From an uncultured Lachnospiraceae bacterium (GTDB lineage: Bacteria; Bacillota; Clostridia; Lachnospirales; Lachnospiraceae), in contig CAMOIV010000005.1 of the NCBI GenBank assembly GCA_946616305.1, positions 1 to 36,059 of the forward strand: a stretch of 36,059 bases of DNA. The letters run 5' to 3'. Below, piece by piece: positions 1 through 36,059 of the stretch. The notes under the pieces were generated by a model that was not told the DNA's origin, made no database searches, and worked only from the letters and a program-made list of their open reading frames with translations. A program made the position numbers and the translations under genes. The stretch's first letter is position 1. Every line of letters begins with the position of its first letter.

Positions 1-22
1 ATCTTTATAAGTCATGATACGG

Positions 23-54
23 TAAGCGGTGCTTTATGCACCGCTTATTTTATT
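23..54 (+). terminator. Intrinsic terminator of an upstream gene
   Basis: A perfect 10-bp stem (taagcggtgc / gcaccgctta) with a 5-nt loop is followed by a short T-rich tail. It lies before rqcP and probably ends the transcription unit to the left of the window. Only this hairpin and about 20 bases of unassigned sequence precede the first gene. Confidence 0.8.
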
Positions 55-78
55 AAGCAGCAGGGAGAATAAGGGATT

Positions 79-321
79 ATGAGACTGGACAAATATCTTA
101 AGGTTTCGCGTCTGATAAAAAGACGCACCATAGCAAACGAAGCCTGTGATGCCGGCAGGGTCATGGTGAACGACAGGGTTGCGAAAGCAGGTACGGATAT
201 CAAAGAGGGAGATACCATCGCCATATCCTTCGGAGACAAGACTGTCAGGGTCAGAGTGGTCTCCGTAGCTGAAACCGTGCGCAAAGAAGAGGCTGCACAA
301 ATGTACGAATACTTGCAATAA
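79..321 (+). CDS. rqcP: S4-domain RNA-binding protein RqcP (YabO family)
   Basis: An 80-residue protein that is almost entirely one S4 RNA-binding domain. It opens with the family signature MRLDKYLKVSRLIKRRT and contains the GRVMVNDRVAKAG segment typical of the YabO/Hsp15-like group. RqcP acts with RqcH on stalled large ribosomal subunits in ribosome-associated quality control, helping add C-terminal alanine tails to the nascent chain. That role comes from the family and is not visible in the sequence. The start has purine-rich sequence (agggag, aaggga) upstream. It is the first gene of a cluster running through divIC, tilS, hpt and ftsH, the usual Firmicute neighbourhood of this gene. The sporulation genes yabP and yabQ, usually next in spore formers, are not here. 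Confidence 0.9.
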   Translation: MRLDKYLKVSRLIKRRTIANEACDAGRVMVNDRVAKAGTDIKEGDTIAISFGDKTVRVRVVSVAETVRKEEAAQMYEYLQ

Positions 322-380
322 ACGGGATATTATGTTAATCTGATTCTATCTTTTCCTTAAAAATGAAGGGCTGAAGGGCA

Positions 381-719
381 ATGGGAAACGAAAGAGTCAG
401 AATAAAAAAGAGCAAAGCAGCCATGTACAGGACCATCAGGCATAATAAGCCTGCTGTTTTTGCTATTCTGATAATCGTTCTGCTTTTGCTAGTGGTCATC
501 AGTGTAGACGGAAAAAGCCTCAGCGAAAAGAACAAGTCTTTACTGGAGCAGAAGAGTGTCCTGGAGGAACAGCTGAAGCAGGAGGAGCAGCGCACAAAGG
601 ATCTGGAAGAGTTCGAAAAATATACCAAAACGAAAAAGTATGCCGAGGAAATGGCAAAAAAGAAGCTGGGTCTGGTGCATGAAAACGAGATAATATTCAG
701 AACGGATGACGGTAAGTGA
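381..719 (+). CDS. divIC: Septum formation initiator family protein (DivIC/FtsB-like)
   Basis: A 112-residue bitopic membrane protein. It has a basic cytoplasmic N-terminus, one transmembrane helix around residues 24-42 (AVFAILIIVLLLLVVISV), and then a charged coiled coil of roughly residues 45-80 rich in E, K and Q. The C-terminus ends with a KKKLGLVHENEI segment typical of the family. DivIC forms a complex with DivIB and FtsL that activates septal peptidoglycan synthesis at the division site. Position after rqcP and before tilS matches the conserved Firmicute order. The stop overlaps the tilS start by 14 bases, which suggests translational coupling. Sequence conservation in this family is low, so the call rests on topology, length and position together. 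Confidence 0.88.
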   Translation: MGNERVRIKKSKAAMYRTIRHNKPAVFAILIIVLLLLVVISVDGKSLSEKNKSLLEQKSVLEEQLKQEEQRTKDLEEFEKYTKTKKYAEEMAKKKLGLVHENEIIFRTDDGK

Positions 720-2070
720 GATCAAAAAGCTTGTAAAAGACTATATCAAAGAACATGCCATGATATGCAAAGGGCAGACCGTAGGCGTGGCTGTTTCGGG
801 AGGTGCAGACAGTATGTGCCTTCTTTTTTTGCTGCATGAATTGAAAGAAGAGATGGATTTTGACATAAAGGCGGTTCATGTAGAGCATGGTATCAGAGGG
901 GAGGAATCAGTCCTTGATATGGAATATGTCAGGGAAACCTGTCTGGCATGGGATATACCTCTTGAGATACACAGGATCGATGTTCCTGCCGTTTCGAAGG
1001 AAACGGGGACAAGTGTGGAGGAAGCGGCCAGAAACGAAAGATACAGGATCTTTACGGACACTGAAGCAGACCGGATAGCACTGGCCCACCATAAGGATGA
1101 TATCGCGGAAACAGTGATATACAACCTCATCCGGGGCAGCGGGGTAAACGGGCTTAAGGGTATAGATCCCGTAAGAGGCCGTTATATCAGACCTTTGCTG
1201 TGTCTTACAAGAGAAGATACGGAAAAGGTCTGTAGGGAAAACGATATCCGGTATCGTACGGACAGTACCAACGAAGACACGGACATACCAAGGAACAGGA
1301 TAAGGCATAAGATCTTGCCCGAACTGATGGAGATAAATGACAGGGCCGTAGACCATATCGTGGATACTTCTTCGGACATCCGTATGATCTCGGGACATAT
1401 CCATAATGAGACCGGAAAGGCAAAGGAGAGCTGTCTCTCCTATACCAATGGCAGGTATGAACTGGACATAGAGAAATTGGACAGGCTGGATCAGGCCTTA
1501 CGATCTGCACTGATAAAGGATACCCTGATATTGGCTGCCGGCAGGGCCAGAGATATCGGCAGACGACATATAGATGCGGTTTTGGATCTGATGTGCGGCC
1601 AGTCCGGAAGGCATGTGGACCTTATATACGGCATAAAAGCCGCGAGACAATTTGGCAAACTTGTGATCTTCGGCCCGGGAAAATATGAGCCGGATGGAGG
1701 ATCAGCCCTGCCGGATGGCCCTCCTCATATAGAGTTTACGGTTCTGGATATGGCAAAGACTGATATGGAGGACATATCAAAGGGCAATAACTACACTAAA
1801 TTCATAGATTATGCTACAATAGGCGGTACTTACGACCTTGCGATAAGACACAGACAGAGCGGAGATCATATATCCATTAAAGGCGGCAGCAAGAAGATAA
1901 AGGATCTTATGATCGAAGAGAAGGTCCCCCCCGATATGCGGGATGCTCTGTATCTGGTCACGTTGGGAAGCGAAGTAGTCTGGATGATCGATACCGGCAG
2001 GATAGGAGAAAGGTTCAAGGTCACCGAGGGAACAAAACAGGTTTTGAAAATGGAGATAAAAAATGGCTGA
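706..2070 (+). CDS. tilS: tRNA(Ile)-lysidine synthase TilS
   Basis: A 454-residue enzyme that modifies the wobble cytidine of the CAU-anticodon tRNA-Ile to lysidine, using ATP and lysine, so that the tRNA reads AUA. The N-terminal PP-loop ATPase motif VAVSGGADSMCLL is at about residues 28-40. ALAHHKDDIAETV near residue 126 and the RYIRPLL and PRNRIRH segments are also characteristic. The C-terminal TilS domain is present (IKGGSKKIKDLMIEEKVP). Length matches the complete family form. AUA codons are abundant throughout this window, so the enzyme should be essential here. The ATG at 706 overlaps divIC and lacks a strong ribosome binding site, which fits coupled translation. Its own end overlaps hpt by 8 bases. 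Confidence 0.95.
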   Translation: MTVSEIKKLVKDYIKEHAMICKGQTVGVAVSGGADSMCLLFLLHELKEEMDFDIKAVHVEHGIRGEESVLDMEYVRETCLAWDIPLEIHRIDVPAVSKETGTSVEEAARNERYRIFTDTEADRIALAHHKDDIAETVIYNLIRGSGVNGLKGIDPVRGRYIRPLLCLTREDTEKVCRENDIRYRTDSTNEDTDIPRNRIRHKILPELMEINDRAVDHIVDTSSDIRMISGHIHNETGKAKESCLSYTNGRYELDIEKLDRLDQALRSALIKDTLILAAGRARDIGRRHIDAVLDLMCGQSGRHVDLIYGIKAARQFGKLVIFGPGKYEPDGGSALPDGPPHIEFTVLDMAKTDMEDISKGNNYTKFIDYATIGGTYDLAIRHRQSGDHISIKGGSKKIKDLMIEEKVPPDMRDALYLVTLGSEVVWMIDTGRIGERFKVTEGTKQVLKMEIKNG

Positions 2071-2590
2071 GAAGATCACAACAATAATTTCGGAAGAAGA
2101 GATCGATCGTAAGATAAGAGAGCTGGGGAAACAGATCAGCGAGGATTTTAAGGGTCAGGAGGTTACCCTCATATGCATCCTTAAGGGAGCAGCCACCTTT
2201 GCCTGCGATCTGGCAAAAAGGATAGAATGCCCCGTTACCATGGAATATATGCGTTGTTCCAGCTACGGCAATGAAACGGAAAGCTCCGGAGTCGTCAAGA
2301 TAACGCTGGATCTTGATGAGCCCATACGTAATAAAAACATACTTGTGGTAGAGGACATCATAGATACGGGACGCAGCATGGCATATCTCATGGAGATCCT
2401 TAAGCAGCGAGGACCCGCCCAGCTTAAGCTTTGCGCTCTGCTGGATAAGCCCGACAGGAGAGTAGCCGATGTGGATATCGACTATACCGGATTCGTGATA
2501 CCGGATAAGTTTATCGTAGGCTACGGCCTCGATTATGCACAGAAATACAGGAATCTGCCATTTATAGGCGTCGTTGACACGGGGGTATAG
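2063..2590 (+). CDS. hpt: Hypoxanthine phosphoribosyltransferase
   Basis: A 175-residue purine salvage enzyme converting hypoxanthine (and usually guanine) plus PRPP to IMP or GMP. The PRPP-binding motif [12 protein letters not shown] lies near residues 95-106. The flexible-loop region [14 protein letters not shown] and the C-terminal [17 protein letters not shown] segment, which shapes the purine site, are typical of bacterial Hpt. Length is normal. It overlaps the end of tilS by 8 bases and is followed after 2 bases by ftsH. The tilS-hpt-ftsH order is deeply conserved in Firmicutes. Confidence 0.96.
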
Positions 2591-2592
2591 CA

Positions 2593-4422
2593 TTGAGAAA
2601 TTCCAACAGAGGTTTAGGTATATATTTCCTGATCGTGGCAGCGGTGCTGCTTTTGATCTCCTTCATGTCCTCAGGTCTGAAGGTAAGGGATCCGTATAAT
2701 TACAGGACCTTTTTAGATGACCTGGAAGCAAAAAGGGTGAAGGGCGTATTGGTGTCTCCCTACGCGGAAACTCCAACGGGCGAGGTGACCGTAACGTTGA
2801 GCAACAGCGAGACGCATACCATATATGTTGCCGATATCACGGAAACGGAAAAGGAATTAAAGGAGCTTTTTCCCGGATTCGAGGAGGAAGCCGTCAAAAG
2901 AGAGAATCCCATCATAGTATACGGATTGCCCATACTGCTCACAGTGGTGGCTGTGATGGTGATCATGGCCATGATGAACTCCCAGAATGCGGGAGGTGCC
3001 GGAGGCGGCCGGATGATGAATTTCGGCAAGAGCAGAGCAAAGATGGTAGCTCCGGGGCAGACAAGCATCACCTTTAAGGATGTGGCCGGACTGGCGGAGG
3101 AGAAGGAGGATCTGGAGGAAATAGTGGATTTCCTTAAGGATCCCGGAAAGTATACCGAAGTGGGAGCGAGGATCCCCAAGGGTGTTATACTGGTAGGCTC
3201 CCCCGGAACAGGTAAAACACTTCTCGCAAAGGCGGTTGCCGGAGAAGCAGGGGTTCCCTTCTTTTCCATATCCGGTTCCGATTTCGTGGAGATGTTCGTA
3301 GGTGTAGGTGCGTCAAGAGTCAGAGACCTTTTTGAAGAGGCAAAGAAAAACTCACCCTGTATAGTGTTCATAGATGAGATAGATGCTGTGGCAAGGCGCA
3401 GAGGTACAGGCCTTGGCGGCGGACATGATGAGAGAGAGCAGACTCTTAATCAGCTGCTGGTAGAGATGGACGGATTCGGAGTAAATGAAGGCATAATCGT
3501 CATGGCTGCAACGAACAGGGTAGATATCCTGGACCCCGCCATCATGAGACCCGGAAGATTTGACAGAAAGATCGGGGTGGGAACACCGGATGTAAAGGGA
3601 AGAGAGGATATCCTGAAGGTTCATGCCAAGAACAAGCCGCTGGGAGATGATGTGGATCTGACCCAGATAGCCCAGACAACGGCGGGCTTTACGGGAGCGG
3701 ACCTGGAAAACCTGCTGAACGAAGCCGCGATAAAGGCGGCCAAAGGTGACAAATCCTATATCACCCAGGAGGATATAAAGTCCGCATTTATCAAGGTCGG
3801 CATAGGAAATGAGAAGAGAAGCAAGGTCATATCGGATGAGGAAAAGAAGATAACGGCATACCACGAGGCGGGACATGCGATCCTGTTTCATGTACTTCCC
3901 GGAGTCGGGCCTGTATACAGCATCTCCATCATACCCACGGGAATGGGAGCAGCAGGATATACCATGCCTCTTCCCGAAAAGGATGAGATGTTCAGGACCA
4001 AATCAAAAATGCTCAACGAGATCGTTGTTGATCTGGGAGGCAGGGTGGCTGAGGAGCTTATCTTCGGACCCGACGATGTGACTACCGGAGCATCCGCTGA
4101 TTTCAAACAGGCTACAAAAATGGCCAGAAGAATGGTGACCACCTATGGCATGAGTGACAAGATCGGAGTCGTGAGCTTCAATGAGGATGATGACCAGGTA
4201 TTCATCGGTCGGGATCTGGCTCACGGAAGGAGCATGTCGGAGGAAACCTTACGAGAGATAGATATCGAAGTGAAGACCATCGTGGAGGATTGTCACGAAA
4301 GAGCCAGAGCACTTATAAAGGAGCATATGGACATACTTGAAAAGACCGCTAAACTGCTCCTTGAAAAGGAAAAGATCAGCATGGATGAGTTCAATTCCCT
4401 GTGGGAGGCAGAGCCCGTCTGA
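2593..4422 (+). CDS. ftsH: ATP-dependent zinc metalloprotease FtsH
   Basis: A 609-residue membrane-anchored AAA+ protease that degrades misassembled membrane proteins and regulatory proteins. Visible in order: a first transmembrane helix near residues 9-26, a small external domain, a second helix near 110-128 and a glycine-rich linker. The AAA domain follows, with Walker A GSPGTGKT near 202, Walker B IVFIDEID near 257 and the second region of homology with an RPGRFDRK arginine finger. The zinc protease motif HEAGH is near residue 424. Walker A has Ser where most FtsH proteins have Pro (GPPGTGKT). The start is the TTG at 2593, with a G-rich ggggg upstream inside the end of hpt. It is the last gene of the housekeeping cluster. 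Confidence 0.97.
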
Positions 4423-4427
4423 CAAAC

Positions 4428-4477
4428 ATGCACAAAAAACGATCATAAAGTTTGTAAAGATTGTATATTTTGTGCAT
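4428..4477. repeat. Inverted repeat ATGCACAAAA / TTTTGTGCAT
   Basis: Two perfect complementary 10-base arms (4428-4437 and 4468-4477) are separated by 30 AT-rich bases just after the ftsH stop. The right arm ends two bases before the -35 box of the promoter at 4480. It may be a looped operator or a weak fold at the end of the ftsH mRNA. There is no T-run after the right arm, so it is not a standard terminator. Confidence 0.6.
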
Positions 4478-4479
4478 TG

Positions 4480-4507
4480 TTGACATATCCTTGCAGTGCT
4501 ATATTAT
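4480..4507 (+). promoter_or_regulatory. Sigma-A type promoter of a short transcript
   Basis: TTGACA at 4480-4485 and TATTAT at 4502-4507 are separated by 16 bases. The start point is predicted near 4514. The -35 box is a perfect consensus match. It points at a non-coding stretch that ends in an intrinsic terminator about 100 bases later. Confidence 0.7.
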
Positions 4508-4513
4508 AGGCGT

Positions 4514-4612
4514 ACCCCCCAATACATGATACCGTCCGTTCAGGGCGGTACCCCATAAGAAAGAAATACCTTCTCCTGAAATGGCTGATCGCGATCGGCC
4601 ATTTCTACTTTT
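4514..4612 (+). ncRNA. Candidate small RNA or terminated leader, unknown family
   Basis: About 99 bases lie between a consensus promoter and an intrinsic terminator, with no plausible reading frame. The predicted RNA has a C-rich 5' end (taccccccaatac). A hairpin follows at 4530-4550 (taccgtcc / gggcggta, one wobble), then a single-stranded stretch containing accttctcc, then the terminator stem. The C-rich patches are complementary to Shine-Dalgarno-like sequence, as in several Firmicute trans-acting RNAs. I compared it mentally with common riboswitch consensus cores (c-di-GMP I and II, preQ1, fluoride, guanidine, ZTP) and saw no match. It could be a free regulatory RNA or an attenuated leader of the Tad operon. 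Confidence 0.45.
4578..4612 (+). terminator. Intrinsic terminator of the short transcript
   Basis: A 12-bp stem (gaaatggctgat / atcggccatttc, one G-U pair) with a CGCG loop is followed by tactttt. It lies just upstream of the second promoter, so it separates the short transcript from the Tad operon. Confidence 0.7.
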
Positions 4613-4622
4613 AAAAAAGTTC

Positions 4623-4651
4623 TTGACAAGAAATCCCCCAGGGTGTATTTT
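4623..4651 (+). promoter_or_regulatory. Predicted promoter of the Tad operon, with a dyad at the -35
   Basis: TTGACA at 4623-4628, a 17-base spacer and TATTTT at 4646-4651 predict a start near 4658, about 60 bases before the first Tad gene. The -35 box lies inside a 13-base perfect dyad, TTCTTGACAAGAA, at 4620-4632, which may be an operator. Confidence 0.6.
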
Positions 4652-4719
4652 TTATTTCACTTTCAGATTATCTTTTCACGTTTCAGTGACAGATCCAATC
4701 ATTAAAAGGACAGGTAGCA

Positions 4720-5112
4720 ATGAAGGAATATCTATATCTTTTCATGCTGTTTGCCTGCGCCATGACGGACATTGTAACATATCGGATAAAGAACGTATTT
4801 CTGGCCCTTCCTTTAGGCATACTTCTCATTTGTGACCCGTCTTCGCAAAATCTTCGCGACATGCTATTGATATTTATCCTCTTTATCCCCTTTTACTGTC
4901 TGGGTATGGTCAAGGCCGGCGATATAAAACTCTTAATGGCCGCAACGGCCTTCATCGGAACAGCCTCTCTCATAGAGACAGCCGTTTATACGGTACTTAT
5001 CTCCGTCATCTCGATCATGGCATTGAGTATCAGAAATCAAACCCCCGTTCTACAGACGAAAATACCTTTCGCATTCTCATTTTTCATGGGATCATTTCCG
5101 TTTTTTATCTGA
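4720..5112 (+). CDS. tadV: Prepilin peptidase 1, A24 family (TadV/CpaA-like)
   Basis: A 130-residue polytopic membrane aspartyl protease that cleaves the leader peptides of Flp pilin and pseudopilins. The two catalytic aspartates of the A24 family are visible: D17 in CAMTDIVTYRIKN and D68 in the GxGD-type motif GMVKAGDIKLL. Several hydrophobic helices fill the rest. Length fits the short TadV form, which lacks the N-methyltransferase domain of PilD. It opens the Tad operon and is followed after 12 bases by tadZ. The start ATG has aaaggac upstream. A second A24 peptidase occurs in the same operon (11910-12335), which is unusual. Confidence 0.85.
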   Translation: MKEYLYLFMLFACAMTDIVTYRIKNVFLALPLGILLICDPSSQNLRDMLLIFILFIPFYCLGMVKAGDIKLLMAATAFIGTASLIETAVYTVLISVISIMALSIRNQTPVLQTKIPFAFSFFMGSFPFFI

Positions 5113-5124
5113 AAAGGAGTGAAT

Positions 5125-6126
5125 ATGGGATCAAATGACAGAGCCAATATGGCAGTGATCTTTTCCCAGAGCGACTATCTGCTGGGATTCATGAATTACA
5201 TATATGACAGCAAAACAGGCTTTTCCTGCTTCGGTTTTACAAGCAATGACAAGCTGATGGGATTTGCCAAAGAACATGGCATATCTTTACTGCTGTCGGA
5301 TAAGGAGAGCTATGAAACAGGTGCAAAACAGATCAAGTCCGAGATCACGGTAGTTCTGGCAGACAGGGCGGAGATGGAAACATGCAAGGATGCATATGTG
5401 GTAGACATCCTGCAGCCTGTGGATGAGATCTTAAGAGAAGTCCTTTCCATAGCCTCCATGTCTGATATAAAGGTCTCCTCCGTGACTTCGGGAAACGACG
5501 GGATGGTCCATACGGTTTATTCCCCTGTAAACAGATGTCTGAAAACCACTCTCGCCATGACCTTTGCCCAGATATTATCCGAGAGAGAAGACACCATATA
5601 CATAAATTTCGAGGCGGATTCGGGTTTTTCTTCCCTTTTCATGGAAACCTACGACGGGGACCTTTCGGATCTGATGTTTTATCTGAGGGACGACGGCAAG
5701 GACAGGTTCGGCTTAAGACTTCAGAGCATAGTGAGAGAAAGCAGAGGTGTTAGGTACATACCGCCGGTCTCGGTGCCGGGAGATCTGGCCCAGATCGGAG
5801 CGGAGGAAGTGACAGAGCTTCTGCTTTGCATAAAGAGCATGGGATACAGAAATATAGTGATGGATCTGGGAACCTATATGGAGGGCTTTGAAAAGATACT
5901 TGAGGCTTCAGACAGGATATACACTCCCGTAAGACGGGACAGTATGTCACAGGCAAAACTCTCATATATGGATTCATATCTGCACTTTACGGGACATGCA
6001 GCCTTGGCGGAGAGAATGGAGCTTTTGGAACTCCCTTATTTCAAGGATATACCGTCAGTGGCGGGAGATCTTAAGAGCACGGAGCTTGGAAAGTATGCAA
6101 GAGATCTGCTGGAGAGAGAACAATGA
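5125..6126 (+). CDS. tadZ: TadZ/CpaE-like localisation ATPase
   Basis: A 333-residue protein of the MinD/ParA-related TadZ group, which places the Tad secretion machine in the cell. The N-terminal ~110 residues look like a degenerate receiver-type domain. A P-loop-like segment, TVYSPVNRCLKTTLAM, lies near residue 133. It keeps the KTT of a ParA Walker A but lacks the usual glycines, a pattern common in Firmicute TadZ proteins and suggesting altered or weak ATPase activity. The track begins at a GTG at 5119. I choose the ATG at 5125 because the ggag at 5116-5119 is then correctly spaced. The end overlaps tadA by 4 bases (ATGA). Confidence 0.78.
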   Translation: MGSNDRANMAVIFSQSDYLLGFMNYIYDSKTGFSCFGFTSNDKLMGFAKEHGISLLLSDKESYETGAKQIKSEITVVLADRAEMETCKDAYVVDILQPVDEILREVLSIASMSDIKVSSVTSGNDGMVHTVYSPVNRCLKTTLAMTFAQILSEREDTIYINFEADSGFSSLFMETYDGDLSDLMFYLRDDGKDRFGLRLQSIVRESRGVRYIPPVSVPGDLAQIGAEEVTELLLCIKSMGYRNIVMDLGTYMEGFEKILEASDRIYTPVRRDSMSQAKLSYMDSYLHFTGHAALAERMELLELPYFKDIPSVAGDLKSTELGKYARDLLEREQ

Positions 6127-7361
6127 AGGAAGAAAACACGGAAGTATTATCAAAGCTGAGAGAGGATGTTATCTCCAGGATAGATATGTCAAGGGATGTA
6201 TCCGATGAGGAGATACGGTCCATCATAAAGGAAGAGATCTCGGCACTGAAAAAGAAGACCTGCATAGGACTGAATGAGAGAGAAGAGTATTTCAGGATCC
6301 TTTTCAACGAGGTCAGGAGACTGGGGATACTGGAGGAACTCATAGCCGATAATTCGGTGACGGAGATCATGGTGAACGGCACAGATGAGATATTCATAGA
6401 AAAGAACGGCAGTGTATCCAAATGGGATAAGCACTTTGCCTCCGTGGATAAGTTAAGAGCAGTCATACAGCAGATAGTGGCTAAAAACAACAGAGTCGTA
6501 AACGAAGCTTCTCCCATAGTGGATGCCCGACTTGAAAACGGTGCGAGAGTAAATGTGGTAATGGCTCCCGTGGCCATAAACGGGCCCATCCTTACCATCA
6601 GGAGGTTTCCGGATGATCCCATAAGGATGAAGGATCTGATCTATTTCGGGTCCATAACCTCCGAGGCAGCTGATTATCTTAAAAATCTTGTAGCATCCGG
6701 CTACAACATATTTGTCTCGGGGGGAACCGGCTCCGGTAAAACCACCTTTCTGAACGCATTATCCGAATTTATTCCCCCTGACGAACGCATAATCACCATA
6801 GAGGATTCCGCAGAGCTGCAGATAAAGGGAATAGACAATCTGGTAAGACTTGAGACCAGAAATGCCAATGTGGAAGGCCTTAAGGAGATAACCATAAGGG
6901 ACCTTATCAAAACCTCCCTGAGAATGCGCCCGGACCGTATCATCGTGGGGGAGATCAGGGACGGAGCGGCGCTGGATTTTCTGTCGGCAGCGAATACGGG
7001 GCATGACGGCTCTCTATGTACGGGACATGCCAACAGTGCGAAGGACATGTTATCCAGGATCGAGACCATGGTACTTATGGGGATGGACCTGCCCCTCCCC
7101 GCCATACGCAGACAGATGGCTTCGGCCATAGATATCATAATCCACCTTGGAAGGCTCAGGGATAAAAGCCGGAAGGTGCTGGAGATATCGGAAATGTCAG
7201 GCCTTGAGAGGGGCGAATTCGTGCTGAATCCCATATACAGATTTATAGAGGAAGGAGAAACAAAAAGTGGACTCATTAAAGGACATCTCAAAAAAACGGG
7301 AAAGCTTGAATTTGTTGAAAAACTCAGGCGAAAAGGTCTTTATGATAAGGATCTTGTTTGA
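6123..7361 (+). CDS. tadA: Tad secretion ATPase TadA (CpaF family)
   Basis: A 412-residue secretion ATPase of the VirB11/CpaF family that powers assembly of Flp pili from the cytoplasmic face. An N-terminal domain of about 130 residues is followed by the RecA-like core. Walker A VSGGTGSGKTTF is near residue 200, the Asp box IITIEDSAELQ near 223, Walker B RIIVGEIRDG near 272, and the His box GHDGSLCTGHANS near 297. Length and motif order match CpaF. The start overlaps the tadZ stop. The end overlaps the next gene by up to 95 bases, depending on which start of tadB is used. Confidence 0.95.
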   Translation: MKEENTEVLSKLREDVISRIDMSRDVSDEEIRSIIKEEISALKKKTCIGLNEREEYFRILFNEVRRLGILEELIADNSVTEIMVNGTDEIFIEKNGSVSKWDKHFASVDKLRAVIQQIVAKNNRVVNEASPIVDARLENGARVNVVMAPVAINGPILTIRRFPDDPIRMKDLIYFGSITSEAADYLKNLVASGYNIFVSGGTGSGKTTFLNALSEFIPPDERIITIEDSAELQIKGIDNLVRLETRNANVEGLKEITIRDLIKTSLRMRPDRIIVGEIRDGAALDFLSAANTGHDGSLCTGHANSAKDMLSRIETMVLMGMDLPLPAIRRQMASAIDIIIHLGRLRDKSRKVLEISEMSGLERGEFVLNPIYRFIEEGETKSGLIKGHLKKTGKLEFVEKLRRKGLYDKDLV

Positions 7362-8043
7362 ATGGCTGGCTATAAGCGGTGCCGCAGCATACATCTTTTA
7401 TCAAAGTATGATCCCCTTTTTCATCCTGCTGCCGGGTATCGCAGTATACGGAAGGTACCGCCTTGATCAGGAAAGAAGGGCTAAAAAGAGCCTGCTTGCC
7501 CTGCAGTTTCGTGAAAGCATCCTGTCCGTCAGTACGGCTCTGAATGCCGGATATTCCGTTGAGAACTCATTTATTGAAGCATATTACGACATGAAGAACA
7601 TGTACGGCGAAGATGCACTGATCACATCCAGGTATCGCCGGATGGTGATGAAGCTTCGGGATAATGAACCAATAGAGTACATAATCAAGGATTTTGCCAT
7701 GGAATCGGATATAGAGGATATATACGATTTTGCCAGTGTATTTGACGCTGCGAAAAAGGTGGGCGGAGACATGACTAAGATCATTAAGCGGGCAGCATCC
7801 AATATAAGTGAGAAGATAGATGTGAAAAGGGAGATCGCTACATCCGTCAGTGCCAAAAGGTATGAGATAAGAGTGATGGAGATAGTACCCTTCGGAATAC
7901 TTGCTTATCTGCAGCTGACCTCCGGTGAATTCATATCCGTCCTGTATCACAACGTGACGGGAGCAGCCCTCATGACCGGGGCACTTACGGTTTACACTGC
8001 GGGATTCATAATGGCGGAAAAGATACTGGATATCGAGGTGTAG
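7267..8043 (+). CDS. tadB: TadB-like inner membrane platform protein (T2SSF family)
   Basis: A 258-residue membrane protein from the GTG at 7267. It has an N-terminal hydrophobic segment (LAISGAAAYIFYQSMIPFFILLPG), a cytoplasmic type II secretion F-like domain beginning RESILSVSTALNAGYSVENS, and C-terminal helices. It would form the platform moved by the TadA ATPase, together with TadC. The start is uncertain. GTG 7267 has a well-spaced aaggag (7252-7257) but gives a 95-base overlap with tadA. ATG 7342 has aaagg and overlaps by only 20 bases. Sequence just before the second start resembles Firmicute TadB N-termini as I remember them, which favours the first. Confidence 0.85.
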   Translation: MDSLKDISKKRESLNLLKNSGEKVFMIRILFEWLAISGAAAYIFYQSMIPFFILLPGIAVYGRYRLDQERRAKKSLLALQFRESILSVSTALNAGYSVENSFIEAYYDMKNMYGEDALITSRYRRMVMKLRDNEPIEYIIKDFAMESDIEDIYDFASVFDAAKKVGGDMTKIIKRAASNISEKIDVKREIATSVSAKRYEIRVMEIVPFGILAYLQLTSGEFISVLYHNVTGAALMTGALTVYTAGFIMAEKILDIEV

Positions 8044-8046
8044 GTC

Positions 8047-9393
8047 ATGAAGCTGTTTTATCTGCTGGCAGAAAAGATACTTATATTCCTGCCGCCTAAG
8101 GAAACGGAATATGTAAGAGAAAAACAGATGCTGATGCATCCCGGTGAATCGGGATCCAAGGTAACAAGGGAATACTATATAAAAAAGCTTGGAGACGCCA
8201 TGCTCATCGCTGTGGTCGGAGTGATCCTGTCGGTGTGCATCCTGATCGCCGACTGGAACAACAGACAGGCAATGCTTGGAAGCTCCATTCCCAGAAACGG
8301 ATACGGAGAAGGGGACAGAAGAGTACGGGTCAATGTATACACCGATGGGGAGATATATGAAAAGGACAAGGTCATCACGGTGGAGGAGAGACAGTTCTCT
8401 CAAAAGGAAACGGAAAAGGTGTTCCGTGAGACCAGAGAATGGATAGATCGGACCGTGCCCGGAAAAAACGCTTCCCTGGATCATGTGGTATACGATCTGG
8501 TTTTCCCGGAAGCCGCCGTGGATTATCCCGTAAACATAGAATGGATGACGGATAATTATGATGTACTGGACACAAACGGGAAGATACAGGAGGATTTTGA
8601 GGACGAAAAGGGGGAGAAGGTGAGGATCAGTGCAACATTGAGCTATGGAGCCAGGGAGGAAGTATACGAATTCTATGCATTGGTTTTCCCCAGATACAGA
8701 GAAGAAAAGGAGCAGCTGACCCATGATATCGACCGGATGATAGATACATACGCAAAGGCAAGTATAAGCAGCAATGAGCAGCCACTGCCGGAAAACGTGA
8801 ACGGGAGAAGTCTATCCTATGAGGAGGCTCTGCCCATGACCTGGCTGTACATCCTCTCCTGCGGGATCCTCTCCTCCGTTATCGTATACATGGGCAGGGA
8901 CAGGGAGCTTAAAAAGAAGGTGGAAAAAAGGGAGAGAGAAATGCTCCTGGATTATCCGGAGATAGTAAGCAAGCTTACTCTGCTTATAAGCGCGGGACTT
9001 ACGCTGAGGGCGGCCTTCGAGAGAGTGGCCTGTGATCATGCCGTCTGTTCCCATAAACGGAGGTCCTATGCCATGGAGGAGATGATGATAACCGTCCACA
9101 GGATGAGAAGCGGAATAAGTGAATATGAAGCATATCTGGACTTCGGTAAGAGATGCGCGGTAAAGAGATATACAAAGCTTGGGGCATTGTTCTCCCAGAA
9201 TATAAAAAAGGGAAGCGCAGGACTGCTTCAGGAACTTGAAAGAGAGGTACAGGATGCTTTTGAAGAGAGAAAAGCCAATGCCAGAAGAGTGGGAGAGGAA
9301 GCAAGCACGAGGCTTCTGCTCCCCATGGTAATGATGCTCTCGGTGGTGATGATAGTGGTCATCGTGCCGGCTTTCATGTCTTTTTCCCTATAG
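8047..9393 (+). CDS. tadC: TadC-like platform protein with a large extracytoplasmic insert
   Basis: A 448-residue protein. A transmembrane helix lies at about 51-68, and a second at about 263-283 precedes the cytoplasmic T2SSF domain, which starts near YPEIVSKLTLLISAGLTLR. A final hydrophobic helix closes the protein (LLLPMVMMLSVVMIVVIVPA). Between the first two helices are roughly 190 residues that should face outside, based on simple topology. Textbook TadC proteins of about 300 residues have no such loop. The gene starts 3 bases after tadB with aggtg upstream. It should pair with TadB as the pilus platform. The identity of the external domain is unknown to me. Confidence 0.83.
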   Translation: MKLFYLLAEKILIFLPPKETEYVREKQMLMHPGESGSKVTREYYIKKLGDAMLIAVVGVILSVCILIADWNNRQAMLGSSIPRNGYGEGDRRVRVNVYTDGEIYEKDKVITVEERQFSQKETEKVFRETREWIDRTVPGKNASLDHVVYDLVFPEAAVDYPVNIEWMTDNYDVLDTNGKIQEDFEDEKGEKVRISATLSYGAREEVYEFYALVFPRYREEKEQLTHDIDRMIDTYAKASISSNEQPLPENVNGRSLSYEEALPMTWLYILSCGILSSVIVYMGRDRELKKKVEKREREMLLDYPEIVSKLTLLISAGLTLRAAFERVACDHAVCSHKRRSYAMEEMMITVHRMRSGISEYEAYLDFGKRCAVKRYTKLGALFSQNIKKGSAGLLQELEREVQDAFEERKANARRVGEEASTRLLLPMVMMLSVVMIVVIVPAFMSFSL

Positions 9394-9398
9394 ATAGG

Positions 9399-9456
9399 GC
9401 ATAGAGCGCCCGGGCGCTTATGCATATATGTGATATCCGGGTTTCACCGGGGTATC
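9399..9456 (+). other. Tandem hairpins in the tadC-flp gap
   Basis: Hairpin 1 (9399-9423) has arms gcata-agcgc and gcgct-tatgc with one bulged G and a CCGG loop. Its core is a 14-base palindrome, AGCGCCCGGGCGCT. Hairpin 2 (9432-9456) has arms gatatccgg and ccggggtatc with one bulge and one wobble. Neither has a T-run, so termination is unlikely. They sit just 5' of the pilin ribosome binding site and may stabilise or define the 5' end of a processed pilin mRNA. Confidence 0.55.
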
Positions 9457-9486
9457 CGTAATAATTGAAAGAAAGGAGGGATGTCT

Positions 9487-9648
9487 ATGCTGATGAGGTT
9501 TCTCAAAGAAGAGGACGGTATCGGAACAGTGGAGATGATACTGATCCTCGTGGTTCTTATCGGGCTTGTGCTCATCTTTAAATCTCAACTCACCGATCTG
9601 GTGAACAGTATTTTCAAGACAATCAACAAAAAGGCGGGACAGGTATAA
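9487..9648 (+). CDS. flp: Flp-type pilin (type IVb prepilin), 53 residues
   Basis: This gene is too short for the ORF track. Translation gives a positively charged leader, then EEDG, then IGTVEMILILVVLIGLVLIF and a short hydrophilic tail ending KKAGQV. This is the Flp1 pattern. The prepilin peptidase would cut after the Gly of EEDG, leaving Glu at position +5 of the mature pilin and one long hydrophobic helix that packs in the fibre. The aaggaggg at 9473-9480 is too close to the ATG at 9481 but well placed (7 bases) for the ATG at 9487, so I use the latter; the ATG at 9493 is also possible. It lies between tadC and the DUF5702 gene and should be the major pilus subunit. Confidence 0.9.
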   Translation: MLMRFLKEEDGIGTVEMILILVVLIGLVLIFKSQLTDLVNSIFKTINKKAGQV

Positions 9649-9668
9649 GTAACGCCGGGAGGGAATAA

Positions 9669-11090
9669 ATGAAATACAGGGGAACTATCACTGTTTATTT
9701 AAGCCTGATACTGACCATCATACTGTCAGTCATTATGGGTATGACGGAAAGTGCCGCATATGCAGCAGCAAGGATGAAATGTGAACTTGCGACAGACTTG
9801 GCTTTAGAATCGGCATTTGCGGAATACAACAGAGAGCTTCTTAACAGGTACGACCTGTATTTCATTGATACCTCCTACGGAAGCAAAACGCCGTCGGTTG
9901 AGCAGCTTAAGGAGCACATTAAGGATTATGTCAGTTATAACATCGACCCCTCAAAGGGAACTCTGAGCCTTATACAACCGGCGGACTTCACTGCCCTGAG
10001 ACAGGATGAACTGGAGATAGTTGAGATATCCTATGCATCGGATGCTGCAGGAAGAGTGTTCAAAAGACAGGCAATACAGGCGCTGGAAGACATGTATGGG
10101 ATAAATGCCGCCAGATCCCTTGCATCCAAAGCTGGAAGCCGGGTATCGGAATATGAAAACAGCGGCATTGAGAGGGAAAACCCGGATGAAAAGAGAATGG
10201 AGATCGAGGAGAGGCTAAACGGCCTTGACTATAAGATAGACGAAAATCCGGCGAGAAATGCCTTTGATGACCGTCCGGGTATACTGGAGCATGTCATGAG
10301 AACGGATCATCTGTCAGATAAAACCATAAACATCGGCGAATACATCTCTCACAGGCAGACCATAAAAGGCACGGGGCTGCACGGAGGGCAGACGGATACG
10401 GAGAGCACGCTTTCCGAGCTGATGTTTGATGAATATCTTTTGGAGAAGTGCACGTCCTATACGGATGGCCCCAGAGACTTAAGTGCTGACTACGAGCTGG
10501 AGTATATCCTGCACGGAAGGAGCTCGGACAAGGCAAATCTGAGAGAGACGGTGGAGAGACTGCTGCTGCTCAGATACGGAGCAGATGCGGCATATATATT
10601 TACGGATCCGGGAAAGAAGGATGCGGTGGAAGCAGTAGCTCTGGTCATAACGGCGATCCTTATGGTACCTGACGCGGCAGAGCCCCTGACGGATCTGATA
10701 CTGCTGGCATGGGCATACGGAGAGAGCGTATCCGACGTGGTAAGGCTCATGGCAGGAGAAAGAGTTCCCCTGACAAAAACAGATGAGGACTGGAAGATGC
10801 CTCTATGGGGACTGCTGTCCATAAAAACCTCGGCCAGACCAACGGGTCAGATCGGTACAGGCTTCTCGTATGAAGATTATCTCAGGGTTTTCCTGTTTTT
10901 TCAGAATAAGACCGAGAAGTGCATGAGAGCCATGGACGTGGTGGAAATGAACATGCGGCTTACAGAAGGGAATCAGGGTTTCAGGATGGACGGCCTGGTG
11001 GAATATGTATCCGTGGCAGCGGCCATGACCTGCAGAGGAAAATACAGGCTGACCATAGACCGGAAAATGAGTTATCTGAGTGATCACTAA
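9669..11090 (+). CDS. DUF5702-like Tad-associated protein, possible minor pseudopilin
   Basis: A 473-residue protein with one N-terminal hydrophobic helix (VYLSLILTIILSVIMGM), followed by ESAAYAAARMKCELATDLAL and then EYNRELLNRYDLYFIDTSYG. I recall this pattern from the DUF5702 family found in Firmicute Tad loci. The rest is a long extracytoplasmic region with no recognised domain. The N-terminus MKYRG-TITVY resembles the prepilin cleavage context of the neighbouring pilins (Gly, then x-x-T-V) but has Tyr where they have Glu. It may be a TadG-like tip or anchoring component. A gggaggg ribosome binding site precedes the ATG. It lies 20 bases after flp. Confidence 0.75.
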   Translation: MKYRGTITVYLSLILTIILSVIMGMTESAAYAAARMKCELATDLALESAFAEYNRELLNRYDLYFIDTSYGSKTPSVEQLKEHIKDYVSYNIDPSKGTLSLIQPADFTALRQDELEIVEISYASDAAGRVFKRQAIQALEDMYGINAARSLASKAGSRVSEYENSGIERENPDEKRMEIEERLNGLDYKIDENPARNAFDDRPGILEHVMRTDHLSDKTINIGEYISHRQTIKGTGLHGGQTDTESTLSELMFDEYLLEKCTSYTDGPRDLSADYELEYILHGRSSDKANLRETVERLLLLRYGADAAYIFTDPGKKDAVEAVALVITAILMVPDAAEPLTDLILLAWAYGESVSDVVRLMAGERVPLTKTDEDWKMPLWGLLSIKTSARPTGQIGTGFSYEDYLRVFLFFQNKTEKCMRAMDVVEMNMRLTEGNQGFRMDGLVEYVSVAAAMTCRGKYRLTIDRKMSYLSDH

Positions 11091-11106
11091 AGGAAAGGCA
11101 AAGGTA

Positions 11107-11913
11107 ATGTTTCGAAAAAGAGGCTTCTTTCGGGGAGTTCACTATAACCCCAAGAATAAAGCAAAAAATATGTGTGAAAAAAAGGTGCAAAAAACAAACA
11201 TGTCTCTCTACCCACTCCGGAGGAAGTCTCTTTTTGGGAGCATTACCGTGGAAACTGCCCTCATCCTGCCTATCTTCCTCTTTGCCATGCTTTCCGTCAT
11301 GTTTCTTACGGATGCCATAAGAGAATCCTCAAAAAAGCTGGCCCTGCTGTCAGAGAGAGCCTATAAGGCCGCAAAATATGCCTATCTCGGTAATGCCGTG
11401 GTAGACAGGACAGGCCTTGAGGATACACTGGACATCCTTAACGGGGGAGATGACATCATAGATCTGGTGGACAGGTACCGCATAGACGTTCCTTTCGACA
11501 TCCTGGGGACATATGATCCCTATACCGTAGACAGGGTACGGATCAGGGCCTTTACAGGCTATGACAATCTAAAGGCCGGTCACAGCGCCACGGGGGATCC
11601 GGAGGAGATGGTATTCGTGACTGAGACCGGGTCGGTATATCACAGGTCCTTAGGCTGTTCACATCTGAATCTCAATATCAGGAGCGTACCATTTGGCGAA
11701 CTGAAAAAAGAGAGGGCAAACGACGGGTCAAAATACTATGCCTGTGAGCATTGCGCAAGAAACAGGGGAGACCCTGCAGTGGCTTATATTACGGATGACG
11801 GTAACAGATACCATACCACTTTAGGGTGTCCGGACCTCAAAAGGACTCTCAGGGAGGTCCCCCTTAGTGATGTGTCCTTAAGACCCTGCAGTGAGTGCGG
11901 AGGAGGCTTATGA
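11107..11913 (+). CDS. TadE-like pseudopilin with duplicated Cys/His modules
   Basis: A protein of 268 residues from the ATG at 11107, which has aggaaagg at an 8-base spacing. The track start is a GTG at 11080, and ATGs at 11170 and 11200 are also possible. A basic N-terminus of about 40 residues precedes LFGSITVETALILPIFLFAM, a class III prepilin motif with Gly at -1 and Glu at +5 and a TadE-like helix. After a central domain the C-terminus holds two similar units. Unit 1 is YHRSLGC...ACEHC and unit 2 is YHTTLGC...PCSEC. Each keeps one His and three Cys that could bind a metal or form disulfides. It should be a minor pilin with an exposed Cys-rich end. Confidence 0.8.
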   Translation: MFRKRGFFRGVHYNPKNKAKNMCEKKVQKTNMSLYPLRRKSLFGSITVETALILPIFLFAMLSVMFLTDAIRESSKKLALLSERAYKAAKYAYLGNAVVDRTGLEDTLDILNGGDDIIDLVDRYRIDVPFDILGTYDPYTVDRVRIRAFTGYDNLKAGHSATGDPEEMVFVTETGSVYHRSLGCSHLNLNIRSVPFGELKKERANDGSKYYACEHCARNRGDPAVAYITDDGNRYHTTLGCPDLKRTLREVPLSDVSLRPCSECGGGL

Positions 11914-12335
11914 TGATAAAACTGTTTTTACTGGGGTTTTCGATCACGGCGTGTGTATACGACCTGAAAAGCAGGCAGATACCGGTTTTGCTTTTTCTCA
12001 TATTCGGGATCACAGGCATGGTGCTTTACCCCATCTACGGGACCAATACCTTTATTGACGAATTGTATGGTGTGATCATAGGAGTTGTTTTCATAGCCAT
12101 ATCATATATCTCCAAGGGGCAGCTGGGCATGGGAGACAGTCTTGCCATACTTATCACGGGTATATGCCAGGGAGGCACCAAAGTGGCATTTTCCTGTATA
12201 TATGCCCTTTTTGCCGCAAGTATATTCTCACTGGGACTGATGATAATAAAGAGGTACAAGAAGGACCATACCATCCCCTTCATCCCCTTCCTGACGGCGG
12301 GCATAGTATTTCAGGAGATCATATCATGTCAGTGA
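11910..12335 (+). CDS. Prepilin peptidase 2, A24 family
   Basis: A second short prepilin peptidase, about 141 residues from the ATG at 11910. The adjacent ATG at 11913 is equally possible, and aggagg lies at 11901-11906. Both catalytic aspartates of the A24 family are visible: one in CVYDLKSRQIP and one in GQLGMGDSLAI, which matches the GxGD motif better than peptidase 1 does. It has several hydrophobic helices. It overlaps the TadE-like gene by 4 bases and lies between the two TadE-like pseudopilins, so it may process them, while peptidase 1 near tadZ processes Flp. That division of labour is inference; the enzymes could be redundant. Confidence 0.85.
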   Translation: MMIKLFLLGFSITACVYDLKSRQIPVLLFLIFGITGMVLYPIYGTNTFIDELYGVIIGVVFIAISYISKGQLGMGDSLAILITGICQGGTKVAFSCIYALFAASIFSLGLMIIKRYKKDHTIPFIPFLTAGIVFQEIISCQ

Positions 12336-12790
12336 AAAAAAGGCTTGCCGGATCATATACCATAGAAGCGGCCCTTATATTTCCCTTAATAATGACAGTC
12401 ATAGTGTTTCTTATATACTGCTCCTTCTATCTGCACGACAGGGCAGTGATGCAATCCTGCGCCTATCAGGCTGCCCTTAAGGGAAGCATGGAAAGAAGAT
12501 CCGATGAAGATATGGCAAGGGAGGCCAAAAGGGCAGCGGATTACAACATAGAAGGGCTGCTGCTTCGGACCGAGGGGCTTGAGACCAGGGTTGATGTTTC
12601 GGGCTCTTCGGTCACGGTAAGCTACAGCGGGTATCTTATGGTGCCGCAGAACATAGTGTTCATGAAGATAGCGGGGTTTGATGAGATAAAGGTTGAGGGC
12701 AGCAGCAGTGCATCGAAAAAGGATGCCATAGAGTTTATACGCATGTGCCGGGGAACCAAGAACCTTGCGGAAAATGTTGGAGGTGAATGA
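12326..12790 (+). CDS. TadE/TadF-like pseudopilin
   Basis: A 154-residue protein. The track ORF begins upstream at 12164, inside peptidase 2, but the ATG at 12326 has aggag at an 8-base spacing and directly precedes the prepilin motif. The N-terminus MSVKKRLAG is followed by SYTIEAALIFPLIMTVIVFL, with Gly at -1 and Glu at +5. A TadE/F-like helix and a small extracytoplasmic domain with beta-rich character follow (RVDVSGSSVTVSYSGYL). It is probably a minor pilin of the same pilus. It overlaps the end of peptidase 2 by 10 bases and the next gene by 4. Confidence 0.82.
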   Translation: MSVKKRLAGSYTIEAALIFPLIMTVIVFLIYCSFYLHDRAVMQSCAYQAALKGSMERRSDEDMAREAKRAADYNIEGLLLRTEGLETRVDVSGSSVTVSYSGYLMVPQNIVFMKIAGFDEIKVEGSSSASKKDAIEFIRMCRGTKNLAENVGGE

Positions 12791-14148
12791 TGGATATAAC
12801 ATATAAAAGGATGGGTCTGAAAACATATCTCGTGATCGGTAAGAATGATAATACGATATCCGGATTCCATGAAAAGATGATAACCAGGAACCGTATACCG
12901 TATCTTATAAGGATGATGCCGCAGAATATAGACGGCAGGACTTATTATTACTATGACATACAGGGCAGGGTTAACATGGAAACCCTGTATTCCGTGAGGA
13001 CCATGAGTGCTTCCGAGGTTTCCTGTTTCCTTGAAAAGCTTTCCGCCATGCTTTCGGAGCTGCAAAGATATCTGCTTCTTCCGGGAGATATAATATTCGA
13101 TCCGGCCAACATATGGTTCAGTCTCGATAACATGGAGCCGGGATTCATATATGTCCCGGAGAAAAGAGGAGATCATCAGGAAGGGGCCAGAGAGCTTGCG
13201 GAATATATAGCCCTGAGGGCAGACCCGGAGGACAGGGAGGCAGCGGGGATGGCCTATTCCTACCTTGAAAGTGTGGAAAGCGGCGATATCATACCTAAGG
13301 TGCGACAGGTGCGTAACGACCCTGACAACGGTATGGCGGGAGATGGGAAGGATGCACCGGATAATGGATTATCCGAGTTTATGACGGATGAGAGCTGGAA
13401 GCTTAAAGAGGGTGTGGACGAGGATATGCAGTCTCTCTTTAAAGAAGAAAGCCGGGGGTGGGACAAGGGCATAGGTCTGTTTGTGGGACTCGGGGTTTCC
13501 ATAGCATTCTGTGTATTATATGTGGTATGGGTGATATGGCCGGATCTTTTTCCCCTTGCACTGACTGAGGATGAATACATGATATTCGGAGTATCGGTTG
13601 CAGTGGGGTTCGCCATAGTCCTGGTGCTATCCCTGATAAGGTATAACAGGTCTCTTGCGAAGAAGAGGGCCGAAGAGGGTGAGATAAAGGACAGGCTCAT
13701 GGCTGAAAGAGAGGAGGACCCCGTTGACCGTATGGACTATATGGCCGGTGTGGAGGATGCGGATCCCTCTGATGAGAGGACCATGCTCCTGAGAAGAAAA
13801 GAGGAAGGTGCGGTCAATGATATGGTAACAGCATGCCCGTCTCTTACATCACAGGATGGCAGAAGGATAGTCATGAAGCACTTTCCCTTCATACTGGGTA
13901 AGATGAAGAACCGCGTGGATGAGATAATAGAGGCGGAGGGTATAAGCAGGCTCCATGCCATGATAAAGGAAACGGACGGAAAGTATTATCTGTCCGATCT
14001 GAATTCTCTGAACGGCACCTATCTCAACGGGGAAATGCTCATGACCAACTCGACGGCAGAGATATCAGATGGGGACGTGATATCTCTGGCCGATATTTCC
14101 TTTACTTTTCAAACGGGAAGAGGGTATCAAGTATACGCAGCTTTTTAA
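12787..14148 (+). CDS. Membrane FHA-domain protein (DUF6382-like N-terminus)
   Basis: A 453-residue protein. The N-terminal ~190 residues (MMDITYKRMGLKTYLVIGK...) resemble the DUF6382 domain seen in Tad-locus proteins of Firmicutes. Two transmembrane helices lie near residues 228-250 and 264-284. The C-terminal ~90 residues form an FHA domain, with ILGKMKNRVDE, ISRLHAMI and DLNSLNGTYLNG carrying the Ser-Arg, His and Asn residues that bind phosphothreonine peptides. Both ends appear cytoplasmic. It may link Ser/Thr kinase signalling to pilus assembly. The start overlaps the pseudopilin by 4 bases (ATGA), and it is the last gene of the Tad operon. The stop lies inside the convergent flavodoxin-fold gene (47-base overlap). 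Confidence 0.85.
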   Translation: MMDITYKRMGLKTYLVIGKNDNTISGFHEKMITRNRIPYLIRMMPQNIDGRTYYYYDIQGRVNMETLYSVRTMSASEVSCFLEKLSAMLSELQRYLLLPGDIIFDPANIWFSLDNMEPGFIYVPEKRGDHQEGARELAEYIALRADPEDREAAGMAYSYLESVESGDIIPKVRQVRNDPDNGMAGDGKDAPDNGLSEFMTDESWKLKEGVDEDMQSLFKEESRGWDKGIGLFVGLGVSIAFCVLYVVWVIWPDLFPLALTEDEYMIFGVSVAVGFAIVLVLSLIRYNRSLAKKRAEEGEIKDRLMAEREEDPVDRMDYMAGVEDADPSDERTMLLRRKEEGAVNDMVTACPSLTSQDGRRIVMKHFPFILGKMKNRVDEIIEAEGISRLHAMIKETDGKYYLSDLNSLNGTYLNGEMLMTNSTAEISDGDVISLADISFTFQTGRGYQVYAAF

Positions 14149-15097
14149 ACTCGCCCTTTACCTGCATCTCTCCTGTCATAAATGCCCGCTGGAAGGTTTT
14201 GGCTCCGGCGGTTATGTCGATGAGCTTGTCTCTGTCTATACGGCACAGGGCATCGGGCTTATCTACGTTTCCGTAATGTACATCAAGAGTCTCTCCCTTA
14301 ACTATGATCGCAAGGGGTGAATCTATCTCCTTGATCTTAATGGCAAAGGTGGCGGATATCGCAGGGTCCGGAGCGAAATGCTCCTTAAAATCCTTGATCA
14401 GCATATCTTCCACGGACATGCCCTGATTATCCATAAGGGTCTTGAAATGAGAGGCCAGCTCCCTTATATCCTCTTTCTGTGTCTGAACATACTTATCATC
14501 GGAAGCATATTTGGACAGCTGCTCCGACTCCTGAGGAGTAAGCTCTATCTGAGGTGCCGCGGAGACCTTCTGACGGACAGCCTGGTTGGAGGCAGGAAGT
14601 GAGATCATCTTCTGGGATATGGTACGATACATGTTCTCCGCCTTCTTTTCGATCAGCGTGGCATAAGCCTCATCCAGTTCAAAGGATACGGAATCCTGAA
14701 CATAGCCGCAAAGACCCGAGCAGGGCTTTCCCCCGAGGATCTCCCAGGCCTGGGTAAGATACAGCTTGCCTTCTCTCTCCCCATATGTGGTGCTCATCAC
14801 TATGGGACACATGTAGATCTGGGCGATGCGCTCCTTTGTGCCGTACAGCCACAGGTCATCCAGGAATTCGGTCATGAGACCGCCTATACCATGCCACTCC
14901 ACTGTTGAAGCAAGGATGATGCCATCGCACTCATTTACCGTATTTGCAATGGTGGAAATATTCCTCTTCTCTTCATAGAGGTTGTAGCGGGTCACCTTAA
15001 CATTGATGTCCTCTAAAACCGCCTGCATCCTGGTGATCACCGTGTTGGCAGGATCTCCTACTATACCTCTTCCGCCGTAGTAAATGTTTATCTTCAT
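14102..15097 (-). CDS. Flavodoxin-fold NAD(P)H-dependent oxidoreductase fused to an SCP2 domain
   Basis: A 331-residue two-domain protein. Residues 1-165 form a flavodoxin-like FMN reductase fold (MKINIYYGGRGI; CDGIILASTVEWHGIGGLM; VMSTTYGEREGKLY). Roughly residues 215-331 resemble an SCP2 sterol-carrier domain (PLAIIVKGETLDVHYGNVD; AFMTGEMQVKGEFKKLRIL), which forms a hydrophobic pocket for lipids or acyl groups. The substrate is unknown. The combination suggests a redox reaction on, or sensing of, a lipid-like ligand. It has an aaggaag ribosome binding site and lies 15 bases after the HIT gene on the minus strand, in the same operon as murG. It ends inside the last codons of the FHA gene. 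Confidence 0.82.
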   Translation of the reverse strand: MKINIYYGGRGIVGDPANTVITRMQAVLEDINVKVTRYNLYEEKRNISTIANTVNECDGIILASTVEWHGIGGLMTEFLDDLWLYGTKERIAQIYMCPIVMSTTYGEREGKLYLTQAWEILGGKPCSGLCGYVQDSVSFELDEAYATLIEKKAENMYRTISQKMISLPASNQAVRQKVSAAPQIELTPQESEQLSKYASDDKYVQTQKEDIRELASHFKTLMDNQGMSVEDMLIKDFKEHFAPDPAISATFAIKIKEIDSPLAIIVKGETLDVHYGNVDKPDALCRIDRDKLIDITAGAKTFQRAFMTGEMQVKGEFKKLRILDTLFPFEK

Positions 15098-15112
15098 AAG
15101 TCCACTTCCTTT

Positions 15113-15520
15113 TTACAGACGGATGGAATCCGCAAGAGCCGCCAGTTCATCCTGGGAGGGCTGCTGGGGCTTCCAGCCTATCTTCTGATCATCATCCTTG
15201 TATCTTGGTATCAGATGGATGTGAAAATGGAATACCGTCTGTCCTGCTGTCTCGCCGTTATTCTGCACTATATTGTATCCGTCGGATCCAAGCTTCTCCG
15301 ACAGATGCGATATCAGCTTTTTTGCCAGCACCGCCGCCTTTTGAAGCAGATCCTCGGGCATATCCGTTATATCCTTATAATGCTCCTTTGGCAGGATGAG
15401 GGCATGGCCTCTTGTTGCGGGAGAAACATCAAGGATAACGGTAAAGTCATCATCCTCATATATTATATTGGTATCGAAAACATGATTTGCCAGTTTGCAG
15501 AAAATACAATCATCCTTCAT
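15113..15520 (-). CDS. HIT-family nucleotide hydrolase/transferase
   Basis: A 135-residue protein with the histidine triad HFHIHLIP at residues 98-105 and an N-terminal CIFCKL pair typical of zinc-containing bacterial HIT (Hint-like) proteins. The family hydrolyses purine nucleoside phosphoramidates or dinucleoside polyphosphates; the cellular substrate here cannot be told. Length is normal. A strong aggagg precedes the start on the minus strand. It is the middle gene of murG-HIT-oxidoreductase. Confidence 0.93.
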   Translation of the reverse strand: MKDDCIFCKLANHVFDTNIIYEDDDFTVILDVSPATRGHALILPKEHYKDITDMPEDLLQKAAVLAKKLISHLSEKLGSDGYNIVQNNGETAGQTVFHFHIHLIPRYKDDDQKIGWKPQQPSQDELAALADSIRL

Positions 15521-15560
15521 TTACTGATCCTCCTTGTCTTTTGTAAGAGCTGCTGCCTGA

Positions 15561-16643
15561 TCACTGAAACGGCCCCTCTGCCACCTCTTCTATGACCCGG
15601 CAGATATTTGATACTGCATCATTCTCCGGGGCAGCTGCCATAGCCTCTGTATATCTGTCCTTATTGTCGTATACTTCCATCACGCTTTCAAGAAGAGTTT
15701 CGTTTGTAATATCCTCTTCTCTGAGGACTTTGCTGTAGCCCTCCTTTTCAAAGGCCTGTGCGTTTAGTATCTGATCGCCTCTTGATCCGGCTGTCCCCAA
15801 AGGTATGAGGACGTTGGGTTTGTTCAGGGCGAGTATCTCAAATATGGCATTGGATCCGGCCCTTGAGACGATCACATCGCAAAGGGCATAAAGATCCTTT
15901 AGCTCCTCGGAAATGTAATCATACTGCATGTATCCGGGTATATGATTCAACGTGGGATCCCCTTTTCCCTTGCCGCAAAGATGGATGACATTGAATCTGT
16001 CAGTAAGCAGATCTACAGCGGATCTGATGGCTTCGTTCACTTTTACGGCACCGGTGGATCCTCCTATGACCATGAGATACGGTTTGCCGTTATCAGGCAT
16101 ATTAACGAATCTCCTGGCCCGTTCCTTATCCCCCTGAAGAAGTGATGCTCTAATGGGTGAGCCGGTAAACACTCCCTTATCCTTCGGAAGCAGAGGAAGG
16201 GTTTCCTTGAAGGAACAGCAGATCCTTTTTGCCGCGCTGTATGACAGTTTATTTGCCAGACCCGGCGTCATATCCGATTCGTGACAGACTACGGGGATCT
16301 TAAGCCGGGATGCTGCCCTTACAACTGGAGGGGTAACGTACCCTCCCTTGGAGAATACTATATCGGGAGAAAGGACCTTTAATATGTGACAGGCCTCCGA
16401 AAAACCCTTGACCACCCGAAATGGATCCGTAAAGTTTTTAAGATCGAAGTATCTTCTAAGCTTGCCGGATGAGATCCCTATGTACCTTATGCCCTCCGCT
16501 TCGGTTATGGATCTTTCTATACCCTCATAGGAACCGATATAGGTGATCTCATAGTTCATGGACAAAAGGGTGGGTACGAGAGCCAGGTTGGGGTAGCAGT
16601 GTCCTGCGGTCCCTCCTCCGGTAAGCACTATTTTTTTTGCCAT
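15561..16643 (-). CDS. murG: MurG, lipid II synthase
   Basis: A 360-residue GT28-family transferase that adds GlcNAc to lipid I to give lipid II on the inner face of the membrane. The N-terminal glycine-rich motif VLTGGGTAGHCYPNLAL, the PDIVFSKGGYVTPPVV segment and the C-terminal donor-site region (DVIVSRAGSNAIFEIL, NVLIPLGTA) all match MurG. Length is as expected. It stands outside any visible cell-wall gene cluster and is the first gene of a three-gene minus-strand operon. Its promoter is probably the extended -10 element at 16758-16768. Confidence 0.94.
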   Translation of the reverse strand: MAKKIVLTGGGTAGHCYPNLALVPTLLSMNYEITYIGSYEGIERSITEAEGIRYIGISSGKLRRYFDLKNFTDPFRVVKGFSEACHILKVLSPDIVFSKGGYVTPPVVRAASRLKIPVVCHESDMTPGLANKLSYSAAKRICCSFKETLPLLPKDKGVFTGSPIRASLLQGDKERARRFVNMPDNGKPYLMVIGGSTGAVKVNEAIRSAVDLLTDRFNVIHLCGKGKGDPTLNHIPGYMQYDYISEELKDLYALCDVIVSRAGSNAIFEILALNKPNVLIPLGTAGSRGDQILNAQAFEKEGYSKVLREEDITNETLLESVMEVYDNKDRYTEAMAAAPENDAVSNICRVIEEVAEGPFQ

Positions 16644-16675
16644 ATGTCATCTGCTCCGTCTGCCGGTGTCATCAT

Positions 16676-16685
16676 CGGTATACCG
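16676..16685. repeat. Palindrome CGGTATACCG in the murG leader
   Basis: A perfect 10-base palindrome lies between the predicted murG start point and the murG gene and also upstream of pgi. It could be an operator. Ten-base palindromes occur by chance, so this is weak. Confidence 0.25.
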
Positions 16686-16738
16686 GTATGGTCGTTCGTT
16701 TTACAAATGCCCACCCGGCTGATAATCCATCGGTTTTA

Positions 16739-16767
16739 TTGAAAACATTTCCGATTTATTATACCAT
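16739..16767 (+). promoter_or_regulatory. Candidate pgi promoter overlapping the murG promoter
   Basis: TTGAAA at 16739-16744, a 17-base spacer and TACCAT at 16762-16767 form an acceptable promoter. Its -10 box overlaps the murG -10 box on the other strand, so the two would compete for polymerase. The -10 match is only moderate. Confidence 0.4.
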
Positions 16768-16768
16768 A
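16758..16768 (-). promoter_or_regulatory. Extended -10 promoter for murG operon
   Basis: On the minus strand the sequence reads TATGGTATAAT, a full match to the TRTGnTATAAT extended -10 consensus, about 115 bases before murG. The -35 region is poorly conserved, as expected for this promoter class. Confidence 0.65.
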
Positions 16769-16825
16769 CTATGTTGAGTTTATTAAAAACGTAATGCATA
16801 GCATATTATTGAAAGGAGATACATT

Positions 16826-18172
16826 ATGGCAAAGGTCACATATGATTATTCCAAGGCCCTCAGGTTCGTCAGCAGTGAGGAAGTGGAGCTGATACGTCCT
16901 CAGGCAGAGGCAGCTAAGGAGCTGCTTACCTCAAAAAAGGGAGCAGGCAATGATTTCCTCGGCTGGCTCGACCTGCCCGTAGCATACGATAAGGAAGAGT
17001 TTGTCCGTATAAAGAAGGCTGCGGACAAGATAAGGAATGATTCCGAGGTGCTTCTCGTTGTGGGTATCGGCGGATCCTATCTGGGAGCAAGGGCTGCCAT
17101 AGAGTTCTTAAAGCACAGCTTCTTTAATTCCGTGGATAAGGAAAAAAGGAATGCACCCGAGATCTATTTCCTTGGAAATAACATATCCTCAACATATATC
17201 CATGATCTTATCGAGGTAATAGGAGACAGGGATTTTTCCATAAACATGATATCCAAATCCGGTACCACTACGGAGCCCGGTATATCCTTCCGTATCTTCA
17301 AGGAGCTTCTGGAAAAGAAATACGGAAAAGAGGCAGCATCAAAAAGGATATATGCTACAACTGATGCCCACAAGGGAGCATTGAAGAGCCTTGCGGATTC
17401 CGAGGGATACGAAGAATTTGTTGTTCCCGATGACGTGGGAGGAAGGTTCTCCGTACTGACGGCTGTAGGTCTTCTGCCCATAGCCGTAGCGGGAGCTGAT
17501 ATAGACGCTTTGATGGCAGGAGCCGCAAAGGGACGTGAGATGGCCATGAATAACGCATTTGAGGACAATGATGCCCTTAAATATGCGGCAGTCAGAAACA
17601 TCCTTTACAGAAAGGGCAAGAGTGTGGAGATCGTGGCGAATTACGAGCCTTCACTCCACTACATCTCCGAATGGTGGAAGCAGCTTTACGGAGAGTCCGA
17701 GGGTAAGGATCAGAAGGGTATCTTCCCTGCTTCGGTAGACCTTACAACGGATCTTCATTCCATGGGTCAGTTCATACAGGACGGAGCCAGGATAATGTTT
17801 GAGACAGTCATAAACATTGAGAAGCCCAGATATGAGATAGAGATGAAGAAGGCGGACAATAATCTGGACGGTCTTGATTATCTGGCAGGCAAGAGCGTTG
17901 ATTTTGCAAATAAATGCGCAATGAACGGGACCATACTCGCACACACCGACGGAAATGTGCCCAATGCTCTGATAAACGTTCCCGAGCAGACAGAGGAATA
18001 CTTGGGACAGCTGTTCTACTTCTTCGAGTTCGCCTGCGGAGTATCGGGATATATGCTCGGAGTTAATCCCTTTAACCAGCCCGGAGTGGAGAGTTATAAG
18101 AAGAACATGTTCGCCCTTTTGGGAAAGCCCGGTTTTGAGGATAAGACCGAGGAGCTTAGGGCAAGGCTCTGA
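16826..18172 (+). CDS. pgi: Glucose-6-phosphate isomerase
   Basis: A 448-residue glycolytic enzyme interconverting glucose-6-phosphate and fructose-6-phosphate. Family signatures are visible: [44 protein letters not shown] and the C-terminal [12 protein letters not shown]. Length matches the short Firmicute form. A strong aaaggag precedes the ATG. It is followed after 28 bases by the amidohydrolase gene. Confidence 0.97.
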
Positions 18173-18200
18173 TGCCCTGAGCGTTTCTTGAGGAGACACT

Positions 18201-19472
18201 ATGAATATAGAGATAAAGGATGCTTATGCCCTTATAGAAGACAGGATCGCAAGGCACAGCATTTATATACAGGGAAACAGCATAACGGGAGTTGACAGGA
18301 TCCCGGAGGGCTTTAAGGCGGATAAGACCATAGACGGCACAAACAGGCTTGTGATCCCGGGTCTTATAAACGCCCATACTCATTCCTATATGGCCCCGAT
18401 GAGGAATATAGCGGATGATATGCCCTTCATGGATTGGCTGCTGAAGGGAGTGACTCCCGTAGAAGACCGGATGACGGGAGAAGATGCATATTGGGGTGCG
18501 ATGCTTGCCATCGCGGAAATGATAAGGTGCGGCACCACTACCTTTAACGATATGCAGATGCACATTCATAATACCACCAGAGCAGCAAAGGAGACAGGCA
18601 TGAGAGCCGTGATATGCCGCGGATTGGTGGGGGATAAGTATGATAAGAGCGACTACCGCATAAGGGAAGCCTTTGAGGAGATGCCCGACGGAGAGGATAC
18701 GGACGGAAGGATCTCCTTCAGGCTGGGTCCCCATGCCCCGTATTCCGCAGGATTTGATTATCTCAGGCTCGTGGCGGATATCGCAAAGGAAAAGGGCCTC
18801 GGGATCCATATCCATCTAGCGGAGTCTGATACCGAGATGGAAAACCTGAAAAAGGAACACGGGCTGTCTGCCATCGAATATGCGGACAAGGCCGGCTGCT
18901 TTGAGGTGCCTTGTATCGCCGCTCATTGCGTAAAGGTAAGTGAATCCGACATTAAGCTTATGGCGGAGAAAAACGTATCGGTGGTGACCAACCCCGCCTC
19001 CAACATGAAGCTCGGAAACGGATTTGCGCCTGTTCCGAAGATGATGGAAGCCGGGATAAATGTCTGTATCGGTACCGACGGGGCCGCCTCAAACAATACC
19101 CTCAATCTTTTCCATGAGATAAGTCTTCTGACCCTGATACACAAGGGAGTGAACAGGACACCGGTATGTATAGGAGCCGAAGAGGCCATGAGGATCGCAA
19201 CGGTAAACGGGGCAAAGGCACTGGGACTTCATGACGTGGGAGAGATAAAAGAAGGCTATAAGGCGGACCTTGCCATCCTTAATATCGATACCCCCAGCAT
19301 GACACCGAGAAACAATATGCTTTCAAGCCTTGTTTATTCCGCTAACGGATCTGAGGTGGACACCACCATAGTCAACGGAGAGATACTTATGGAGGGCAGG
19401 GAGCTTAAGACCATGGATTTGGAAAAAGTGCTCTACAACTGTAATAAAATGATGGAAAGACTTTGTAAATAA
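18201..19472 (+). CDS. mtaD: Amidohydrolase, 5'-methylthioadenosine/S-adenosylhomocysteine deaminase type
   Basis: A 423-residue member of the metal-dependent amidohydrolase superfamily. Metal-binding and catalytic motifs are in order: NAHTHSYM near residue 57, IHIHLAES near 203, AHCVKV near 232 and CIGTDGAASNN near 290. It matches the cytosine-deaminase/MtaD subgroup that deaminates adenine-containing nucleosides such as methylthioadenosine and S-adenosylhomocysteine. The exact substrate cannot be read from motifs; related enzymes act on guanine or chlorinated triazines. S-adenosylhomocysteine hydrolase is encoded 5 kb downstream, which supports a role in that pathway. It follows pgi closely, and no terminator is visible after it. 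Confidence 0.83.
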   Translation: MNIEIKDAYALIEDRIARHSIYIQGNSITGVDRIPEGFKADKTIDGTNRLVIPGLINAHTHSYMAPMRNIADDMPFMDWLLKGVTPVEDRMTGEDAYWGAMLAIAEMIRCGTTTFNDMQMHIHNTTRAAKETGMRAVICRGLVGDKYDKSDYRIREAFEEMPDGEDTDGRISFRLGPHAPYSAGFDYLRLVADIAKEKGLGIHIHLAESDTEMENLKKEHGLSAIEYADKAGCFEVPCIAAHCVKVSESDIKLMAEKNVSVVTNPASNMKLGNGFAPVPKMMEAGINVCIGTDGAASNNTLNLFHEISLLTLIHKGVNRTPVCIGAEEAMRIATVNGAKALGLHDVGEIKEGYKADLAILNIDTPSMTPRNNMLSSLVYSANGSEVDTTIVNGEILMEGRELKTMDLEKVLYNCNKMMERLCK

Positions 19473-19478
19473 TTACCC

Positions 19479-19507
19479 TTGCGTCACATTATGTAAAGTA
19501 GTACAAT
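19479..19507 (+). promoter_or_regulatory. Promoter of the 29-residue repeat protein gene
   Basis: TTGCGT at 19479-19484, a 17-base spacer and TACAAT at 19502-19507 predict a start near 19514, about 50 bases before the gene. Confidence 0.6.
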
Positions 19508-19563
19508 ACACGGGTAAAAATGATACTATATAACATATTATTTATAGTGAAGGGAGAATCATA

Positions 19564-20166
19564 ATGTTTAAGAAAGTAATAGCAGTACTTACAGCAGGCG
19601 TTCTTACGGCACTTATGGCAGTTCCTGCATTCGCAGCTCCTCTTGCTGAGGTAGCAGCAGCTCAGGCAACTCAGGATGCACAGAACGCAAAGATCGCATC
19701 AGAGAAGCAGAGACTTGCTGATTTTCAGGCATCAGAGACTGCAAAGGGTCAGGCACAGGCAGCAGCAGGCCAGACAGCAGTAGCAGCAGGCCAGGCAGCA
19801 TTAAAGAGCTTCTACGAGAGTGAGCTTGCAAAGGGTCAGACACAGACAGCAGCAGGCCAGGCAGCAGTAGCAGCAGGTCAGGCAGCATTAAAGAGCTTCT
19901 ACGAGAGTGAGCTTGCAAAGGGTCAGACACAGACAGCAGCAGGCCAGGCAGCAGTAGCAGCAGGTCAGGCAGCATTAAAGAGCTTCTACGAGAGTGAGCT
20001 TGCAAAGGGTCAGGCACAGACAGCAGCAGGTCAGACAACACTTGCAAAGGGCCAGCAGGACCTTAACGCTTTCTGGGAGGCTCAGAAGAAGATCGCCAAG
20101 CAGGAAGAGGATGAGAGGAACGAGGCAAATCAGAAGGTTCAGGTATATCTTAACAGCCTGAAGTAA
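19564..20166 (+). CDS. Secreted helical protein built of 29-residue repeats
   Basis: A 200-residue protein of unknown function. A signal peptide ends at VPAFA-AP. The mature part is rich in Ala, Gln, Gly, Glu and Lys. Three full units of the type AKGQTQTAAGQAAVAAGQAA plus LKSFYESEL (29 residues) are followed by a partial fourth and a charged tail ending VQVYLNSLK. GQ pairs recur every seven residues within each unit, so an elongated helix or coiled coil is likely. Units 2 and 3 are identical over 87 bases. Codons are restricted to a preferred set (GCA, CAG, CTT, AAG), unlike the neighbours, which suggests high expression. It has its own promoter, an aagggag ribosome binding site and its own terminator. 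Confidence 0.85.
   Translation: MFKKVIAVLTAGVLTALMAVPAFAAPLAEVAAAQATQDAQNAKIASEKQRLADFQASETAKGQAQAAAGQTAVAAGQAALKSFYESELAKGQTQTAAGQAAVAAGQAALKSFYESELAKGQTQTAAGQAAVAAGQAALKSFYESELAKGQAQTAAGQTTLAKGQQDLNAFWEAQKKIAKQEEDERNEANQKVQVYLNSLK
19741..20055 (+). repeat. Tandem 87-bp repeat inside the secreted protein gene
   Basis: Units begin at 19741, 19828, 19915 and (partial) 20002. Units 2 and 3 are identical, including silent positions. Unit 1 differs from unit 2 at four bases. The array keeps the reading frame. Confidence 0.95.
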
Positions 20167-20216
20167 TGATATGTTCGTGATGCCTCATGGCATACAGCAG
20201 ATGTGATATTAGAGGG

Positions 20217-20256
20217 ACCGCCGTCCGGATACAGGATCCGGACAGCGGTTCTTTTT
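20217..20256 (+). terminator. Intrinsic terminator after the repeat protein gene
   Basis: A 13-base arm pair (accgccgtccgga / tccggacagcggt, one mismatch) with a 7-base loop is followed by tcttttt. It isolates the repeat protein gene as a single-gene transcript. Confidence 0.88.
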
Positions 20257-20323
20257 ATGTGCGATATGCCGGTTAGGCAGGCAGCACACGTTCCTATGGA
20301 CTTATGACGGATGTGAGGTAAAA

Positions 20324-20329
20324 TATAAT
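20324..20329 (+). promoter_or_regulatory. Candidate -10 box for the DUF3160/CapA pair
   Basis: A consensus TATAAT lies 40 bases before the DUF3160-like gene. The -35 region is weak (ttatga with a 16-base spacer), so the promoter is tentative. Confidence 0.4.
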
Positions 20330-20368
20330 ACATAGATCTGACATATCGCTGATACGGAGACAGGGACA

Positions 20369-22681
20369 ATGAAGAATAACGGAATAAATAAGATACTTGC
20401 CATAATAGCGGCAGCACTGGGACTTGTGGTTATCATGCTGACAGTGGGACTCTTTTTCCTGATACATACAAAGAAAGCTTCAAGTGAGGCCGGGGAGGGA
20501 GATAAGGCACAGACGGAAAGTGTCAGCGACGAGTCGGATGACGCCGCCTTGGAGGATGATAAGGAGGATACGGCGAAATCTCGGACTGAGGAAAACAAGG
20601 ATACGGACAGCGGTGATGCAGCCACGGTATCCTACGCCAGAGATGCCCTTACCATAGATTTTACATCGGCAAAATACGAGGACACCCCCTCGGTAGACTC
20701 TTATCAGGCAACGGATTACGACGACGTTGTCAACAACCAGAGATTCTACCTGCAGGATCATGTAGAGGAAAAGCTTCTTAAGAACAATTTCGTGGTGACC
20801 GACAACTCATACAATGAGTTCTTTGATATCTATGAAAACAACAGATACCGCATGAGGGCAAATTTCATCTCAGCGGATTCTATGATGCATACATATCATC
20901 TCTTCTTTGCCATGCTCCAGAAAGCCACGGAAAAGGATTACCTCATTGATGAGTGTAAAAAGCTCAGTGAGAGAATGCTTGAAAACAGTAAGGATCAGTA
21001 TGACAAGCTTAAGGGTACCGAATGGGAGGATGCTGCAATACTGAACGTGGAATTCTTCGGAGTGGGGTCAGAGCTCATCAACAAAGATGCCGATATACCG
21101 AAGTACGCATCCAAGGCAGTAAAGGAAGAGCTTGAAAAGATCAACAGCGCATCGGCAATAGAAGAATCCGCTCTGATGGATGAAAAAGAGGACTACTCCC
21201 AGTACAAGCCCAGAGGCTACTACGAAGGAGATGAGGAGCTGGAGGACTATTTCCGTACCATGATGTGGTACGGCAGAAGGAATTTCGCGCAGGATCAGGA
21301 AACATCAAACAGAAGCGCACTTCTCATGACCCTTGCACTGGATGACAAGGCAAAGGAGTCCTGGGACAGGATATATCAGGTAACAGCCTTCTTTGCCGGC
21401 TCAAGCGATGACAGCGGTTACTACGAATATATGCCCCTCATCGAGGAGGCATACAAAAAGGGAGCCGATACAGAGGATCTCATAGGAGATGATGAAGGCT
21501 GGAAGAAATTTGATCAGCTTACGGCAGAACTGGATCCGCCAAAGATCAACTCCGTAGTCACCACTGATAATGAAGACGGTGCAAGTAAGACAGAGGAGGC
21601 CAAGGGCTACAGGTTCATGGGACAGAGATTTACCCTGGACGGAGAGATCTTCACCAATCTCTGCTACAGCAATGTAAAGGAAAATAACAACAACGAAAAA
21701 AGGATGCTCCCCGATGCCCTTGATGTACCGGCTGCAATGGGATCCGATACGGCTCTTACGATCCTGGATGAAAACGGGGATACGGAGTATGAGGGTTACA
21801 AGGAAAACATGCTGAAGCTCAGAGAAGAGATATCATCGGCAGGAGATGAGACGTGGAACAGCAGCCTTTACGGAGGATGGCTCAAGACCCTGGAACCGCT
21901 CCTCGAGAAAAAAGGTGACGGATATCCGTCCTTCATGACAAGCGAGGAATGGGCAAAGAAAGACCTTGAGACCTATCTGGGAAGCTGGACCGAGCTGAAG
22001 CATGATACCATACTGTATTCAAAGCAGTTCATGGCCGAGATGGGCGGAGATGATGATGAGGTCATAGATGACAGGGGATATGTGGAACCGGAGCCGGAAG
22101 TATACTTAAGACTTGCAGCCCTGACGGAGGATACCAGGAGCGGTCTTGAAGAGCTTCAGGTGATAAGCAAGGACAACGGAGAGTACCTTTCGGACCTGGC
22201 GGACCTGTCACGGGATCTGGCAGACATCTCCGTAAAGGAACTGAATAATGAAACCCTCTCCGATGAGGAGTACGAGCTTATAAGGACGTACGGGGGGAAC
22301 CTGGAGCATTTCTGGGAAAAGGCCATAGAGGGAAACGACACGAGTGTGGGAGACGACGGCACCAGCAAGATGTATCCCGCGGCTTTGGTGGCGGACGTTG
22401 CAACAGATCCCAACGGCTCGGTGCTTGAGGAAGCCATAGGCGGGATATCGGAGATCTATGTGATCTTTCCTCTCGAAGGCAAGCTCCATGTAGCATCAGG
22501 AGGAGTATTCACATATTATCAGTTTACGGTACCCATCAGCGAAAGAATGACGGATTCAAAGTGGCGTCAGATGCTTGGACTGGAAATAGGAGAGGATATG
22601 GAGTATCCGCAGAGGCAGGACGTGGATCAGCCTTCCTGGACGGACAGCTACAGGACCAAAGCGATCTACAGCATGAACTAG
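20369..22681 (+). CDS. Membrane-anchored DUF3160-like protein
   Basis: A 770-residue surface protein. It has an N-terminal anchor helix near residues 9-32 with no lipobox cysteine, an acidic Ser/Asp/Glu-rich linker to about residue 85, and a large domain. Segments such as NNFVVTDNSYNEFFDIYENN and FISADSMMHTYHLFFAML match the DUF3160 family as I remember it. The C-terminus reads SGGVFTYYQFTVPISERMTD. No catalytic function is known to me. It is followed after 6 bases by the CapA-like gene, so the two probably form an operon acting on the cell surface. Confidence 0.78.
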   Translation: MKNNGINKILAIIAAALGLVVIMLTVGLFFLIHTKKASSEAGEGDKAQTESVSDESDDAALEDDKEDTAKSRTEENKDTDSGDAATVSYARDALTIDFTSAKYEDTPSVDSYQATDYDDVVNNQRFYLQDHVEEKLLKNNFVVTDNSYNEFFDIYENNRYRMRANFISADSMMHTYHLFFAMLQKATEKDYLIDECKKLSERMLENSKDQYDKLKGTEWEDAAILNVEFFGVGSELINKDADIPKYASKAVKEELEKINSASAIEESALMDEKEDYSQYKPRGYYEGDEELEDYFRTMMWYGRRNFAQDQETSNRSALLMTLALDDKAKESWDRIYQVTAFFAGSSDDSGYYEYMPLIEEAYKKGADTEDLIGDDEGWKKFDQLTAELDPPKINSVVTTDNEDGASKTEEAKGYRFMGQRFTLDGEIFTNLCYSNVKENNNNEKRMLPDALDVPAAMGSDTALTILDENGDTEYEGYKENMLKLREEISSAGDETWNSSLYGGWLKTLEPLLEKKGDGYPSFMTSEEWAKKDLETYLGSWTELKHDTILYSKQFMAEMGGDDDEVIDDRGYVEPEPEVYLRLAALTEDTRSGLEELQVISKDNGEYLSDLADLSRDLADISVKELNNETLSDEEYELIRTYGGNLEHFWEKAIEGNDTSVGDDGTSKMYPAALVADVATDPNGSVLEEAIGGISEIYVIFPLEGKLHVASGGVFTYYQFTVPISERMTDSKWRQMLGLEIGEDMEYPQRQDVDQPSWTDSYRTKAIYSMN

Positions 22682-22687
22682 GATGAC

Positions 22688-24145
22688 ATGTTATCAGGGA
22701 AGGGTGTTCTAAGGACAGCATTGATCTTAACAACAATGGCAGTGATCATATTCACTGCCTTGTTTCTTATGTGGTGGAATGCCTTCTTCCTTCCGGGAGA
22801 TCTTAAGTGGAGGGAGTATGAGACCGCTTATGATGACGGCAGGATAGAGCTTAAGAATAAAAGAGTCTGTTTTACCGGTGATGATATTGTATGGAAAAGC
22901 GACAGAGGAGTATTCGTACAGGATATGCTCATCAGGGACATTGACAGGGACGGGCGGGAAGAGCTTGTGATGCTGTGCTGGAAGCACGGGAGCTTCGGAC
23001 ACCATATCCCCAGATGGGTTAAAAGAAACGATATACGGCTGGAACAGCATGTATTCATATACAGAAGGGAGACAGACACCATAAGGCCCCTTTGGATGTC
23101 ATCCTCCATAGGGAGCGGATTCTGTTCCATGGCAGGCTGGGGAGACGACAAGATCATACTGAACAGCCGAAAGGGAGATCATGATATATGGACCTGGGAG
23201 GATTTCGGACTTAAACTCGCAGGAAGGAGCAAAGAGGAAAAAGTCAGCGTGGTATGTGCGGGAGATAATCTGGTTCACACGAGACTTTTGAATGATGACA
23301 GATACAAACAGGTCTATGACAGGCTTAAGGACACCATATCGGGAGCGGATATAGCTACGGTAAATCAGGAAACGGTGCTGGTTGCGGATCCCGCGCTTGT
23401 AAGCGATCATCCCAGATTCGCCCTGCCCGCAAAGATCGCATACGATCTGGCGGATACCGGATTCGATGTTATAACTCTCGCCAACAATCATATGCTGGAT
23501 CTTGGGATGTACGGAGTGGACTCCACAGCAGGGATCATAGAGGATGCCTTTAATGAAACCGGTACAGATACTGCGGTTTCAAAGAGGATCTATACAGGGA
23601 TAAATCCCTCTTCCGGTGTATCGGGTGATAAAGCGCAGGAGGATATGTACAGGGCCGTAAAGTTTACAAGCTGCAGGGGAATAAGGATAGCATGCCTCTC
23701 CTACACATACGGGACCAACGGAATGAAGGAGCCAAAGGAGTCCCCGTATGCCGTGGAAAAACTCGAGAATACGGAGAGGGTGGCGGAACAGATCAGGTAT
23801 GCAGGGCCCCGGGCCGACGTGGTGATGGTATTTCCTCACTGGGGAGATGAGAACAGCAGCGAGGTAAGTAAGGAGCAGGAGAGACTTGCCCGCTTCTTCC
23901 TTGATGCCGGATGTGATGTGGTAGTCGGCACCCACCCCCATGTGGTTCAGAAATATGAGATATTAAAGGATCCGAAGGGACGGGAGATGCCCGTATTTTA
24001 TTCCCTTGGTAATTTTGTATCAGGCCAGAGTGAAGAGGCGAACCGCATAGGCGGACTGGCCGGATTTGATCTGGTAAAAGAGGCAGACGGGGAAGTCTGC
24101 ATAAAGGATCCCGAGCTGTCATGCTTTGATATCTGCTTTGAGTAG
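22688..24145 (+). CDS. Membrane-anchored CapA-family protein with an N-terminal DxDxDG domain
   Basis: A 485-residue protein with an N-terminal transmembrane helix near residues 8-30. Residues 75-180 contain RDIDRDGREELVMLCWKHGS, a calcium-loop pattern found in FG-GAP/VCBS-type propeller repeats. From about residue 190 comes a CapA (PgsA-like) metallophosphatase-fold domain with VVCAGDNLVHTR, ATVNQET, TLANNHMLDLG, FPHWGDENS, VVGTHPHVVQ and YSLGNFVSG. CapA proteins take part in poly-gamma-glutamate export in Bacillus, but no capB/capC genes are nearby, so a different surface role is likely. It follows the DUF3160 gene closely. Confidence 0.85.
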   Translation: MLSGKGVLRTALILTTMAVIIFTALFLMWWNAFFLPGDLKWREYETAYDDGRIELKNKRVCFTGDDIVWKSDRGVFVQDMLIRDIDRDGREELVMLCWKHGSFGHHIPRWVKRNDIRLEQHVFIYRRETDTIRPLWMSSSIGSGFCSMAGWGDDKIILNSRKGDHDIWTWEDFGLKLAGRSKEEKVSVVCAGDNLVHTRLLNDDRYKQVYDRLKDTISGADIATVNQETVLVADPALVSDHPRFALPAKIAYDLADTGFDVITLANNHMLDLGMYGVDSTAGIIEDAFNETGTDTAVSKRIYTGINPSSGVSGDKAQEDMYRAVKFTSCRGIRIACLSYTYGTNGMKEPKESPYAVEKLENTERVAEQIRYAGPRADVVMVFPHWGDENSSEVSKEQERLARFFLDAGCDVVVGTHPHVVQKYEILKDPKGREMPVFYSLGNFVSGQSEEANRIGGLAGFDLVKEADGEVCIKDPELSCFDICFE

Positions 24146-24170
24146 AAGGGACCTGACAGGGCTTACAGCA

Positions 24171-24199
24171 TTGAAAGTTCCCTGGGGCTTTGTTATCAT
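24171..24199 (+). promoter_or_regulatory. Promoter of ahcY
   Basis: TTGAAA at 24171-24176, a 17-base spacer and TATCAT at 24194-24199 predict a start near 24206. The resulting leader is only about 30 bases, too short for a SAH riboswitch. Confidence 0.6.
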
Positions 24200-24236
24200 A
24201 ATGGATAGTTTTTTATACCAAGAATGGAGGTTCATC

Positions 24237-25478
24237 ATGGCAAGTGAGATAAAAGACATAAACCTGGCCCCTTCGGGGGAAACGAAGATAGAGTGGGTCA
24301 GACAGCACTGCGATCTGCTCCGGATGCTGTATGGAGAGTTCGAAAAGACAAAGCCCTTTGCAGGTAAAAAGGTAGCCCTGTCGGTACATCTTGAAGCAAA
24401 GACGGCCTTTCTGTGCCTGACCTTGAAGGCCGGAGGGGCAGAAATGTACGTAACCGGTTCGAACCCGCTTTCCACGCAGGACGATGTGGCAGCGGCACTG
24501 GTGAAGAACGGACTGGAGGTACATGCATGGCACGGAACCACCGATGAGGAATACAACCGCCACATAGATGCGGTATTGTCCGTAGGTCCCAACATCATCA
24601 TCGACGACGGCGGCGATCTGGTACACAGGATGCATACGGCATACAAGGACCTGATACCCCAGGTTATAGGCGGCTGTGAGGAGACTACCACAGGCATCAT
24701 AAGACTTGAGGCCATGAACAGGGCCGGAGACCTGAAATTCCCCATGGTAAGGGTCAATAATGCCATGATGAAGCACTTCTTTGACAACAGATACGGCACC
24801 GGCCAGTCAGTCTGGGACGGCATAAACAGGACCACAAACCTGATAGTCGCAGGCAAGAGGGTGGTAGTTGCCGGATACGGCTGGTGCGGAAAAGGCGTAG
24901 CCATGAGAGCCAAGGGCCTCGGAGCAAGGGTCATAGTAACGGAGATAGATCCTGTAAAAGCCATCGAGGCTGTAATGGACGGCTTTGATGTAATGCCCAT
25001 GAAGGAAGCGGCGCCGCTGGGAGATTTCTTTGTGACCGTAACAGGCTGTGACAAGGTTATCGACAGTGAGGATCTCTCCGTGATAAAGGACGGAGCCATC
25101 CTGACAAATGCCGGTCATTTTGACTGTGAGATAGACATGGCATGGATAAAGGCAAACGCCAAGAGGACATGGGAGGCAAGGAATAATATCATGGGATATG
25201 AGCTCCCCACGGGACAGAGCATATATGTGCTGGGCGAAGGAAGGCTTGTGAACCTTGCGTGCGGAGACGGACATCCCGCAGAGATAATGGATATGTCATT
25301 TGCGATCCAGGCTCTTTCCGCCAAATATCTGCTAGAGCACGGATCCGAGCTAAAGGAGATGCTGATAGACGTGCCGGAGGAAGTAGACCGTCATGTGGCA
25401 GAGCTCAAGCTTGATTTCCTCGGCAAGAAGATCGATAAGCTCACAAAGGAGCAGGAGGCATACCTGAATCAGGCATAG
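24237..25478 (+). CDS. ahcY: S-adenosylhomocysteine hydrolase
   Basis: A 413-residue NAD-dependent enzyme that reversibly splits S-adenosylhomocysteine into adenosine and homocysteine, relieving product inhibition of methyltransferases. The track ORF starts at 24126, but the ATG at 24237 has ggagg at a 6-base spacing and begins the conserved protein (MASEIKDINLAPSG). Visible signatures include GCEETTTGIIRL, the NAD-binding GKRVVVAGYGWCGKG near residue 206, TNAGHFDCEID and the C-terminal EEVDRHVAELKL. Length is typical of the bacterial/archaeal short form. It is transcribed from its own promoter. Confidence 0.96.
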   Translation: MASEIKDINLAPSGETKIEWVRQHCDLLRMLYGEFEKTKPFAGKKVALSVHLEAKTAFLCLTLKAGGAEMYVTGSNPLSTQDDVAAALVKNGLEVHAWHGTTDEEYNRHIDAVLSVGPNIIIDDGGDLVHRMHTAYKDLIPQVIGGCEETTTGIIRLEAMNRAGDLKFPMVRVNNAMMKHFFDNRYGTGQSVWDGINRTTNLIVAGKRVVVAGYGWCGKGVAMRAKGLGARVIVTEIDPVKAIEAVMDGFDVMPMKEAAPLGDFFVTVTGCDKVIDSEDLSVIKDGAILTNAGHFDCEIDMAWIKANAKRTWEARNNIMGYELPTGQSIYVLGEGRLVNLACGDGHPAEIMDMSFAIQALSAKYLLEHGSELKEMLIDVPEEVDRHVAELKLDFLGKKIDKLTKEQEAYLNQA

Positions 25479-25524
25479 ATCAGGCAGAACCGGATGGACA
25501 CCTGTGCCGGCGGCATAAGGCCAT

Positions 25525-25553
25525 TTGACCGGGAATGCAATGTATTATAGAAT
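25525..25553 (+). promoter_or_regulatory. Promoter of the SRP RNA gene
   Basis: TTGACC at 25525-25530, a 17-base spacer and TAGAAT at 25548-25553 predict a start near 25558-25560, exactly where the RNA's 5' pairing strand begins. Confidence 0.75.
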
Positions 25554-25557
25554 GTAC

Positions 25558-25712
25558 AGGTCGGCTGGACGGGTTGAAGGTGATGACTCTCCGGTCCCGT
25601 GCAATGGAAGCCCTCGAACCGTGTCAGGTCGGGAACGAAGCAGCACTAAGGGGTGTCTTTCATGTGACGCGGGGAACCCGGGGACGAGCCTTTGATCCGC
25701 CCGGTCGATCTT
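25558..25712 (+). ncRNA. ffs: Signal recognition particle RNA
   Basis: The conserved Ffh-binding core reads GTGTCAGGTCGGGAACGAAG and continues CAGCACTAAG, closely matching the SRP RNA consensus (GTCAGGTCCGGAAGGAAGCAGCA). Flanking sequence (GGTCCCGTGCAATGG before it; TCATGTGACGCGGG and CCCGGGGACGAGCC after it) aligns with the Bacillus scRNA arm. The 5' end (aggtcggctggacgg) pairs with the 3' end (ccgcccggtcgatct) over 15 bases with wobbles and one mismatch, and six Ts follow. This closes a rod of about 155 nt. That is longer than E. coli 4.5S RNA and shorter than Bacillus scRNA, and I see no clear Alu domain. The GGAA tetraloop is closed by G-C instead of the usual C-G. The 3' boundary is approximate. 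The 387-base gap between ahcY and the next gene is otherwise promoter and leader. Confidence 0.93.
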
Positions 25713-25788
25713 TTTTCCGATACGAGTCCGCAGGTTACCTTTTCCAACAAAAAAGAGAATAAAATCAACTTATAATCCGACGGATAAC

Positions 25789-25797
25789 TGATATAAT
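25789..25797 (+). promoter_or_regulatory. Extended -10 promoter of the FGGY kinase gene
   Basis: TGATATAAT is an extended -10 element with a perfect TATAAT at 25792-25797. The -35 is poor. The gene starts about 65 bases downstream. Confidence 0.55.
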
Positions 25798-25865
25798 AGA
25801 AAAGGTTATCGACTTTTACATTATCAAAGATCGAGTCATACATACAGCACAGGAGGTAGAATCTT

Positions 25866-27455
25866 ATGGGAGCAAAAGAACTCATCGAAGCAGGAAAGAC
25901 CACACTCGGTATAGAATTCGGATCAACCAATATCAAAGCGGTCCTCATAGGGGAAGACTATGAACCACTGGCATCCGGAAAGCATTCCTGGGAAAACCGT
26001 CTGGAGAACGGGATCTGGACATACACCCTGGATGATATCTGGGACGGGTTACATGACTGCTATCAGAATCTGAGAAAAGATGTAGAGGATAAATACGGAG
26101 TTAATCTCACCACCACCGGAGCCATAGGCTTTTCGGCTATGATGCACGGATATATGGTATTCGATGAGAAGGACGAACTGATGGTTCCCTTCCGCACATG
26201 GAGAAATACCATTACAGGACAGGCAGCAGACGAGCTCACGTCCCTCCTTGATTTCAATATACCTCAGCGCTGGTCCATAGCGCATCTTTATCAGTCCATA
26301 CTCAATAAAGAGGAGCATGTGGCAAGGATACGTACTCTTATGACCCTTTCGGAGTATATACATTGGCAGCTTTCGGGAGAGAAAGTGGCAGGCATAGGAG
26401 AAGCATCCGGTATGTTCCCCATCGATTCCTCCATAAACGATTATGATCAGGGCCGCCTGGACAAGTTTGACGAGAAGATCGCATCCTACGGCTTCCCCTG
26501 GAAGATAAGGGATATCCTCCCCAAGGTCATGGTAGCCGGAGAGAATGCCGGAGTCCTGACCGAAGAAGGAGCAAAGAAGCTTGATATAACAGGCAATCTT
26601 AAGGCAGGTATACCCATGTGCCCTCCCGAGGGAGATGCCGGCACGGGCATGACGGCAACAAATGCAGTAAAGGAGCGTACCGGAAATATATCTGCAGGAA
26701 CAAGCTGCTTTGCCATGATAGTACTGGAGAAGCCCCTGTCCAAGGTATATACGGAGCTTGACATGGTAACCACCCCCACAGGTAAGCCCGTAGCAATGGC
26801 TCATGTGAATAACTGCACATCAGACCTGAATTACTGGGTAAATATCTTCAAAGAGGTTATTGCCCTGGGAGGTTTTGAATTCCCGGGTAATATCTATGAG
26901 GCCTTATTTGACAAGGCTTTGACAGAGGATCCGGATTGCGGCGGAGTCCTTTCATATAATTACTTCTCCGGCGAGCCAATTACGGGCATGGAGGAGGGGC
27001 GTCCCCTCCTGGTACGTACCCCCAATGCCAAATTCGATCTGGCCAATCTTATGAGATCCATCCTTTATTCCGCCATGGGCAGCCTGAAGATAGGTATGGA
27101 TATACTTATCCGTAAGGAAAATGTGGAAGTGGACAAGATCACGGGACACGGCGGATGGTTCAATTCCGGAGTCAGTGCTTCAAAGGTCATGGCAGCGGCA
27201 CTTGATACACCTGTGTCCACCATGTCTACGGCAGGCGAGGGAGGACCCTGGGGTCAGGCCGTTCTTGCAGCTTACATGATAGGTAAGCAGGACGGAGAGA
27301 GTCTGGATGAATTCCTTGAAAAGAAGGTATTTGCCAAAGCCGAGACGAAGACAGTGGAGCCTCTGGCAAGCGATGTGGAAGGCTTTGACAAGTGGCTTAA
27401 CATGTACAAGGCAGGTCTGCCCATCGAAAGAGCAGCCATTGACTCCATAAAGTAA
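25866..27455 (+). CDS. FGGY-family carbohydrate kinase
   Basis: A 529-residue sugar kinase of the actin-like ATPase fold. The N-terminal phosphate-1 loop reads [17 protein letters not shown]. The sugar-binding region [17 protein letters not shown] is near residue 86, and the ATP site carries [24 protein letters not shown] and the C-terminal GHGGWFNSG. It phosphorylates a pentose, pentulose or related sugar. Overall size and motifs suggest a relative of L-ribulokinase or xylulokinase, but no isomerase, epimerase or transporter is adjacent, so the substrate is unknown. It has a strong aggaggt ribosome binding site, its own promoter and its own terminator. Confidence 0.88.
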
Positions 27456-27490
27456 GGAATAAAAGATACCTGTATACCAAAGATCACATG

Positions 27491-27540
27491 CCCCCCGGCG
27501 GACCGGATGATATGCCATCCATTCGCCCGGGGGTTTTATT
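27491..27540 (+). terminator. Intrinsic terminator after the FGGY kinase
   Basis: A long GC-rich stem (ccccccggcg ... cgcccggggg, with a bulge) is topped by an inner ggatg/atcc pairing and followed by ttttatt. It separates the kinase from the flagellar group. Confidence 0.82.
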
Positions 27541-27550
27541 CTGCAATCAT

Positions 27551-27577
27551 TAATTAAAACCGGATTCTGTCCGATAA
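27551..27577 (+). promoter_or_regulatory. Sigma-28 (FliA/SigD) type flagellar promoter
   Basis: TAATTAAA at 27551-27558, 11 bases, then TCCGATAA at 27570-27577. The consensus is TAAAGTTT-N11-GCCGATAA, so spacing is exact and the -10 matches 7 of 8. The predicted start, 6-8 bases later, falls at or next to the ATG at 27585. Confidence 0.72.
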
Positions 27578-27584
27578 ATTATTT

Positions 27585-30536
27585 ATGAGAATAGATTTAA
27601 ACATGCTGCAGTCTAAAAACCTCGAGGAGTCATCAGTCCCGGCAGCGACTATAAAAAATGACGCCTCTCATGTCTCAAAGCCTGTAAAGGGCGGCGGCGT
27701 ATTCCTGGATCATGCCCAGGATACCATCCTTAAGCAGGACCGTTCAAAAAAAAGATCCATCGCCGAACAGGCGGAACAGATAGATCTGATGGGACCCAAG
27801 GCACACATGGATCAGATGATCATCGTGTCCTCCACCATGTCCGAACAGGATGCAAAGAAGCTTTCGGAGGAGGGCTTCGACCTTAGCGAGATGGAGCCGG
27901 GGGATGCAGTGAACTCCCTTGACCGTATGAAGGTGCGTCTTGCAGAAGCAGGGGTCAATGTGGCGGGATATACGGATACCGTATCATCCAGGGAGGCCTC
28001 CGAGATCCTGGGCAGGACAGTTAACCTCGCAGCACAACCTGTGATACAGAATGATCCGGCAGTCTTCACGGCAACGGACTCCGGGTCCGCCATATTGTCA
28101 GATCCCGCATCCCGTGTAATGCCGGACCCTGCAGCCGGTGCCATCACCGAAGCGGCAGAAGGATTCTTTGACAAGGCTGTGACTGAAGATGAGATAGCCT
28201 TAACCCTTACGGCCTTTGATCTTCCGGTAACGGAAGCAAACACGGCATCGGTCATGGAGGCCGTGAACATGGCCTCACAGCTTGGCCCTGTCGGGGATGA
28301 TGTAAGGATATACATGACCGACAATGAAATGGAGCCTACCATAGAGAACCTCTTTGCAGCGGAATTCTCCGGAGCAGGGATGCGCCGTGGGGACGCGGAA
28401 AGATATGTCACCAATGATATGGGATATCTGGGCAAATCCGGAAATCTTGAAAGAACGGTCAGTACAGAAGTACCGGAAAAGGCAGGAGAGGATAAAGCGG
28501 CAGGACCCTATGAGGGTATAGAAGAGCAGATAAGGGAGATAGCAGCCGAAGCAGGTTATGAGGGAGATGACGAGGTTATAAGAGATGCCTTTGATCTGGT
28601 CAATGCGGGGGTGCCCTTAACAAAGGAAAGCATCAGGATGTATGAGGATACGAAGAGCATCGATATCCGTCCTTCAAAAAAGGCCCTGATGGAAGCCATT
28701 GCGTCGGGACAGCCTGCAAAAAAAGCGTACCTCGTCAGGGATTACAACAATATCAAATCAGAGCGTATCTTAAAGGAATCAGCCCTTTCCATATCCACGG
28801 ATGTGAACAGAAAGCTTGCCGATAAGGAAGTAAGGCTGGATACCTCATACCTTGAAAAAGATGTGGAATCCCTTAAGGCAAGGGAAAAGGAAGCCTTCGA
28901 CCTGCTGGAAGAGACCCTGTCCGTAAGGTCCGACATATTAAAGGCACCGGCAGATATCCTGGGAGATGACAGGATCCTTGACGCCTTAGGCTCCATGGGG
29001 TATGGCAGGGAGATACCTGCAGGGCAGGAAGGCACTGCAGGAGATGTAACTCTGAGGGACATACATGAGAGGATACCGGATCATGCCAGGGTATATGAAG
29101 AAGCCGGCAGGACCTATGAAGCGGTAGGGACCGAGGTAAGGGCAGATCTTGGAGACAGTATCCGTAAAGCATTTGCAAACACGGACTTTAAGGCTATCCT
29201 GGAGGATAAGGGACTTGAAGATAATCCTATCAACGAAAGAGCAGTAAGGATCATCGCAAACGACCATCTGGAGCTTACAAAGGAAAACATCGAAAAGATC
29301 GCATCAGCCGACCGGGAGCTGAATTCCGTTCTCGACGCTCTCACGCCGAACCGCGTGTTAAAGATGATAAAGAACAACATAAACCCCCTTGAGATGGGCA
29401 TAAATGAACTGGGTGAAAAGCTCCTCATGCTTCAGGATGAGGAACATGCCCCGGTAGAGGACTTTGCAAAATATCTGGTATCGGAAAGGCAGAAGGGAAA
29501 TATAACGGAAGAGGAAGCCACATCATATGTGGGCATATACAGGCTGGTAAATGCCATAAACTCCGGAGATCACAGCGCCATAGGCACGGTTCTTTCAAGC
29601 GGCATGGAGATGAATTTCACGAATCTCCTGTCAGCAGTAAGGACATCGAAAAAGGCTCATATAGACCAGTATATCGATGAGAATTTTGCCGGTATCGAAA
29701 GGGTCGCAGGCGAGAGCACTCAAAGGATAGATGCCATGATACGTACAGCGTACTCCGGCGAAGACTATAAGGAGGAGCAGTATAAGGACGAAGCAAGGAG
29801 CTTTGCCGAAGCCGCAAAGGCAGACGAAGAGATATACAGGATGCTGGAGGAGGCCGATCTGCCTCAGAGCGCCAGAAACGTCAATGCCTATGAGCAGCTT
29901 ATGAGCAGGGGAGGCAATCCCTTCATACAGGATCTTATGAAGGATACCTCCGAAAAAGCAAAGGAGCGGATAAAGGATCAAAGAGACAGAGTACTTGATG
30001 CCATGGGATCGGGAGACCCTGAAAAGCTTAAGGAAGCCTACGATGAGATGGTGGAGAGCGAGCTCATAGGAGCCTTTGAGGGAGAACGTATAGATATCAG
30101 AGCTCTCCAGAGCAGGGAAAAGGTCATAAATATAAAGAAAAGCCTTGCAAAAAACGAGAATTATCACATACCTGTGGAGTTTGAGGGAGAGATAATAAAC
30201 ATCAATCTTCAGATCAGGCATGGAGAAAAACGAAATTTGGTCGATATATATTTTGAGACCGATGTTTTCGGTCCGGTACATATGAACCTGAATTTCGAGG
30301 ATAAGGTGTCGGGCCGCATAATTACCGGGAATCCCTCGGGAAGAGACCACTTCAAAGAAAAGCTTGACAGCATAAGAAGTGCCATAGAGGAAGCATCGGG
30401 AAAGGAAACAGATCTTAAGGTCGGCAATAAGGAAATAGCCGATGATCATGAAGCCATGGATGGCGAAGTCAGAACAGGCAGTGCAATGCTTTACCGCACG
30501 GCAAAGGCAGCACTTGATGCCATACTGACACTTTGA
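27585..30536 (+). CDS. Large flagellar-locus protein with a FliK-like C-terminal region (DUF6240-like)
   Basis: A 983-residue acidic, mostly helical protein with no signal peptide or membrane helix. It resembles the DUF6240 proteins I recall from Lachnospiraceae flagellar loci. Residues about 860-950 (YHIPVEFEGEIININLQIRH; DVFGPVHMNLNFEDKVSG) have the alternating beta-strand pattern of the FliK C-terminal domain, which controls hook length in flagellar export. This is inference. It begins right after a sigma-28 promoter and precedes flagellin by 33 bases. No ribosome binding site precedes the ATG at 27585 or the next ATG at 27603, unlike nearly every other gene here, so leaderless translation is possible. 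Confidence 0.65.
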   Translation: MRIDLNMLQSKNLEESSVPAATIKNDASHVSKPVKGGGVFLDHAQDTILKQDRSKKRSIAEQAEQIDLMGPKAHMDQMIIVSSTMSEQDAKKLSEEGFDLSEMEPGDAVNSLDRMKVRLAEAGVNVAGYTDTVSSREASEILGRTVNLAAQPVIQNDPAVFTATDSGSAILSDPASRVMPDPAAGAITEAAEGFFDKAVTEDEIALTLTAFDLPVTEANTASVMEAVNMASQLGPVGDDVRIYMTDNEMEPTIENLFAAEFSGAGMRRGDAERYVTNDMGYLGKSGNLERTVSTEVPEKAGEDKAAGPYEGIEEQIREIAAEAGYEGDDEVIRDAFDLVNAGVPLTKESIRMYEDTKSIDIRPSKKALMEAIASGQPAKKAYLVRDYNNIKSERILKESALSISTDVNRKLADKEVRLDTSYLEKDVESLKAREKEAFDLLEETLSVRSDILKAPADILGDDRILDALGSMGYGREIPAGQEGTAGDVTLRDIHERIPDHARVYEEAGRTYEAVGTEVRADLGDSIRKAFANTDFKAILEDKGLEDNPINERAVRIIANDHLELTKENIEKIASADRELNSVLDALTPNRVLKMIKNNINPLEMGINELGEKLLMLQDEEHAPVEDFAKYLVSERQKGNITEEEATSYVGIYRLVNAINSGDHSAIGTVLSSGMEMNFTNLLSAVRTSKKAHIDQYIDENFAGIERVAGESTQRIDAMIRTAYSGEDYKEEQYKDEARSFAEAAKADEEIYRMLEEADLPQSARNVNAYEQLMSRGGNPFIQDLMKDTSEKAKERIKDQRDRVLDAMGSGDPEKLKEAYDEMVESELIGAFEGERIDIRALQSREKVINIKKSLAKNENYHIPVEFEGEIININLQIRHGEKRNLVDIYFETDVFGPVHMNLNFEDKVSGRIITGNPSGRDHFKEKLDSIRSAIEEASGKETDLKVGNKEIADDHEAMDGEVRTGSAMLYRTAKAALDAILTL

Positions 30537-30569
30537 ATCATTAATGCATCATAATGAGGAGGGCTATCC

Positions 30570-31724
30570 ATGAAGATCAACAGCAATATCACTGCGTATA
30601 TCACCAACAACGCATACCTTCAGAACGAAAAGAGACTGACTGCATCGACAGCCAGAATGTCCAGCGGATATAAGCTCAATACCGCAGGAGACGATCCCGC
30701 GAACTTTGCCATAGCCGCAAAGCTGCATTCCATGCTTAAGGGTATAGACAAGGTAAAAACAAACCTGACCACCGGCATATCAGTCATAGAGACAGCGGAA
30801 GCGGCAATGGCCGAGACCCAGGAGATGATACAGAGGATGAACGAGCTTGCGGTAAAGGGCTCCAACGGAACTCTGTCAAGCTCCGACAGAAGGAATCTCC
30901 AGGATGAAGTAGAGCAGATACTTAAAGAGGTGGACCGTATATCAAAGACCGTGGAGTTCAACGGCATGAAGCTGGTAAACGGCAACTTCCAGGACAGGGG
31001 CTATACAAACCAGCTTCCCGTATCCGTGATGTATTACAACGAACAGACAAAGGCAGGCCACTATCTTATAAACCTCCAGAAGAGCGGAGATACATATACG
31101 GTAGCCAACAGCGCAGCAACTCCTCTTCCTGCCGGCTACGGCAATGCAGAAGCTCTCTTCGGCTCGGTGGATCCTGCAAGCATCACTATTAAGACCGAAA
31201 CGGTGCCGGTGGAGAACAGTTCCGATTATATAGATTATGTGACGATATACGGACGCAACGGGTCCGAGATGCAGTTTCGTGTAAAGAACGGTGTTACAGC
31301 GGATCCGCTGGATATGGAGCTTACGGGAAAAGGCTCCATGAGGCTTCAGGTGGGAACAGAGGAAGGTGAGGTCATCAGCGCATCCATCCCGGATATGGGA
31401 GTGGACGCCATAGGACTTTCGGGCCTTGACCTGACCACCATGGAGAGCTCACGGGAAGCACTGGACAAGATCAATAATGCCATGGAATACGTGAGCAGAG
31501 CCAGATCAAGGATGGGAGCATACGAAAACAGACTTGAAAACACTGCCTCCTTCATGAATGCATATAACGAGGACGTAACCTCGGCAGTCTCCCGTATAAG
31601 GGATACCGATATGGCCGAAGAGATGACGGAATTCACCAACCTTCAGGTACTGACCCAGGCAGGCATCAGCATGCTGTCACAGGCAAATGAGATGCCCCAG
31701 CAGGCTCTGCAGCTCATACAGTAA
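30570..31724 (+). CDS. hag: Flagellin
   Basis: A 384-residue filament protein. The N-terminal D0/D1 helices are clear: MKINSNITAYITNNAYLQNE, then ARMSSGYKLNTAGDDPANFAIA and MIQRMNELAVKGSNGT. The C-terminal helix ends SQANEMPQQALQLIQ, as in typical flagellins. The variable middle (about residues 145-285) is of moderate size. It lacks a signal peptide, as expected for export through the flagellar channel. A strong aggaggg precedes the ATG. No promoter was seen directly upstream, so it is probably read from the sigma-28 promoter at 27551. FliS follows 33 bases later. Confidence 0.94.
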   Translation: MKINSNITAYITNNAYLQNEKRLTASTARMSSGYKLNTAGDDPANFAIAAKLHSMLKGIDKVKTNLTTGISVIETAEAAMAETQEMIQRMNELAVKGSNGTLSSSDRRNLQDEVEQILKEVDRISKTVEFNGMKLVNGNFQDRGYTNQLPVSVMYYNEQTKAGHYLINLQKSGDTYTVANSAATPLPAGYGNAEALFGSVDPASITIKTETVPVENSSDYIDYVTIYGRNGSEMQFRVKNGVTADPLDMELTGKGSMRLQVGTEEGEVISASIPDMGVDAIGLSGLDLTTMESSREALDKINNAMEYVSRARSRMGAYENRLENTASFMNAYNEDVTSAVSRIRDTDMAEEMTEFTNLQVLTQAGISMLSQANEMPQQALQLIQ

Positions 31725-31757
31725 GGAGCAGCGCCGTAAGAAGACAAGGAGGCGGCT

Positions 31758-32210
31758 ATGACATCTGAGAAAAAGCAGGAATACACACGCAGGATCGTAG
31801 AAGCAAATCCCACAGGGATCATAGCTATCACCTACGAGGTAGCCCGTGATTATTATCAGGATGCCATACTGGCATTTAAGGCAGGGGACAAGGACACCTA
31901 CCGTCTGGAGATAGAAAGGGGGAATAAATGCGTGGAGCAGCTCATCATGGCGCTGGATCCCGCTTATCCGATCTCGGTATATCTCCTAAGGCTGTATAAC
32001 TACATCCTCTCCTGCGCCAGAAAAGCATCTTTTGCATATGATATAAAGGAACTTGATGAACCTATAGATATACTTAAGACCATAGGAGAAAGCTTCGAAA
32101 AGATAGCTCCCGAGGACAAAAGAGCCCCTCAGGTAAATAAAAAAGAGGAGGTATACGACGGGCTCACATATAACGCAAAAGGCCTTACCAATACCACGGT
32201 AAAAAGATAG
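31758..32210 (+). CDS. fliS: Flagellin export chaperone FliS
   Basis: A 150-residue helical protein. NPTGIIAITYEVARDYYQDA, then NKCVEQLIMALDPAYPISVY and LLRLYNYILSCARKA, fit the FliS four-helix bundle, which binds the C-terminal helix of flagellin in the cytoplasm and keeps it unfolded for export. It is slightly longer than many FliS proteins (about 125-135), with an extra polar tail. It lies directly after flagellin, and the ATG has acaaggagg upstream. Confidence 0.87.
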   Translation: MTSEKKQEYTRRIVEANPTGIIAITYEVARDYYQDAILAFKAGDKDTYRLEIERGNKCVEQLIMALDPAYPISVYLLRLYNYILSCARKASFAYDIKELDEPIDILKTIGESFEKIAPEDKRAPQVNKKEEVYDGLTYNAKGLTNTTVKR

Positions 32211-32337
32211 ATCACGCCATATTTGCGCCATTGTACATAAAAAAATACAATTACGATATTTATTTTTGAGGAAATCTGACGATATAATACATGGGTAAGC
32301 AGTTATGCCCGGATTTTATCGAAAGGAGGATTCTGAT

Positions 32338-32760
32338 ATGAGTATGAAGGTCGGAACAGGAATGAGCCGGTACTATGACGTATCCCGTCTTTCAAGAACT
32401 TCCGATATAGACAGGACCTCCCGTGTAGGACAGAAGGAAGCGGCGGATTCCCTGCAGAACAACAGCAGGAACGGAAGCCAGTATATATCACAGGATCACG
32501 GCGGAGTCATACAGACCCGTGTATCCGATGCCAATGCATACCAGAAGAATCAGATCGATACCAACCGTCAGACGGTTGAGAAGATGGCAGAGAAGCTCAT
32601 GAGCAAGCTTCCCGATATCCTTAAGGATATGCAGAGCATACCTCAGACAACAGCCCAGACCGAAACAGAGAGCCGCGTAGCTGTAAACGAGAGGAATGCG
32701 GCATTAGTAGCAGAGAGACAGCAGCAGGATGCGGCAGCGCTCCAGAACTTCTCGCTGTAA
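32338..32760 (+). CDS. Small unknown protein at the end of the flagellar group
   Basis: A 140-residue hydrophilic protein with no match I recognise. The track starts at 32305, but the ATG at 32338 has aaggagg at a good spacing (MSMKVGTGMSRYYDVSRLSR). The first ~75 residues are Ser/Arg/Asn-rich and look disordered. Residues 78-105 (TVEKMAEKLMSKLPDILKDM) form a likely amphipathic helix, and the tail is Gln- and Ala-rich. No signal peptide or membrane helix is present. A TATAAT at 32283-32288, without a clear -35, may give it its own promoter. Position suggests a flagellar or motility accessory role, which is only contextual. Confidence 0.75.
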   Translation: MSMKVGTGMSRYYDVSRLSRTSDIDRTSRVGQKEAADSLQNNSRNGSQYISQDHGGVIQTRVSDANAYQKNQIDTNRQTVEKMAEKLMSKLPDILKDMQSIPQTTAQTETESRVAVNERNAALVAERQQQDAAALQNFSL

Positions 32761-32784
32761 GATACATCATATACGATATCAAAG

Positions 32785-32812
32785 GCTGTCGCCGGAAGGC
32801 GGCAGCTTTTTT
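32785..32812 (+). terminator. Intrinsic terminator of the flagellar group
   Basis: A 9-bp stem (gctgtcgcc / ggcggcagc, one wobble) with a GGAA loop is followed directly by six Ts. Confidence 0.92.
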
Positions 32813-32836
32813 CAGCCTTTTTTAAGCCTCATAGGT

Positions 32837-32865
32837 TTGACGAAGGATATGTGCTGCGATAAAAT
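32837..32865 (+). promoter_or_regulatory. Promoter of metG
   Basis: TTGACG at 32837-32842, a 17-base spacer and TAAAAT at 32860-32865 predict a start near 32872. The leader is under 30 bases, so there is no T-box. Confidence 0.72.
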
Positions 32866-32898
32866 CATTTTAATCGAATTTCAGGAGGAAACACATAA

Positions 32899-34878
32899 AT
32901 GGCACAGAATAAAGGACCGTATTATATCACAACGGCTATAGCATATGCCTCGGGCAAGCCCCATATCGGCAATACATACGAGATAGTCCTGGCGGACGCT
33001 ATCGCAAGGTATAAGCGTCAGCAGGGATATGAAGTATTCTTTCAGACCGGTACTGACGAGCACGGCATAAAGATAGAAGAAAAGGCGAAGGCTGCCGGCA
33101 TCACGCCCAAGCAGTTTGTTGATAATGCCTATGGCGAGATCAAAAGGATCTGGGATCTGATGAACACATCCTATGACAGGTTCATCAGGACAACGGATCA
33201 GGACCACGAGGTACAGATCCAGAAGATATTTAAGAAGCTCTATGACCAGGGAGATATATACAAGGGCTCCTACGAGGGCATGTACTGCACACCCTGCGAA
33301 TCCTTCTGGACACCCTCGCAGCTTGTGGACGGAAAGTGCCCCGACTGCGGACGTCCGGTAAAGCCCGCCAGCGAGGAAGCGTATTTCTTCAGGATGAGCA
33401 AGTATGCAGACAGGCTCATGAAGCATATCGAGGAGAATCCCGAATTCATACAGCCCGTGGCCAGGAAGAACGAAATGGTCAATAATTTCCTGAAGCCCGG
33501 CCTTCAGGATCTGTGCGTATCAAGGACCAGCTTTACCTGGGGGATACCCGTGACCTTTGACACAAAGCATGTGGTCTATGTATGGCTGGATGCCCTTTGT
33601 AACTACATTACAGGCATAGGATATGATGCAGACGGAGATTCGGGAGAAAAGTACAGGAAATTCTGGCCTGCCGACCTGCATCTGATCGGCAAGGATATCG
33701 TCAGATTCCATACCATATACTGGCCCATATTCCTTATGGCATTAGGGGAGCCCCTGCCAAAGCAGGTGTTCGGACATCCCTGGCTGCTGGTAGGTGACGG
33801 CAAGATGAGCAAATCAAAGGGAAACACCATATACGCGGACACCCTTGTGGACATGTTCGGAGTAGATGCAGTCAGGTATTTCATGATACACGAGATGCCC
33901 TTTGACAATGACGGAGTATTCACCTGGGATACCATGGTGGAAAGGTACAACTCGGATCTGGCCAATACTCTGGGGAACCTGGTAAAGAGGACCATATCCA
34001 TGGGGAATCAGTACCTTGGCGGCGTTATAGAAGATAAAGGCGTAAAGGAGCCTGTGGATGACGACCTTTATGCTGCCGTGCTGAAAACCAAGGAAAAGGT
34101 GGAGGATAAGATGTCATCGCTGCATGTAGCCGATGCCATCACGGATATCTTTGACCTGTTCAAAAGATGTAATAAATACATTGACGAGACGACCCCCTGG
34201 ATACTGGGCAAGGATGAAGACAGCAAGGACCGCCTGTCCACCGTACTGTATAACCTGTGCGACTCCATAGCCATAGGTGCAGCATTGCTCGCTCCCTATA
34301 TGCCCGATACATCAAAGGCCATATTGTCACAGCTTAATACGGCAGAAGGGGACTTTGATTCACTGAGCGCAAGAGGACTGTTCATATCGGGAACCAAAGT
34401 AACAGAGGAGCCGGAAGTTCTGTTTGACAGGAAGAAGCTGGAGGATATCCTGAAAGAGGTTGAAAAGCTCTATCCTACGGTAAAGGAAGAAAAGAAAGAC
34501 AGCAAGGACAATAAAGAAAACAAAGAAGGCAGGACGGAGCTAAAGCACAAGGAGCAGATAAAGATAGATGACTTTGACAGGCTGGAGTTCCGCATCGGGG
34601 TGATAAAGAAGTGCGAGGCAGTGGAAAAGTCAAAGAAGCTTCTGTGCAGCCAGGTAGATATCGGAGACAGAACGGTTCAGATCGTCTCCGGCATAAGGAA
34701 GCATTATTCCCCCGAAGAGATGGTAGGCAAAAAGGTTATGGTCATAGCCAACCTGGCACCCGCATCCCTTGCGGGAGTGGAATCACAGGGAATGCTCCTT
34801 TGTGCCGAGGATCCTGACGGAAACCTGGCTCTTATGGTACCTGAAAAGGATATGCCCGGAGGAGCGGAAATATGCTGA
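32899..34878 (+). CDS. metG: Methionyl-tRNA synthetase
   Basis: A 659-residue class I aminoacyl-tRNA synthetase that charges tRNA-Met. The HIGH motif appears as PHIGN near residue 21 and KMSKS near 303. A zinc knuckle with two CxxC pairs (CTPC near 130 and CPDC) lies in the connective domain. An anticodon-binding helical domain follows, then a lysine-rich linker (KKDSKDNKENKEG). The C-terminal EMAPII/Arc1p-like OB fold (DFDRLEFRIGVIKKCE) supports dimerisation and tRNA binding. Length fits the two-part Firmicute form. A strong aggagg precedes the ATG. The stop overlaps the next gene by 7 bases. Confidence 0.97.
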   Translation: MAQNKGPYYITTAIAYASGKPHIGNTYEIVLADAIARYKRQQGYEVFFQTGTDEHGIKIEEKAKAAGITPKQFVDNAYGEIKRIWDLMNTSYDRFIRTTDQDHEVQIQKIFKKLYDQGDIYKGSYEGMYCTPCESFWTPSQLVDGKCPDCGRPVKPASEEAYFFRMSKYADRLMKHIEENPEFIQPVARKNEMVNNFLKPGLQDLCVSRTSFTWGIPVTFDTKHVVYVWLDALCNYITGIGYDADGDSGEKYRKFWPADLHLIGKDIVRFHTIYWPIFLMALGEPLPKQVFGHPWLLVGDGKMSKSKGNTIYADTLVDMFGVDAVRYFMIHEMPFDNDGVFTWDTMVERYNSDLANTLGNLVKRTISMGNQYLGGVIEDKGVKEPVDDDLYAAVLKTKEKVEDKMSSLHVADAITDIFDLFKRCNKYIDETTPWILGKDEDSKDRLSTVLYNLCDSIAIGAALLAPYMPDTSKAILSQLNTAEGDFDSLSARGLFISGTKVTEEPEVLFDRKKLEDILKEVEKLYPTVKEEKKDSKDNKENKEGRTELKHKEQIKIDDFDRLEFRIGVIKKCEAVEKSKKLLCSQVDIGDRTVQIVSGIRKHYSPEEMVGKKVMVIANLAPASLAGVESQGMLLCAEDPDGNLALMVPEKDMPGGAEIC

Positions 34879-35783
34879 GAGAATTCTCCATAGACAGCAG
34901 AGATATGAAGTCGGAGCTTACCTGCTATGCCTTTGAGCCCAAGGGTGACATAGGAGCCATCCTGATCCTGGTCCACGGCATGCAGGATCATATCATGAGG
35001 TTCAGGGAGCTGGCGGAATATCTCGAGTCGGAGGGGATCCTTTGCGCAGGGGTGGACCTTTTGGGACACGGCCGCTCCGCAAAGAAAGAAGAGGACTTCG
35101 GATATTTCTGTGAGCAGGATGCCGCAACGGTGGTTGTAAGAGATGTTCACAGACTGAAAAAGACGGTGCAGGCCGAGCATCAGGGTGTACCGGTCTATAT
35201 CATGGGTCATTCCATGGGCTCCTTTATAGTAAGGAACTATATGACCCGGTACGGCACCGGCATAGCGGGAGCCATACTGGAGGGCGGTAATGATACGCCG
35301 CCCGTAGAGTCTGCAGCCGGCAAGTTCATGTCCCGGTTATTGGCCGCGGTGTACGGCTGGCATCACAGATCCCGCTTTATGAACAATGCCATAGTCGGTA
35401 AATACAAGAAGGCGTTCCCCGGTGAGGATGACTGGCTCAGTACCAGGAAAGAGACGATAGAGGATTATAAAAACGATCCTCTGACACAGTTTGTATTCAC
35501 GCTGAACGGGTTTTACACCCTGTCCGAATTTACCAGAAGAGCAGGCGATACAAAGCTTATGGAGAATATCCCCAGGGATCTTCCCATACTTATCGCGTCC
35601 GGCGAGGAGGACCCGGTAGGGGAGATGGGCAGAGGAGTTAGAAGGATGTATGAATTGTACAGATCCCGCGGCTTTACGGATGTAAAGCTGGATCTGAGAC
35701 CCGGCGACAGACATGAACTTCACAACGAAACAGACAGATATAAGTTTTATGAGGAGATAAAGGATTTTATCATCAAGGGATGA
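34872..35783 (+). CDS. Alpha/beta hydrolase (serine aminopeptidase S33 / monoacylglycerol lipase-like)
   Basis: A 303-residue cytoplasmic hydrolase. The oxyanion region ILILVHGMQDH, the nucleophile elbow MGHSMGS near residue 114, the acid in SGEEDPVGEMG and the catalytic His in GDRHELHNE form a complete Ser-Asp-His triad. Closest in pattern to the Hydrolase_4 family, which includes monoacylglycerol lipases and lysophospholipases. The substrate is not known. It overlaps metG by 7 bases, with ggagg upstream, and is probably cotranscribed with it. Such metG coupling has no obvious functional meaning. Confidence 0.9.
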   Translation: MLREFSIDSRDMKSELTCYAFEPKGDIGAILILVHGMQDHIMRFRELAEYLESEGILCAGVDLLGHGRSAKKEEDFGYFCEQDAATVVVRDVHRLKKTVQAEHQGVPVYIMGHSMGSFIVRNYMTRYGTGIAGAILEGGNDTPPVESAAGKFMSRLLAAVYGWHHRSRFMNNAIVGKYKKAFPGEDDWLSTRKETIEDYKNDPLTQFVFTLNGFYTLSEFTRRAGDTKLMENIPRDLPILIASGEEDPVGEMGRGVRRMYELYRSRGFTDVKLDLRPGDRHELHNETDRYKFYEEIKDFIIKG

Positions 35784-35803
35784 TATCTTAAGAAGGAGAT
35801 TTT

Positions 35804-36059
35804 ATGAAAAAGATCGTATCACTTGCCATTGCCGTCATAATGACTGTAAGCACGACACTTCCCGTTATGGCAGCAAGCGGGGACGTAGTTATCTTCGGCA
35901 GCGGAGCAGGTACCCAGACACAGGAGAGTACACCTGCTGCTTCCCAGACACAGGAGAGTACACCTGCTGCTTCCCAGACACAGGAGAGTGCACCTGCTGC
36001 TTCTCAGACACAGGAGAGTGCACCTGCTGCTTCTCAGACAGGGGACCGGAGCAAACCGT
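35804..36059 (+). CDS. Secreted repeat protein, 3' end cut by the window
   Basis: A partial gene not in the ORF track, open to the window edge (85 codons). The agaaggagat ribosome binding site is well placed. A signal peptide (KKIVSLAIAVIMTVSTTLPV) ends at VMAAS. After a short GDVVIFGSGAG segment come four copies of a Thr/Gln/Glu/Ser/Pro/Ala-rich decapeptide (TQESTPAASQ or TQESAPAASQ). Such Pro/Thr/Ser repeats are usually flexible, often glycosylated wall spacers. The functional domain should lie beyond the window. It starts 20 bases after the hydrolase gene. Confidence 0.85.
   Translation, partial: MKKIVSLAIAVIMTVSTTLPVMAASGDVVIFGSGAGTQTQESTPAASQTQESTPAASQTQESAPAASQTQESAPAASQTGDRSKP
35918..36037 (+). 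repeat. Tandem 30-bp repeat in the secreted protein gene
   Basis: Four 30-base units start at 35918, 35948, 35978 and 36008. Units 1 and 2 are identical and units 3 and 4 are identical; the pairs differ at two bases. A partial fifth follows at 36038. The array is in frame with a signal-peptide gene, so it is a protein repeat and not a CRISPR array. Confidence 0.95.

Follow-up and report, generated by a model that had tools for sequence, protein, structure and literature searches.

A family-wide Tad pilus operon of Lachnospiraceae with two prepilin peptidase lineages, one of which appears specialised for minor pilins

Introduction

Why should a single pilus operon encode two prepilin peptidases, enzymes that are usually regarded as promiscuous? 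The question is raised by a 36,059-nucleotide stretch of DNA from an uncultured Lachnospiraceae bacterium (hereafter the window, meaning this stretch at its full length), for which a preliminary description, made from the letters alone, had proposed a Tad operon with two peptidases that process the major and the minor pilins separately. As we report here, the thin surface pilus of the Lachnospiraceae, a common gut family, is encoded by one gene cluster that usually includes two different pilin-trimming enzymes. The observation is real and general across the family, and the peptidase whose gene lies amid those of the probable tip subunits seems to have specialised in these subunits.

Results

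Positions 4720-14148 of the window hold a complete monoderm Tad (type IVc) pilus operon in its Lachnospiraceae form, in which pep1, tadZ, tadA, tadB, tadC, flp, DUF5702, tadE1, pep2, tadE2 and a DUF6382-FHA gene follow one another on the + strand; the preliminary description had located all of these genes, and the two-peptidase operon that they form, correctly. A consensus scan, which is the only source for both features, found a terminator-like stem 3' of ftsH (4578-4605, +) and a promoter-like TTGACA-17-TATTTT directly 5' of pep1 (4623-4651, +). Pep1 itself (4720-5112) is a TadV-like A24 prepilin peptidase of 130 residues (PF01478, 29.6 bits, above cut-off), with D17, KAGD68 and K70, and its assignment draws on invariant columns as well. 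It is followed by a TadZ-like protein (5119-6126), for which the Pfam TadZ-like_ARD match is weak and below cut-off and the position is kept across the family, and by the TadA/CpaF ATPase (6123-7361; PF00437, E 4e-57; top NCBIfam match TIGR03819). The platform proteins are TadB (7267-8043), recognised by a weak T2SSF match and a family profile, with a real start that is probably near 7350 rather than 7267, and TadC (8047-9393; PF00482), which carries an inserted aBig_2-like domain (PF20578).

The second half of the operon encodes the major prepilin Flp (9481-9648; PF16982, 90.6 bits), a prepilin-like DUF5702 protein (9669-11090; PF18960, 270 bits) and the pseudopilin TadE1 (11080-11913), identified by a PF07811 match of 20.6 bits, just under cut-off, together with a family profile and a motif count. 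Pep2 (11910-12335), a Lys-less A24 prepilin peptidase of 141 residues with D18 and GMGD76 (PF01478, 29.8 bits, above cut-off), has a reading frame that, as read from the sequence, shares 4 bases with tadE1 and 10 with tadE2. The pseudopilin TadE2 (12326-12790; PF07811, 38.7 bits) and the DUF6382-FHA protein (12787-14148; PF19909 and PF00498), product of the operon's last gene, complete the set. The locus contains what defines a Tad system, namely a TadA-type ATPase, a TadB/TadC pair, TadZ (weak in Pfam), a Flp-type prepilin and TadE-type pseudopilins, and its closest named relatives are Lachnospiraceae MAGs. Secretin and RcpC are features of diderm Tad forms only. In agreement with the preliminary description, and as expected of a monoderm, neither was found across the whole genome, which is 84.5% complete and in which pep1 and pep2 are the only A24 genes above cut-off, with no third.

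Three further features of the operon proteins deserve mention. The aBig_2-like (atrophied Ig) domain of TadC, which is shared, in some cases weakly, by six of the eight relatives tested, sits in the N-terminal half of the protein; it is probably extracellular, and could act as a wall conduit that replaces the secretin. At its C-terminal end TadE1 has a tandem pair of YH..C..L / CxxC modules, with exactly two YH..C motifs in 93 of 108 family members and exactly two CxxC in 100 of 108, and these modules probably bind metal. The DUF6382-FHA gene closes the operon in nearly all family loci, and its presence there suggests phospho-dependent control of the pilus.

The four prepilin-like N-termini read just as they had been written: G^IGTVEM in Flp, G^SITVET in TadE1, G^SYTIEA in TadE2 and G^TITVYL in DUF5702. 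Across about 125 loci, residues other than Gly and Ala are very rare at -1, and hardly any start of Flp, TadE1 or TadE2 is without Glu+5, a regularity far beyond chance. The DUF5702 start keeps the Gly-x-x-T-[V/I] pattern attributed to it (-1 is Gly or Ala, and +3/+4 are T-V/I), but the family as a whole calls for a correction, in that Glu+5 is missing and Phe or Tyr takes its place in 111 of 119 starts. Tip pseudopilins such as GspK characteristically have no Glu5, so that the DUF5702 start fits the expectation for a tip subunit, which this protein probably is. An N-terminal helix of 47 residues, three strands and a large insert of helices make up its AF2 model (pLDDT 91), for which a fold search returned no credible PDB match.

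How widespread is this arrangement? DUF5702 is present in 115 of 120 genomes sampled across Lachnospiraceae, and the 100 DUF5702 loci that were retrieved, which with the window make 101, are largely alike in gene order. Of the 101 loci, 93 have, downstream of DUF5702, a pep2-type gene that with few exceptions sits between tadE1 and tadE2; 61 have an upstream gene of the pep1 type, and 57 have both peptidases. An upstream pep1 is missing from 40 loci; in about ten of these a pep1-type gene is found close to tadZ, either inverted or on a different contig, and the remaining genomes have stand-alone PilD-like or short enzymes instead. The arrangement noted in this genome is thus real but not peculiar to it, being family-wide. 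Chance or an assembly artefact can be ruled out, because some 100 genera show the same order.

Among the genomes for which A24 genes were listed individually, a second A24 was found in every pep2-bearing genome save four, of which three (G020, G154, G159) are incomplete; in the fourth (G068, 96% complete) the pep2-type enzyme is the only one in the assembly, and the contig stops just upstream of flp. In a class-wide DUF5702 sample the two-peptidase arrangement was visible in Lachnospiraceae loci, and none was found in the 1.5 kb DUF5702 flanks of other families. Matches of 91-102 bits in three genomes (G320, G260, G345), scores only, bear on the question of pep2-type enzymes outside Lachnospiraceae. 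In one congener (G123) the peptidase genes stand 37 kb apart on one contig (C4:134792 and C4:171651), so that the locus may be split or may hold a large insertion. Several genomes have a second locus (L183, L188, L206, L207, L052) with a DUF5702-like protein, in some cases reaching 800-1300 aa, a TadE-like gene and an A24 of its own.

The claim that the operon encodes two distinct A24 peptidases, each with both catalytic Asp residues, was confirmed (Pfam Peptidase_A24; D17/D68 in pep1, D18/D76 in pep2), and the comparison of peptidase trees with gene position across Lachnospiraceae Tad loci, which had been put forward alongside it, yielded two lineages, that of pep2 at a conserved position. 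The Asp pair is kept in 60 of 61 pep1-type enzymes, the remaining one being an alignment gap, and in 94/94 of the pep2 type. Two residues after the second Asp, that of the GxGD motif, Lys is found in 61/61 pep1-type and 0/94 pep2-type enzymes; it is also present in most PilD-type enzymes, and the printed peptidase motifs of a second set of loci obey the same rule. In a 44-sequence A24 tree, pep2-type enzymes form one clade (support 99/98), as do PilD-type enzymes (99/99), with pep1-type enzymes reaching only 78/1, and in a 240-sequence A24 tree the pep2 group falls inside one starred clade. Judged by tree and signature, pep1 and pep2 are separate lineages. A recent tandem duplication as the origin of the pair is rejected by the 44-sequence tree. 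The nearest solved relative of pep2, whose AF2 model has a pLDDT of 95, is FlaK (PDB 3s0x), both in sequence (E 0.00027) and in fold (probability 1.00, TM 0.69).

Which peptidase, then, tracks which pilin? Residue -1 of each substrate was placed by HMM-anchored motifs in a first set of 104 one-per-genus loci and in 58 further loci, the second set, which came from a different genome collection and from which records that overlapped had been taken out. In the first set, TadE1 has a residue other than Gly at -1 in 51 of 96 loci with pep2 and in 0 of 8 without it (Fisher 0.0059); the second set points in the same direction (29/54 and 0/3). In the pooled counts this residue, often Ala, occurs in 80 of 150 loci with pep2 and in 0 of 11 without, where TadE1 always has Gly; the Ala is placed at -1 by alignment. 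A Pagel test links pep2 to TadE1 over 154 loci (P=0.007) and on the first set (P=0.017), the latter a value that alone would fail multiple-test correction. For pep2-less tips predicted from the rest of the tree, 5.2 non-Gly TadE1 starts were expected and 0 observed (P=0.0008), with 1 observed vs 3.0 expected for TadE2, 0 vs 2.1 for DUF5702 and 1 vs 1.4 for Flp. Since about 14 trait pairs were tested, and since pep2 absence is rare, with some 4-5 independent origins on the tree, so that the Pagel test rests on few events, we take these results as support, not proof.

The pilins themselves show a related pattern. TadE1 and TadE2 covary at -1 (P=1e-4 in 104 loci, 0.003 in 58 loci, Pagel P=0.0001 in 154 loci), no covariation of Flp with TadE1 or TadE2 was found in either set, and no link between pep2 and Flp was found in 104 loci or by the Pagel test on 154 loci (P=0.93). 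The phylogeny-aware results at -1 thus tie pep2 to the minor pilins. The tie between pep1 and Flp is suggestive: Flp has a non-Gly residue at -1 in 19/69 loci with pep1 vs 1/31 without in the first set (Fisher 0.0056), and with phylogeny taken into account the Pagel test gives P=0.09 (154 loci) and prediction for pep1-less tips gives 3 observed vs 7.3 expected (P=0.14); in the 58-locus set the link is not significant. No link of pep1 to TadE1 was seen in the 104-locus count, and none was found when TadE2 and DUF5702 were tested. Prediction from the tree does make pep1-less loci somewhat poorer in non-Gly TadE1 (19 observed vs 26.9 expected, P=0.018), which indicates that the split is not clean.

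Natural exceptions point the same way. Eight of the 104 loci are without pep2 and retain TadE1 and DUF5702, seven of these eight retaining TadE2 as well. Two genomes, G070 (99% complete) and G075 (95%), have the Tad set, no pep2 and a single PilD-like A24, and in G070 all four substrates have Gly at -1. A pilus with one PilD-like peptidase in these genomes implies that one enzyme can suffice and that the split is not obligatory. Of the proposal that major and minor pilins are processed separately, the half that joins pep2 to the minor pilins is therefore sustained, by position, clade and -1 statistics; the half that joins pep1 to Flp amounts to a trend, and an obligatory split is countered.

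Discussion

Taking the gene content, the conserved order, the two lineages, the signature residues and the -1 statistics as observed, we think it more probable than not that this is a Tad pilus operon with two functionally distinct prepilin peptidases, in which pep2 is specialised for minor pilins and the split is not absolute. Both enzymes would be active, each with targets of its own, and the minor pilins would form the tip. Pep2 would mature both TadE pseudopilins and probably also DUF5702, which has no Glu5 and is a proposed tip or cap subunit, and would accept Ala besides Gly at -1; the TadV-like pep1 would mature at least Flp, and a PilD-like enzyme could stand in for it. In loci that have lost pep2, the minor pilins would be cut by another peptidase, and TadE1 would then need Gly at -1. 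We are close to evenly divided, leaning slightly against, on a fuller version, in which pep2 represents a Lys-less A24 subfamily with relaxed P1 (Gly/Ala), reserved for the minor pilins encoded in the same operon, such that shaft and tip have processing lanes of their own and pep2 loss forces TadE1 to Gly(-1).

The two peptidases might instead both be general and redundant; the second copy, translationally coupled, would then provide dosage or timing, and the split between clades would go back to old paralogy without substrate preference. The single-peptidase Tad genomes G070 and G075, and the minor pilins retained in pep2-less genomes, are what such redundancy would lead one to expect, and for Aggregatibacter the title of Tomich 2006, as listed in PMC12075869, reports one TadV that processes Flp1, TadE and TadF. 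Redundancy does not, however, predict that TadE1 and TadE2 but not Flp should track pep2, nor that the Lys signature should be wholly missing from one lineage only, and we consider it unlikely, if well worth keeping in mind. It is very improbable that pep2 keeps the A24 fold without being a protease and acts on minor pilins as an assembly or retention factor: although it is without the Lys that every pep1-type enzyme and most of the PilD type have, both catalytic Asp residues and the first Gly of GxGD are invariant (94/94), and the TadE1 residue that tracks pep2 presence is -1, a protease-subsite position.

A further alternative concerns pep1, since one catalytically dead enzyme would have spoken against the two-peptidase proposal. 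The GxGD motif is intact in pep2 (GMGD), and pep1 of this genome has Lys for the first Gly (KAGD), by which it is possibly dead. A codon or sequence error is ruled out, the same variant being present in five congeners; among 14 genus relatives, window included, this position is Lys in 6, Ala in 3, Ser in 1 and Gly in 4. In presenilin the equivalent change G382K abolished APP and Notch cleavage, and G382A did not (PMC5669866). Pep1 of this genus lineage could thus be becoming impaired, with pep2 taking over all processing, and the first Gly replaced in 10 of 14 relatives, the presenilin result and the lack of a detected third A24 in this genome would all agree with that. Against it, pep1 retains the catalytic Asp pair and the Lys at +2, diverges no faster than pep2 in the subclade (mean identity 0.47 vs 0.44) and carries a substitution that is stable across species, which makes impairment improbable.

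If the preferred reading, specialisation of pep2 for the minor pilins, is true, a family-wide operon with a tip-tracking peptidase lineage would mean that cells can separate the maturation of shaft and tip, and the Lachnospiraceae offer both natural deletions and cultured strains in which to study it, for instance of Roseburia faecis and Blautia wexlerae, which carry both enzymes. In the literature searched, which left most subscription journals outside its coverage, we found no paper describing the two-peptidase arrangement or DUF5702.

Single-peptidase Tad loci, such as those of Aggregatibacter (known here from a title naming TadV) and of Bulleidia extructa, where one tadV opens the operon (PMC12786226), share with the Lachnospiraceae operon the core TadZABC, Flp, TadE-type pseudopilins and an A24 enzyme. 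Loci in Paenibacillus (L412) and Catenibacillus (L417) have one downstream A24 which, unlike pep2, keeps the Lys. FlaK, an archaeal preflagellin peptidase and the best solved relative of pep2, differs in being an archaellum enzyme whose motif GGGDGK retains the Lys that pep2 is without. In the Kil (Tad-like) system of Myxococcus xanthus, the short A24 enzyme KilA serves some minor-pilin tips, being required for the function of tips 2-4 and not of tip 1 or the major pilin, for which another peptidase is inferred (PMC12075869). That system differs in being diderm and having other pilins, and for its second enzyme PilD has been proposed (PMC12075869), whereas the Lachnospiraceae operon encodes both enzymes and draws pep2 from a Lys-less clade. 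By analogy, KilA is the nearest functional precedent for pep2, and the residue -1 patterns lend statistical support to the view that pep2 would work, like KilA, as a tip-dedicated peptidase.
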